Below, in pieces: positions 1 through 64,000 of a stretch of 64,000 nt of DNA. The stretch is from Craspedostauros australis (taxonomy: Eukaryota > Bacillariophyta > Bacillariophyceae > Mastogloiales > Achnanthaceae): the NCBI GenBank assembly GCA_026770025.1, contig JAMXDE010000007.1, positions 1,674,001 to 1,738,000 on the forward strand. Reading direction: 5' to 3'. The translations under genes and the position numbers were made by a program. Position 1 is the first letter of the stretch. The number at the start of each line of letters is the position of its first letter. The notes beneath the pieces were generated by a model that was not told the DNA's origin, did no database searches, and saw only the letters and a list, made by a program, of their open reading frames with translations.

Positions 1-204
1 AACGAGCTCCAGTTCATGGCCAACACGTTGAAGCCGTATCTGGGAGAGACTGCGATGGAGATCATCGACGCCACGCGGCACATGCTCATCACGAAGGCAG
101 GCCGGGGCGGTGGCGTCGAAGGGGACGGGCCGAATGGTCTGGCAGCGTTGGAGGATTTGGAACGTCTCGGCAGAGTGTATGTTCTGTGTTTGGGCGAGTC
201 CTAA
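1..204 (+). CDS. 3' end of an unrecognised protein (partial)
   Basis: An open frame runs in from the left edge and ends at a TAA, giving about 67 C-terminal residues that include KPYLGETAMEIIDATRHM and a Gly-rich patch. The first half reads like an amphipathic helical C-terminus and codon use resembles the neighbouring genes. The last 15 residues are less convincing, so the true end could be at an unseen splice site. I do not recognise the family. It is convergent with the ankyrin-like gene on the other strand. Confidence 0.4.
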   Translation, partial: NELQFMANTLKPYLGETAMEIIDATRHMLITKAGRGGGVEGDGPNGLAALEDLERLGRVYVLCLGES

Positions 205-508
205 CTTTTAATATAGCACACATGATAAGCACTGAAGCGCATGTCCGTGCACGAGTGATTTTGCTACGGATTTGCAGAAAGATGATCGGTAATAGAGTAA
301 TTGCGCGTACCGAATGCTCCACCCAATTGCGGTTGTCCATCATGATGATTGGGCCGTACCAGTGCGGCTGCACTTGTGGCTGTTGCTGTGAAATTCCCCT
401 GACTTTTGTCTGTCTAAAGCATTACTCCATGCGAATTAATGGTGGAGCAGGACCATGGCCTCAAACGATCCATCCACACGCCATGTCACGCCACTCTGGA
501 GAGTCGCA
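205..508. other. Intergenic, shared 3' flank
   Basis: About 300 bases between two convergent genes. I see no RNA gene, repeat or convincing reading frame. Confidence 0.5.
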
Positions 509-3412
509 TCACGCAAAACAGGAGATGAGGACCTTGGGACTGGATCGCAGCAACCCGTAGATGGTGCGTATCGATTGCACATCCTGCGGCGCGTCGTTGG
601 GTTCCGCCGCCGCGGCCGCCGTCATGAAGGGATACAGGCTGCTCGTCTTGGATTGGATCTTGATGGCCTTGGGAAAGGCGCGGACGAGACGGCGCACACC
701 GAGATCCCATGTCGTGCCCGTGCGCAGGGCCAATTCCAACGGCGTCTCACCGCGGTTGTTGCGTTTCTTGGCGCCGTCCTGGTACTCCTCGAGCAAGCGC
801 GCGATGGCTTGCGATTTGCGGTAGGCCACGACGGATTCGGCCTTGTTGCTGCTCGTGCCGACCTCGTCGTTGGGGAAGGTCCAGCCGCAGACGAGATGGA
901 GCGGGAGGTTCTCGACGCCGTCCTTGCTTTCCAACGTCTGCTGCACCTGTTTGGGGAATGCGTAGAGGGCGATGGTGAGGAGCTGGACGGGACATCCGAC
1001 CTGCCAGGCGGCGGTGTGGACCGCGGCGAATTTGGCGCCCTTGCGCTTTTGCTTGAGGGATCCGTACTTGAGGATCATGACGGCCCACTTCCACACCCAC
1101 CATTTGCTGACCTGCTTGATGACGTCCTGGCGTTTGGAGGGTGTGCTGAGGGCGCTCCACACGCTGCCCTCGTCGTCGCTGTCGTAAATCTCGTCAATGA
1201 CCGTCTTGGAGAAGGCATCGGCGTTGCATTTGTACAGGTACTCGATGGGACCTTCGACGACCGTCTTTGTTTTGATGAGGGATTTGTCGTTGATGGTGCC
1301 ACGTTGGGCGCTCTGTTTCTGATCGTGATCGTTGTCATTGGCATCGTCGTCAGCATTGTCATTGTCATGATCACCATCGGCATCATCGTGATCGTCGTTC
1401 TTGTTCTTGACGACCTTCTGGCGCAAGCGCAAATTGGCATGTTCCGCGCCATGCATGAGCAGGAGCCGCAGAACGGCCGTCGACGTGCGGCCCAATCCAT
1501 CGGCCTCCTCCTTATTCTTGTGATGATGGCTGTAGCTGACGATGTGAATATCGATGGGCGACAGACCTTCCGTCGTGAAGACGGCGAACGCTTCGGGACA
1601 GTACTGATGAAAGAGCTCGATCATCTTGGCGGCCTCGTCGACCTGGTACTTGTCGGAACAGACGAGGCAAGCGTAGACGAGGGGCGTGTAACCATTGAGC
1701 GTGCAGGTTTGCTTGGCCGCGTCTGGATTGAGCTGCAGCAAGGCATCGAGGATGGCCAACGGCGCCGCGTCGAGTTCGTTGTCGGTGGATTTGAATTCCT
1801 GGATGTATCCCGTGCGGCTCATGACGGCCATGTGGAGGGCGGTCGTGCCGTCCTTGGAGGAGACGAACTTGGCGCCGACGGAGGCTTCGCCCTTGGAGTC
1901 GTCGGCGCATAGGTCCAGGACGTCGTCCCATCGGCATTTGCGCGCCCTGCGGTAGAGCTGCGGGGTGATGGTGATGGCGCCGAAGCTGTTCTTGCTGGAG
2001 TGCGGGCTCTTGCTGGCGCCGCTGGAGCTGCCGTGGCCGGAGCCGCGGTTCATGGACCTGCCGCGGCTGCGGCTGCGCAGTCGGTTGATGAGTCGTTTGG
2101 AGGAGCCGACTATGCGTTTGGGACTGAGCATGGATGATTTGGAGGATCTGCTGTGGTTGGAATCGGACAGTCCGGACTTGCTGTTGTTGTGCGCGCTGGA
2201 TTGGTTGTTGTTGTTGTTGTTGTTGTCATCGTTCAAGCCTTCCTCATGCACGGATCCCTCGTGGCTTTCGTCATCGTCCAGGCACTCGAGCTCGGACACC
2301 AGCGATTGCGAGGCTGGCTTGCGGCTGTGCTTTTGGTTCTTGCTGTTCCTCTTTGGCTTTCTCTTGGCGACGCTCTTTGGCTTGTCCCCCTTGCGCAAGC
2401 GGCTGCGGCTGCGCCGCTGTTTGTTGTGCTTTGCCAGTTCCACATCGTCGTCGTCCTGTTCATGGTCATGGTCCTGTTCATTCTGTTCATGGTCCTGCTT
2501 TTCGTGGTCCTGCTGTTCATGTTCATCGCTGGATTGGTGATGGTTGTTGCGACTGCCGTGACCAGCACCATCGTCATGCTCGTCGCTGGTGTGCCTGTGC
2601 TTGCTGCTGCTGCTGTCATGACTGGTGCTGTGCCTGCGACCGCTGGAGTGATTGACGTTGTTCTCATCGCCAACAGCGTCGCCATCGTCCTTGCGGTTGG
2701 AGGCAGTGGTGTGGTTGGATCGGTTGTCCTTCCTGCCCAGAGTCATGCGGTCCTTCATGGCGCCCCATGATCTGCTGCGCGGCTTGCGCGGCTGCGTCTT
2801 GCCGCCATTCTGTCCTCTCTTGGTCTTCTTGTTGGTCTCGTTGCTGTTGCTGCTGTGGTTGCTGTGATGGCTGTTGTTGTTGTTGTTGTTGTTATGGTTG
2901 CCGTGGCTGTTGCGACTCAGCATGGACGAACGCGACGTCCTGTGGGCATGCAGACTGCCGCTCTTGGGTTTGGAAGTGCTGAACGAGGACAGCGATGCCG
3001 ACAGCGACGCAGCCTCCGATCCTCCAGGCGAGAAAGGCGCCTCCGAGGTGGAGTTGGCTCGGTTCTTGCGTCCGCCTCGTTTCGGCGTGTCATGGTGGCT
3101 GCTGCCGCCAATGTTGCCGTTGTAGCCGTTGCTGCTGTTGGTATCGCCATTGCTGTCCTTGTTATCTTTGTCTCTGCTGCTGCCGCGGCTCTTCCCCATG
3201 AGGCGCTTGAAGACGTCCGGCGTCCTGGATCGCTGCTTGGCTCTGACGCCTTTCCCGTCTGCGCTGTGGGTGCTGTGAATGCCAGGCGATGTCACGGATC
3301 CGGATTTCCTTCGAATCGATCTCGACGAGGGTGATGGAGTGTGGGGGGAGTGCGCGGATGCGTCCGTCTTGCCTGGCGTCGTCATGGCCGTCGCCGTCGC
3401 TGTCGTGGCCAT
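509..3412 (-). CDS. Ankyrin-like protein with long disordered N-terminal half
   Basis: A single-exon frame of 967 residues from an ATG at 3412 to a TGA at 509. Roughly the first 480 residues are disordered and rich in Ser, Asn, His, Lys and Arg, with poly-Asn and His/Asp/Gln runs, and no membrane segment is visible. The C-terminal half is folded and ankyrin-like: DGTTALHMAVMSR, NGYTPLVYACLV, VENLPLHLVCGW and RGETPLELALRTG are spaced like divergent ankyrin repeats, with an Asp-rich insert between them. Such degenerate ankyrin proteins are a common expanded class in diatoms and normally mediate protein contacts. No catalytic motif is visible and the partner is unknown. The long frames on the opposite strand are shadows of the trinucleotide-rich coding sequence. 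Confidence 0.8.
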   Translation of the reverse strand: MATTATATAMTTPGKTDASAHSPHTPSPSSRSIRRKSGSVTSPGIHSTHSADGKGVRAKQRSRTPDVFKRLMGKSRGSSRDKDNKDSNGDTNSSNGYNGNIGGSSHHDTPKRGGRKNRANSTSEAPFSPGGSEAASLSASLSSFSTSKPKSGSLHAHRTSRSSMLSRNSHGNHNNNNNNNSHHSNHSSNSNETNKKTKRGQNGGKTQPRKPRSRSWGAMKDRMTLGRKDNRSNHTTASNRKDDGDAVGDENNVNHSSGRRHSTSHDSSSSKHRHTSDEHDDGAGHGSRNNHHQSSDEHEQQDHEKQDHEQNEQDHDHEQDDDDVELAKHNKQRRSRSRLRKGDKPKSVAKRKPKRNSKNQKHSRKPASQSLVSELECLDDDESHEGSVHEEGLNDDNNNNNNNQSSAHNNSKSGLSDSNHSRSSKSSMLSPKRIVGSSKRLINRLRSRSRGRSMNRGSGHGSSSGASKSPHSSKNSFGAITITPQLYRRARKCRWDDVLDLCADDSKGEASVGAKFVSSKDGTTALHMAVMSRTGYIQEFKSTDNELDAAPLAILDALLQLNPDAAKQTCTLNGYTPLVYACLVCSDKYQVDEAAKMIELFHQYCPEAFAVFTTEGLSPIDIHIVSYSHHHKNKEEADGLGRTSTAVLRLLLMHGAEHANLRLRQKVVKNKNDDHDDADGDHDNDNADDDANDNDHDQKQSAQRGTINDKSLIKTKTVVEGPIEYLYKCNADAFSKTVIDEIYDSDDEGSVWSALSTPSKRQDVIKQVSKWWVWKWAVMILKYGSLKQKRKGAKFAAVHTAAWQVGCPVQLLTIALYAFPKQVQQTLESKDGVENLPLHLVCGWTFPNDEVGTSSNKAESVVAYRKSQAIARLLEEYQDGAKKRNNRGETPLELALRTGTTWDLGVRRLVRAFPKAIKIQSKTSSLYPFMTAAAAAEPNDAPQDVQSIRTIYGLLRSSPKVLISCFA

Positions 3413-3415
3413 CGT

Positions 3416-3451
3416 TCCTGTATCGATCCTGTATCGATCCTGTATCGATCC
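3416..3451. repeat. 11-bp tandem repeat, about 3 copies
   Basis: Three nearly exact copies of TATCGATCCTG lie just upstream of the ankyrin-like gene's ATG, in its 5' leader or promoter. Each contains an ATCGAT palindrome. Role unknown. Confidence 0.8.
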
Positions 3452-4373
3452 TTTGGTCGTGTCACTGAGGATCTTGGTGGCAATTATTATAGAATAGTAC
3501 AGAGCACTCGCGGTGAAGACACTCTACTCGTACTTTTCGCAACCGCGTACGAGTATTGCTGGAGTCTGCTGATCTGGTCAGAGCACCCTATCCGTGTGAG
3601 TATTGGTGTTAGTATTTGTAATAGCAATAGTAATAGTATGCTACGAGTTCCACTGTTCCAATGGACGGGATTGCTCTCTCTCTCCTCTCCTCAACTCGCA
3701 AGTAGTGTGATGCGGTGGTTCCTCGCCTTGCCTCGCCTCTCCTGTCTTGTCCACGTGTGTTTCCCGAGCGGAGTGAAACACCCAAAAGACCAAAATCAGC
3801 TCAACCACAACAACAATCGCAGTCACCACAAAACCACTAGGATCCTGGCCGTTGAACTACCTCTGGTCATCCGTCGTTCTTTCCTTCGCCTCGCGACGAA
3901 AAGCCTCGTTTGCGCGCCCTTGTTGTGCACGTCCGCTTAGCCGCGCGTCGTGCTGCTATGCCCATGTGACTGTTTGTCTGTCTTCGTTGGTTGCTGGGTG
4001 CGCGATGATGTGTTCGCGAAACCATCGTCAAGTTTGGGCTTGTTTCGATGTCAACGTGACATGCAACGCGACACCCTATTATACACGACTGGAACTGATT
4101 GGGTTTGCGGTAATACTTGATAACAAGTAGTTTTGTGACGAAATTGTATCCATACACAGATGGAATTCCAAGCACGATGTCTGAAATACACAAAATTGGG
4201 ACAGGTTGAAACAGACTTTTCTCCGATCTCCAAGCGAATAGAGAATAGCACCTTGACATTCTCTAGATATAGACAATGTAGACTGTTGTGGAGAACCTTG
4301 GAATTTGTTGAGCAGTCGCACGGAGTTACCGACGACTACTCTTCCGCAGACTCCTCCAAGAGGGCATTATCCA

Positions 4374-4411
4374 CTATCTATCTATCTATCTATCTATCTG
4401 TCTATCTATCT
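4374..4411. repeat. TATC microsatellite
   Basis: About nine CTAT/TATC units with one G substitution, in the intergenic region upstream of the sensor gene. Confidence 0.9.
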
Positions 4412-5407
4412 TGAAACACAATGTACAACCAACTCTGCGACACTACCACAAGTATGCACGGATACATCCGATCAATGTTGGTGTCTGTGTGGACGCAAAC
4501 ATTGTTTTGTGAAACACCTTCTGTGCTCGTGCAATATTTGTGTGCGAAGAACCACGGCGCTTTGCTCTCATGGGCCAGAAAGGAGAATTGTTGTGGGGAT
4601 GGAGAGTTTTCCCCTTCCACTACCCGAAATGGAATCTCAATTGCCCATCTTCGACCCTACTATATTCGACAACGACATTCGCGGCTGCGACTTGTTTACT
4701 TCACAGTGGCCCAAGCGTTATTATAACACTCGTGTCACATCACTCCGTCACGACACAAAACCATTGGAACCAAATCACATCTTCAATCCATGCAATCACG
4801 TGGCGCCAGTGGTTGCCAAGGGTTGGTGACAGATGGCTTCTGCCACACAAGTGTCAATGTGCCTCACTTGAATGATTGATACTACAAATACGTACTTCAA
4901 GAAAGCATCACAAGCATCCAAAGCCTCGGCGTTGCCAAGTCTTCCACATGCGTTGCCTCCTTTGGGATGGCTGATCATTCACTCACCTTGCGTTTGGCGC
5001 CACCCTGTTGACACAAACATCACAGAAGAGAGGGAACAGCTCGTCTTCTGCAGCCTCGTCATCCTCCGCTTCTACCGTCATTGTCATCTGCAGCCATACC
5101 ACACTCTGCAGTGGGTTTCACTTTCATCACAAGCAAACGTCAACTCCTCCTCCATCTGCGGCAGAACACCATCACACCAACACCTCCATCTTGTCTCTGC
5201 GCTGCCAAAGAATCACACAGCAGCATCGTCGCCCTGTCCTGCAGTGTCCTGTCCATCCGCAAAGTGTGCATCGCACAACAGACACCAAGAGAGGAGGCAA
5301 CGAGGAGCCAACGAGAGGACTCATCGATCCTCGCCAGCCAAAGTCAAACGCAACAGCAAACGATCCAACACGTATCGAGCAACAGCGTCGTCCCAACTCT
5401 CCCATCA

Positions 5408-8400
5408 ATGGCGGGCATGGAGTCGTCGTGTGGCGCGGGCGCTGTCGCAGCAAGCCGTGCTGCCACGCCCCATTGCGATGCAAAGCAATCACCTGCTTCG
5501 GCGCAGCATGACGCAGCATCGTCTGGATTGGAGTCGCCCACCAAACCAGCTGCCGTTGCAGAACATGGTGGCAGCGGTGTTGGCCAGAGTTGTAGTACCG
5601 TCAACAAGGCCACGTCAGGAAGCAACGGCAACAACAACAACAACGAGAATCACTGCGAGAATACGAGAACCAGCAAAAACGAACGCATCCAAAATCACGA
5701 ACAGCAACGACAGGCACAACAACAACAACCAGAACAAGCACAAGAACAGGAGCAACAGGAGAAAGACGACGCGAACAGGGCATACAGAAATCCAATCGAT
5801 GCAACAGCCGATCGGAGGGACAATGCGACCACAGAACCACCGATTCCTCCAGCCACGCAGATGAAGCCAAGCCCCCAAGAGCGACGCCAATCACTCACCA
5901 AGGTACGAGCGCATGGTGGCGTCACGAATAGGAGTATCTCAGCCGTTAGCACCAGCACGGTCAATAGCAATAGCAATAACGACAGCGACGACAGCGGCAA
6001 CGACTGGCTGCCTCGCATGACCTTGCTGGGCGGGCTGCTCAACCTGGATGGCGCCACCGATGAATTGGAAAGCGTCGTCGGCGACTTCCTGCGGACGGGA
6101 TGCCTCGTCGGCATTATCGTGTGGATCATCCTCGTGGCCGCCGCGCTCCTCCTGGCACCCGCGGAATCCTTCGAAAGGCTCGAGGGGATGGAATTGCGCG
6201 CCAACCACACCGTCCTGGCGCTGCTTCTCTCCGTCAATGGCGTCCACTTCATGCGGCTCATCGTCCGAGACAACGGCACCGCCTTCGTACGGACGGGGGT
6301 ACTGCTGGGTGTCATCACCGTCGAGGGCATCGCCATGGTGTCCGTCTCTCTCCTCGCCTTCTTTCCAACGCCCGTCGTCATCGACCCCGTCACGGGCATG
6401 AGATGCCATCTCGTCCGCTGGGCGGAATGGACCGTGCTGGCCTTCCTCATGACCTTCATGACGGAAAGCATAGACCTTCCCCTGCAGGGTGGTGACACAT
6501 CCACCGCCTGGTTGCACGGCATCGCTATCGGTGCCAGCACGATCGTCGGTGGCCTATTCCCCCTGTGCCAAACGCTGCGTCAGTGGTTGATCTTGTGCAC
6601 GATATCCTGCGCCCTCTTCTCATCCATCTACATTCGCGTCTACCAACGCATGCAGAGACTCAAGACCATGCCGCGCGGCGGGACGGTCCAGGCGAAGGAG
6701 GACTACGAACGTGCCGAGTACAGTCTCAGAATCATCTCGGTGTGCTGCATATCATGGACGGGTCTCGTCCTGGCCTTCTTCTTCTGCTGTCTGGCGCCGC
6801 ATTTTGCACCGCCGGGATCCTTCCTTTCCAGCCACGAGCTTATTCTGGTCACGGAGAGCATGTTCGAACTCCTGTCGAAGGCGTGGTACCTGCAGCTCCT
6901 GGTCGAGGTCCACAGCAGGCTCTTCGACAATGCCACCCGCACCGTGCGGAGATTGGAGGAAGTGCGGCGATTGATGTCGGCGATTTGGGAAACCTCGTCG
7001 GACGTCATGGCGCTGTGCTCCTCCAAGGATGATCATATCCTCACGCTGGTCAGCCCATCATTCTTCATGGTCCAGCAGGATCGCGACTCGATACAGACGC
7101 CGGCTAAATTGGCGCACGATGCCGAATCGCAATCCAATGGCGTCGCCGGTGCGACGACGATACTGGAAATCGATCCCAAGGATGGATCGCATCGCACCTT
7201 CGCCATCAATCTGTCGGAGCCGGTCTCGCGACAAACGGCGATGAAGCTCAACCGGTCCAACGCAGATCGCAGATCCGGCACCATTCACAAGGATGATTCC
7301 ACCATCACGAAAAACACCGCGGTACTCTCCGAGCTCATCTGCCGCATCTACGACGGTCACGGCCGGGCCAGCACGCACATCGATCACATGTACAGAATCG
7401 ATTCCAATCAGGAAGAATACAAAATCAGCTGCGAGGCCAAGGTCACCAACCTGCAGCACTCCGCGCATCTCATCGTGCTGCGAGATATATCGGAACGCTT
7501 CCAACGATTCGAAACGGAGAAGAAGCTAATAGGGGAGATCACGGCACGGCGCAAGGATGCCGAGGCCAACCGCTTCACGCGCCACGAAGTCAAGAATGGG
7601 ATCTTGGCTGCCATCGGGTTGTTGGACTCCCTCAAGGATGCATCGGCGAAACGGGATGACAACAGCAGCGGAGGGGGGCCATCGTCGGACGATGCTGCCG
7701 GGGATAGCGACGGCGAGCCCGGAACCGGCGTGTCCGAGTACGACGAATGCCTTGGCGAATTGGACAACACGCTGCGCGATATACTGGACACCATCATGGA
7801 CCATGCAATGAGCCGCGAAGTCATTTACGAGGAGTACAAGGTGCGACGCGAAAAGATCAAGGTGCCACAAGTGCTCACGGCCATCCGACGCCACACCAGC
7901 TGGAACGATTCTCGATTTCCACTGGAGATGGAGCCGTTCCCGTTCCCCGTGATCGGCATGGACCCGCGGTTGCTGCGGTACATCTACCAGAACGCGGTAT
8001 CCAACGCATGCCGGTACGGCGATTCGGACAAAAACATCACGACGTCCATCATGTACGACGAAGGCAAGAAGGAATTTCAGATGCAGGTCATCAACGCGCC
8101 GGGTCCGGGCCATGAGCATCTGCGGGGCATCGATCCGGACGAAGTCAACGCGATGGTCTTCTCGCCCAGCACGCGGTTGCACACCAAATCGGAAGATGAA
8201 GAATTCGTCACAGTGACGGGCTCCAGCGGTGACGGCGCATGGATCATGCAAAAGTGCGCCAAGACGCTGAAGGGAGAATGCAGCATCAAATTCGAGCCAG
8301 CCCGCACGGTCTTCTCCTTCCATTGCCCCGCCAAGTCGTACATCGTAGTGGAGAGGAAGAAGGCCAAGGAAACCCAAACCTTCACGGAGCTGCCTGCCAA

Positions 8401-9244
8401 CACATGGGGTGTTGTCATTGACGATTCTGGCATTCAGCGCAAGTTGATGGATCGATTCTTGAAGATAGCGGGCATCCCGAAGGACAAGCGCATCATCGTC
8501 GGCAAGGATTCGAAAGAGATATACGGCTTCTGCGACATGGTCGTCGACTTGCTCCGAGATCAGCCGGAGGGCAAGTTCTTGGTCATCGCCGACGAAAACT
8601 TGGAGGTCGTCGAAGGAGCCGCGATGCACGGCACCGTCTCGGGGTCTCTGTGCATCCAACGCATCCTGGAACGATTGGAGCCGTCGGAGGAATCGCGACT
8701 TCTGGCGCTCGTGCGCAGCGCCAACGATTCCAATTCCGACATTGAAACCTACAACGCGCGTGCGCACGGTTACTTGCACAAGGCACCGATCGACAAGCAC
8801 GGTGTCATCGGTGCCATCCGACCATGGTGGTTGAAACGATTTCCGATGCATTCGGACCAACCCGCCGCGGCCAACTTGCTGCGTCAGGACAGCGTCAACA
8901 GCCTGGACAGCGACTTCACGTACGACCCCTTCCACGACATCCACTCCATCCTCGACGTCATCGATGCGCTGTGCAACGTGCACGACGTTATATCGTTGCG
9001 AAAGCGATGGCGCACGATTCAGGATCGATTGCAACGGCTCAAGGGCGATCTGAAGACGGTCATCCCGGAGGCCAAGACGGAGACGAGCGACGCCCTGGAG
9101 GAGGTGCTTCAGGCGATCGACGACCTAAGGTTCGGCGATTTCCCGGAGGATCTGCAAGAGCGATGGGGTGCCGTGAGACGTTCCGCGATCAAGATCATGG
9201 ACGCGGAGCATCGTAAGCAACAGAACTTGGTCAGTGGGAGCTAA
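5408..9244 (+). CDS. Candidate enzymorhodopsin: 8-TM microbial-rhodopsin-like hybrid histidine kinase
   Basis: Intronless, 1278 residues; the first in-frame ATG (MAGMES) is used because the open frame upstream has none. Residues 1-220 are disordered. Eight hydrophobic helices follow at about 231-250, 267-287, 297-320, 336-356, 367-387, 393-412, 441-465 and 475-497. Helix 4 has RWAEW (R337, E340), matching RYAEW/RYADW of helix C in microbial rhodopsins, where the acid is the Schiff-base counterion. Helix 8 has ELLSK (E487, S490, K491), matching the D-x-x-S-K retinal-lysine site of helix G. One extra N-terminal helix is the topology known for cyclase- and phosphodiesterase-rhodopsins. Then come a PAS-like region (about 520-715, ending in RDISERFQRFE), a HisKA box RHEVKNGI (H726), a HATPase with N box NAVSNA (N862, N866) but a weak G1 box, and a receiver domain with D1005/D1006, D1062, S1104 and K1125. 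A helical tail follows. Kinase/receiver architecture is clear; retinal binding is inferred from motifs. Likely a membrane light or chemical sensor. Confidence 0.8.
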   Translation: MAGMESSCGAGAVAASRAATPHCDAKQSPASAQHDAASSGLESPTKPAAVAEHGGSGVGQSCSTVNKATSGSNGNNNNNENHCENTRTSKNERIQNHEQQRQAQQQQPEQAQEQEQQEKDDANRAYRNPIDATADRRDNATTEPPIPPATQMKPSPQERRQSLTKVRAHGGVTNRSISAVSTSTVNSNSNNDSDDSGNDWLPRMTLLGGLLNLDGATDELESVVGDFLRTGCLVGIIVWIILVAAALLLAPAESFERLEGMELRANHTVLALLLSVNGVHFMRLIVRDNGTAFVRTGVLLGVITVEGIAMVSVSLLAFFPTPVVIDPVTGMRCHLVRWAEWTVLAFLMTFMTESIDLPLQGGDTSTAWLHGIAIGASTIVGGLFPLCQTLRQWLILCTISCALFSSIYIRVYQRMQRLKTMPRGGTVQAKEDYERAEYSLRIISVCCISWTGLVLAFFFCCLAPHFAPPGSFLSSHELILVTESMFELLSKAWYLQLLVEVHSRLFDNATRTVRRLEEVRRLMSAIWETSSDVMALCSSKDDHILTLVSPSFFMVQQDRDSIQTPAKLAHDAESQSNGVAGATTILEIDPKDGSHRTFAINLSEPVSRQTAMKLNRSNADRRSGTIHKDDSTITKNTAVLSELICRIYDGHGRASTHIDHMYRIDSNQEEYKISCEAKVTNLQHSAHLIVLRDISERFQRFETEKKLIGEITARRKDAEANRFTRHEVKNGILAAIGLLDSLKDASAKRDDNSSGGGPSSDDAAGDSDGEPGTGVSEYDECLGELDNTLRDILDTIMDHAMSREVIYEEYKVRREKIKVPQVLTAIRRHTSWNDSRFPLEMEPFPFPVIGMDPRLLRYIYQNAVSNACRYGDSDKNITTSIMYDEGKKEFQMQVINAPGPGHEHLRGIDPDEVNAMVFSPSTRLHTKSEDEEFVTVTGSSGDGAWIMQKCAKTLKGECSIKFEPARTVFSFHCPAKSYIVVERKKAKETQTFTELPANTWGVVIDDSGIQRKLMDRFLKIAGIPKDKRIIVGKDSKEIYGFCDMVVDLLRDQPEGKFLVIADENLEVVEGAAMHGTVSGSLCIQRILERLEPSEESRLLALVRSANDSNSDIETYNARAHGYLHKAPIDKHGVIGAIRPWWLKRFPMHSDQPAAANLLRQDSVNSLDSDFTYDPFHDIHSILDVIDALCNVHDVISLRKRWRTIQDRLQRLKGDLKTVIPEAKTETSDALEEVLQAIDDLRFGDFPEDLQERWGAVRRSAIKIMDAEHRKQQNLVSGS

Positions 9245-9488
9245 TTTTTGAACAAATAGTTCGACGTTGCGATACGCTAGTCTCACGAGGACGAGCTACA
9301 AGTTCGAGTGCTTGTCATGTTCAATCAACCATAATACATGGAGCATACCACCAATTACTACAAATACTAATACTGCGATGTTCTGCGTATTGCATACTCT
9401 ACTACTAGTACTGTACTCGCACATCACAGTGTTTTAGAGGTGATGCGATGACAAGACTTGTGCACCGCTCTGCGCTGCTGCTGCTGGT

Positions 9489-12400
9489 TTACGATGAGGA
9501 TGGATATTTAATGTCATCATCCGTCAACGTGGCTGCGTACAGCATCCATGGATGCGTCAATGCCTCACCGGCGGTTGGTCTGCCATCGGGATCGATGGTC
9601 AATAGCTGGCCGACGAAGTCCGCAAACAAGCGTCGCAGTCCTAGGTGAGAACGGGCAGGCAGTGGATTCCCCATGAGCTCGGCCGAGAATCCGAGGCGCG
9701 ACGAGAGGCAGGTGTTCTTGGGTTGGAAGATGTCGAATTGGTTGTCGGGATCCTCGGTCATGGTGGAATCGTCCAGCGGGTTGCCACCTCCGTGCTGCTG
9801 ATCAGGGTCGCTCACGTTCTCATACAGCAGGCCGCTCTTCGTGAAGAAGCGACCGCTCTGACTGCCCTGCGCGATCATGTGCCGCGGGAATGGTCCGCAG
9901 ATGGCCTCGATGCGGCTGAGCATGGACACGATAGAGTCGTTCTGGAAGGTGACGTCGCCTGTGAACATCTCCGCGACGACGCAGCCCAACGACCAGACAT
10001 CGATCTTGCCATCGTACGGCAGTCCCAGAATAACCTCCGGTGCTCGATACGATCGGGATTGGATGTAGGAGCTCTGCCTGTCGGTCAGGTAGCAGCTGCT
10101 GCCAAAGTCAATAAGCTTGACTTCCGCTCTGCTGTAGCTGCTGAGCAGGATGTTCTCCGGTTTGACATCGGAATGGACGAGCCCGAGGCTGTGCACGAAT
10201 TTTAACGCAATGAGGCACTGTCTCGTGATGTAGGCGAGTCTTGGGATGGTGAAGTACGGCTCCTCGTCATTGTCGAGGATGAACTTGCCAAACTCGAACA
10301 GATTCTGCCGCAGCAGCTCCGTCACGATCACGAGATGCTCGCGGTGGTAAAAGAACGACTTCATCTCCACCACGTGACAGTCCTGGCACTTGCCAGTCTG
10401 CCGCAACAGTTCGAGGATCTTGATCTCGTCCAAGGACTGATCAAAGAAGTCCTTCGTATTCTTGATCACCTTAAGACACACTTCCTTGTGACCCTGCGAT
10501 GTTTCAAATGAATTGGCAGACAGCAGTGTGAGAATTTGTGTTGTACGTGAAGATGCAATCGCAACAAGACATCAAAGCGCATCCCAAATCGTGGAGAAAC
10601 TTACCGCGTTCTTGGAATTGTCGGCATTGAGGTTGGTGCATCTGTAGGCCGTGCTGAAGGCAGCGCTGCCCAGCTCGCCTTCGATGAGGTACTGTCCTGC
10701 GATCACGTTGCCTGGTTCCAGCACCAGATCCTTCGTTGGTTCGAATCCTGTGACGTGCGATTTGAAGATGATGGGGAGATGGAAGTACTCCAGATCGCCC
10801 ATCTCGCCCTTGCCGGCGGTCTTGACACCAGGGAAGTCAGGATGCGAAGATTGGAAGGAGCTGTCGAGCGATTCCACGGCGGGAATGTCCGCAACATCAG
10901 TAGAGTCGCCAGCGCTGCTGGACCTCGACTTGGTCCGCGGGCGTGCCCCGTTTCGGCGTTCAGCATCGTCCAGCAATTTCTCAGCTTCCAGCAGCTCCTT
11001 TTCGAAGTCCACGTCGCTGCCTTCAAGACCATTCAATCGCTTTTCGGAGTTGATCTGGAATTCGTTGATCATCCATTCGAACGCCCGCTCCACGCGCATG
11101 AGCTGCGATCGTGACAGACGGATGATTCTGTACCCGGCTTCGTTGGCATCGTCTTCATCCCACGCGGGAATGGCCTCCAACAGTTGATTGGACTGGCCGT
11201 CCACCCCGAATGGCAGCAGGTGCGCGCAGAGCGTTCTCATGAGCTCCAATGCCTCCGTGTCACCGTACTGCTCCATCCGCTCTTCGAAGTCATCATGGTC
11301 CAGCGTCGGCCTCGCGACGAAATTCTCGCCGCTGCCGCTTCTGCTGCTCCTGCCGCTGATATCGGCATTGCCCATGCTTGCGATCATCTCTTCTGCTTCG
11401 CGTATCGCATCCGACGAGGCCTTGAGCTGCTGCTTGCCATGGCGGAGATTCTCGGGCGTGCTTGATTCCAGCACAACTCCCGTGGTGCCACCCGCGTTTT
11501 GGCTGAGCGGGCCGAGCACCCTGCCGGGAGTTGATTGCTGTTGCTGGCCATTGTCGGCTGCATCGTCTTGGTCGTTGGGATACCCAGTAACATTCAAGTT
11601 GCGAATAGTGCTTGCGTCACCGCCGTTGGCACTACCGCATTGATGCTCATCAATCGGCGTAGCGGACGAACCACCCTGCAGCGCGCTCTCGATCATGTCG
11701 CTGTAGTTGGTGTTGGTTGCGTCGTGGCTGGATTCCGTGCGCAGATCACGCTCCGCAACCTTCTTCTCATCTGACACCCAGGACCCAGCGCCCTTTTCGG
11801 CGTGCACTTGCAGATCGGTGAGGCCCGACGGGGACGAGTCCGCTGCCGTGATGATGTGATCACGGACGTCGCGGCTGGTGACTCTGTCATGAGCAACGTC
11901 GTCGTCGTCGTCCTCTTCCGCGAGCAGTTCCTCCACGACCGATGGGGGTTTGTCCTTCTGTCGCTTGTTGGGGAAGGAGGTGTGCTTTGTCGAGACTGAA
12001 GGTGTTGCCGATATTGATGACGAGGTTGATAGTTTGTTCTTTTCGTCCCGAGACTCCGTGGTCCTGAGCAGCTCGTCCATGGCGTTGAGAAGTCGTTCGC
12101 TATCATTGACAGCGGTGCCATCGACGCTGCATGCCTGCTCTCGTTCCAACAGCACCTCCAGAATCTTTTCCACACTCTTTTGCAACGCATTTTCCTCCTG
12201 AGGTGTGCGTCGACTTTGACTCGTCGTGGTTTGCTCGTCATTTTCGCTGTCATCTTTCGGAACGGGCGCTTGATGGTCTGCGGCAGCGTCGTTTGGAGAC
12301 GATGTTGTTGTTGTTGTTCGTTTGGAGTCGTTGTTGGATTTGAAAGCATTGAGGGTCGATGTGTACTCTGCCATGCGCTCCTTTCGTTCTCTCATCGTCT

Positions 12401-14036
12401 GCTCCTCCTGTTCTCTGCTTCTTGTGCGAGCAGTCTCCGTTGTGGTGGAGACAGGATCGACGATTGACGGGGATGTGGCACTGACGACATCCGGATGCTG
12501 AATGATGATATCCTCTGCCTCGGCAGATGCATCGCAAGATGGTGCGGGTTGCGACGAGACGAGGGTTTCGGCTACGTGAAGTCCCGTGGGATCCTTGGAT
12601 TTAGATGCGTTGAGGGTTGTTTGGATGTCTTCGTTGGATTCATCTCGTTGCGCCGTAGCGTATGCAGCAGATTCTGCGTCAATGATGATGATGTTCGCAT
12701 CTGGATTGCTGCTATCTGGACTGACTGGCTGACTGGCGCCTTCCTTGGATTGTTGGCTGTCATCGTTGTTGGCATCATCATCATCGTCATCCAAACGTGA
12801 TTGCAGAACACGATCAGCTTCCCGGGGCGTCCTGGGACGGTTGCGAGATCTGCGCAACCACGAATCGCTGGTACTTGCGCTGGCATCGTCCTTGTCGTTG
12901 CTCTGGGACTTGGTGAGGGTGATCTGCATGGCTGGTGCTGGTGCTGGTGGTTCTTCGGTCTGTCTCCTGTGCTGTTTGAGGAGCTGGATTGCCGCCTTGA
13001 GAGCATCCTCGTATTGGTTGCTGGCATCGGAGCCGGTTGATTTGACGGCAGGGTTGTTCCTCTGGCGAGCGTCATTTTCGGTGGACGGCTTCTCCACGCG
13101 CTGCTGCTGCTGTTTTCTGAGAGGAGATGGTGTGGCGGACGAAAGTGACTTTGTCGTTTTGCTGGGCGTGATCCTCCTTGCGATTGAGTTGTTGGTGGTG
13201 GTGGCGTTGTTGTTGTTGTTGTTGGTATACGCTGCCGGGCTGAGGATCTGATTGCGTTGATCCTCCGTCTCCTGCAAGGACCTCAGGATCTCATCCGTGT
13301 GTGAATCTCCGCTATGCGATGGTCCATTGTCCGACATGGCAGGTATGACCTGCGCTTGCGGCCTCGAGAGCTTCTGCTTTGGAGGAAGGTCCGCCTGCGG
13401 TGGCGTCTTCGCTTGTTCCGCGCGCCTCCGCTCCTTGAGGACATGCTGAGGGTTGGTGTGGTGGCGCTGCTGATCTCGCTGCTGCTCACGTTGCTTGCAC
13501 ACCTCCGCGGAAATCTCCTCCGCGTTGTAAAAGTTGAATCGGGTGCCTGCAGGCTTGTTGCGGGAGGTTCCGTTGGCGTTCGCGAAGCCATTGAGGTTGG
13601 CAGAGGCGCCGTATTCGGAGGGTTGGTAGAATTGGAAGCGCTTCTGCGCCATGACCGACGACGAGGTTGAGGAAGCTGATGCTGATGCAGCGATTGCCAG
13701 ATCTGCGGGGTTGTGGGCGCTGTCCGACCCTGACTTGTGCTTGCTGCTGCGCGCTGCGTGTTTGACAGCCGCGCTGAGGCCTCCATCTCCGCTCTGGGAT
13801 CGGAGTTGCTGCTGCTGCTGCTGGTTCTGGCTGGTGTTTTCATCCGTCTCCAGCTCTGTCTGCTGATCCTGCGCATTCTGCTGATCGGGCTTGTGCATCG
13901 CTGCGCTCTCCGAGAGCACCTTGACTTGATCACGAGCACCATTCGCTGTTCCGTTTGCGTTGGAATCGTGGGCTGTCTGGTCTCCGCGCAGCGCATCGGT
14001 CGCAAGCGTGGCGTCCAATTCAGACGCAACCTCCAT
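9489..14036 (-). CDS. DYRK-type dual-specificity protein kinase, spliced
   Basis: Exons 10605-14036 and 9489-10493 flank a 111-bp intron with GTAAGT donor and CAG acceptor, phase 0, interrupting the kinase N-lobe. The product is 1478 residues from the first in-frame ATG (14036). About 1100 N-terminal residues are disordered, with poly-Gln, poly-Asn, Ser/Thr runs and acidic patches. The C-terminal kinase domain has a glycine loop GELGSAAFSTAY (from 1120), the lysine in EVCLKVIKN (K1152), KDFFDQSLDEIK, the catalytic loop HSDVKPEN (D1253), IDFGSS (D1273) and SYIQSRSYRAPEVILGLPYD. The last two are DYRK-family signatures; Y1287 is the expected autophosphorylated tyrosine. The HRD motif is HSD rather than the usual HCD/HRD. 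DYRKs phosphorylate Ser/Thr targets in growth and differentiation control. The frame is open upstream to about 14222, and a GTGAGT just above that suggests a 5' leader intron, so an upstream start is possible. Confidence 0.88.
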
Positions 14037-15591
14037 CTTTGCAGTGCTTGTGCTTGTGGTGGCTGTCGTGGCTGTCGTGGCTGTCGCGGTTGTTGAGGAG
14101 GAAGAAACGGCCTCCGTTGAAGAGCAGTTGTGCGTCTGTGCGTCTGTGTTGGTATTGATCCTCGCACGGAGTTGGATGGCGATGCAACTGTGATGCTCTC
14201 TTTGCGCGCTAGCTAGAGACACTCACTGGGGACAGTCGCGGCTTGCACCTCTTCTGCGGCTCCGACTTTCCACAACCAACGCTCTCCACGAAAGGATCTG
14301 GCCGCAATGGATCGACAGCTTACGAGTGTCGAATGGAGTCCGTTGCCGTTCACAGGCTGTCTGAGCTTGTCTGAGCTTGTCTGAGCTTGTCTGAGTCTGC
14401 TGTTGTGTGATTGCAAACGTCTCTGTGTGCACTTCGCGCTTCCGCCGCTGTCCCGTGCCGTTGCTCCTTCCTTCTTTCGTCCTGCTGACCTCTTTGTTTG
14501 GACTTGCTGAGTTCCGTTTCGATGGCTTCCTTGGCTTCGACGCAGGCTCAGGTGTTGATCGACTTTGATGTCTTGTCCGTTGCCACACTTTGGCACTTGC
14601 TTCTCGTCTTTGGTGATGAGCAGGAGCTGCTCGGACTGTAGTAGTAGTATAGTGGCACTGTACGACTACTTGTATTAGTACCAGTTGCAACAGTCTCTCT
14701 CGATGCACCTTCTTGGTCTCTCTGCATGGATCAAAGCCAAACACAAAACGGAGCCATGCAACCTCCGCGTAGATCTTTGCCGTTTGGCACGTTACGCACT
14801 CCGCTCGTCTCGTGTCTGTCTCACCATTCAACAACGACGACATCAACGGCGTTCGTCGCAGAAATTCGCCAGAGATGGCGCAATTTCCATCCCGCGCTTT
14901 TCGGTGTGACCAAAGATGGTACCAAACGTTAGGCCAACGGCTGTCACTTAGTCTGGGGCAAGTCAACCGATTGTACGAGACATGCACATCGGACGTTTAT
15001 TCAAGTCCTCAAGCATCAATACAAGCAAATTCAAACTCTGTCAAATCTTCTTCTTCCTGTCAATTCTGGCGGCGCGGCTGGCTTATTCAGTCGGGGCATT
15101 CGAAGCTTGCAGATTCAGATTCGTTGATCGAGTTGGTCGTGGTCGCGGTGGTCGAAACGAATCAAGTTCAGCAAAAACACACGACTCATTTCAACAAACG
15201 CAAAATCACACAAAACAAAACAACACAACACAACGGAAGGAAACAACGCGCACATGAACAGTCACAATCCATCTCACCAACCACCTTTCAGGCATGATAC
15301 CGTACTACTGCATGGCACCACAACATCCGACTCGCACCATACGTCCTTCCCAGTCAGGTTCATGTTCATGTTCATGCTGCTCTCCAGACTGCTTCTGATT
15401 TGAAAGACAAAACCTGAGAAGCAGCGAGAGTCTCAACGAGGGAAGCATCGCTGCAACGGTGGAGCACGTCCCCCTACTATACGACTATTGAGTGACGGTT
15501 CTGTGCTGTTCTACCGTGCACGGCAACACACGAAGAGTCTGCTGCACAACAATACCCCTGCGCGAAGAGATCCACATCCTACCACACCAAT
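14037..15591. other. Divergent intergenic region
   Basis: About 1.55 kb between the starts of the DYRK-like gene (-) and the glycosyltransferase gene (+). It should hold both promoters and leaders, and has a possible leader-intron donor (GTGAGT, minus strand, about 14220-14226). A 10-bp tandem repeat lies at 14357-14396. Open frames here are biased in composition and match nothing I know. Confidence 0.5.
14357..14396. repeat. 10-bp tandem repeat, about 4 copies
   Basis: About four copies of TGTCTGAGCT in the 5' flank of the DYRK-like gene. Confidence 0.8.
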
Positions 15592-17277
15592 ATGTTGCGA
15601 CCAGCGTCAAGGACGAGCAACGACGATGTCACATCGCATGCACATGCAGCTGCTCATGTGCACAGCGCACCGAGCCATGCGGTCACGGGCAAGACCAAGA
15701 GACTCAAGAAGACCGCCGCTCGCAATCCGCTTAACTTCCTCTACATCGTCCTGGCCTTTGGCGCTGGCATGTTTCTGCAGAATGTCTTCTTCTTCGTTGC
15801 GACGCCACAGCCGCAGATGATGCACCCACTGCAGCAGCCAGTCTTTCAGGCCGTGCAGAAACCATCCGCGTTGCCGGACGAGTTCCGACGCATCCTCAAC
15901 CGCGCCACGCACCATGCCCATCATTGTCAGACGTTGGATTCCACCATGGGGGTGCAGGATTCCATGGCCCAACGTGCTCAAACGCACCCGCTCTACAACA
16001 ACCACACGGCCCATCTGCCGCCTTTTGGCATCATCCCTGCATTGCAGCGGTACGAAGCAGAATTCGCCGCGAGCAAAGGCAACGACCAATATCCGTACCA
16101 ATGCCACCTGCCACCGGAATATGAGTGCGACGAGACGCAGTTCACCGTCATCTTCATGGCCTACAATCCGGATCGATTGGACAAGATGTACAATCAGATA
16201 CTCAAGTTCGTCAAAGACAAGCAGTTCGCCCCGCTCGTCAGAGAGGTCCTCGTGGTTTGGAATGGCGATAGAGACGTCGAAGAGACGAACCTCGGCAAGA
16301 GGTTGGTCGAACTCAACCACGAATTCCCGGTCCGCATCTCGTATCCCCTCAAGGCGGGCTTTCCCAACGATCTCTTGAATCGCTACCACCCGCGATTGGA
16401 CGTCAAAACGAAGGCCGTCATGTACTACGACGACGACGGTCCCTTCTATTCCTACTGGGCCACGCTGGCTGGATTCGAGCTGTGGAAACGCAACGCCAAC
16501 GCGCAGATCGGTGCCATGGCGCGCAAGCTCGATCCAAGTCGACGGCAGCGTGACGAACGCAAGGCCATCCTCAATGGTCCCGGCGACCGGTTCTTCATTT
16601 CGCATTGCAATCGCTTGCGCACGCCGACGGAGATGGCCGCAGCTGCACGGCAAAGCGGCAACAGCAACAAAGATGCCGACATTTCACCCTACGTTGGAGA
16701 CGAGCTGCGATACAATTACAACGAATTCGCCAACTTCGGCGCCAACATGGTCCTGCCCAGCGGCTCCTTCTTACACTCCAATTACCTCTGCTACCTGTGG
16801 CATCCCGCCTTCGAGGAGATCCGGAAATATGTGCGAGCGCATCCCGTCAACCCCGATGATGGCACGGTCAGCATCATCGTTTCGCAGCTGAGCGGACGTT
16901 CGCCCAAGGTCTACTCGCGACGCATCGCCCAACCGCAGCAGCGGCGCCGGTTATCGTCGATGGGGAATGCCACTGAGCCTTTGGACGCTGTCGGGACAAC
17001 GCAACCGCAAAGCCACAGACGCCTCATGGAGGGCATCGATTGGGACAAGTCGCATCCGCACCAGGCCAAGCAAAAGAACAGGTGGGGACAGATGCGCAGC
17101 GACGTCGCCAACTCCCTGGTGCGCTACTTTGGCAGCACCAACTCCGGCAGCATTGGATGGTGCTACGGCACGCCCCAGGTGGATGCCAGCGGGGTCTACT
17201 GCAAGCCCGATCAAGCCAAGATCGGCATGCTCCCCTGGATGAAGCCCGATCATACGCCTTTGGATACGTGTCCCTAG
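15592..17277 (+). CDS. GT64-type (exostosin-like) glycosyltransferase, type II membrane protein
   Basis: A single-exon frame of 561 residues starting at an ATG. A short basic N-terminus precedes one signal-anchor helix (NFLYIVLAFGAGMFLQNVFF, about residues 46-66), so the enzyme is expected in the Golgi or ER with a lumenal catalytic part. From about residue 180 it reads FTVIFMAYNPDRLDKM, then VLVVWNGD, then VMYYDDDG. D280-D282 form the DxD-type metal and nucleotide-sugar site. ANFGANMVLPSGSFLH and a conserved-looking YNEFANFG follow. This order matches the glycosyltransferase 64 domain at the C-terminus of exostosins, which transfer N-acetylhexosamines or hexuronic acid. The substrate cannot be told from sequence; diatoms are not known for heparan sulfate, so another wall or glycoprotein polysaccharide is likely. 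The C-terminus (SNSGSIGWCYG, YCKPDQAK) is Cys-containing and unassigned. Confidence 0.85.
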   Translation: MLRPASRTSNDDVTSHAHAAAHVHSAPSHAVTGKTKRLKKTAARNPLNFLYIVLAFGAGMFLQNVFFFVATPQPQMMHPLQQPVFQAVQKPSALPDEFRRILNRATHHAHHCQTLDSTMGVQDSMAQRAQTHPLYNNHTAHLPPFGIIPALQRYEAEFAASKGNDQYPYQCHLPPEYECDETQFTVIFMAYNPDRLDKMYNQILKFVKDKQFAPLVREVLVVWNGDRDVEETNLGKRLVELNHEFPVRISYPLKAGFPNDLLNRYHPRLDVKTKAVMYYDDDGPFYSYWATLAGFELWKRNANAQIGAMARKLDPSRRQRDERKAILNGPGDRFFISHCNRLRTPTEMAAAARQSGNSNKDADISPYVGDELRYNYNEFANFGANMVLPSGSFLHSNYLCYLWHPAFEEIRKYVRAHPVNPDDGTVSIIVSQLSGRSPKVYSRRIAQPQQRRRLSSMGNATEPLDAVGTTQPQSHRRLMEGIDWDKSHPHQAKQKNRWGQMRSDVANSLVRYFGSTNSGSIGWCYGTPQVDASGVYCKPDQAKIGMLPWMKPDHTPLDTCP

Positions 17278-17723
17278 TTTCGTTATGTTGTAGATTACAA
17301 ATCATGTTTCGATGATTCGTTCGACTAAAATCCTGGGAGTTGTCGGAAAAGGAGAAAAGCTTACTTTTTATGTCGGAATTGGCAAGACTAAGTACTTGAT
17401 TAGACATAAATATGTGGTTTGCACCCATCATGGTACTTTGTTTGTTCCTACTACTATTGAGTACTTAGTTAGTTCTCTCCTTTGTGTTTCTGTTTCTGTT
17501 GTTTTCGTTGTTTTTTGGTGTTTGTTTTGGTTTTGTTCGTACTGTTGTCGTTATTCTGTGTGATCTACTCTGGGGAGTAGTGCTCTCTGTCTGTGATTTC
17601 TGTGTGCTTTGCTGCTTCTCGTGTGATGTTTCTGGTGTTGACGCATTCACGCTGATGCGGTGATTTTGTTGTTGTTGTTGTTGACGCATCCAGGCTGATG
17701 CGGTGTGCTGCGTTGCGCTGCAC
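17278..17723. other. Intergenic, probable left end of a Harbinger element
   Basis: T-rich sequence between the glycosyltransferase stop and the companion-gene stop. It contains a GAGTAGTGC motif near 17575 that recurs inverted near 22434, and two subterminal repeats described separately. Confidence 0.45.
17638..17705. repeat. Paired 25-bp subterminal repeats near the transposon's left end
   Basis: Two copies (17638-17662 and 17681-17705) share TTGACGCAT, a variable 4-5 bases, then CTGATGCGGTG. Each contains an inverted CGCAT/ATGCG pair that could form a small hairpin. Such repeats inside a transposon end can be transposase-binding sites; that role is inference. Confidence 0.6.
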
Positions 17724-19838
17724 TTAGGCGTTCACAGTGTGCCCTGTTGCATCGGCAGACACAACACTGCCATTCACTCCATCAGGCATTCCTGCTGCAG
17801 CCCCGCCTGATACCTCATCCACTTTCAGGCGGAGCACATCATCACGACGCGGGGCGTCCTCACCATTGCGGGGGCGCACAGAACCCGTCAGAGGTGTCAT
17901 CTCCATCTCGACAGTGGGGATGGAGCTCCCAGCACTGCTGGATTGAGAAGAGCTCCAGACTGGGTCGGGAACGCCACCACCAGGCAACCCGCTGGAGCTG
18001 TGGGCAGCCAGGGATGCGTTGGTGTGAGCTTGAAGGAGCTGCGCCTCAAGCTCAGCCAGCCGGGCCTGCGCATGCTGCTCACGAGCAAGAGCTTCGTTGC
18101 GCATGGCCTCGAACTGGGTTCGAGCTTCATGCTCAATTCGGGCCTTGGCCTGGGCATCAAGCTGGGAGCGCTCTTTTGCCGCACGCAAGAGAGCCTCGCA
18201 TTCGGCCCGTTCCTTGCGAGCTAGCTCTTGCGCTCGAGCAACTTGGGCCGCGGCCTCGCGCTCCATCTGCTGGCGAATCGCAGCAGTCTGGGCAGCATTC
18301 TGGGTGGTTGCTGCAGGGCTGGCAAACCCGCCACCAGAATTGGGAATCGGAGATCCAAACGGAGCAGGATGATGGTTGCCGCTGGCGCCGCCTGGTTGGG
18401 TTGGAGCAGGATGGCCAAAGGGGTGGGATCCGAATCCTTGTGCGGTTGGGGCTGCAGGCAAAGGCATGGTGGGATTGAAGGAGTACACCATCCCATCCAA
18501 GCCTCGGACGCCACGACGACCAGCCGTCCCAAACTGCTGCTGATTGAAGCTCTCTTGAAAAAAGCAGAATGTCACCAGTGTGGTGGTGCCGAGATAGTTC
18601 TCAACTATCTCAAAGTTGGGCTCCTCGAGGTCCTTGGTCTTGACATTGCGGAAGAGACTGTCGATCTTCCTTGGGAGGCTGAACTGGCAGCTGACGACGA
18701 GCTCGCCTGCATCATCGGTGACCTTTCGAGCGAGGTCCTGGAAATAATTCTTAGCTGCCGCAAGGCTTGTAGAAAAATCCTTATCATAACCATAGACTCC
18801 GTAGATGCACTCTGCTGTGAAGTACATCTTTGGCACTTTGTAGGTCAGCTTCAGTGTCCATCCTTCATCCTCTGTAGACAGTGCCACAGAATCTGGATCC
18901 ACCTTTGCGTCCAGGACCACAAACATGTGAATCCCCTCCCGGTAGCGCCCTGTTCCATTTGCAGCTGTCAATGGATCAAAAGCACGTTCAGTGAATGATC
19001 CGAGCTTGACCATGTCCAGTGCAGGGCTCATGGCGCGATCTGCACTACGGATTCCCATCTTGCCCATGGCATCCACGATGGTCTTGTCGTTGGGTGTGGC
19101 GTCGCGCTTGGGGGCAGGAGGAGGTGTTGGTTTGTTCACGTCTCGGACAGGGGGTCCACGAGGGCCTTGAACTCCACGACGAGGCATAATGAATGGTGGG
19201 GTAGCTTGAGAGAGATCGTCGTCAACGAATCCTGGGTCGAGCTCCAAGCTGTCTGAAGATACAGCAGAACCGAGACGATCAGAATGAACAGAAGGAAGGT
19301 AACTTTCGTCGTCGTCCGAAGAAGAACCGCGAGCAAGATCAGCAGCAGGAGGGTGATTGGCATTGGTGTTGTTGACAGCGCCTTGTGCTGGTCGGTAGTT
19401 GAGGTTGATCCCGCGTTCTTGACGCAACTCTGCGAGGCGTTCTGTGGAATCCAGACCGCACCTCTTGCGAAAATCAGATCCAAATCCTGTGCACAGCGAA
19501 GCAAATCAGAGCTGTGTGAGAAGAGATTTGGTTCACGAGCATGTCAGGACAGTCGGCGATCACAATAATAGTCACAACAGAGAACATCACAAAACGGACG
19601 CACCTTTTCCACTCTCGAGGAACTTCAGCAGACGGGCCCAACAATTGAGAAAATTCTTCTTCGTGTTCTTTTGGCTGTAGAGACTGTGCCACTCGACGTG
19701 CGACTCCCAGAAGTTCGAGAAGCCTTCCTTGGTTGGTTGGAAGCGAGGAGGATTGGAGATGAAGCCTTTGATGATGTAAGCAGCGTGATCTCCTGCGGGT
19801 GACCACCTTTGAGCTCGAGCAACTTGGATTTGTGCCAT
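17724..19838 (-). CDS. Unknown 665-residue protein, probable companion gene of the Harbinger transposon
   Basis: Exons 19604-19838 and 17724-19486 flank a 117-bp intron (donor GTGCGT, acceptor CAG, phase 1) that joins LESGKG to FGSDFRKRCGLD. The ATG at 19838 begins MAQIQVARAQRW. The first 110 residues are helical and Trp-rich (GFSNFWESHVEWHSLYSQ), conceivably a small DNA-binding domain, though I cannot assign it to Myb/SANT with confidence. A folded central domain (about 200-390) contains REGIHMFVVLDAKVDP and AECIYGVYGYDKDF. A Gly/Pro linker and a long Arg/Glu/Ala coiled coil (MEREAAAQVARAQELARKER) follow, with a Ser-rich tail. It starts about 1.2 kb from, and divergent to, the transposase gene. 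PIF/Harbinger elements usually carry a transposase plus an accessory DNA-binding protein, so this is the natural candidate. It could instead be a host gene. No frame breaks are visible. Confidence 0.7.
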
Positions 19839-21048
19839 CTTGGAGGTAAGCTGAATTGTGGGCTTGTGATGGACACCCCTGTTACAGCAGATACTGCGAG
19901 TGCAACGCTGCAAACAACTTGACCAATGCTGGGAGATGGTATCATCGATCGATCAATCAGCTGTCTATTCAATTCAAACACGCAGGTAGGAGCAACGCAG
20001 CCAGACTACGGCAAGCATCCAGGCTGTCACATCCGTCATTGCCTGTTTCAATCAGCAGTATTGCACAGATGAGGAGGATCGTGGTGCGTACATGAGGGCA
20101 TGAGGTGCCATCATCCTGTTTGGTTTGGAATGCAACTTCCTCGTGGGTCGAATTTGCTTTTTGTGGGAGCTCAGTTGGATTTGGTGAGCATACTCAGCTT
20201 CATGTGCTTTGGACGGCTCGCTTGGAATGATGTCTTCAAATCTGTATATTGACCCTCCGACAAGAAATTCTTAGGAACCGACGGTATTCGTTTTTGGGGG
20301 GACAAGTACCTGGTTTTCGCCGACAAGTCTCATGTGTGCTTTCCTACGCAACAGTCAGTAGTAGCTCACGTAGAAAACAAAAGACAGAATTTGTGGTTCA
20401 CAATTTCTGGTCCGACGAGTCAAAAGTTCTAGTCCGACGGTTACAAAAACGTTACTTTCCTTGCCTATTTAGTATCTGTCGGATGGAAATCGTGTACTTG
20501 TCGGATGCGGATTGTGTACTTGTCGGACGCCTTTTTGAAATGGTGTGGAGTGGAGTACTCGACTCTACTTGTCATTGGCTTGTGTCGAAGCCAGTCCCAC
20601 CAAACAGCATGTTGACCCTGTCGCACGACAGCTCATCGCAGAGGTGCGCTTTGGCCGATCGGCCTGTTCTCCGATTTGCGTTGCCACATGCAATGGAAGC
20701 AGACACACGAACCAGGGGTGGTGCTTCACAACAACGATTCAAGTTGAGCACCAACATCTCTTGCTCCTCTCTCCTGCGTTGAGTTCAGACAAAGGGAGAA
20801 CACCATCCAACCCTTCCGGAGGTGGTCTCTTGGTGGAGGACATCATCTACTGGGATGTTCTGGTCAACGCAGAACCATGCTCTTCGGTTTTCGCATCGCC
20901 ATCATCACACAGCCAACATCAACCAAAGGCTACGAACACAACGTGATGCTCTGCTTCCAACGATTCAAATGTAGAGGGATGCGAATGGCTCCATGCCAGT
21001 GGCTGCATCTACTGGTGCAAGCCAGCAACCATTTACAGAAGAGAACAG
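19839..21048. other. Region between the divergent transposon genes
   Basis: About 1.2 kb between the two divergent starts. Around 20260-20530 it repeats short GTCGGA/GTCCGACG/CCGACAAG words, for example TACTTGTCGGATGCGGAT then TACTTGTCGGACGCC. These may be binding sites or decayed repeats. No convincing coding exon is visible, though the transposase could have an unseen upstream exon. Confidence 0.4.
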
Positions 21049-22168
21049 ATGAAGCAAACAACTTCATCATTGGACACGGATTCTCCCAAGTCAGTTGGCC
21101 GATCCTTCATGATTTGGAGAGGCAGGGACAGCCATCACTTCAGCTTCAACTTCTTCCTTCGATCCAATACCCAACCAATGTTGAATGGCGCCTACGATCA
21201 GCGATACTCCATCGGCAGCGTGCAAGACTTTCTTGATCTTGCGCGCTACATCCTTCTCACCCCTGGTCAGTGCATCACCAATCTACGATGCCGATCAGGT
21301 GCATTCGGGGAGGACTTTACCGTTGCATTTGGGATTTCGCCTCATCTCTGCTCTGTGCTGTGGGCACTTGCAGCACGTCGTGGGGACCTGAAGCCAAAGC
21401 ATCTCCTTTGGGCCCTTTACTACATGCGGCACTACCCATCCGTGCGCATGGCATGCGTCTTCCTTCGGACCACAGATAAGACTCTCAAGCTCCATATCTG
21501 GTCAGCCATCAAGGCTGTAGCGGATTTGAAAAATGATGTGGTAAGTCCAAGGGGAATGCATTTCACTCACAATTGATTCAGCAACAAACAAGCTCACATC
21601 TTTTGCACTGCTTGTCTCTCTTCGACGTCACCATGAAAAGATCCTGTGGGAGAACCGATACTCAGGCGATTTGAACAGATCGTGCCTGGTCACTGTTGAT
21701 GGCACTGATTTCAAGATCAACGAGCCAACCCCATTTGACCGCAAGTGGTATTCGCACAAGTTCCGATCGGCTGGAATCAGATATGAGATCGCTGTGTCGA
21801 TCCAAAAGGGGGATATCGTATGGATGAATGGTCCGTTTGCTTGTGGGCGGCACCCAGACCTCAAGATCTTTCGCTCTTTGCTGAAACAGTACTTGGATGA
21901 TGGTGAGATGGTGGAGGCTGATCGTGGATACCGCGGTGACGAAGCTGTCCGAACATCCGATGATTTTGTTACAGAGGCGGAGAAGCAAGCCAAAAGCCAA
22001 GCTCGTGCTCGCCATGAGACTGTGAATGGCCGCTTCAAGAATTGGAAGATCCTGGAGCATCGTTTCCGCCATGACCTGATGTTGCACAAGCATGTGATGA
22101 AAGCAATTGTCACTATAACCCAGCTTCAAATCGAACATGGCAACTCTCTATTCCAAGTACAATACTAG
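21049..22168 (+). CDS. PIF/Harbinger-type DDE transposase, spliced
   Basis: Exons 21049-21540 and 21593-22168 flank a 52-bp intron (GTAAGT donor, AAG acceptor, phase 0) that joins LKNDV to LTSFALLVSLRRHH. An alternative, 21545-21581, also keeps frame. The product is about 355 residues. The N-terminal part is helical (GSVQDFLDLARYILL, HLLWALYYMRHYPS), as in the helix-turn-helix region of these enzymes. The catalytic triad is visible: D in CLVTVDGTDFKI, D in VEADRGYRGDE, and E in RARHETVNGRFKNWKIL, with spacing fitting DDE_Tnp_4 endonucleases that cut and paste DNA at 3-bp targets. No stops or shifts are seen, so the enzyme may be functional. This start was chosen because the frame above it has no family resemblance. 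Confidence 0.85.
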
Positions 22169-23666
22169 ATCATACAAGTTTCAACAATACTGAGGGATTC
22201 GTGGTCTGGAACGCATCTTGCAACAGCAACCAGGAGATTGAATCGCGTCGAATCCGGCAAATAGAAGAGCACTGCACCACCACTCATATACTATAATTGC
22301 ATTAGATCTATTCTCAACTATTCTATTGACCAGATACACCACACCTTGTCCTAAACTGTGAGACAATGCAGCAATTCTGGGATGGGTAGGACGTCAACGA
22401 GCACGTAAGCGCAGCACGATGAGAAAGCGCTGCACTACTCTGTGTGCGCCAAATTGTGTGCGCTCTTCAGACAGTCAACTCGAGAACAAAGCGCAGCGAA
22501 GGAGACCCAATCGAGGAACCCCTTTCGCTTGAGTGTGTACAACATTGCTTCGTATTCAACGATACGAGACTCAACAACGCGACCATGGAGGTACGATCTC
22601 TCTCTCTCTCTCTCTCTCCAGAGGGAGTATGCTGCGGTGTGCGTGCGCGGTCTGCACATGTTGCAACAAAATGTAGCGTGTTGGCGCGTGATCAGCTCTG
22701 ACATCATTGCATGGGACAAGGCTTCATACTCTATCAACATCGATTGGGCTGCTACTCCTTGAGTCTGCTGCTATCAATGTTGCACAAAGATGGATGAGAG
22801 TGACACCCAGTGCATAACGATGTGAAGAGTGACGATTGGTGGTTGGTCATCAGGCCACCTCGCATTGTGGTGATTTTTTGCCGTGCGATACTGCTGGTGG
22901 ATTCCTTGCACTCTACCCTACAGGCAACTCTCACTGATGGGAATCAAACGCATCACATCGTCAAGAAGGTAAATGGCGTGGGGTCAGGAACGATACTCGA
23001 TCGTCCCTGGTGGGCTTTTGATGAGTTCAATATAACAGTAGTACAAGCCAACAAACCAGAAGACAAGGACTTGTTCTGCCAACCAAGACGACAGTGCGCT
23101 TTCCGGACCACCGCAGCAAAGTGTGACGAGAATGAGCAACACCAAAACACCGCCGCAGCGAGGAAATCCCATCTCCACACACGCCACAATGCGGGACTCA
23201 GAAATGATCGTTTGCTCTCGTGAACCAACTCGGCATTCTTGTAGTAGTCGTATGAGTCGAACATCTCGAATCGAGTGCGCTCCATCACGTGTGGCGAACT
23301 GGCAACTGGCAGTTTCTTGTCATTTGTGAACAGACTCCGACACAAAAAACGCGATTTTCTCTTTTTCCGACAACTCCCTGATGTGTCTGACGCACATTTG
23401 TGGCTGCCGTGTTTTCTTGTTTTTCTCCCTGTCTCACCAACGAATGACACAACGTGTGATGATGTGTTGGTGTGTGATGTCCGCATCTTCAATCAGCGTC
23501 GTTGTCGTTGCTGGCGCAGACATTCACCCACACCCTCGTCATCGGAAGTGGAATCCATTCATTCGTTGGCTCATACCATCATTACATTCGCAGATACGCA
23601 AGCGTTTGCATCATCACAAAGTGCTTCACTTGCCTCGACTCTATTCCGCGCGTAGCCACCCGCATC
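22169..23666. other. Intergenic, right flank of the transposon and PheRS leader
   Basis: About 1.5 kb without a supported gene. It holds the possible right end of the Harbinger element near 22430, a TC microsatellite at 22597-22619, and the 5' leader of the PheRS gene. The PheRS frame stays open up to about 23502 but has no ATG there. Confidence 0.5.
22597..22619. repeat. TC microsatellite
   Basis: An uninterrupted run of about eleven TC units in intergenic DNA. Confidence 0.9.
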
Positions 23667-24938
23667 ATGAAGATCCTGTCTGCTTCCGTCTCCGCCCTCC
23701 TCCTTTCGTCGGCCGTTGCCTTCCAGATTGGCACGACGACGAGAGGAACCGCTGCTTCCACCACGAGCACCACCACCAGCCTGTTCTCCGCCACGGCCGA
23801 TGCTGCCAAGGTCGATTACGCCAACCCGGACCGTTACGTCTCGGACCACCCCGACAACAACGTGCCGCCCCACATCGCTGCCTTGGTGGGACGCGGATTG
23901 CACGAACGCCCCGATCACCCGCTGGGCATCATCTGCGACAAGATCAAGGAGTACTTCGAGCTGCAGGAGGACGGTCCCAAGTTCGAGTTCTTCCTGGGCG
24001 AGGACCCCATCGTCACCACGACGCAATGCTTCGACGACCTGCGCATCGAATCCGATCATCCAGGACGCTCGCCGTCCGACACGTACTACATCGATGACAA
24101 GACCCTCCTGCGCACCCACACATCGGCCCATCAATCGCAGCATCTGCGCGATGGACACGAGTGCTTCCTGTGCGCCGGCGATGTCTACCGCCGTGACGAG
24201 ATCGATGCCTCGCATTACCCCGCCTTCCATCAGCTCGAGGGCGTCAAGCTGTTCGACCCTGCCGTGGTGGGCACGGCCAGTGGCGAGGAATGGCTGCAGA
24301 GCGACGAATGCAAGATGGTCGCCGACGACCTCAAGGCGACGCTGGAGGGATTGATGGATCATCTCTTCGGACCAGTCGAAAAGCGATGGGCCGACGATTA
24401 CTTCCCCTTCACCGAACCCAGCTTCGAGTGCGAGATCCTGTACGAAGGCGAATGGCTCGAGGTCCTGGGCAGCGGCGTCGTGCACACCGAGGTCCTCGAC
24501 ATGGCCGGACGCTCCGACCGTCGCGGATGGGCCTTCGGTCTGGGACTGGAACGTCTCGCCATGGTCCTGTTCAAGATCCCCGATATCCGCCTCTTCTGGA
24601 CGGACGACTCCCGATTCCACGACCAATTCAAGGCCGGCACGATCACCACATTCGAGCCGTACAGCAAGTTCCCGCCGGTCTTCAAGGACATCGCCTTCTG
24701 GCTCCCGGAGGACTTCGTCGAGAATGACTTCTTCGAGATGGCCCGCGGCATCGCCGGAGATCTGATCGAACGTATGGAGCTGACGGACGAATTCACCAAC
24801 CCGAAGAAGGGCAAGACCTCCAAGTGCTTCCGCATCACCTACCGCAGCATGGACCGCAGTCTGACCAACGAGGAGATTGATGCATTGCAAAACGAGCTCC
24901 GAGACCGATGCGCCGACTTGGACCTGGAAGTGCGATAA
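23667..24938 (+). CDS. FARS2: Organellar phenylalanyl-tRNA synthetase with plastid-type presequence
   Basis: A single-exon frame of 423 residues from the first ATG (MKILSASVSALLL). It charges tRNA-Phe with phenylalanine in an organelle. The single-chain form joins the class II catalytic core directly to a C-terminal ferredoxin-fold anticodon-binding domain, as in mitochondrial and plastid enzymes. Visible motifs are DDKTLLRTHTSAHQ, GDVYRRDEIDASHYPAFHQLEG, FPFTEPSFECEI, VLGSGVVH and motif 3 GLGLERLAMVLFKIPDIR, then the FDX-ACB region FPPVFKDIAFWLP. Residues 1-20 form a signal peptide ending SSAVA/FQIG, followed by a Ser/Thr-rich transit-like stretch. That is the bipartite signal typical of complex plastids, where Phe after the cleavage site is needed for import. 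Whether it also serves mitochondria is not shown. Length fits the family. Confidence 0.93.
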   Translation: MKILSASVSALLLSSAVAFQIGTTTRGTAASTTSTTTSLFSATADAAKVDYANPDRYVSDHPDNNVPPHIAALVGRGLHERPDHPLGIICDKIKEYFELQEDGPKFEFFLGEDPIVTTTQCFDDLRIESDHPGRSPSDTYYIDDKTLLRTHTSAHQSQHLRDGHECFLCAGDVYRRDEIDASHYPAFHQLEGVKLFDPAVVGTASGEEWLQSDECKMVADDLKATLEGLMDHLFGPVEKRWADDYFPFTEPSFECEILYEGEWLEVLGSGVVHTEVLDMAGRSDRRGWAFGLGLERLAMVLFKIPDIRLFWTDDSRFHDQFKAGTITTFEPYSKFPPVFKDIAFWLPEDFVENDFFEMARGIAGDLIERMELTDEFTNPKKGKTSKCFRITYRSMDRSLTNEEIDALQNELRDRCADLDLEVR

Positions 24939-25290
24939 ATACGATCACATCAGAGATGGAATGGAATAATGTATAGTGCTCTCGAGTGCTCCGACAGGGT
25001 TGGTTTCAGAGAAGAATGGGTGCGCACAGGTGAACGAGCACAAAAAATGTTATTGTTATGCAAACGGACGAGATGGCGTTGTGGTATATGACCAATCGCG
25101 TAAGATTGAGGATTAGTGCACCGTCTGCCTATCTCTTGGTGTATCATATAATGTGATATTTGTGATTAAGAGTAGGGGTTCTCTCATTGCTACCAAAGAC
25201 GGCCTTGCAGCCGCAAAGATCGCTGTTCGAATGGAATACTCTCATACCCGCAGACCATTCTGCAACGAGGCTCATCATTTCCTAGTTTCA
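24939..25290. other. Convergent intergenic region
   Basis: About 350 bases between the PheRS and BAP31-like stop codons. I see nothing beyond AT-rich 3' flanking sequence. Confidence 0.5.
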
Positions 25291-25791
25291 TCACTGGATC
25301 CGCTTCGACTTGTGCGTACTAGCACTCGCAGATACCGGCCGCTCCGAGATGATCTCCTGCAATCGCTTCTCCTCCCGCAGCTCCAATTCATCCCCCATCT
25401 CCGTGGTCTCCTGCATCAGCTCCGTCAACCTGCCAATCGCCAAGAGCAGCGTCAAAGCAAAGCCTGACAAGTACAGATTCCGTTCGACGCGATACTCGCG
25501 TTCATGGTCGTGTATGATTTGGGCATGCAGATCATCCTCGATGTGAAGCCGATGATTTGCCTTCTTTTCCAGAATGTATTGCAATTCGGAATACCCATCG
25601 ACGAGGCAAAACGTTAACGCCACAGCCACGAAGATGAGAGGCATTTGCAGACGTTGTTTGAGATCCCACCGCGTGCAGAATCGGCAGATTTTACTGCGAT
25701 ACGAACGTGGGACGGGAAGCGCCAAACATGCGGTGAGGAGGATCTCGATCCACAGGAAGGTGTAGACCGACATCCAGATGATGGATGCCAT
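25291..25791 (-). CDS. BCAP31: BAP31-like ER membrane protein
   Basis: A single-exon frame of 166 residues from the ATG of MASIIWMSVYTFLWIEILL. Three hydrophobic segments are visible: residues 3-24, a second around PLIFVAVALTFCLVDGYSE, and a third in ERNLYLSGFALTLLLAIGRL. The order and the R-NLY-x-x-GF signature match the BAP31/Yet3 family, ER proteins that act in export and quality control of membrane proteins. A cytosolic coiled coil follows (TELMQETTEMGDELELREEK). The protein is shorter than animal BAP31 (about 245) because the second coiled coil is missing. It ends in a basic KSKRIQ, not a perfect KKxx ER-retrieval signal. The frame is open upstream but the family N-terminus aligns with this ATG. 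Confidence 0.82.
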   Translation of the reverse strand: MASIIWMSVYTFLWIEILLTACLALPVPRSYRSKICRFCTRWDLKQRLQMPLIFVAVALTFCLVDGYSELQYILEKKANHRLHIEDDLHAQIIHDHEREYRVERNLYLSGFALTLLLAIGRLTELMQETTEMGDELELREEKRLQEIISERPVSASASTHKSKRIQ

Positions 25792-27284
25792 GATCTCTTG
25801 TGCTGTGTTATGCTGCGTGATGTTGCGCAATTGTGTGACTGTGTGAGTTACTCCAATGAATTGAGCGCGCTTGTTCGTGTTCGCGGATAGAGGAATGTGT
25901 TTTGGCGGAGCGTGTTTCGATTCTTGAATCTCCGAGCGAGGATCCGCCAATGGGATCACCCGGATGATGGGGGACCATCAATGGGCCAGGTACGTCCACA
26001 GGAGCTGCAACTATTCTCAAGTTGCACTGGGAGGCACTGATGGAAACTGACAAGTACCATTGCCCTGATCCATATGATAGGTCTCTTGCCTATTGGTGAA
26101 GATTTTACATTGCTGTGTACTTGGGAAAGCTTGAACATGCAGAGAAGATAGATCACCTGCTAACAACGAACGGAACTGACGACGACAGGAATGACCGTTT
26201 CACATTGGTTGACATTCTCAGTGGGGTCATGGATGAAAACCCAAGTTCCTGAAGATGCTACAACAGCAAAAACATCAGCCAAAACACACTTGTGATGAAC
26301 AAGGCATGTGTGTGCTCTATCAGTACTTGATTCTACATGCCGAATGGAAAGCAATCAAAGTCAAAGCACCAAGCCCACCCCTCATAGAATCTGCTTCAAT
26401 GTCACCATTGAGCAAACCTGAGGTGGATATCACCTCAACAAAACAGGACTCATGTGTGAGCTGGCAGGCGAGCACATGTTGAGGAATGGCAACTAAGAAG
26501 ACCCTCCCACATGTTCCTATTTCACCCAGGTATTGGGATTCTACAAGAGCTGGGATGCAATTCTCAAATGCAAGATCTTCTGTGGTGAAAGAGCACTATC
26601 GAAAAATCACAAGGGGAGACCAAAAGCAAAGTACCATGCTGGGATTCAAACCCAGAACCTCAGTGAGAATTACTGGTGCTCTACTGTTGAGCTACAGGTG
26701 TTGCAATTGCTGAACTGAACACAAGTGAAATTAATAGTGGGTGGGGGGGGGGGGCTACAGGAGTAACTTACTTTGCACTATACAGATTTGTGCTGATACT
26801 CCCCTATGCTATGACCATTGGACCACCTGCTCAAGACTACTATGACAGAAAGTTGACATATCCTGTGCCCCATGTAGCAGGGCACCTTCAAAGCTGGGTA
26901 GCAAATAGTGCAGACAAAGTTGGGAGTGCTGCCACAGCAGACAAGTGTGAGACTGGGTCGAAATTTGGTGATTGCACTGCACCCACAAATAGCATGCTTG
27001 CAGGGTTGTCCAAACTCAGCAAAGTAGAACAAGCTGCAACTGTTAATCTGTTAGAATAAAATTGTAGATGGGTAGGATACCACACTAAAAATGCAGAGTG
27101 ATCAATTCATAGTTGTTGGTGAGGATGATTGTTTGAATAGTGTACTTATTCGTACAAGTCAAGAAGACTGTCAAGCTCCAAAGAATGAGATCTTGGAACT
27201 GTGGGCCTGAGAAGCAGCTTGCAGGTCTCATGCAATTGCAGATAAAATAGAACATGAGGACAACAAGGCAAATGTGCATGTTAC
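25792..27284. other. Decayed repetitive region without a supported gene
   Basis: About 1.5 kb rich in CA/TG words and AT-richer than the neighbouring genes. Protein-like fragments appear in several frames, such as KLEHAEKIDHLLTTNGTDDD near 26130 and SMLAGLSKLSKVEQAA near 26990, but they are broken and I cannot name a family. It includes a tRNA-derived remnant and a 12-base G run at 26743-26754. Confidence 0.4.
26632..26701 (-). repeat. tRNA-derived SINE head or tRNA pseudogene
   Basis: Read on the minus strand, the sequence has a D arm (GCTC-AACAGTA-GAGC), an anticodon-like stem with four of five pairs, and a perfect five-pair T stem (CTGGG-TTTGAAT-CCCAG). Box A and box B of a Pol III promoter are recognisable. 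Only three of seven acceptor pairs form, and position 33 is A rather than T, so it is not a working tRNA. A tRNA-derived SINE or an old pseudogene fits. Confidence 0.5.
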
Positions 27285-28088
27285 TGTTGGCAAATTCCGC
27301 TCACGGTAACCTACGATCGTGGAAGATGGTGTTGGTTGATAGTCATCTGTTTGCTATTTCATTACTTGGCTACTCCGATCCTCTCGGTGTACGCCGTTCT
27401 CTCGCCCGATGCTCTCAGTGCTTTAATCTGTTTTGTAGATTCAGTCTCCGACTATGAGTCGGTACGCGAGATGCTCTCTCGCTCTTCTCTCTTTACTCTC
27501 TCTCTCTCTCTCTCTCTCAACATCGTGTGCTCGTGCTACACGATACTCCGTGTTCAATACGTACTCCGTATTCGACACTCCGTTCATTCAGTACTGGCTC
27601 CTACTCCATGAGTACTCGCCATTTGAAGTTCACCTTCTGTATCCATGATGCTGATGTCCTTCGGTCATCGGATCTTCGCCTCCTGCTCTGACTTGGAGAC
27701 AGATGTTGACGTGGTGACATGATGACATCCTGTCGACGTCAGTAGGCGTCCTTCTGCTCTCCAGATGTCACGTTCCATTGGTGATGCAGTAGTCTGTCAG
27801 ATGATATCGTCATCTGAGGTTTAGTTGGGAAGTACCTCGAGATTCTCTTGGTACCATTGATGCATGGACGGACGATTTTCTGATTCTCTCAGAAATCGTT
27901 ATTTGCAAATTTCCTCCAGAAATCTTGCCCCTTTTCGTGTGTTCCATTTCCCCTGTAATTCTGACGAATCACAGCATACTATTGACACGAATGTAGTTAT
28001 ACCGTCCAAGTGCGTATGAGAGAATAACGGGTGAACGATGCACATATACACGTACATCTTGACATATACTCACATGTACATCTCGACA
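27285..28088 (-). repeat. 3' LTR of the copia element
   Basis: 804 bp, beginning TGTTGGCAAATTCC and ending ATCTCGACA on the plus strand. It is homologous to 34365-35149 and includes an internal CT-rich microsatellite that is longer than in the partner LTR. Confidence 0.88.
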
Positions 28089-31000
28089 CCCTTCCTGTGT
28101 GCATTCGGTCATTCGAATGTTCTCGATGTGTCAAGGTACGACTTCTCATGTTCACGTTGCAAGTCGGCCTTGATGTTCTTGGTGAATCCGTCGCTTGTGT
28201 TCTGCTCGGATTTGACAAAAATGATTTCGATGGTTTTGTTGATTACCATGTTCCTCACGTAGTGATGGCGTACGTCGATGTGCCGCGATCGTTGGGATGT
28301 TGATGGGTTCTTGGCGATGAAGATCGCCCCGATGTTGTCCACGCGGACCTTGATCGGTGTCTTCACTGGGACGCCCACACTTTCGAGTAGCTGCATGACG
28401 AAGAAGATCTCCTTTGCCGCTTCGGAAAGGGCAACGTATTCTGCTTCGGATGAGCTGAGTGTGACGGCCTTCTGTGCCTTGGATCGTCAAAGGATTGGCA
28501 CCTTGCACAGGTATAGGATGAACCTTCCTATTCTGATTCTCGTGTTCTTGTCTCCTGCATATTCGCTATCGCAGAAGAGCTCCATGTCCCAGCCGTCGTC
28601 GTCTGGACGCGCTGGATGGATCTTCAATCCATAGTCCTTTGTATCGATCACATACTTGATGATTCGATACATCTCCTTCATTGCGGCCTTGGTGGGCCCA
28701 ATCAATACCTTGGAGAGTTCCCTCACAGGGTTCGCGATATCTGGTCGCGAGTGTTTGATGAGGAAGAGTAGCATACCGACGCCTTGGCGATATTTGGCAT
28801 GTTCTTCCGGTCCGACCTTCTGCAGTCCGTTATCTTCGGATGGTCGTACGATGATTTGACCCGGGGTTCCCGGTGTCCCATAGCGTTGCATCTTCTCAAC
28901 CTTGGTTCCGAACTCTTCGATGAGGTGTCGGATGAGATGTGGCTGACGCAATGTCGCTCTAGCCTTGTCATGGTTCAGTTCAATGTTGCAGCTGAGGTAG
29001 TCTCCGAGTCCACGCTCGATTGTCACCTTGAACTTGCTGCCTTGGATATCCTTCAGGAAGGTCTCCAGTGCCTTGGAGTCTCCGCAACAGAAGCAATCGT
29101 CCACGTAGATGGCCACAATCATGCTTCCTTCGTTCGTCTTCCTGTAGAACAGGCACGGGTCTGCTGCGCTCTGTTCGAAGTTGATATTCTTGAGGGTCGA
29201 TACCAACATCTTGAACCATTGCCTGGCGCTCTGTACAAGTCCGTAGATTGGCTTGTGTAGGGTCAGGGCTTCGTCTGGTTGATGATCCATCCCGTTGGGA
29301 CAGTTCATGTAGATCTCCTCGTCGAGGTCTCCATGTAGGAATGCCGTTACGACATCGACGAGTGCGCAGTCCATCTTCTTGATTAGCATGATCACCATCA
29401 TGACCCGATAGGTCACGTCATGGATGACGGGTGAGTAATGCTCTTGGAAGTCTACTCCTGCAACTTGTGAATAGCCACATGCAACGAGCCGCGCTCGATG
29501 TGTGCCGTCACGCTTCAGCTTGAAGACCCATTTGCACTTGCAGCATCTGCGGCCGCGTGGGATGGCGTCTCGTCTGATCTTGCTATACACCTTGCGTGTA
29601 TCCATGGAGTCGAACTCTTTCTTGATGGCTGCTCGATATCCCTTTCGATGGATAGGATCTGGGTGATTGAAGGCTCCGTCGAACGTTGTAGGTTCGATGT
29701 GCTTCTCTGGTTCCTTGTTCTCGTCCTGCATCGACAGTCCGATGTCGATCGCTGGTGATTCGATGATGATTGCATTCATTCCGTACAGTCCTGTTGTGCT
29801 GTGATGAGTGATCTCGATCTCTTCATCTTCGTCTTCGATTTCCTCATCATCTGTAGTTTCGTTGTTGGAGTCGTCGATCATCTCGTCGCTGAGTTCGTCA
29901 CTCGCCTCATTGGATGATGAATCGCTCTCATAGCCTTCTTCCTTTCGACCTTGTTCGTTGAAGTCTGCGAGCTCGCGCAGAGCTCTGGGAATACTCTTCC
30001 CTGCAGTTGACTTGGGATTAGCTTCTCCCTTCCTGCCTCGTGCTTCGTGACGTCGGATCCTCTCCTTTCTAGCTATGTCACGCTTGCTTGGTTTGCTTGG
30101 TGGAGATCTGGATGGTGTGTCATGTGTAGACCTCGCTGGTGTATTCGGAGGAGTAACATCTGTCTCGTCATCGGCTTCGTCGCCGGAGGGTAGGATTTCG
30201 TCATCCTCATGATTGGATTCGCTCCGATCTTCCTCGTCATTCTGGATTAGTTGAGTTACTGCTCCGTCGTCCTCATTATCCTCATCATCGCTGTCTGATA
30301 GGATGTAGTATCTATTGCTGTCAGCGAAAGATACTCTCTTCGCTTCCGATGCTTGACGCGTTGCCGTCCTTGGCGTTGCTCCCTTCCGTCCAATGGTTGT
30401 GAAGCCGTCTGCGTCTGTTGTTCCTGTTTCGTTGGATATGTTCGGTGCTGGTGCCCAGCCACGGAACTGTCCGTACGATTGGTTGAGCCACTTGATATCG
30501 CGTGAGCAGATGAGTGACTTGGTCGATGGTCTGTACATGTTGTAGACCCCTGATGCGTGTTGGTGTGCATATCCGATGAATACCATCTCTTCTCCTCTGT
30601 TCTTGAGTTTAGCGGTAATCCCGCCGTAGGTAGTCTTCACAACACCCACCTCTCCAAACGTGCGGAGCGCGTCCGCATATGGTGGATCGTTGCCAAAGAA
30701 TTGTCGATGTGGTGACTCCTTCTGGTTCTTCGCTACAGTGATGTTGGCGATGGCGGTGGCAGTGCTAGCAGCTGCTGCCCACAGGCCATGCCTATACTCT
30801 TCGTCGAGCTGTGCTCCGTTGAGCATGGAGCGGATCTTGGTGTAGAGGTACGCGAACTTGCGTTCTACTCTGCCATTCTGTTGCGGCATGTTCGATGCCG
30901 TGTATTCGAATTTCACGTTGAGTCCTGCATCGATGAGAATATCCTGCGTGGACTTGTTCTCTCCGCTGTTGTCACCTCGGAAGATGATCTGTTGGTCACC

Positions 31001-34000
31001 AGTCTGTGACTTGATCGTCTGGACGAATCGTTTGATGTATCCTGGTTGATCACTTTTGTTCTTGAGAAAGAAACTCCAGCAGTGATCCGTGCAGTTGTCC
31101 ACGATCAGGGTCCAGTAGCGTTTATCTCCGAAGCTTATGTGTTTAGTGTAACTAATGTCAATGAAGAGCCGTTCGCCACGGCGAGTTGCTCTCGGAATGG
31201 TTGCCTTCGGAATATTCTTCACTCTTGCGTTCGCGACCGCGCAGTCACGACACACCGGCATCTCGCCGATGATTTTCCATCCGTACTGAGCGGCCGTCCG
31301 CTTTATGGTCTCGAGTGGCGCGTGGCCAAGCATTCGGTGTAGGTTCACCGCGCTGATCTCCTTGGATGGATTCTTGATGATGGCTGTGCAAGCCTTGTCG
31401 TCGTCTGTCGGCATGATGGGATGCATCTGCACTCCTGTGATGAATCCGTTGGATGTGGGGAAGACTCGGTCGAACACGATCTTCATTCCGGATCCGTTGA
31501 TGATGTCCATCAGAATGCCATTGTTACCAAGCTGGTAACCGTTGTACAGAGCCTTGTTCGTGGAGAAAAGGTTCACCGCCATTTTCGGTGTGTACTTCAC
31601 GTCATCGAGCCGGATGATGTGGCCAGTGTTGTCTCGCTGCTTGACCTTCAAGCGAATGGATCCCATCTTGGGAGAATCCAGCTTCGTGCTGTCTCCCACT
31701 TGGACGAAGGATTTGATGTGCCGCACGTTGAAGAGAGCGGCGTCCGAGTTGACAATGTGACACGAAGCTCCGCTGTCGGCGAGCCAGGTGTCCTTGTTGA
31801 CCTTGTCCTTGTACTTGGTGCTCAGCTCGTGGAGCTGCTCCACGGCTGCCGCAGCTATCTCGTCGTTGAAGCTGCCGTCGTCGTCGTCTTCGTGGACTCC
31901 ATCTTCGTTGTATGGATGATGATGGTCTCCGTCATCCATGTCGTCGGGTAGTTGCGCGTAGTCCGATGGAATGGTGCTGTTTCGATGTGATCCTGTAACA
32001 GGATCGTATGGGTGGACGCGTGGTCGTTCGCGTAAGAGTACGCGCATACATCCTCCAAGGATGTAATGAAGATCTGTCTCTGGGATCGTCTCTGTCTCGG
32101 CTGCTTCCAGTATGCGATTGATCACAACCGAATTGGCGAGAATCTCTTCGATCGATCTGAAGTTCTCGGATAGGATCGATCCCATCATGTTCACCCATAT
32201 TGGTCTCAGCACTCCTTGTGCGACTCCTGGGAACAGGCTCACTCCTGCTTCCATCACTGCATCGAAGATGAGTTGCTTCTGGATCACCAATGCTGTTTCT
32301 GTTGCATATGGGACGGTGTCATGACGATGGAGGTAATTGGACCTGTTGGGATCCTCGATTGGTGGGAAGTCAATATTCCCTGGGTAGACGACACGCTCGT
32401 TTGGATTGAAGCTGTCGTCTGGATGATTGCCGTTCTCGGATTCGTCGCTGTCATCCTCGTCGAAGATGCCCGATCTGTTGTTCCCCGCCGCTGGGGGAGG
32501 AGGCGCCGCGCCACGGTCCGCCTCATCGTCTTCATCTGCGCCGTCCTCGTCGGCGTCGTCGTCGTCATCGCTCATGGCCTCTTCGATGTCGCTATCGTTG
32601 GCCTTGTCGTCCATCTCAGCTTCGTCGCCGTATGAACCGATCAGGTCGTGCGCGTTGAAGCAGCATTCGTAGCTCACTTCGCGTCTTGGGTCCACCTCGT
32701 GGATGATTGGCTCCTCGCTGAGCCACTCCGGGATGATCTCATCATCCTGCACTTCGTCGTCACTCCCGACGTATTCGAAGTTATCGAAGAAGGAGTCTTC
32801 GATGTAGTCGTCGGACACCAACATGCAGAGCGGCATGTCCTTTGCTGAGAGTACCATCTCGTGCCCGCTCTTGTCGTGTCCTTCCGTAGCCGCGTTGGCT
32901 TGTTCGTTGTTCTTTTTGCTTTCGTTGAACTTCTTCTTTCGGCACTCCGCCTCACGATGTCCGAAGATGCCGCAGTAGTTGCACTTGCCCTTGAAGCCAC
33001 TTCCCTTGTTGCGCTTTCCGTTCATTTTGTTGTTGTTGTTGTTGTTGTTTTTCTTGTTGTTCGATTTCTTGCGTTCTGGGCAATCGGCGGATCTATGGCC
33101 ATACACGCCACAGTTGTGACAAGTACCCTTGAAGTTACCAGTGCTTGTGAAGCCGGTGTCGTTGTTCTTCGTGTTACTATCTTGGAAGTCGTCGACGTAT
33201 GCTTTGCCTCCTCTGTGCGTGGCGTATGCAGTGCAGAGTACTCCTCTGATCGTGTTGATGGTAACCAGTTCTGGATTGAACGTGAGTTGGTGTTGGAAGT
33301 TCACGACGTGGGTTTTGTATTCCACGCTCACTGTGCTGAGAATCTGCATGATCATTTCCTCGTCCGTGATCTCATACTTGACATCGTGGAGACGCGATCG
33401 TAGACTCTCGAGTTGCGTGATGTAGATGTCGGGGTCCGTGTCTCTCTTCATCTTTTCGTTGTTGAATTGGCGCTTGAGTTTGATCTTCGTCGCCGCGTCG
33501 GATGGTCGGAACTTCTCCGCGAGAACGTTCCACGCTCCGTGTGCGTCTCCTTCGGGGTAGTCGTTGGAGATGCATTGGTTGATGTACTGGATGGCCTGCT
33601 TACCTTTTCCTTTCTCTGCATCCATCATGAGGATCAGATCGCTGAAGCAGTCGCATCCCAGCTCGTAGATCTCCTCCATCGCTTCCTTGTCTTCATCGGC
33701 GGCTGCCGCGATCTCGCTCACTGTTGGCACCTTGGTCTTGCCCAACATCACGTCTCTCGTCTTCTGTGCACGAGCGTATGCCTTTGCTTGGGACTCCCAT
33801 GCGCTGTAGTCTTCCTGTTCACCGCTGAACATTGGCGCCTTGATGCGTCGCTTGTTCATGTTGGCTGATGTCGCCATGTTGGTTCGTTGTTTTGTCGTTG
33901 GTGCGCTCGCGCCCTTGATTTCCGTCGGTTTCTGTGTTGCCGATTCTTCGATTTTTGCTTGTTGTCTCGCGAGGATTGATTTGCTCACAAATTCTCCTCC

Positions 34001-34364
34001 TGGTGGTGTCTCACTTTTCCCACCCTGTTTGGCTGTGCGAATGCTCTTCGTCACACCAGTCTCCTCTTGCTTGACCGTCTTGAGAATCCTCTTCTCCTTA
34101 CGATGTAGTCTTGCAGACCGTTCTTCTTCGGTCTCGTCGATTGCGCTTGCGTCTGCGCCTGATAGGACAGTAGCCGCGGCTGCTTCCTTTTCTTGTCGTG
34201 GTGGAGTCTCACTTGCACCTTCTTCTCTCTTGATAGCCGGATTGGACAGAGGGATCTCTCTCAATTCCTCTTCCTCGCTCATTCAGCCTGCTGCTCTTGA
34301 ATGATGTTCGTCTTCCTCGCACGATACGATTCGCGGGCTCGCCCTGATCTATCGTTTATAAACG

Positions 34365-35149
34365 TGTTGGCAAGTTCCGCTCACGGTAACCTACGATCGT
34401 GGAAGATGGTGTTGGTTGATAGTCGTCTATTTGCTATTTCATTACGTTGGCACTCCGATACTCTCGGTGTCCGTTCGTTCTCTTGCCCGATGCTCTCGGC
34501 GCTTCAATCTGTTTTGTTGATTCAGTCTCCGACTATGAGTCGGTACGCGAGATCCTCTCTCGCTCCTCTCTGTATTCTCTCTCTCAACATCGTGTGCTCG
34601 TGCTACACGATACTCCGTGTTCGATGCGTGCTCCGCATTCGACACTTCGTTCATTCAGTACTGGCTTCTACTCCATGAGTACTTACCATTTGAAGTTCAC
34701 CTTCAGTATCCATGATCTTCATGGGTCATCGTATCTTCGTCTCCTGCTCTGACTTGGAGACAGATGTCGACGTGGTGACATGTTGACATCCTGTCGACGT
34801 CAGTAGGCGTCCTTCTGCTCTCCAGATGTCACGTTCTATTGGTGATGCAGTAGTCTGTCAGATGATATCGTCATCTGAGGTTTAGTTGGGAAGTACCTCG
34901 AGATTCTCTTGGTACCATTGATGCATGGACGGACGATTTTCTGATTCTCTCAGAAATCGTTATTTGCAAATTTCATCCAGAAATCTTGCCCCTTTTCGTG
35001 TGTTCCATTTCCCCTGTAATTCTGACGAATCACAGCATACTATTGACACGAATGTAGTTATACCGTCCAAGTGCGTATGAGAGAATAACGGGTGAACGAT
35101 GCACATATACACGTACATCTTGACATATACTCACATGTACATCTCGACA
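34365..35149 (-). repeat. 5' LTR of the copia element
   Basis: 785 bp, matching the other LTR end to end with scattered differences. The adjacent sequence switches abruptly to a GC-richer fragment at 35150. Confidence 0.88.
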
Positions 35150-36277
35150 GACGAGTCCCGATGGCCACATATACGGAGAGCGAGTGTCGTTCGTGGCGAC
35201 GGCTAAACTGACGAACGTAACCTACGCGGCGGTGGCCGGAGAGCGCGCCCAACAGGAAGCTGTCGGCGTTCTTGCCTCTCGGCAGGCGATCGACGAAGCT
35301 TCACAGGTGGCATGGCCGACTATAGGCAGAGTGCTCCGGCGGATCGGCCAGCCAAAGCGGGTGCTAGTCACCAAGCTGATCACCGGTGAGGCCCCTCTGG
35401 GCAAGCGCATGAAACGCTGGGGAATGCGGCTGTCGGATCAGTGCCCCGGGTGTGCTGCAAGCGAGGACGCCAAGCATTTCTGGGAGTGTCCCAGCGGCGG
35501 CAGGCGCGACGTGGCTCATCGTCTGCTGAAGGACATTCGACGATGGCTGCAGCGATTCCCGACTCACCCAGCGGTGGCAGCAAGCATTTCAGTCATCCTT
35601 CGCAGTCAGTTCGACAACTCAGCCTATCTACAAATAGCCAACCCGGGCAGCAAGCTCCATGAGGCCATTCAGCATCAGCTCGCAGTGGGACATCAGGCAC
35701 TCCGGAAGGGGCTGCTAGTCACACACTGGGAAAGCATGCAGGAAGAGTTCTTAAAGCAGCAGCAGTCTAGAAGGTCGGCAGCGAAATGGGCAAGGCAACT
35801 GGTACGGCGTATCTGGCACATCGCGTGGAAGCAGTGGGCTGTGCGAAACGACGAGCTTTTTCACAGTCAAGACTCGGCCGAAGCCGAAATGATCCAAGCT
35901 CTGGAAAATCAAGCGGCATCACTTCGACTTCGCCTCGAGGCAGATCAGGCAGCCAACCGACACATTCTGTTGTCCCAGCCGAGGGAAGGAGCTGCTACGG
36001 CGCAGGTCGCGGTATGAGTGGAGCAAGCCGCTATGATACTGCGTGAACCGGCCGCCTCTGGCGCCCTGCTCACGTGGTTGCGTTATCGCAGGCAAGCTCA
36101 TCCTGACCCCGGCTATGGACCCGGCAGCCCTACGGAGAGTGAATAGCGAGGATTTCATTTTGTATACAACAATACACAGATTCCGTGCTCCCTTCGCACC
36201 CTGCGCGAAGTTGAAAGGAGGCAGAGAAAAGCGCCACCGGCGCAGCCTCATAAGAGGGTTTAATCATTGTGATATTT
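35150..36277 (+). mobile_element. 5'-truncated fragment of a non-LTR-type, RT-associated C-terminal region
   Basis: An open frame runs from the LTR junction (35151) to a stop at 36017, with no good start codon. It shows a zinc-binding pattern CPGC...H-x-x-x-C (DQCPGCAASEDAKHFWECP), then HWESMQEEFLKQQ and IAWKQWAVRNDELFHSQ. This combination is, from memory, typical of the C-terminal tail of reverse-transcriptase proteins repeated in diatom genomes, so I read it as the 3' end of a LINE-like element lacking the RT domain. About 260 bases of tail follow without a clear poly-A. It is GC-richer than the flanking LTRs. The frame could also be a domesticated or unrelated gene; family assignment is tentative. 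Confidence 0.5.
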
Positions 36278-37047
36278 ATGGTGTTGGTTGATAGTCGTTC
36301 GTTTGCTATTTCATTACGTTGGCACTCCAATCCTCTTGGTGTACACCCGTTCTCTTGCCCAATGCTCTTGGTGCTTCAATCTGTTTCGTAGATTCGGTCT
36401 CCAACTATGAGTCGGTACACAAGATCCTCTCTCGCTGCCTTTCGTATTCTCTCTCTCAATATCGTGTACTTCGTGCTACATGATACTCCATGTTTGATGC
36501 ATACTCCGCATTTGACACTCCGTTCATTCACTACTGGTTCCTACTCCATGAGTACTTACCATTTGAAGTTCACCTTCTGTATCCATGATCTCGATGTTCT
36601 TGGTCATCGGATCTTCGCCTCCTGCTCTGACCTGGAGACAGATGTCGACGTGGTGACACGATGACATCCTGTTGACGTCAGTAGGCGTCCTTCTGCTCTC
36701 CAGATGTCAGGTTCCATTGGTGATGCAGTGGTCTGTCAGATGATATCGTCATCTGAGGTTTAGTTGGGAAGTACCTCGAGATTCTCTTGGTACCATTGAT
36801 GGATGGACGGACGATGTTCTAATTCTCTCAGAAATCGTCGATTGCAAATTTCCTCCAGAAATTCTGCTCATTTTCGTGTGTTCCATTTCCATTGTAATTC
36901 TGACGAATCACAACATACTATTGACACGAATGTAGTTGTACCGTCCAAGTGCGTATGAGAGAATAACGGGTGAACGGTGCACATATACACGTACATCTCG
37001 ACATATACTCACATGTATATCTCGACACACATATGCATATCTCGACA
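36278..37047 (-). repeat. Third, partial copia LTR
   Basis: A further copy of the same LTR in the same orientation as the two flanking the element, incomplete at one end and with a short local duplication of the ATATCTCGACA end. It is more diverged than the other two and so probably older. It could be a solo LTR or the remnant of a second, overlapping insertion. Confidence 0.85.
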
Positions 37048-37462
37048 TGTTCCTTCCCCACCTACGTTCACACTCACATTCACAACCATCTCATCTCTCC
37101 AGAACATCAAACACCACGCAACTGAACTTAACAGTGATCGAGTGATTGTTTGATGTCGTGATAGTTCCATTTGCGGCACTCTGTTCGGCACTTGTAGACC
37201 AACTTTTGTCTTTTCACTCAACACGAGCGTTGGTGTTGAACTGATGCATGACTTTGCATGTGCGATGCGGCATTGGATTGATCACTTGTCATCTCCTTGC
37301 ACCGTGACTGCACCGTGACTACTCATATAGGTCTCACTACATACAAGCCTGAAGGCTCTCTTGATAACGTAATATAGAGAATATCTAATTGCTCCGACTT
37401 CGTCATCTGCGCTACTTCACTGCATGATGCGTTCGCTCCTCAAGCGTCGTTGCTGGAGTGAA
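37048..37462. other. Intergenic
   Basis: About 400 bases between the third LTR and the BTB remnant. No gene, RNA or repeat is visible. Confidence 0.45.
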
Positions 37463-38451
37463 CTACTTCACTCCTCTTCCTTGGCAGTGCCGTTCGTCCC
37501 AATCACTTTGGATCATAGTTCTCGTGGAGCTGGTTCTAATGGAACAGACGAGGTCCACCAATGTTGCCTGATCCATGGATGAATCCACATGTGCTGTGCC
37601 CTCATCCTCATCTAGAACCTTGTACAGCTTCATCATGGACATGCGACTGTACTCATCATCAATACCATCACTCTCTGCTCCACCACTACGAAGAACATGA
37701 ATGCCTCCCATCAGTTGAGGTTGTAGAATTAGTTTGCTTAAATCTAGATGAGTGAACAGTGTATTCTCATGTTCAGCTGCCATTCTCATCGCGGCATCCT
37801 TCAATACCACGCAGTTGTGTTGATCGGCGAATATCAACGCATTTATCATGGTGTCTTTTGTGAGATGCTTGTGGGCCAACTCTGCTTCAAGAACAAGCTT
37901 GAGTCGCTAGAAGCCGAACTCGTTGGCCACAAGGATCAGCTGTTGCATATCATCCTGTCCAGTGAGGATGGGAGTTGGCTGGTGAGAGGCATCTGTATCG
38001 TGGTGAGCGCTGGTGTGAGCGCTGGTGTGAGCGCCGATATGTGCTCCGACGTGAGCAGCAGCGTTGTCACGAGCGCTGTCATGAAAGGATATCTTGGCTG
38101 TGTAGATGCATTGGAGGACGTATCGGATGTGTTTGGGTTGAAGGTTGGGAAGAGAGACAGTTACTTGCATGGGGCCGCGCCGTCTTCAGTGCCATCCTTC
38201 ATGTGCTGGTGTTGGATTCCTTTGTCAATCAGTGTTTGAATGGATGGGATGGTCATCATGAGGACTTTGGCGTTGGCCTTGATTGGTTGTTGTTGGTCAC
38301 CCTGTCCACACAAGAAGATGGTGCCTGCCCTATTCTCAGTTTGGAAGGATCTAAGCCGGTCTTCTCAAATGCTGACTTTGGTCCTCTTGTGGCTACTGTG
38401 TTTGTGTTCATTCTCTTGTTCCTTCTGTGTCAACTGTGATCTCAACTGTTG
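37463..38451 (-). pseudogene. Decayed BTB/POZ region, probably the former C-terminal half of the ankyrin gene
   Basis: Reading on from the ankyrin gene's TAA, the minus strand still encodes recognisable BTB pieces: TIFLCGQGDQQQPIKANAKVLMM (38270s), VTVSLPNLQPKHIRYVLQCIYTAKI (38160s-38090s), ILVANEFGF then RLKLVLEAELAHKHL, and FADQHNCVVLKDAAMRMAAEH. These match the order of a BTB fold and the start of its BACK extension. They are separated by in-frame stops (TAA at 38452-38454, a TGA near 38380, TAG at 37907-37909) and one frame change near 38170. A His/Ala/Thr repeat (about 37995-38060) interrupts the domain. Ankyrin-BTB fusions exist in eukaryotes as E3 ligase adaptors. An unrecognised intron could remove one stop but not easily all. 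Confidence 0.6.
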
Positions 38452-39639
38452 TTACAGTTGTTCATTCTCTTGCTCGATTTGTTGTAAGTGTTGTTGTAGT
38501 TGTGGGTTGCGGTGACTGGAACGCTTCATGATCAATCTCTTGATTTCGGGGAGATGTCTTGCACTCATCAAATCGAGGGGTGTTTCGTTGCGATTGTTTT
38601 GGATGTCGATGTCAGCCTTGGCTGATTCGATGAGATACTCGATACACTCCAGGTGGCCATACATGCCTGCATCATGAAGGGGTGTGGAACCAAAGCTGTT
38701 TTGGCAGTTGATGTTCACCTCGCATGATTCAATGAGGTACTTCACACACTCCAGGTGGTTGTAGTGGCATGCCACATGAAGGGGAGTGGAACCATGGTTG
38801 TCTTTGCAGTTGATGTTCGCCTCGCATGATTCAATGAGGTACTCAATACACTCCAGGTGGCCATTCTCGCAGGCGCAAAGAAGCGGAGTCCAATCAAGAT
38901 TGTCTTTGCAGTTGATGGATGCCCCACATGATTCGATGAGGTACTCAATACACTCCAGCTGGCCGTTGCGGCATGTGGCATGAAGGGGAGTGGAACCATG
39001 GTCGTCTTTGCAGTTGATGTTCGCCCCACATGATTCGATGAGGTACTTCACACACTCCTGCTGGCCGTTGCGGCATGCATCATGAAGGGGAGTGCCACCA
39101 AACTTGTCTTTGCAGTTGATGGATGCCCCACATAATTCGATGAGGTACTTCACACACTCCAGGTGGCCGTCCATGCATGCCACATGAAGGGAAGTGTCAC
39201 CATTGTTGTCTTTGTCGTTGATGTCCGACCCACATGACTCGATGAGGTACTTCACACACTCCAGGTGGCCGTTGGTGCATGCATCATGGAGGGGTGTGAA
39301 ACCAAACTCGTCTTCGCAGTCAATGTTTGCCTTGCATGATTCGATGAGGTACTCGATACACACCAGGTGGCCGTTGCGGCACGCCACATGAAGGGGAGTG
39401 GCATAATATCCGTCTCCCCAGTCAATGTTCGCTCCACATGATTCGATGAGGTACTTCACACACTCCTGTTGGCCGTAGCGGCATGCCTCATGAAGGGGAG
39501 TGGAACCATTCCAGTCTTTAACCTTGTTGACATCAACTCCTTTGTCCTGTGTCTTGTTCTGCTCCTTCCATTTCTTCAACACCGACAAGTCACCTTGCAT
39601 GGCAGCCCAAAGGAGTTGTTGGTTCGTAACATTCGGCAT
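38452..39639 (-). CDS. Ankyrin-repeat protein
   Basis: A single-exon frame of 395 residues from an ATG at 39639 to a TAA at 38452. After a 45-residue N-terminal helix pair (LLWAAMQGDLSVLKKWKEQ) come nine to ten ankyrin repeats of exactly 34 residues, each close to TPLHxACxNGHLECVKYLIESC, that is a 102-bp DNA period. Conserved Cys residues at the helix ends (ESCGANINCKD) are unusual but consistent across repeats. The tail is Gln/Glu-rich (LQQIEQENEQL). Near-identical repeats suggest recent duplication or gene conversion. The frame is intact, but the sequence just past the stop continues a BTB domain, so this may be the surviving N-terminal half of a larger gene. Function unknown; ankyrin stacks bind proteins. 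Confidence 0.8.
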   Translation of the reverse strand: MPNVTNQQLLWAAMQGDLSVLKKWKEQNKTQDKGVDVNKVKDWNGSTPLHEACRYGQQECVKYLIESCGANIDWGDGYYATPLHVACRNGHLVCIEYLIESCKANIDCEDEFGFTPLHDACTNGHLECVKYLIESCGSDINDKDNNGDTSLHVACMDGHLECVKYLIELCGASINCKDKFGGTPLHDACRNGQQECVKYLIESCGANINCKDDHGSTPLHATCRNGQLECIEYLIESCGASINCKDNLDWTPLLCACENGHLECIEYLIESCEANINCKDNHGSTPLHVACHYNHLECVKYLIESCEVNINCQNSFGSTPLHDAGMYGHLECIEYLIESAKADIDIQNNRNETPLDLMSARHLPEIKRLIMKRSSHRNPQLQQHLQQIEQENEQL

Positions 39640-40603
39640 TTTGAGAAGATGGTCGATGGTTGCTGGACGATTGACGATTGACGTTGGATTGGCTGTCGAG
39701 GAAGCGTGCAGTTTGAGCTATTATGCCTATGGCAGAGATATCGATGGTGTGTCTCCAATGGCTTGGATGAGTATGAGTGCCATGCACTGTGTGATGAATA
39801 TGAGTGGCAATTCGATGTCTGTTGTTGATGGGCTGGAGTATGGGGTTGAGTGGTGTGTGTTTGCCTGTGTTTGCCTCCTCTTGATCACACCGTCTGGTTT
39901 GTGTGGTTTGGATCCTTGTGGTCCCATCCATCACAAAAATTCACTCCGACAACAACAAGAAAGAAACCACGTTTCCGGAGCTGTTGACGACCTCTGGTTT
40001 GCGCCACTTCGGCAAACGAAAATCGGGACCACAGCAACACTACCTCCCCCCAGAGAGAGAGAGAGAGATCGTATGTGGCTGTTGGTTGTGTTCGTATCCC
40101 ATCAAGATCATTCACAGAGGATTGATCACAACCTCGAACATGCGGTGTTCGATCTCAAGCAAGATCCGCACGCGATGGAAGATTCCAACCAGAGGAATCG
40201 GGAAGCGCGTTGCGTCTCATTTGATGGATGGTTTGTATTGCATGACATAATGCACATATGTAACTTATGGAATTAAACAATGGAATATTGGTACGGCGAG
40301 TACTTCCTGTGCATCGGGTTGGTCGGTACCAGAGCATGATACTCGCAAGTACTCCAGAGTGTGATTATCGCATGCAACTCGATCGTGCATCAAGACATGG
40401 CGAGCCAACACGCTTGCCAGTGCTGTGTTGTGCTGTCTTCAGCATCAGACTCCAACGGTCCACTCCGAGCGTTGGGCATATGCTTTTGCTGTTACTCAGC
40501 ATGAAGTCGTCGCATCCCCCCGACCATGTCCCCATCGGCAACAGAAACCGTTGTTGCCATCGTCGTTGTTGCCGGCGTTGGTGTTGTTCGATGCCATGAC
40601 AGC
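39640..40603. other. Intergenic
   Basis: About 960 bases between the start of the ankyrin gene and the stop of the Cys-rich gene, both on the minus strand. It contains a short GA run near 40054 and no supported gene. Confidence 0.45.
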
Positions 40604-41704
40604 TCACGGGAAAAGATCAAAGCAACGCTCGTATTGAAGACACCCCAACGGATCCGTGTCGACGCAGGTCGAGTTGCGACAACATGCGGACGGGATGCAC
40701 GCCGTTTCGCAGGCTTGGGGATTGGTGGCGAAGTTGGTGGAGGAGCAGACATCGCGGATGGGTTCGTCCGGCACCTTGACGACGGTGCCAGCGATGGGAA
40801 GGGGATTCGGCACGTTGCCGCAGATCGGTTCGTAGTGCATGCATGCGATCATATCGGTGAAGAAGCAGGTGTCTGGCGAGGAGAGGCTGCAGCATGAGGC
40901 CGCGCCGCAGGTATCGTCGCACGTTTCCTGATGGTAGGCAGCCGAGGATTTGGAGCAGACGGCCGACAGGCGCAGGCTTGGCACGGGCACCTTGTAGCTG
41001 GAGCGGAGGTTCTGGCACGGCGCAAAGTCCAAGCAGCCGAAGAAGTTGGTGCTGACGCATCCCTTCATGTCTGGATCGTCAGCGTTCCAGCAGCATTCGG
41101 ATGCGGCGCATGCGTCCTCGCAGGGCTTCCGGTCGGTCTGGAGCTTGAGCGGGGCGCAGATGTTCTCAATCTCGGTCGACGCGGGGTCGAAGACCTGCTT
41201 GTTGACGTGACATTTGGCGTATCTGAGGCAGCCGTTGCGGTTGTTGAACAAGCAACTCTCCTTCTCCACCGCGATGGTGGGGCTGCAGCAATCGAACTCG
41301 CTGCACTGAGCGGCGCAGGTCTCCGGATTGCTGAGGTAGTTGGATCCGGAGCAGATTCCGTTGATGTAGGTCTCGACGGACTTGAAGCCGTCGGCGCCCG
41401 CGGCCGGTGGGGCGCCCGGTGCTCTGGTGGGCGACGGCGTCGGGTTGTTGACGGAGTCGGAGTTGTCGTTGGACTTGCCGATCTGCGTGACGAGGACCGT
41501 GATGACGATGGCAACGACGATGCAGACGACGGCCATCGCAGCGTACAAGCAATTGTTGTTCCACCTCGTGTTCTGTTCCATGTGCTCCGTGGAGTACTTG
41601 AATCTGGGCTGCTCTTCGCCTTTGTGGCTGCGGCGGTCGGCCGCGGTCTCGTCCTCGCCGAGGTCGCTCACATCGTCATCGTCGTCCTGTCGGCGCCTTG
41701 GCAT
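40604..41704 (-). CDS. Single-pass membrane protein with four Cys-rich repeats
   Basis: A single-exon frame of 366 residues from an ATG. An acidic/basic cytosolic N-terminus (about 50 residues) precedes one membrane helix (NCLYAAMAVVCIVVAIVITV, about 51-74) and a Pro/Thr/Ala linker (NPTPSPTRAPGAPPAAG). The outer part has four repeats of about 65 residues. Each has the order C ... C-x3-C-x4/5-CC ... C-x5/7-GCLxYxxC; examples are PETCAAQCSEFDCC, KPCEDACAASECC, ETCDDTCGAASCC and QACETACIPSACC. Eight or so cysteines per unit should form disulfides. The topology (type II, stalk, ectodomain) resembles that of the LRR receptors further right. I know of no named domain for these repeats. It could be a cell-surface or silica-vesicle protein; function unknown. 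Confidence 0.78.
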   Translation of the reverse strand: MPRRRQDDDDDVSDLGEDETAADRRSHKGEEQPRFKYSTEHMEQNTRWNNNCLYAAMAVVCIVVAIVITVLVTQIGKSNDNSDSVNNPTPSPTRAPGAPPAAGADGFKSVETYINGICSGSNYLSNPETCAAQCSEFDCCSPTIAVEKESCLFNNRNGCLRYAKCHVNKQVFDPASTEIENICAPLKLQTDRKPCEDACAASECCWNADDPDMKGCVSTNFFGCLDFAPCQNLRSSYKVPVPSLRLSAVCSKSSAAYHQETCDDTCGAASCCSLSSPDTCFFTDMIACMHYEPICGNVPNPLPIAGTVVKVPDEPIRDVCSSTNFATNPQACETACIPSACCRNSTCVDTDPLGCLQYERCFDLFP

Positions 41705-43749
41705 CTTGTGTTCTGTTATTGTTCTGTTAGTTGGTTGGCTGGCTGGCTATGCTCTGTTATTGTTCTGTTAGTGCTCTGTTGGGCTGGCTGGCTGGCTGGC
41801 TGTGGTGTGTACCTATGGCAGTGATCGAATGGAACCAAATAGGGCGGACTGAGGTATTGTATCAGCCGCTCTGTGAGTTCTGTGAAGCCAAGCTGTCGGT
41901 GTCGACTTGGTGCGTGCGGGTCTCTTGCTCGCTTTGGTTGGGAAACACTGCTGCTGTCCTGGATGACAGAATCAATGCAATGGTGGATGCAATCGCAGCT
42001 TCACTTGAAAAAAGCGAGGGACAGGAAAGCCCGTTTGTGCACCAAGCGCTGTGTTTCTTCACGACACTCCAGGTGCTCATTTTGTGATGTCTTGTCCTGT
42101 TCTATCTTGTCTGATTGTGTCCGATCATGTCATCGCAGAAAGATTCCAAATGACTCGTTGTGAAAGATACGTGGTCGAAGTGATCGACGGCATCGTGGAA
42201 AGTGGTGACGAACCACAAAAAGCGTGGAACCACGACAGCGACGATGTTGTTACCCCCTTCATGTTGTTGTGTTGGTTGCAACATGATGGATCGAGATGTA
42301 GAGTAGAGTAGATCATATGTATAGTAAATGGAGAGAGTAACGGTTGTTCAGTTTGCGCAAGATGAATCCAAAGTTGAAGCAAAGTGAGGTGCAACAAGAG
42401 ACATCCCTGCACGGTTGCCGCTTGTTGTGCTTGTGGCGTTTTGCATGTGTTGCGATCTAGTGCTCTAGATGAGTCTAGAGGATAGAGGAGTTGCACGAAA
42501 AGACCGAATATCAATGAGACATGGAGTGGACATAGAAAGAATACCCAAGGTACTTGGTTAGATCCGAAAAAGCCCGCGGCGGCTTAACTGATGCCAGTCG
42601 CTTCAACGGCCCGGAGAGATGTCTTGGTGGCAGCATGTGAAAGGAGTGGTTCAACGTAGGTCATATTGACATTTAGACAATGACCAAAGGCACAAATTAC
42701 GATCAAGGTTGAAAAGACCGCATTGTTGTTGTTCTGCTCGTTGTTGTGCGTGCGCGATTGTGTGGTGATGTTTGGCAAACGGGACCACGAGGAATCAACG
42801 CGTGTGTTGGTGCGAGCGTCTTGGACAACACCCTTTTCATCCTTGTGAAACCTTCCCCTTCCCACCACCAGCACCAGCGGCGACGACGGCAACTCATCGT
42901 GACACACCACCGATCTCTCTTGGTCCCCTCGGAGCGATAAAGGGGCAGACAACACAGAGAAACGGAGTGGATCAGCCATCGAGGAGTACCTACCACCAAC
43001 ATCATCAACATCATCATCAACACTAACCACAGCAGCAGTAGCCACAACTGCATCATCATCATCGACGCCGCCGACGAACCCAACGAAGGTAGCGCACGGA
43101 TAGTGCCATACTCTCGCAAGCAGAGGTCCAGCAAGAAGAGAACACACGGGAAGACGAGCGGCGAAGACTGCTGATCGTTGATCGTTGATCGTTGGTTGTT
43201 TGTTGATCGACCGAACACGCTCAGGAAAGACGACCCTGCAAGGAACCGCGGTCATAATACAGCACAACGGAGTAGATCGTAACCCAGCTTGACACTCAGC
43301 GACGCGACGTTACGTGACTTGAAGCATTAGCATAAGCACAAAGGAGGGCACAGAGTCGAGACCATTGTCAGAGGCAAGAGAGGGAGACGGACGCAGCGCA
43401 ACGAGAGATCGCACGGAGGCATTCGCACAGAAGATTGAGCGCAAAAATAGACGCGAGTATTTATTAGCTCCAGCAGCAGCTGCAACTACCACAGCGATAG
43501 CAAGAACAGAGATCGAACGACGACCAAGAATCCGGCATCCGAGGCTCTGGTATTGACGATTGATTGACGATTGATTAACAATTGATTAACAATTGATTGA
43601 TTGTGTGATCGAGAACAGGTGGAGCATCAGTGGCAGCAGCAGCATCAGCATCAGTCGCGACCAAAGTAACACCAACCAAAGCAGTAGCACCAATCACAAC
43701 AGCAGTAGCACCAATCGCAACAGCAATAGCAGCAGCAATAGCAACGCAA
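41705..43749. other. Divergent intergenic region
   Basis: About 2 kb between the starts of the Cys-rich gene (-) and the W/RGLE-family gene (+), presumably holding both promoters. CTGG/GTTATTGTTCTGTTAG words are repeated at 41715-41800. Frames here look random or low-complexity. From 43630 the downstream gene's frame is open without an ATG. Confidence 0.45.
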
Positions 43750-44568
43750 ATGACAGCAACCACAGTCCTCACCATGACACCGAATGCAACACAACAATCA
43801 CAACAGGCACAACAAGATTCATCCACATCCTCCTTCCCCAAACCACTAGAAATCGTTTGCACTCCCGACATGGCCACCAGCGCGCGTCGCCCCGACACAG
43901 CATCCACGGCGGCCTCCACACCCAACACCGCAGGCACGCCCAGCGCCAACGGCGGCGCCCCGGCCGTCAGGGTCAACTGCATGCCGCCCTCGGGACCCGC
44001 CGGGGTGGTCACCTTCAGCAAACGCGTCAGGGTCAAGAAGGTGCGCTCCTACCGCAACTACACCCAGGAAGAGCTGGACTCCACATGGCACTCCCCGGAG
44101 GACTACCAGCACATCAAGACCATGTGTATAAGGACCCTCAAGCTCATGCACGCCGCCGGCAACGCAAACTTCCAGGACAGCGAGGAGTGGTCCTCGCGCG
44201 GTCTCGAGGTCCGCGCCAAGAAGGCCGCCCAGATCCGCAAGGAGAACCGAGCCTTCGCCACCAACGCGGTGCTGGACGAGCAGGACCACCAAGAGGCCAT
44301 CAGCGGCACCACCGGCGCCAAGGACGTCGATCGAATCCGGGCAGTCTACCGTGAGATATCCGGCCCGTCGCAGATTGCGGCGGAGCAGATGGGGCGCCGG
44401 GATTACGACGAGATCATTGCCTTCATGAAGGCCATTGAAAGCATAGATTGGGATTCGTACGTGCACGACTACCAAAAGACTGCGGACAAGCGAAGGCTGC
44501 AGCAGCAACGGAATCAGCCCCCGTCGCAATCCCAGAGATCGAGATCCAAGAAGTCCTCTTCGAGATAG
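43750..44568 (+). CDS. Unknown protein of a diatom-typical W/RGLE family
   Basis: A single-exon frame of 272 residues from the first in-frame ATG (MTATTVLTMTPN); an ATG 24 bases on is also possible. About 90 disordered Thr/Ala/Pro residues lead into a conserved-looking core: VTFSKRVRVKKVRSYRNYTQ, EELDSTWHSPEDYQHIK, then EEWSSRGLEVRAKKAAQIRK and FATNAVLDEQDHQEAIS. The order (V-x-F ... V-x-V ... Y-T-x-E-E ... T-W ... RGLE ... AVLxEQ) is, from memory, that of a large family of expressed proteins of unknown function in diatoms. The core is helical and charged, without membrane segments or enzyme motifs. The C-terminus is Gln/Ser/Arg/Lys-rich and could be nuclear. I assign no function. Confidence 0.7.
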   Translation: MTATTVLTMTPNATQQSQQAQQDSSTSSFPKPLEIVCTPDMATSARRPDTASTAASTPNTAGTPSANGGAPAVRVNCMPPSGPAGVVTFSKRVRVKKVRSYRNYTQEELDSTWHSPEDYQHIKTMCIRTLKLMHAAGNANFQDSEEWSSRGLEVRAKKAAQIRKENRAFATNAVLDEQDHQEAISGTTGAKDVDRIRAVYREISGPSQIAAEQMGRRDYDEIIAFMKAIESIDWDSYVHDYQKTADKRRLQQQRNQPPSQSQRSRSKKSSSR

Positions 44569-45429
44569 GCGATCGCATCGGCAGCCGCATCCCGCAAGGG
44601 ACACTCTGGACTACCTCACAGACAAACAACGAAACAAGCAACCATACCAATCAAACATACCAATCAACAATCAACCAACCAGCACCTACGCCGTACGCTC
44701 TGGCCGGCGGCATCGCCCGCTACAATGGGTAACCGTACCCTACTATCCCCATGCCCTCCCAAAGTACTGGAGCATACTCGACAGTCCTTGACACACCATC
44801 CATCGCATCAAGTTGCGGCGGCAGAGGACATCAAGTGGCGTGGCGTGGCATTCAGCAGCGCGGCGAAAGACGACGCGGTTGTATGCCTGCACTCACCCAC
44901 CGTCTCATGCTTGCTCGCTCGGTATAGTACAACTATCACCCACTGCTGCTCTATGTTATCGCATTCGCACAACGATCCCGGCCATCGAGCGAAGCAGAAG
45001 GAGAGTTCATTTGCGTTACATGACACTCTTCCTTTCTTTCACCTCATCAAGGTTTTAAAATTTAAAACTCCAAATCAATACCATACAGTTACGCTGACGC
45101 ACAACTATGCATGCATGGTACATACTCACAAGTACTGTCACCACTTGTTTCTGTCGCCGATGCATGTGACTTCTTGCGTCGACAGAGAGAGTCACGGAAC
45201 ATACTGGAGTGGTGGCAGGCAAACACAGAGTAGTGCCGTGATTCTTACTCCACCAAAGTACAAGTAACATGTCGATATTTCAGTACCAACGTTAGTGCTC
45301 TGATGGTTGTGGTTGGATCTACGCTGCTACATGTGCACGTTACGTTTGGAGCGGATTGTCAGTTCACCCTTGCTTGCTCTCTAGCTCGTCTCTACCAGAC
45401 ACGAATACTCTCTCTGTGTATCTCTGTCT
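44569..45429. other. Convergent intergenic region
   Basis: About 860 bases between two convergent stop codons. No supported feature. Confidence 0.45.
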
Positions 45430-47319
45430 CTAGATCGGCGGGTGCGGTTGACCAACAACGTCTCGGTAGGCGCTGGTGACCGGTGGCGGGGCCAACGCAT
45501 CGGCAGGTGTCACCTCGCCACGCAACGAGTACCCCATCAGAGTCGCCACCTGATCGTCGGTCAGATCCGTGCGTCCCAGCAGGTACGACGTCTTGCACGC
45601 GATGGCTTCCAACGTCATGTCATTCGCAGACACGACGCCCGCCTTCTCCAGGGCCTTGCCGACGGCGTAATGCCCCAGCATCACGCCGCCCGTGAAGCAC
45701 TGGGTCGAGGCGATCACCAGAATGCCCTTCTCGCGCGCATCGGCCAGAAGCTGGATGAAGGATTGCTTCACGGATGGAATGTTGCCCGTGCCGTACAGCT
45801 GCAGCACCAGCGCCTTCAGGTTGTTGCTCTCCATGTTGGTGTTGATCATCTGCCGTATCATCTCATCGTCGAATCCGGGGACCAACCGCACGGTCAGCAA
45901 CCGCGTGTCCATCCGTGTGTGCACGCGCAACGTGCCCTTGGGCTGCGGCAGCACGAGATGCTTGTTCTCCGTGATCGCGATGCCGATCGTCGCCAGCGGG
46001 TCGATGTTGGGGGAGTCGAATGCCATCAACCGATGCGTGTTGACCTTTGTCGATCGGCAGGCGCGCAGCAACCGGTCGTGGAAGAAGATGGTCACCTCGT
46101 TGATGGAGTCACGCGATGCAAAGATCATCGCCATGATGAGATTGCGTCGTGCATCGTTGTACGGTTCGCACAGCGGGATCTGCGATCCGGTGAACACGAC
46201 GGGTTTGCCCAGATTCTCGAGCATGAAGGCCAACGCGGACGCGCAGTAGGCCATGGTATCCGTGCCCGTCAGGATCACGAAGCCATCGAAGTGGAGATAG
46301 TTGGACTTGATGTCATTCGCCAGCGTCTTCCAGTCGGCCGGTCCCAGATCGCTGGAATCTCGGAACGGCGCGTACTCGTGCAAGACGTAGTCCGGCATCT
46401 CCGGCTCATCGAGCTCGTTCATGTCCTCCATGTACTTGGAGATAGCACCTTCGACCGGTGCCAACGCTCCGCCCTGCGATGGATCCGGTGCCATCGTCAA
46501 CGTCCCGCCCGTGCACAGGACCAGAACCCGCTTGCGGGGACGTCCGTCGCCGACATAAAACGAGACGCTCGGGATGAAGGTCCTCGCCTGGTCGATGAGG
46601 TCGTCATCGGCACCTCTGTCGTCAACATCCGGGCTGAGCCCGGCCGTGGAGGCATCCATTTCTCGGTCCATCTCGGGTTTCCAGATCACTCCGGCCGGTT
46701 CCTGCAACGCTTCACCCATGCGCTCTTCGATACGATCACGATCCAACTGTCTCTTGGGTGACCATGGATGACGGTCATGGCGTGCACCGCCGGCGTTGGA
46801 TTTATCTCCGTCGGGACTGTTCCCGTCAGCATTTGCGTTCTCATCACCGTGCCTCTCTCTGCGTCGTCTCCCCAGCGTCGTCCTTCCCTTGACAAAATTC
46901 TGATTTTTCTTTGCAGACACAGTCTTCTCACGACCAGTGTCAGAATCAGCACTGCCGCTGATGCCTTCGTCCTTGCTTCCAGTGTCATTGACAGTACCGT
47001 CGCCACCACCGCTGGAAGAGGCAAAGCCGCGGTGACGCTGCCCTGCGTGTAGATTGACACCGCCAATCATCGCTACGTCAGCCACGGCAGACCAAGGTTG
47101 CATGGCGCGCTTGAAGTCACAGGCATGTCCGCATCGAGATTGAGACAGGTGATGGTGCTTTCCGGATTGCAACGGTCGCTGTGGACGGATCGTCGATGAA
47201 TGCCGCGAGTTGGCATCATCGTGCGAGCGTGGAGACAAACCCATGGCCGGTGATGATGCGGATGGAGACATCATCCTCACCAACGAATGCCGACCACGCA
47301 AATGAGAAAGGCGGAACAT
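45430..47319 (-). CDS. Type I L-asparaginase with long N-terminal extension
   Basis: A single-exon frame of 629 residues; the first in-frame ATG (MFRLSHLRGRHSLVRMM) is at 47319. It hydrolyses asparagine to aspartate and ammonia. The catalytic domain starts at about residue 260: KRVLVLCTGGTLTM carries the nucleophile Thr (T273), and FVILTGTDTMAYCASAL carries the second Thr-Asp pair (T353, D354). KPVVFTGSQIPL, FDSPN and the C-terminal ALVLQLYGTGNIP and STQCFTGGVMLGHY follow, in the order of bacterial AnsA-like type I enzymes. The family is usually 330-350 residues. The extra 260 residues are Arg/Ser/Asp-rich and disordered, and their start could act as a mitochondrial presequence. No periplasmic-type signal peptide is seen. 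A later start inside the extension cannot be excluded. Confidence 0.9.
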   Translation of the reverse strand: MFRLSHLRGRHSLVRMMSPSASSPAMGLSPRSHDDANSRHSSTIRPQRPLQSGKHHHLSQSRCGHACDFKRAMQPWSAVADVAMIGGVNLHAGQRHRGFASSSGGGDGTVNDTGSKDEGISGSADSDTGREKTVSAKKNQNFVKGRTTLGRRRRERHGDENANADGNSPDGDKSNAGGARHDRHPWSPKRQLDRDRIEERMGEALQEPAGVIWKPEMDREMDASTAGLSPDVDDRGADDDLIDQARTFIPSVSFYVGDGRPRKRVLVLCTGGTLTMAPDPSQGGALAPVEGAISKYMEDMNELDEPEMPDYVLHEYAPFRDSSDLGPADWKTLANDIKSNYLHFDGFVILTGTDTMAYCASALAFMLENLGKPVVFTGSQIPLCEPYNDARRNLIMAMIFASRDSINEVTIFFHDRLLRACRSTKVNTHRLMAFDSPNIDPLATIGIAITENKHLVLPQPKGTLRVHTRMDTRLLTVRLVPGFDDEMIRQMINTNMESNNLKALVLQLYGTGNIPSVKQSFIQLLADAREKGILVIASTQCFTGGVMLGHYAVGKALEKAGVVSANDMTLEAIACKTSYLLGRTDLTDDQVATLMGYSLRGEVTPADALAPPPVTSAYRDVVGQPHPPI

Positions 47320-48379
47320 CCTGTCTTGAATGGCGGGGATCAATTGGATTCGCGATGGCTGCGGGAATTAGGATGCGTCGTTGCAGGTCGTTGCGCGTTG
47401 TATGGTAGGGGCAATGTTGCTGGTTGCGGCACGTATGGATGGAGCGGTTCGACTTGCTGGAGGAACGATTGTGCGCTACTTGAAGTGTCTGTTCTGCAGC
47501 TGAATCCTTGCTCTTGCTCCGATGAAGATGCGATGCGATGATGATGATTGAGATGGATGCTGGTACGATGAAGATGCGATGTGGATAGGATGCCGGTGGG
47601 TTGCGTGCAACCACAACTCCACTGATGTGATTCTCCCAAAGTCCTGTCACTTTCATGATTGGTCCATCCTCCACATCCCGCGAATGTCCATTTCCTCAAC
47701 GAGTGCGGGTATCACCATCCTCCCCCTCCCTTGATGGCGGCGACAATGATGGACGACTGGATGACGTTTGTCATCGGGAGGTCATTTTTCATCCGCATCC
47801 GACCTCTTGGTTGTGTATTTTCAGTCGTGCATAAGAACATCCAACAACAACACAAGAAGAAGAATTGATCGCATTGGTCGGAGATATCAAACGCTTCGGG
47901 CATTCTGGGAGTTGCGGTAGCCATACTCAATTTAAATTCAATGATTGACCGCAACTCCCACTGAACAGAAGAAAAACGCCCGATCTGTCCAATCCAATCA
48001 ACCAAGCATCCTCTGATGCTGTCTGCAATCGTCCACAATCGTCGACAACCATCAACAATCGGCATCGATCATTGATTCATAGCTGCTCACCCCTCTCACC
48101 AACACCATGGCGAGCATGAAACCATCCGCAGGAGCACACGCAGAGACTGACGAAAAGATGAGACCTCTCACTCTACCACGATGGTTTCCGTTTGATTCAA
48201 TCGCATCATCACGCTGACCTCTGAGTGCTCATAATAGAAGACATGCTCCCTGAGTACTCGTACTCGTACTCGCACTCGTATTCATCAAGCACAACAGCAT
48301 TCATCCGCACAGCATCCACAAACTGACAAAAGAAAGAAACGAAACAGCATCATCGCGAGCACCAACTCCTGCATTCAAC
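47320..48379. other. Divergent intergenic region
   Basis: About 1.06 kb between the L-asparaginase (-) and LamG-like (+) starts. An inverted pair GGGAGTTGCGGT (47908) and ACCGCAACTCCC (47948) can form a 12-bp stem with an AT-rich loop. ACTCGTACTCG repeats lie near 48255. Confidence 0.5.
47908..47961. repeat. Inverted repeat, 12-bp arms with AT-rich loop
   Basis: GGGAGTTGCGGT at 47908-47919 and its exact reverse complement at about 47949-47960 flank a 29-base AT-rich loop. It lies between divergent genes. It could be a small foldback element or a regulatory site; nothing decides between them. Confidence 0.6.
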
Positions 48380-50518
48380 ATGACATCTTCCTCTCCTCCT
48401 TCAGGAACAGCAGAAGCTACGGAGCCGACCTCTCTCGTTTTCGACTTCCGATGTGATGATGTTCCTGAACAAGCCACAGACGCAGAAGACGAAGACGAAG
48501 AAGGGGTTGGTCTGCCAACAGAAGATGCGATGCCATCACCAACCTCTCATTCCACGCAAAGCGCTTCAACTTGCGATGCTGTCCATGGATATGGCGTTGA
48601 GTCCAACGATCGCATCGAGGCCCCGTTGCCGTGGAACTCACCAGACTGGCAGGGCGAAGCAGACGGCCTGACGTTGGAGTTTTGGCTCACGCCTGCCCAG
48701 TACGCATCTCAGAACCATCACAAGGACGAAAGTATATTCGCGATCTCGCGACGTGCGCTCACCGATGCGGAATGGACCGACGACATCCCGCAGGCCATAG
48801 CCATGGATTGGATCGGTTGCCAAGGATACTTCTTCTACGCCGCACAGCGAGGTCCGCACTTGGTGCTGCACTACGAAGACAACGACGCCGCCTCCAGCTG
48901 CCGTGTGCTTGTGGTGAGACAGCAGGATCTGCTGCCGGATCGTCTTTTGCATGTTGCGTACGTGCTGGGTTCCGGGCGCACGTCGTTGTATCTTAACGGA
49001 CTGCCCATGATCCAAGATGTGCCGAATTACTTCACGCAGCAGGAATCCGCAGGTTCCATTTGGGGCGGCACCAATCTCACCTTTGCAGAATTCTTTGGCG
49101 CGGCGTTTCGAATGAACGATGCCGCGTTTCGTGGCACTCTGCGATCGGTCGCGTTGCATCCGCACGCCATGAACGAGGTGGGAGTACAGCACGCGTACGC
49201 CGATCGGTTGCGAGAAATGAAGCTGAAGCGCGCGATGGAGATTGAAGCACGGCTCTCGGACCTCACGCTTCAAATCAAGGAGGCCAGCCAAACGGAATTG
49301 ATGCTTCAAGAACGTACAGCCGAGACGCCCATTGTGATCGGTCCCTTGGACGCTTCCATGCTGCGCATGACAGTCGCGGGTGTTGATATTGCTGTGCAGC
49401 TCCAAATCGTGGACGTGCCGCAACAGGGCATGCTGCAATTGAATCACGGCGGCGGTGATGCCGATCACAACACAACTCGCGACGTGGTCATGGACATGAA
49501 CGTGGCGAACGTTGAGGCGCACTCTCTGCACTCGTTCGACGTGGACACGCGAGCTTCCGACATTACTTTTGCCAGCATGTTCGTCTACCAGCCGTTTGCT
49601 GTGGACTACTTCAATCGACCCACCACATCCTTTCTCGGCGATCCGTTGCTCGTGGAGCCCGATTCGTTTTCGTATCGCCTCGTTGCACACGCTCCGAACG
49701 ATACAGATTTCGGGTCTGAGCAATTCGTCTCTTGCGAGATCGCGGTACAAAGCCTGGAGGTCATACATGTCAACCATCCACCGACATTGGACGCATCCAA
49801 TGTCACCACTGCAATGACATCTGAGGATTCCAGCAACGACGATCTGTCATCGCGACCCATCACGCTGATCGGTGGGGTTCGGTTCTTTGACCAAGATCTG
49901 GACATTGACCGAGTCCGGGTCACCCTCCAGGCAACGAACGGCACAATGACGATCGCATCCGATCAGCTCCGCAGCGTACCTGACTTCACCAGCTGCACCC
50001 GCCGTACCAATTGGCAGTGCGTTGGTACTGGCCACGAGGATCGCATCATGACATTCCTCATCCTCCCAAGCCAAGTGGAAGTCATCATCAATGAGTTGGA
50101 ATTCACGGGATTCAAGTACGGGCAGCCAGGCCAGGTCCGCATGGATGTTTGGGACGGCGTCGACGATGCATCCTGCTTGAACGCAGAAGAGCACAACGCA
50201 GCATCCGTCCACTTTGGGTGCTACCATGTGGGGGCAGCGATCTCAATTCCCGCAGTATCCCATCGTGATGGGGAAATTGGCAGTACTGAAGAAGGGTTCG
50301 TGCGCGAACTGTTCGAATTTCAGGATCTGCCAGACTTCATCTTTTGGGGGACCGTATTGATGATCATGGTATGCTGCTGTCTGGGAGTCCGTCGATGCTG
50401 CGACTGTATGCGTTCGTGCCGGGCACGTGGTAGCAAGATTCCAATTGACATGCACGAACAGATGCGGCACCGAAGACCCATTGCGTGGGAATACAATCCT
50501 GGATCTCACAACGTTTGA
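48380..50518 (+). CDS. LamG-like lectin-fold protein with C-terminal membrane helix
   Basis: A single-exon frame of 712 residues from an ATG. An acidic disordered N-terminus (about 85 residues) is followed by a concanavalin/LamG-like region (about 90-270): LTLEFWLTP, LVLHYED, LLHVAYVLGSGRTSLYLNGLP and FRGTLRSVALHPHAM, the standard strand order of that fold. A coiled segment (KLKRAMEIEARLSDL) leads to a beta-rich part with cadherin-like wording: FSYRLVAHAPNDTDFGS, VIHVNHPPTLDASN, GGVRFFDQDLDIDRVRV. One membrane helix (FIFWGTVLMIMVCCCLGV, about 650-670) and a Cys/Arg-rich 42-residue tail finish it. No N-terminal signal peptide is visible. So either the C-terminal anchor orients it or a 5' exon is missing. 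Likely a surface or vesicle glycan- or protein-binding protein; the ligand is unknown. Confidence 0.75.
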   Translation: MTSSSPPSGTAEATEPTSLVFDFRCDDVPEQATDAEDEDEEGVGLPTEDAMPSPTSHSTQSASTCDAVHGYGVESNDRIEAPLPWNSPDWQGEADGLTLEFWLTPAQYASQNHHKDESIFAISRRALTDAEWTDDIPQAIAMDWIGCQGYFFYAAQRGPHLVLHYEDNDAASSCRVLVVRQQDLLPDRLLHVAYVLGSGRTSLYLNGLPMIQDVPNYFTQQESAGSIWGGTNLTFAEFFGAAFRMNDAAFRGTLRSVALHPHAMNEVGVQHAYADRLREMKLKRAMEIEARLSDLTLQIKEASQTELMLQERTAETPIVIGPLDASMLRMTVAGVDIAVQLQIVDVPQQGMLQLNHGGGDADHNTTRDVVMDMNVANVEAHSLHSFDVDTRASDITFASMFVYQPFAVDYFNRPTTSFLGDPLLVEPDSFSYRLVAHAPNDTDFGSEQFVSCEIAVQSLEVIHVNHPPTLDASNVTTAMTSEDSSNDDLSSRPITLIGGVRFFDQDLDIDRVRVTLQATNGTMTIASDQLRSVPDFTSCTRRTNWQCVGTGHEDRIMTFLILPSQVEVIINELEFTGFKYGQPGQVRMDVWDGVDDASCLNAEEHNAASVHFGCYHVGAAISIPAVSHRDGEIGSTEEGFVRELFEFQDLPDFIFWGTVLMIMVCCCLGVRRCCDCMRSCRARGSKIPIDMHEQMRHRRPIAWEYNPGSHNV

Positions 50519-50727
50519 GGTGTCCTTGTCTATGACATCTAAGATAATGATGGTGAAAGAGAGCGACGAGATCGAGGAGGAGAGCACCTTCTCCAGGTTG
50601 GTTTGTAAAGTCAAAGCTAGAAATGTGCGGTATTATCAGAAACCTTTTGCATTGATTGTTTCCCAATCATCCTGTGCATCCATCGCTTAAACAAAGAGAG
50701 TCAATGCTCACTATAACAATGCCCAAA

Positions 50728-54283
<3,556 letters not shown>

Positions 54284-57200
54284 CTACGGAAAGCACTGCG
54301 TACAGCACGTGCAGGTGATTTCGTTGCAATCTGCCGTCAGTTCCAGCAGTCCGAGACTGCAGATAGCATTGGACACGCTGCCTGACAGGTTGTTGTTATC
54401 GAAGTTGAATTCCCTCAGGTTCTGCAGACTTGCGATGCTTTGTGGCAGCCCACCTTGCAGAGAGTTGTTGCTCACATCGATTTCTTGCAGACTTCGGGCG
54501 GATCCGAGACTTTCGGGGATGTTGCCGCTGAAGTTGTTGCCGCGCAGCTCCAGGACGGTCAGAGTCTGGTAGGATGAGAGGTTGGGGATGACGCCGTCGA
54601 ACTGATTGTCGCTGACCCGCAATCGCGACAACGTCAACGGATTTCCAATGAAGCCGAGGTTGCCGCTGAAGCGGTTGCGTTCCAACACGACAGTGTCGAT
54701 GGGGGATTGGGCGAAGGCACCGGTTGGGATCTCACCGGAGAGCTCCGTGCCGAAGAGGATGATCTGCTCGAGTGATGTCATGGATGTCGCGAAGGCCTCA
54801 GGGAGGGTTCCGGACACACGATTGTCAACAATGGCAAAGATCTCCAGTTCGTCAATGATCGAAAGCTCCGGTGGCAAGGTGCCGACGAGTCCATTATTCG
54901 ACGCTGTGCCATGCAGTTGCGAGGAGAGAGAGAGAGAGAGAGAGGGAGGGAGAGTCACCATTGATGATGTGAGTTGAATGAGGAATTGCAACGGCGTTGA
55001 TCATTGGGTGTGCAGCAATGGCAACAATATGGGCAAGCGTACGCCATGTGCATGCAAAGATTCATTGTGCACCAACACTCCAGGCGACGATCGTGTCGCG
55101 ATTGTGCACATGCACCGTACTTACAGAATACGACATCGCGGATGCGGCCATCGGCTTCGCAGCGGACTCCAAACCATTGGCAGACGCTGCCCTCAAGCCA
55201 GGGTCCGTTGTCCGGATCCGTGCACGTTGCATCATCGCGAGAGCATTGCGACCAGCTGTCGCCGTTCGTTGAGTAATACAGCACCACCAAGGCGTACCGA
55301 TCCCTGAGCTCCTCGGGCGAGAGGAGCTGGAATTTGAAGGCATCCCGTTCGATCAAGAAATCGGCTGCTTGGAACTGCGGTGTGCTGCGATCATCGAACA
55401 CCGCTTGCCCGGATATGTCGCGTGCAAAGAACTCCACGAATTGCTTCAACTGCGAAGTTGATGGGGCGGAAGATGGCGTATCCGTGGTGGGTGCGATGGT
55501 CGGCATTCCCGTCGGCGGCGGCGGCGGCGGTGGTGGCTTGGTTGGGCGCATAGTTGGTACTTCAGTTGGCAGCGTTACTGATGGAGACTCCGTTGGAACA
55601 TCGAGCGTTCGTACTTGCGTGTCGGGACAGTCACAATCATCCAGCAAGAGGGGTACGACGATGGCAGCAATGGCGAGCAGCGCGAGGATGATGATGCCAG
55701 CCATGATAACTCGGAAGTTCCGCCTGGCACGTGCTTCAAGTCGAGCCTTGGAACCATCGTCCTTGGATCCGAAGTCATCGTTGCCCAACGGAGCCGGCAC
55801 GAATGCGGCGCCTCCGGCTCTATCATCTTCATCGTTGAATCCTTCAAAAACGATCTCTTCTTCGTCAGGATGGTTTTGACTGCGGCGACCAGTACGGCCA
55901 ACATCACCAACCATCGCACCTCCACCACGATTTCGCCGTGGACGTTGCGGTTGATTTGGATCTCTGGAGTCGTGCTGTGGATCTCCATTGTAGAGCACGA
56001 ACGGGTCTGAGTTGTAATCTGCCTCGTAAGTTGTGGGTTTGGGCAGATCGGGTTGACGAGGAATGTGCCGATCATCGACGTAGGTGTCACCACCTCCGTA
56101 GGTTGCCGGGACTGGTCCACGCGGAGTCGTTGCTTCGTACGGATTCTCTTCTTCCTCAAACTTTTCTTCGTTGTGGGGACTATAGTGATCTGGTTCGTGT
56201 TGCTGCTGCAGTTGCTGCTGTTCGTGTTGTTGCTGTTGTTGCTGCTGCTGTTGAGTTTGATATGACGTGCTTGATCCACTCCTCGTTGATCCCGAGACTG
56301 GTTGGGACCTGTCCGTCATGGAATCTGGCTGAATTCCACCGGATGGCCTCGATGAGTCGGCGGCAGACATGGATTCATCTTCGTATCCACCGGAAGAACC
56401 TTCTTCCGGAACATCTTGAACGCCTCCGACGAGACTGCCAGCGACGGCTGCAGCACCGACGGCGGCAGCAGCAGCAACAGCAATGCCGGCCGCGTTGTCA
56501 TCATCATCATCATCTTGCTGATTGGTATCTTCGTCAATGGTGTCACCATCTTCATCAAACTCCGCATGCGCCTTTGGCGCTCCATCCTTGGTGGAGATAT
56601 CATCGGATTCCGAAAAGTACTCTTCTTCTTCCAAGTTACTTTGCACGTCGTCTTCTTCGACAATATCCTCGCTATACTCCGGCGCGCCCGCTGCGTCCGG
56701 ATCCCGACCAATCGAGTTGCCGCTGATGGACCCACCCGGTTCACGTCCACGCTGCGAATGTTCCGACGCCGTGTCGACGATTTCCTCGACGAGATAGCGT
56801 TCCGAGAATGGGATCTCCTGGTAGTCGCTGCCTTCGGAAGCCGAGAATTGACCGATGGATTGCTGCTGCGGCGGCGCCTCGCTGACACGGCTGTGCTGTG
56901 TCTCATCCTGTTCCGTCTCGATGTTCTCCGTCTCGTACTGATCGCTCTCGTACTGTTCCTCGATATCCATGTCTTGCTCTTCGGCATCGGCTTCGAGTTC
57001 GACATCTTCGAGGCCGGGCAAGGAAGTGGCCGTGTTGGCCAGGGATATGTTGCCGGACTTTGGCTTTTCGGGTGCCGGCGAGTCGGTTTCCGCATGTTGC
57101 GATCGCTTCGCGGCTGACAGCGACGGCAGATCGCCATTCGGATCCTGCATGGGCGGCGATGGCGTTGTGCGTGGATCCTGACTGTGCTTGGATCGTGAAT

Positions 57201-58500
57201 CGGCCGAGTCTATTTGCAACGTCTCGTCCATGAGCATGTCATCGTCGAAGGAGCTGTTGCGTTGATTCATGCGGGTCCTGCCAGCGCCCGAGAGCGATCC
57301 ATCCAACAAGGATGTCATGCTGGCCGGTCTGCCCCACGATTCACCCGCATCGAGGTCTGTGGCCGACGATTCGAAGGGGAAATCCTCGTCATCATCTCGC
57401 ACGACCTCTTCATCCACGACTTCCTCCTCTTCGAGCAGCTCTTCCTCGAGCAAGGAATCACCATCGACGATCTCTTCATCAAAGACTTCTTCGACGATAT
57501 CCGTGGCCATTGTGCTTGCGGGTATCTCCGATGCAACCGATGCATCGTGTGTGGATTGTGCAATGTCACTGGGTTTGTCGCTTTCCGCTGCTGTCGCTTC
57601 AGGTTCATCCGCGTCGTTTGTGGTGGCGGGAGTTTCGTCAGCAGCATCAGTGACGGAAGGAGCTTCGTCAGTGGTGGGAGGAGCTTCGTCAGTGGCGGAA
57701 GGAGTCGCAGGAGCCTCAACAGGAGTGGCCTCAGCAGGAGTGGCCTCAGCAGGAGTAGCCTCAACATCAGCAGCCTCTTCAGTTGCAGCACCAGTGGGCG
57801 CATCGACACTTTTGACAGACTCCGGCGCGGGACTATCCCCCGTGATGGGCGGAGGTGGCAGCGGCACTGCGGCTGTCTTCGCAGGCTCCTTCGGTGTGGG
57901 CGTGAGGAACGACGCGCCGCCTGGCGACTTCAACTGCGCCGCCTTGCGCATGAACTCCGGCACGTTGTTCTGCGGCGGTTTCGGTGAGATCTTGACGGGC
58001 CTGAGGCTTGCAGAATGAGTGCTGCCGTCGAGAGGTGGCTGCAGCTGCGCCAGACGCTTATGAGACGAGCTCGCGAAGGATTGGCGGCTGCGCTGCAAGG
58101 GACTGTTCTTGCTGACTTCGTTGAGTTCGGCGTCGCGCACGTCTGGCTTGTGGGCTCCCTCCTGCTTCAGCGCCGTGTACTGGCGGATGCGGTCCTTGAG
58201 CGAGACGTTGGAGGTGCTGTCGTCGTCGGCCTTGCTGGCGAAGGAGCCCTTGGAATGCCGGCTGGAGATGGAGTTGTCGTTGCTTTCCGTGCCTGTGTTT
58301 CTCATTCCAGCTGCAGCTGCTGCTGATGTGTCTGGCTCGCTGTTGTTGGGGGTCACCACGTTGGGTTCGGACCCTGCCGCAGCCGTCCCTTCCTGCTCCT
58401 GGCCAGGCTCTTGGTCGGGCTCCTTGCCGAAGAGGAAGCCGCGACGGCTGCTGTCCTTCTTGCCCCGAAGCATCAGCTTCTTGCGGAGTTCAGGATCCAT
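54284..58500 (-). CDS. LRR receptor-like protein with large disordered cytosolic domain, spliced
   Basis: Exons 55125-58500 and 54284-54903 flank a 221-bp intron (GTAAGT donor, CACAG acceptor, phase 1) containing a GA microsatellite; the product is 1331 residues. Residues 1-925 are disordered, acidic and Ser/Pro/Gln-rich, with tandem ATPAEATPVEAP-like repeats and a poly-Gln run. One membrane helix (about 930-953) ends in LLLDDCDC. A Pro/Thr stalk with PPPPPPPP and a Cys-capped LRR N-terminal domain follow (LVVLYYSTNGDSW, VCQWFGVRC). After the intron come about eight plant-type LRRs (LTVLELRGNNFSGNIPESLG, LREFNFDNNNLSGSV) and a Cys cap CTCCTQCFP. The orientation (cytosolic N, outer C) matches the LRR family common in pennate diatoms. 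No kinase domain is present, so signalling partners are unknown. Paralogous to the next gene. Confidence 0.85.
54921..54954. repeat. GA microsatellite in the LRR gene intron
   Basis: A GA run with a few GGGA steps. On the coding strand it forms the CT-rich tract just before the acceptor and so may serve as its polypyrimidine tract. Confidence 0.85.
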
Positions 58501-59746
58501 GGTGCTTGTTTCTTTGCTTCCGACCTCTCTTTCACCTCTCTTTCACCTATGAATGAGGATATGCCTATGTCTGTGTCTATGCCTGTGTCTATGTATGTGG
58601 ATGTGTCACTCTCCTTCCCTCACTCTGTGTCCTTCTCTCTGACACTCTGACACTCTCACACCCTCACACTACCTGACTTGCCCAATTGTGCCGATCCTCT
58701 CTTGAGATGCTCTCTTCAATTCTGCAGTCACAACAATGGCACTCCACTCTGGCGCGCGAAATGGACAAGAAACTCTCTGTGGCATCAACAAAGGAATGTG
58801 ACTCTCGGACATGATTTCGTCAAGGCGAAGGAAGACACGCCCAATTTTTGGGAACATGTGTGACAACGGAAAGGGACGTCACGTCGCTCGGACTTTCTTT
58901 GTTTAACGTCGTTGGTGGCCAAATTCGTCCAATGTTCATCTCCCACCATGTGTTGGAGAGCGAAATGGAAAGGAGATCTCGTATCGTGTCAGATGTCGTT
59001 ACTCTACAGGAGGAGATTAGATGCGGAGATCAGAAAGCCTGCTCTGAAGTTATCAGAAAGCACCCATAGCGACATCAAGGAAGCAATCGCTAGCAAGACG
59101 AAGGTCGTCATCATCATTGCCTCCAATTTGACAAGATCCAAAACTAACGCAATCCGGAAGCCGATCGGATCTTTGCGACGGGTCATTTTCCCATTCGGAG
59201 TCGTCATTCCTTCCGACAATGTTCTTTCCCTGTGATCCACAAGTGATAGGTTAACAAACATCTCTTTCTCTCTCTTTCTCTCTCTGTTCTGTGGAGGAAT
59301 CAAAGAGGACGCGTTATGAGCCATATATATATCTATAATAGATCGCACTCAACAAGATACGTACGATTGATGAAGCGAGCAGGAGTGTGCCGGTCGTATG
59401 GTAGCGTCTCCCTTTCTCCTCTGAGTTGCAAACAGGAGGCAATATCTGCCGCCTGTATCGCAGAGTGTAGCTATTTGGCATTTTGATTTCACATGTTATG
59501 ATCGAGTATTGTACGAATATTGTAGTATGCTTGCTTTGCCAAGTCTCTCTCTCTCTCTGTCTCTTTGTTCATGCATGATAATATTTGTAATAATTGACAT
59601 CTACACAGTCGGTCGCTCCTTGCCTTCCATTCATTGATTTACTGATTCATTCATTCATCGATTCTTTCGTGCATTCGGTTGTATTATACTCTCGTACGGA
59701 GCAACGACCCCTCCATACGTACGTACGTGTGTGCTATTGCTGCTGT
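58501..59746. other. Intergenic between the two LRR genes
   Basis: About 1.25 kb, holding the promoter of the larger LRR gene and the 3' flank of the smaller one. TC/TTTC runs lie at 59263-59286 and 59544-59562, and an ATATAT run near 59325. No gene is supported. Confidence 0.5.
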
Positions 59747-61811
59747 TTAGAAGCACTGAGTGCAGCAGGTGCATGTCACCTCGGATATGCAATCCGCGGA
59801 CAGGATCTGAATCTCCACGACACCTGTACCACGACGACCGCACAATAGGTCAGTGACAGTGCCCGTGAATTCGTTACCTTGCAGTTGCAACTCGTCTGTT
59901 GTTGTATCATCGTCGTCAGTGTTGTGATTGTTCGTTGTGTTGGTAGCAGTGTTGTTGTTGTTGTTGTTGTTGTTGTTGGACAGGAGGAAAGGTGGAATGA
60001 ATAGTAAATGTGTGAGAATCCATGATGCATATGGCAGCGCAACAAAGCGAGATGCACATGCAGTAGCAACAGGCACAGCACTCACTCAAGGTGGCCAAGG
60101 TATCAAAGACGGTTGGAAATGGCCCGCTGAATCTGTTGTTGGCGAGGTTGATGAATTGTATGATTCGAAAGTTGGCGAATCCGTCCGGAAGGACGCCCGA
60201 GAAATCAGCGCCATCGACGTTCAGTTCATCCAGCGGCAGATCGAAGAGCTCGGCCGGCAAATTGCCCGTGATGCCGGTGCCGCCCAATCGCAATTTCGTC
60301 AGGGTGGGCATGTTGGCGATGGCCGCACCCGAGATGGTGCCGCGGATTTCGGGATTGTTGGATAGATCGAGCCATTCGAGGGAAGGATTGTAGACGCCGC
60401 TGGTGAGATCGCCGCGCAGGTTGTTGTCGGCGAGGTTGATGCGCGCCAGGCTGCTCATCTGGTTCAGCTCGTCGGGAATGACGCCCGTGAGGCTGTTGCC
60501 CTGGAGGCGCAGCTCGGCGACGTTGGCGAATTGTCCAAAGATGACGGGGATGGGTCCGGCGAGCTGGTTGTTCTCCATGAAGATGCGGGTGATGGTGTCC
60601 ACGGAACCAGAAAGGAAGTCAGAAGGGATGCCGTCGATCTGGTTTCCGCTGAGGACGATTTCGCGCATGTTGGTCAACGCGTTGAATCGTGGTGGGAAGG
60701 ATCCAGTGATGCCATTGTCGGCGGCGATGAAGGTACGCAAGAATTCGAGCTGACCGATGTCGTCTGGGATTGGCCCTTGCAGGTTGTTCCCAGTGAGTGC
60801 TCCTGTTGTCGTGACAAGCATGACAAGCATGACGATCATGACGAGTATGGTGCAATTGAAGCAAAACGAAATGAATAGAATAGAATGAAACGAATGAATG
60901 GATGAAAAGATGTGTGAGGTGTGTGGTGATGACAGTTGACGTTCACAAATCATAAAAGAGAACCATGTCTGGACGTCGCAGATCAACTCCCCATACTCGC
61001 AGTGTATGGTAGAGCACGGTTGCTTGATTTCTCCACATCCATGCATTTCCAGAGTGAACTTACCAAAGTTAAGCTCCGCCACTCTGCCATTCTCGCACAG
61101 CACAAAGGCCCAAGTGCAGTGATCGCTCTCCGGGTTCAGCCACCGGCCGTCGTTTGCGCAAGCCGTATCGCCCTGACCACACTGGGTCCAACCATCGCCG
61201 TTGAGGGAGTTGTACAGGACGACCAAGGTGTAGCGGTCCTCCACCGGTGGCACATCCGTCAGCTGGCCGATGAAGATGTCAGTGATCATGAATTCAGCAG
61301 CCCTGTATTGCGGGCTGGACTTGTCAGCGAACGGTTCCGTGCCAGAGACGGGGTAGCCGATGGTGTTGAGGAAGCTGAACAATCGTGCCGTGGTGGGCTC
61401 GAAGGTCGGCGTCTCGGACGGGAGCAGCGTCGGCACTGGCGTGGGAGCGAGCGTTGGTGACGGTGTGGGCGCCACGACCGGCGCGACAGTGTTTGGCACG
61501 ATCGGGGCCGCCACGGGTGCCTTGGACTGCGAAGGCGGGAAGGTGAGCGACCTGAGGTTGACGTCGTTGCAGTCGCAATCGTCGAGGAGCATGGGCACGA
61601 GGATGGCGGCGACCGCGAGCAGAGCGACGATGACCAAGCCGAAGATGATGCAGCGGTGGCGGGCCTTGGCCTTGTCGTCATCGGTGGGGCCGTCCATGTC
61701 ATCGTTCGCCCTGTTGCCATCGTCGGAGGACTGCGCGTCGTTGCGAGAGCCGCTGTCACCGTACCCGGCTGCGGCTCCGTTGGCCTGCTCTTCGTTGTAT
61801 GGTTGCAACAT
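59747..61811 (-). CDS. LRR receptor-like protein, short cytosolic domain, spliced
   Basis: Exons 61064-61811, 60086-60802 and 59747-59895, joined by introns of 261 and 190 bp with GTAAGT and GTGAGT donors (phase 1 both); the product is 537 residues. An acidic N-terminus of 50 residues precedes one membrane helix (about 54-76) ending LVPMLLDDCDC, and a PTPSPTLAPTPVPT stalk. The N-cap domain has LVVLYNSLNGDGWTQC and CTWAFVLCENGRV. Exon 2 holds about nine LRRs (LTGNNLQGPIPDDIG, VAELRLQGNSLTGVIPDEL). Exon 3 restores a final repeat, LNELQLQGNEFTGTV, and the Cys cap CTCCTQCF. Membrane-proximal, N-cap and C-cap motifs and the first intron's position match the neighbouring LRR gene, so they are tandem paralogues. 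The 3' intron has a GTT microsatellite. No kinase domain. The likely role is cell-surface recognition. Confidence 0.85.
59951..59979. repeat. GTT microsatellite in an LRR gene intron
   Basis: About nine GTT units inside the second intron of the smaller LRR gene. Confidence 0.9.
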
Positions 61812-63347
61812 GGTCTGGAGTGGGGTGCTGAGAGTGTTGCCTTGATGTGTTTGTTGCCTTGATGTCTTCGGTGTGTTTGGTGGTGCAGATGCAGTTATGA
61901 ATTGGGATGGGAATGCAGTTGTGTTGTGTTGTGTTGTGGGAATGGTCGCTCCAGCTGCCGCCTCAGTTTCTTCTCCACTTTCTGCTTGAGTTTGTGTTTC
62001 GAATCCTGACAGTGTTCAACTCCGTGCTTTCGGGAGTTGTGATGGATCAATGACCCTCGTTCTTTGTTGTGCCAACTCACGTGTGTCAACAGAGTATCGT
62101 CGTACTATAGTTGTTGTTGTTGTTGTTGTAAGTACGAATGCTACTATACTTTGGAGGGGTTCCGCTCAGCAAAGTGTGGCAGTTGCTGCTTCGGTTCTTT
62201 TCGCGGCCGACTTTGGCGACTGTTGCACCTCTTGGGTGTTGCTGTGTCCAATTCGTTTGCGCCTTCTCTTGTGGATGCGTGCCCAGATGTCTGCGTTGAT
62301 GGGATTTTGTGGATCGCACGCAGGGGTGAGAACGATGCCCCTCCGACCGCAGCCGTTGTTCGTGAAAGAATTTGGTCACAAAAGCGCATCACAACAAGAC
62401 TGGAAGCGGTGTTGGTCAATTCGGAGAGCCAAAAATGCGCTGCGCGAGGTTGCGACCGCGCGTGTCGTGTGTAACTTTGCGCAAACGGTAACAACTTGTG
62501 TGAGGATTTTTGTCACCGGTAATCTTATCCACGACTTTTGGCTAATTTTGTCCATCTCCATGTGCTTCACACGAGTCGGCAGGTTCCGAGAAAATCCCGC
62601 ACTTGCACGATCCTGTATGAATCACGCGTAATCGGGATTGGTTACCTACGATTGAAAGTGAGCCAACCATGTGGGGGCCCATCACTCCGACACGCACATT
62701 CCGAGTCCCAGCAGTCCTCATGGAAGGGGCGCCGCAGATTGCAAGTGCACCTCCGAAGAGAGGAGAAGGGCATGGATGTGAATGGAAAGAGATCGTCATG
62801 CCTGACGGTGGCAATGAGTTGCGTTTGATTGTTTGATTGGAATGTGTTGGCTTCAAAACATGTGGATCCAGGAGACACTACGACGACGACCAGCGTCGAC
62901 GACGGTGTTACTTCCGCAGGTGGCGTGGATGAAAATGAGATTGTCCGTATGTATAGTAAGATGAGGTGTGGATCGGGCTGTTCACAAGTCACGTCGATGG
63001 CAAACCATCTGCATTGCGTTGCTGGACAGAGGGCAGATCTCGACAGCGATGGGGTGCCGCCAAACGATGATCCGACATCAGTCACGAAACACTCATCTCG
63101 GCTCATTGTCGAGTGATCCCATGCATAGCATGCATTTCAGAATCGTTGTTGTGTCGCCCCCACATCATGCACACAAAGCAGCTGCAGCACCTTCCTTCCA
63201 AACATTAGATCAGCCGTCGCATTCAGCTCAAGGTCTGGCAAGTCCAGAATGGAGGGTGATGATGATGAGAACACGCAAACAAGCTCTGCATCGAAATCAC
63301 CATCGGAAGAGAAGATAAACTTGCACAGGTGCCACAGATGCAACAAA
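61812..63347. other. Intergenic
   Basis: About 1.5 kb between the LRR gene start (-) and tRNA-Leu (+). It includes a GTT run at 62109-62128. Open frames are short, Cys/Ser/Thr-biased and without recognisable domains. No supported gene. Confidence 0.45.
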
Positions 63348-63427
63348 GACATCGTGGCCGAGCGGTCTAAGGCGCAACGTTAAGGCCGTTGTCTTAATTG
63401 GCGTGGGTTCAAATCCCACCGATGTCA
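63348..63427 (+). tRNA. tRNA-Leu (anticodon AAG)
   Basis: A complete cloverleaf: perfect 7-bp acceptor GACATCG/CGATGTC with discriminator A, a D arm GCC...GGC, a 5-bp anticodon stem CAACG/CGTTG around loop TTAAGGC (anticodon AAG, with T33), a longer variable region (TCTTAATTGGC) and a perfect T stem GTGGG-TTCAAAT-CCCAC. The AAG anticodon, the A discriminator and the extended variable region identify it as leucine (codons CUU, and CUC by A34-to-inosine editing). It has no intron. A TTTTG follows a few bases downstream, at 63431, as expected for Pol III termination. Confidence 0.95.
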
Positions 63428-63757
63428 TCCTTTTGTTTTCCCCGAAACGGAGACTGTCTGTTTGTGCGTTGTTGTATGTCTGTTCATTTACATCGTTTCA
63501 TCGCGTGTTTGGGAATGGTATTGAACACAATCAGTTTAGACAGACAGACAAATAGCTTGAAATACAAACAGCTCTTCCTTTTGTTTCGGAAGCACACCGA
63601 AAACGAACGAACTCTTGTCTGTCGTTTTCCTCATCCACACGAACACACACAACAAAACCATTCTCACATGCGTCCGCTCATTCACAATCTCACACCACCT
63701 TGCACAACCCAGAACATCGCAGCAGAGGAGCAACAGCAACAGTAGCAGCAAGAAGCC
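63428..63757. other. Intergenic and 5' leader
   Basis: About 330 bases between tRNA-Leu and the next ATG. It has a T-rich Pol III stop just after the tRNA and a CAG/CAA-rich leader at 63720-63755. Confidence 0.5.
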
Positions 63758-64000
63758 ATGGCATCGCAAACAGAGCAGAACGGAATCGACATCAAGCAGG
63801 CATTGGAGATCCTTTCGGAGAGACCTGCGCATCATCATCATGGGCATGCGCACGCAAATGGCAAGGACGGGTCACAGCCACGATCCTGCGGCTGCCAGAG
63901 CACCGACATGCCCGACAACATCAAGGCCATGGGACAGGTCATCGACATGATTGGCAACGAAGACGAGGAAGATGCCGAAAAGAAAGCAGCAGAGCTTCAG
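63758..64000 (+). CDS. N-terminal part of an unknown protein, cut by the window edge
   Basis: An ATG in a strong context (AGAAGCCATGG) opens a frame that runs off the right edge: 81 residues beginning MASQTEQNGIDIKQALEILS. It has a His-rich run (HHHHGHAHA), a CGC pair and an acidic helix (IGNEDEEDAEKKAAELQ). It is too short to name. It is probably the true start of a gene, because the frame is composed like neighbouring coding sequence and the leader just upstream has in-frame stops. Confidence 0.6.
   Translation, partial: MASQTEQNGIDIKQALEILSERPAHHHHGHAHANGKDGSQPRSCGCQSTDMPDNIKAMGQVIDMIGNEDEEDAEKKAAELQ

Follow-up and report, generated by a model that had tools for sequence, protein, structure and literature searches.

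A long open frame in the window, i.e., the 64,000-nucleotide stretch of Craspedostauros australis DNA analyzed here (contig JAMXDE010000007.1), raises the question of whether a membrane-bound kinase of this diatom perceives light through a rhodopsin. As the original prediction had it, the frame translates without an internal stop into one uninterrupted protein of 1278 residues; the closest in-frame stop upstream lies at position 5009. The G+C content by codon position is compatible with coding sequence: 0.57/0.43/0.74 for the whole frame and, within the membrane part, 0.815 at position 3. The protein displays, in order, a low-complexity N-terminus, about eight membrane helices, a PAS-like linker, a histidine kinase, a receiver-like region, and a helical tail (Table 1). 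The interpretation that we favor, with modest confidence, is that of a hybrid histidine kinase located in the membrane, with a highly diverged microbial rhodopsin of eight helices and the enzyme-rhodopsin type as its sensor.

Table 1. Features of the open frame, in coordinates of the window
Feature	Position	Strand	Residues	Basis and remarks
Whole open frame	5408..9244	+	1278 aa	Probable hybrid histidine kinase of the membrane; sensor domain rhodopsin-like
N-terminal low-complexity region	5408..6031	+	1-208	A/S/N/Q-rich
TM0, extra N-terminal helix	6101..6157	+	232-250	Hydropathy; W239 aligns with SrRh-PDE Trp63
TM1	6203..6268	+	266-287	Hydropathy
TM2	6293..6361	+	296-318	Hydropathy; S312 aligns with SrRh-PDE Ser136
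TM2-TM3 loop, predicted beta-hairpin	6374..6406	+	~323-333	Low-confidence part of both models
TM3	6410..6472	+	335-355	Helix from models; carries RWAEW at 6416-6430
TM4 and TM5	6503..6646	+	366-388 and 389-413	Hydropathy
TMPRG, after TM5	6665..6679	+	420-424	Alignment with ChR2 TVPKG
TM6	6716..6787	+	437-460	Hydropathy, alignment; W450 at the position of BR Trp182 / ChR2 Trp223
TM7	6836..6910	+	477-501	Helix from models; E483, E487, and K491 on one face
PAS-like linker	6980..7522	+	~525-705	Motif only (LRDISER, 691-697)
Dimerisation/phosphoacceptor part of kinase	7550..7807	+		Motif only; H726 (7583-7585) in RHEVKNG
HATPase_c	7961..8332	+	852-975	Pfam; N-box N862
Receiver-like region	8408..8812	+		Motifs D1005/D1006, D1062, and K1125; without profile match
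C-terminal helical-looking tail	8900..9217	+		Weak DUF7032 match (2e-4, below cut-off)

The two motifs that had pointed to a rhodopsin, RWAEW and ELLSK, are found where they had been placed, at residues 337-341 and 487-491, respectively, with E340 encoded at 6425-6427 and K491 at 6878-6880. Their assignment to the fourth and the last helix agrees with the predicted models, in which the K491 helix is the eighth; however, these models are of low confidence and hydropathy misses both helices, with no above-threshold stretch over residues 335-355 or 477-501. A stricter hydropathy count gives seven helices for the membrane domain, and we infer both the exact helix number and the sidedness. By alignment, E340 occupies the counterion position (BR Asp85, ChR2 Glu123, Rh-PDE Glu164), E487 corresponds to BR Asp212 and ChR2 Asp253, and K491, the candidate retinal lysine, is in register with ChR2 Lys257 and BR Lys216 in a helix drawn from the low-confidence models. 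The putative counterions, namely E340 in TM3 behind R-[YW] and E487 at four residues ahead of the lysine, are both glutamates, and excerpts of PMC7693036 offer a precedent for the latter in the HisK-RR rhodopsin KnRh2 (E221/K225).

Such a constellation might also arise in an unrelated multi-helix sensor of eukaryotic histidine kinases, with the likeness to rhodopsins stemming from convergence, chiefly a chance RWAEW. The profile searches lend something to this explanation: the search against rhodopsin profiles that had been proposed gave no match of Pfam Bac_rhodopsin (PF01036) to the membrane domain at E-values up to 10, with ChR2 (3.5e-64) and a 114-residue Rh-PDE fragment (6.7e-19) as positive controls. 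Pfam VIT1 matched the membrane helices partially and below the cut-off (0.035) and was rejected; NCBIfam contained no match to the membrane helices alone, and the matches in PHROGs were all weak and to families without an assigned function. A home-made profile of 17 rhodopsins, mostly haloarchaeal, does not clearly separate the membrane domain from its shuffles: the 2.2 bits attained by the domain were equalled by 113 of 2000 shuffles (1955 scored, 45 unscored) and by 3 of the 113 scored membrane decoys (124 of 130 were scored, and 11 evident rhodopsins with >90 bits were set aside). With the 302-residue membrane domain as the query, phmmer recovered from 177,635 PDB sequences a sole match at E<=10, the rhodopsin domain of Rh-PDE (7cj3, E 0.65); the two are in register over TM0-TM3, with LVRWAEW opposite LMRYAEW. 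As a three-sequence rhodopsin profile picks out 194 of these 177,635 sequences at E<=0.001, a random single match would rarely be a rhodopsin. With the whole protein as the query, Rh-PDE chains ranked second and third among six matches (E 2.9 and 3.9). Neither half of the membrane domain, searched separately, matched Rh-PDE or another rhodopsin in the PDB, which again favors convergence.

The models of the membrane domain, with a mean pLDDT of 50 from the single sequence and 59 with rhodopsin rows in the alignment, both contain, at low confidence, a beta-hairpin in the TM2-TM3 loop, an element that is present in BR, ChR2, and Rh-PDE. The first model has a break in the last helix at K491; in the second, which shows eight helices, this helix is continuous (475-507), both models being of low confidence at this point too. 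In Foldseek searches, the best 50 matches of the single-sequence model (best E 0.21) included no microbial rhodopsin, a point for convergence; those of the second model comprised 42 microbial rhodopsins and 8 GPCRs, with BR first (E 0.033), Rh-PDE not among them, and no match reaching E 0.001. Because rhodopsins were in the alignment behind this model, its match to BR counts as consistent with the fold and nothing further. A structure search against a viral library yielded nothing convincing.

Pairwise alignment with controls argues for a genuine relationship. In local alignments to ChR2 and Rh-PDE, the membrane domain attained z-scores of 5.4-6.6, above all 95 membrane decoys; the raw scores (113 for ChR2, 104 for the Rh-PDE fragment) were each equalled by none of 1000 shuffles. 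In the decoy test, z was 6.0 (ChR2) and 6.6 (Rh-PDE), and 0 of 95 non-redundant decoys scored as well (best decoys 82 and 81), a result that convergence would hardly lead one to expect. These decoys are six-frame open frames, none of them eukaryotic, taken mostly from haloarchaeal DNA and in addition from one stretch of E. coli; they were condensed from 161 segments at 50% identity, with 104 frames matching a rhodopsin profile excluded. The non-rhodopsin references of the converse test below have the same kind of origin, and the decoys scored with the home-made profile are likewise non-eukaryotic six-frame open frames, mostly haloarchaeal. Known rhodopsins score 136-258 against ChR2 (15 sequences) and 50-100 against the Rh-PDE fragment (16 sequences). 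In the converse test, the best z of the membrane domain against 95 non-rhodopsin references was 2.3, as opposed to 6.1 against ChR2 and 5.5 against Rh-PDE; against the other 15 rhodopsin references it ranged from -1.2 to 3.6. In the comparison with shuffles, z was 2.2 against BR and 0.2 against a proteorhodopsin.

RWAEW itself carries much of this signal. When it is masked, z falls to 2.2 (ChR2) and 2.95 (Rh-PDE), and with ELLSK and TMPRG masked in addition it falls to 0.7; BR and PR, in the control masking, retain z of 4.8 and 3.5 against ChR2. Such a concentration of the signal in short motifs is what a convergent sensor would show, but residues 225-336, which exclude RWAEW, align with Rh-PDE in register at a z of 3.2 (9 of 1000 shuffles). 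The same residues give z 0.7 against ChR2, and residues 342-511 alone go unrecognized (z 0.99, off register; 4.96 for the corresponding part of BR). The ChR2 alignment places E340, P422, E487, and K491 on E123, P204, D253, and K257 with RWAEW masked too, and in MAFFT alignments with 12 haloarchaeal rhodopsins R337, W341, W450, and K491 fall in invariant columns, with helix A misplaced in two of these alignments. A chance origin is further disfavored by shuffling the membrane domain in blocks 400,000 times: the pattern R[YWF]x[DE]W appeared in the right stretch in 386, together with a TM7 lysine having an acid at -4 in 28, and as part of a three-part signature (additionally a TM6 Trp with an aromatic at +7), picked after the sequence was seen, in just 3. 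On balance, we regard convergence as unlikely and a rhodopsin fold of the membrane domain as likely. The kinship with rhodopsins originally predicted is borne out by the controlled pairwise alignment (more weakly with RWAEW masked), the alignment of TM0 to Rh-PDE, and the Schiff-base residues, and is unsupported by Pfam Bac_rhodopsin; the link to the family of retinal-binding light sensors suggested by sequence alone is still weak.

Of the domains said to be fused behind the helices, the HATPase_c domain is recovered by Pfam (6e-07, above the cut-off), whereas the HisKA, PAS, and receiver assignments are predicted from motifs, with HisKA, PAS, and Response_reg giving no Pfam match at E-values up to 10. 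The dimerisation/phosphoacceptor part bears an acidic insertion at residues ~745-780. The usual G1 box of HATPase_c domains is D-x-G-x-G; here it reads N896-A-P-G-P-G, and the kinase activity is uncertain because the Asp of this box is replaced by Asn. Kinases with a similar H-box and G2 box are expected in diatom genomes. Elsewhere in the protein, the NCBIfam matches were to sensor-kinase models in the kinase core, none reaching its cut-off, and otherwise of low-complexity or marginal character. Against the PDB, the receiver-like region gave four weak matches; one, spanning 31 residues, was to a response regulator (7kpo, E 1.1), which we did not consider convincing.

A rhodopsin-derived fold could also have lost light sensing and now perceive a ligand, the membrane state, or voltage, or just anchor or dimerise the kinase, with K491 as a relic. 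In keeping with this, the divergence of the membrane domain far exceeds that of the control rhodopsins, the G1 box of the kinase is altered, and the pocket has changed: position 89, a Ser/Thr in 43 of 47 modular rhodopsins in excerpts of PMC7693036, is L344, position 90 is A345, and the TM6 proline is absent. Nevertheless, the residues that survive are mostly those around the Schiff base (R337, E340, W341, W450, E487, and K491), which would be odd without retinal, and a charged Lys-Glu-Glu face within a membrane helix would presumably be costly without a partner. We consider the loss of light sensing rather improbable and lean toward retinal being bound on K491.

In the favored rhodopsin-type sensor, retinal would form a Schiff base with K491 of TM7, with E340 of TM3 and E487 of TM7 as the counterion pair. 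Light would isomerize the retinal and thereby move TM7, which would continue into a charged signaling helix (residues ~500-525) and then the PAS-like linker; the linker would set how active the H726 kinase core is, and from this core phosphate might be transferred onward to D1062 of the receiver. We infer the light response and the direction of regulation. More tentatively, and with slightly more doubt than conviction, we propose that rhodopsin histidine kinases with eight helices, a pair of Glu counterions, and a PAS relay form a family not yet described, to which this protein belongs and which has diverged beyond the reach of the standard rhodopsin profile.

Neither the protein nor any part of it had a confirmed relative in the viral contig and genome contig collections searched, and the kinase part had none in the phage collection. 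A DNA-pattern match in one viral contig (L001) was dismissed as chance, a second pattern matched nothing in the viral contigs, and the single match of tblastn against plasmids was weak, covering 14% of the query in the kinase region. Rhodopsin queries against viral contigs and phages returned no confirmed relative and no eukaryotic opsins for a comparison panel. The prefixes GtRh and BgRh presumably denote rhodopsins from outside the green algae. The original description, which names green algae as the source of rhodopsin-histidine kinases, may be too restrictive, for a table in PMC7693036 adds GtRh4-10 and BgRh1/2 with HisK. Excerpts of a 2025 review describe enzyme rhodopsins from fungi, green algae, and choanoflagellates (PMC12558739), and the matches listed in open-licence literature include no report of a rhodopsin histidine kinase from a diatom or a stramenopile. 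If K491 binds retinal, this described range may broaden, enzyme rhodopsins would extend to a divergence invisible to the Bac_rhodopsin profile, and the protein would add a new branch to the light-controlled enzymes; if it does not, a rhodopsin fold may have been put to other sensory use. Under the favored interpretation, the protein would be a photoreceptor candidate that can be tested for the source organism, as well as a new scaffold on which to build light-controlled kinases, and the proposed family would imply that light-regulated two-component receptors lie hidden in this lineage among kinases annotated merely as membrane proteins.

Among known systems, BR and the haloarchaeal rhodopsins share the R82, W86, W182, and K216 columns with the candidate (MAFFT), but the pairwise similarity to BR is weak (z 2.2), and Asp85 and Asp212 become Glu. 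ChR2 is alignable from TM2 to TM7, with E123, P204, D253, and K257 matched; it differs in lacking a kinase and in having nothing in its alignment opposite TM0, and the candidate would not be expected to act as a channel. In excerpts of PMC6284317 and PMC12558739, the algal HKR1/Cop5, 2c-Cyclop, and Ot-HKR combine eight predicted helices with a histidine kinase and a response regulator in a single chain. The candidate would share this order of helices, kinase, and putative receiver with the algal HKRs and two-component cyclase opsins, a likeness by description rather than alignment. It differs in its ~180-residue PAS-like linker between helices and kinase (in 2c-Cyclop the kinase directly follows the opsin in the same excerpts of PMC6284317), in that no cyclase domain was found, and in an opsin part too diverged for the Bac_rhodopsin profile. 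SrRh-PDE (7cj3, Salpingoeca rosetta) has a phosphodiesterase rather than a histidine kinase as its effector and Asp292 in place of E487, with 23% identity over the TM0-TM3 fragment (MAFFT) that the sequence comparison covered. Its rhodopsin helices are preceded by a TM0, as predicted for the candidate, and further points in common are R-[YW]-A-E-W in TM3, a TM7 lysine, an enzyme fused behind the membrane domain, and a Trp/Ser pair in TM0-TM2: W239 and S312 align with its Trp63 and Ser136 (numbering counted from Glu164), between which, according to excerpts of PMC7644710, a hydrogen bond connects these two helices in the structure of Rh-PDE.

The forward strand of the window carries an open frame (5408-9244) encoding 1278 residues, confirming the original sequence observation. 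Residues 1-208 are of low complexity, followed by hydrophobic stretches in a hydropathy scan at residues 220-258, 267-287, 290-331, 366-413, and 437-473, with seven segments under a stricter criterion. In our eight-helix division, TM3 and TM7 fall below the scan threshold and were set by their motifs and the predicted models. HATPase_c is the sole Pfam domain above the curated cut-off in this protein. Opposite the kinase-encoding half lies an antisense open frame of 502 aa (window 7526-9034, reverse strand), which probably arises incidentally from the G+C richness of the coding sequence.

Layout of the 1278-residue protein (residue numbering unless marked as window)
Feature	Position	Motif or key residues	Basis
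TM0	232-250		
TM1	266-287		
TM2	296-318		
TM3	335-355		motif and predicted models
TM4	366-388		
TM5	389-413		
TM6	437-460		
TM7	477-501		motif and predicted models
PAS-like linker	C-terminal to helices	LRDISER at its end	motif
H-box		RHEVKNG, H726	motif
N-box		N862	motif
G1 box	window 8093-8110	N-A-P-G-P-G vs usual D-x-G-x-G; N896 replaces Asp	
G2-like box	after G1 box		motif
Receiver-like region		D1005/D1006, D1062, K1125	motif
Tail	C-terminal to receiver-like region		

The original prediction read the helix region (here a membrane domain of 302 residues) as microbial-rhodopsin-like, which profile searches do not bear out: Bac_rhodopsin is absent from its Pfam matches at E up to 10, with channelrhodopsin-2 (ChR2; 3.5e-64) and 114 residues of the Salpingoeca rosetta rhodopsin phosphodiesterase (Rh-PDE; 6.7e-19) recovered as positive controls by the same library. 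Against a purpose-built profile of 17 mostly haloarchaeal rhodopsins it scores 2.2 bits, reached by 113 of 2000 shuffles and, with 11 rhodopsins set aside, 3 of 113 membrane decoys, which is not clearly above either. Since neither profile clearly recognizes it, the domain is at best a very diverged rhodopsin.

The proposed rhodopsin-kinase fusion stands in part, favored by pairwise alignments and weakened by the missing Pfam match and by motif masking. In three runs of Smith-Waterman alignment with block shuffles, z (local score relative to shuffles) was 5.4-6.1 with ChR2 as partner and 5.5-6.6 with the Rh-PDE fragment. Each alignment score was reached by 0/1000 shuffles and 0/95 non-redundant multi-helix decoys; true rhodopsins score 136-258 against ChR2 and 50-100 against the fragment. 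The best z of the domain against 95 non-rhodopsin references, a reverse control, was 2.3. Against 15 other rhodopsin references z spans -1.2 to 3.6, and the likeness is therefore greater to the two eukaryotic rhodopsins tested than to the haloarchaeal ones. The ChR2 alignment sets E340 on E123, E487 on D253, K491 on K257, and TMPRG on TVPKG; W239 and S312 align with Rh-PDE TM0 Trp63 and TM2 Ser136, described as hydrogen-bonded in excerpts of PMC7644710. MAFFT alignment with 12 haloarchaeal rhodopsins places R337, W341, W450, and K491 in invariant columns; because two of these alignments put haloarchaeal helix A on TM0 or the TM2 start, modeling used only the part from TM2 on.

Masking RWAEW lowers z to 2.2 against ChR2 (reached by 35/1000 shuffles) and 2.95 against Rh-PDE (11/1000), and masking RWAEW, ELLSK, and TMPRG together to 0.7. 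Masked controls do no better than the domain against Rh-PDE (bacteriorhodopsin 1.4, ChR2 0.0, proteorhodopsin -0.6) and better against ChR2 (bacteriorhodopsin 4.8, proteorhodopsin 3.5). Residues 225-336, without RWAEW, align in register with Rh-PDE (z 3.2, 9/1000 shuffles) and give z 0.7 against ChR2; residues 342-511 alone yield no in-register alignment to ChR2 (z 1.0), and domain halves searched separately retrieve no rhodopsin from the PDB. A rhodopsin signature, fixed after sequence inspection, arises by chance in 3 of 400,000 shuffles. From masking and half-domain results, the case thus consists of motifs in correct order and spacing plus a modest TM0-TM2 signal.

AlphaFold2 without an alignment gave pLDDT 50 and a TM2-TM3 hairpin, in a stretch of the model that scores below 50; such a hairpin is described for bacteriorhodopsin, ChR2, and Rh-PDE (PMC7644710, in part). 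With rhodopsin rows over TM2-TM7, a second model (pLDDT 59; about 55-68 in TM3-TM4, 69-80 in TM5-TM7, 36-51 in TM0-TM2) shows eight helices; TM0 is followed by a further short helix, in the place of the lateral ECL0 helix of Rh-PDE (same excerpts). Among PDB structures bacteriorhodopsin matches this model best, at E 0.033 with TM-scores of 0.52 (target) and 0.41 (query), and microbial rhodopsins make up 42 of the 50 best matches listed, a consistency check only because the alignment rows were rhodopsins. We consider a rhodopsin fold quite probable and, with less assurance, favor a retinal-binding light sensor.

In such a sensor, E340 and E487 would form the counterion pair and K491 would be the candidate retinal lysine; E483, E487, S490, and K491 are confined to a 100-degree arc of the helix. 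It is unusual for Glu to occupy the Asp212 position, but KnRh2 (E221/K225), a HisK-RR rhodopsin, is tabulated with it (PMC7693036, in part). M351 at the Asp96 position would speak against a proton pump. Light may regulate the kinase, positively or negatively, via TM7, the charged helix that follows, and the PAS-like linker; excerpts of PMC6284317 have light inhibiting the kinase route in Cr2c-Cyclop1, a characterized algal relative. Judging from its sequence, the G1-box change at N896 may alter ATP binding, leaving kinase activity uncertain.

Neighboring genes (a Copia-type retroelement, ankyrin and LRR genes, a protein kinase, and a Cef1-like Myb protein) point to a eukaryotic source, but not to which one. 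The Copia frame (1931 aa, 28487-34282, reverse strand) is uninterrupted over its whole length and has matches to gag, zinc knuckle, and reverse transcriptase, and two leucine-rich-repeat frames lie about 5 kb apart (54284-54991 and 59916-61811, reverse strand). The ankyrin-repeat protein (395 aa, 38452-39639, reverse strand) is carried by a 102-bp DNA repeat array (8.7 copies, 78% matches), which suggests a fairly recent repeat expansion.

Some tabulated rhodopsins bear the prefixes GtRh and BgRh, which we take to be non-green-algal. These entries (PMC7693036, in part) are additional to the fungi, green algae, and choanoflagellates named as enzyme rhodopsin sources in the consulted portion of a review (PMC12558739); among the matches listed in the open-licence literature, seen in part, no diatom or stramenopile rhodopsin histidine kinase was found. 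Relative to histidine kinase rhodopsins, the present protein has a PAS-like relay and a Glu/Glu pair, with no cyclase found, and a putative opsin part diverged enough to escape Pfam; its predicted architecture is theirs, as outlined in excerpts of PMC6284317 and PMC12558739.
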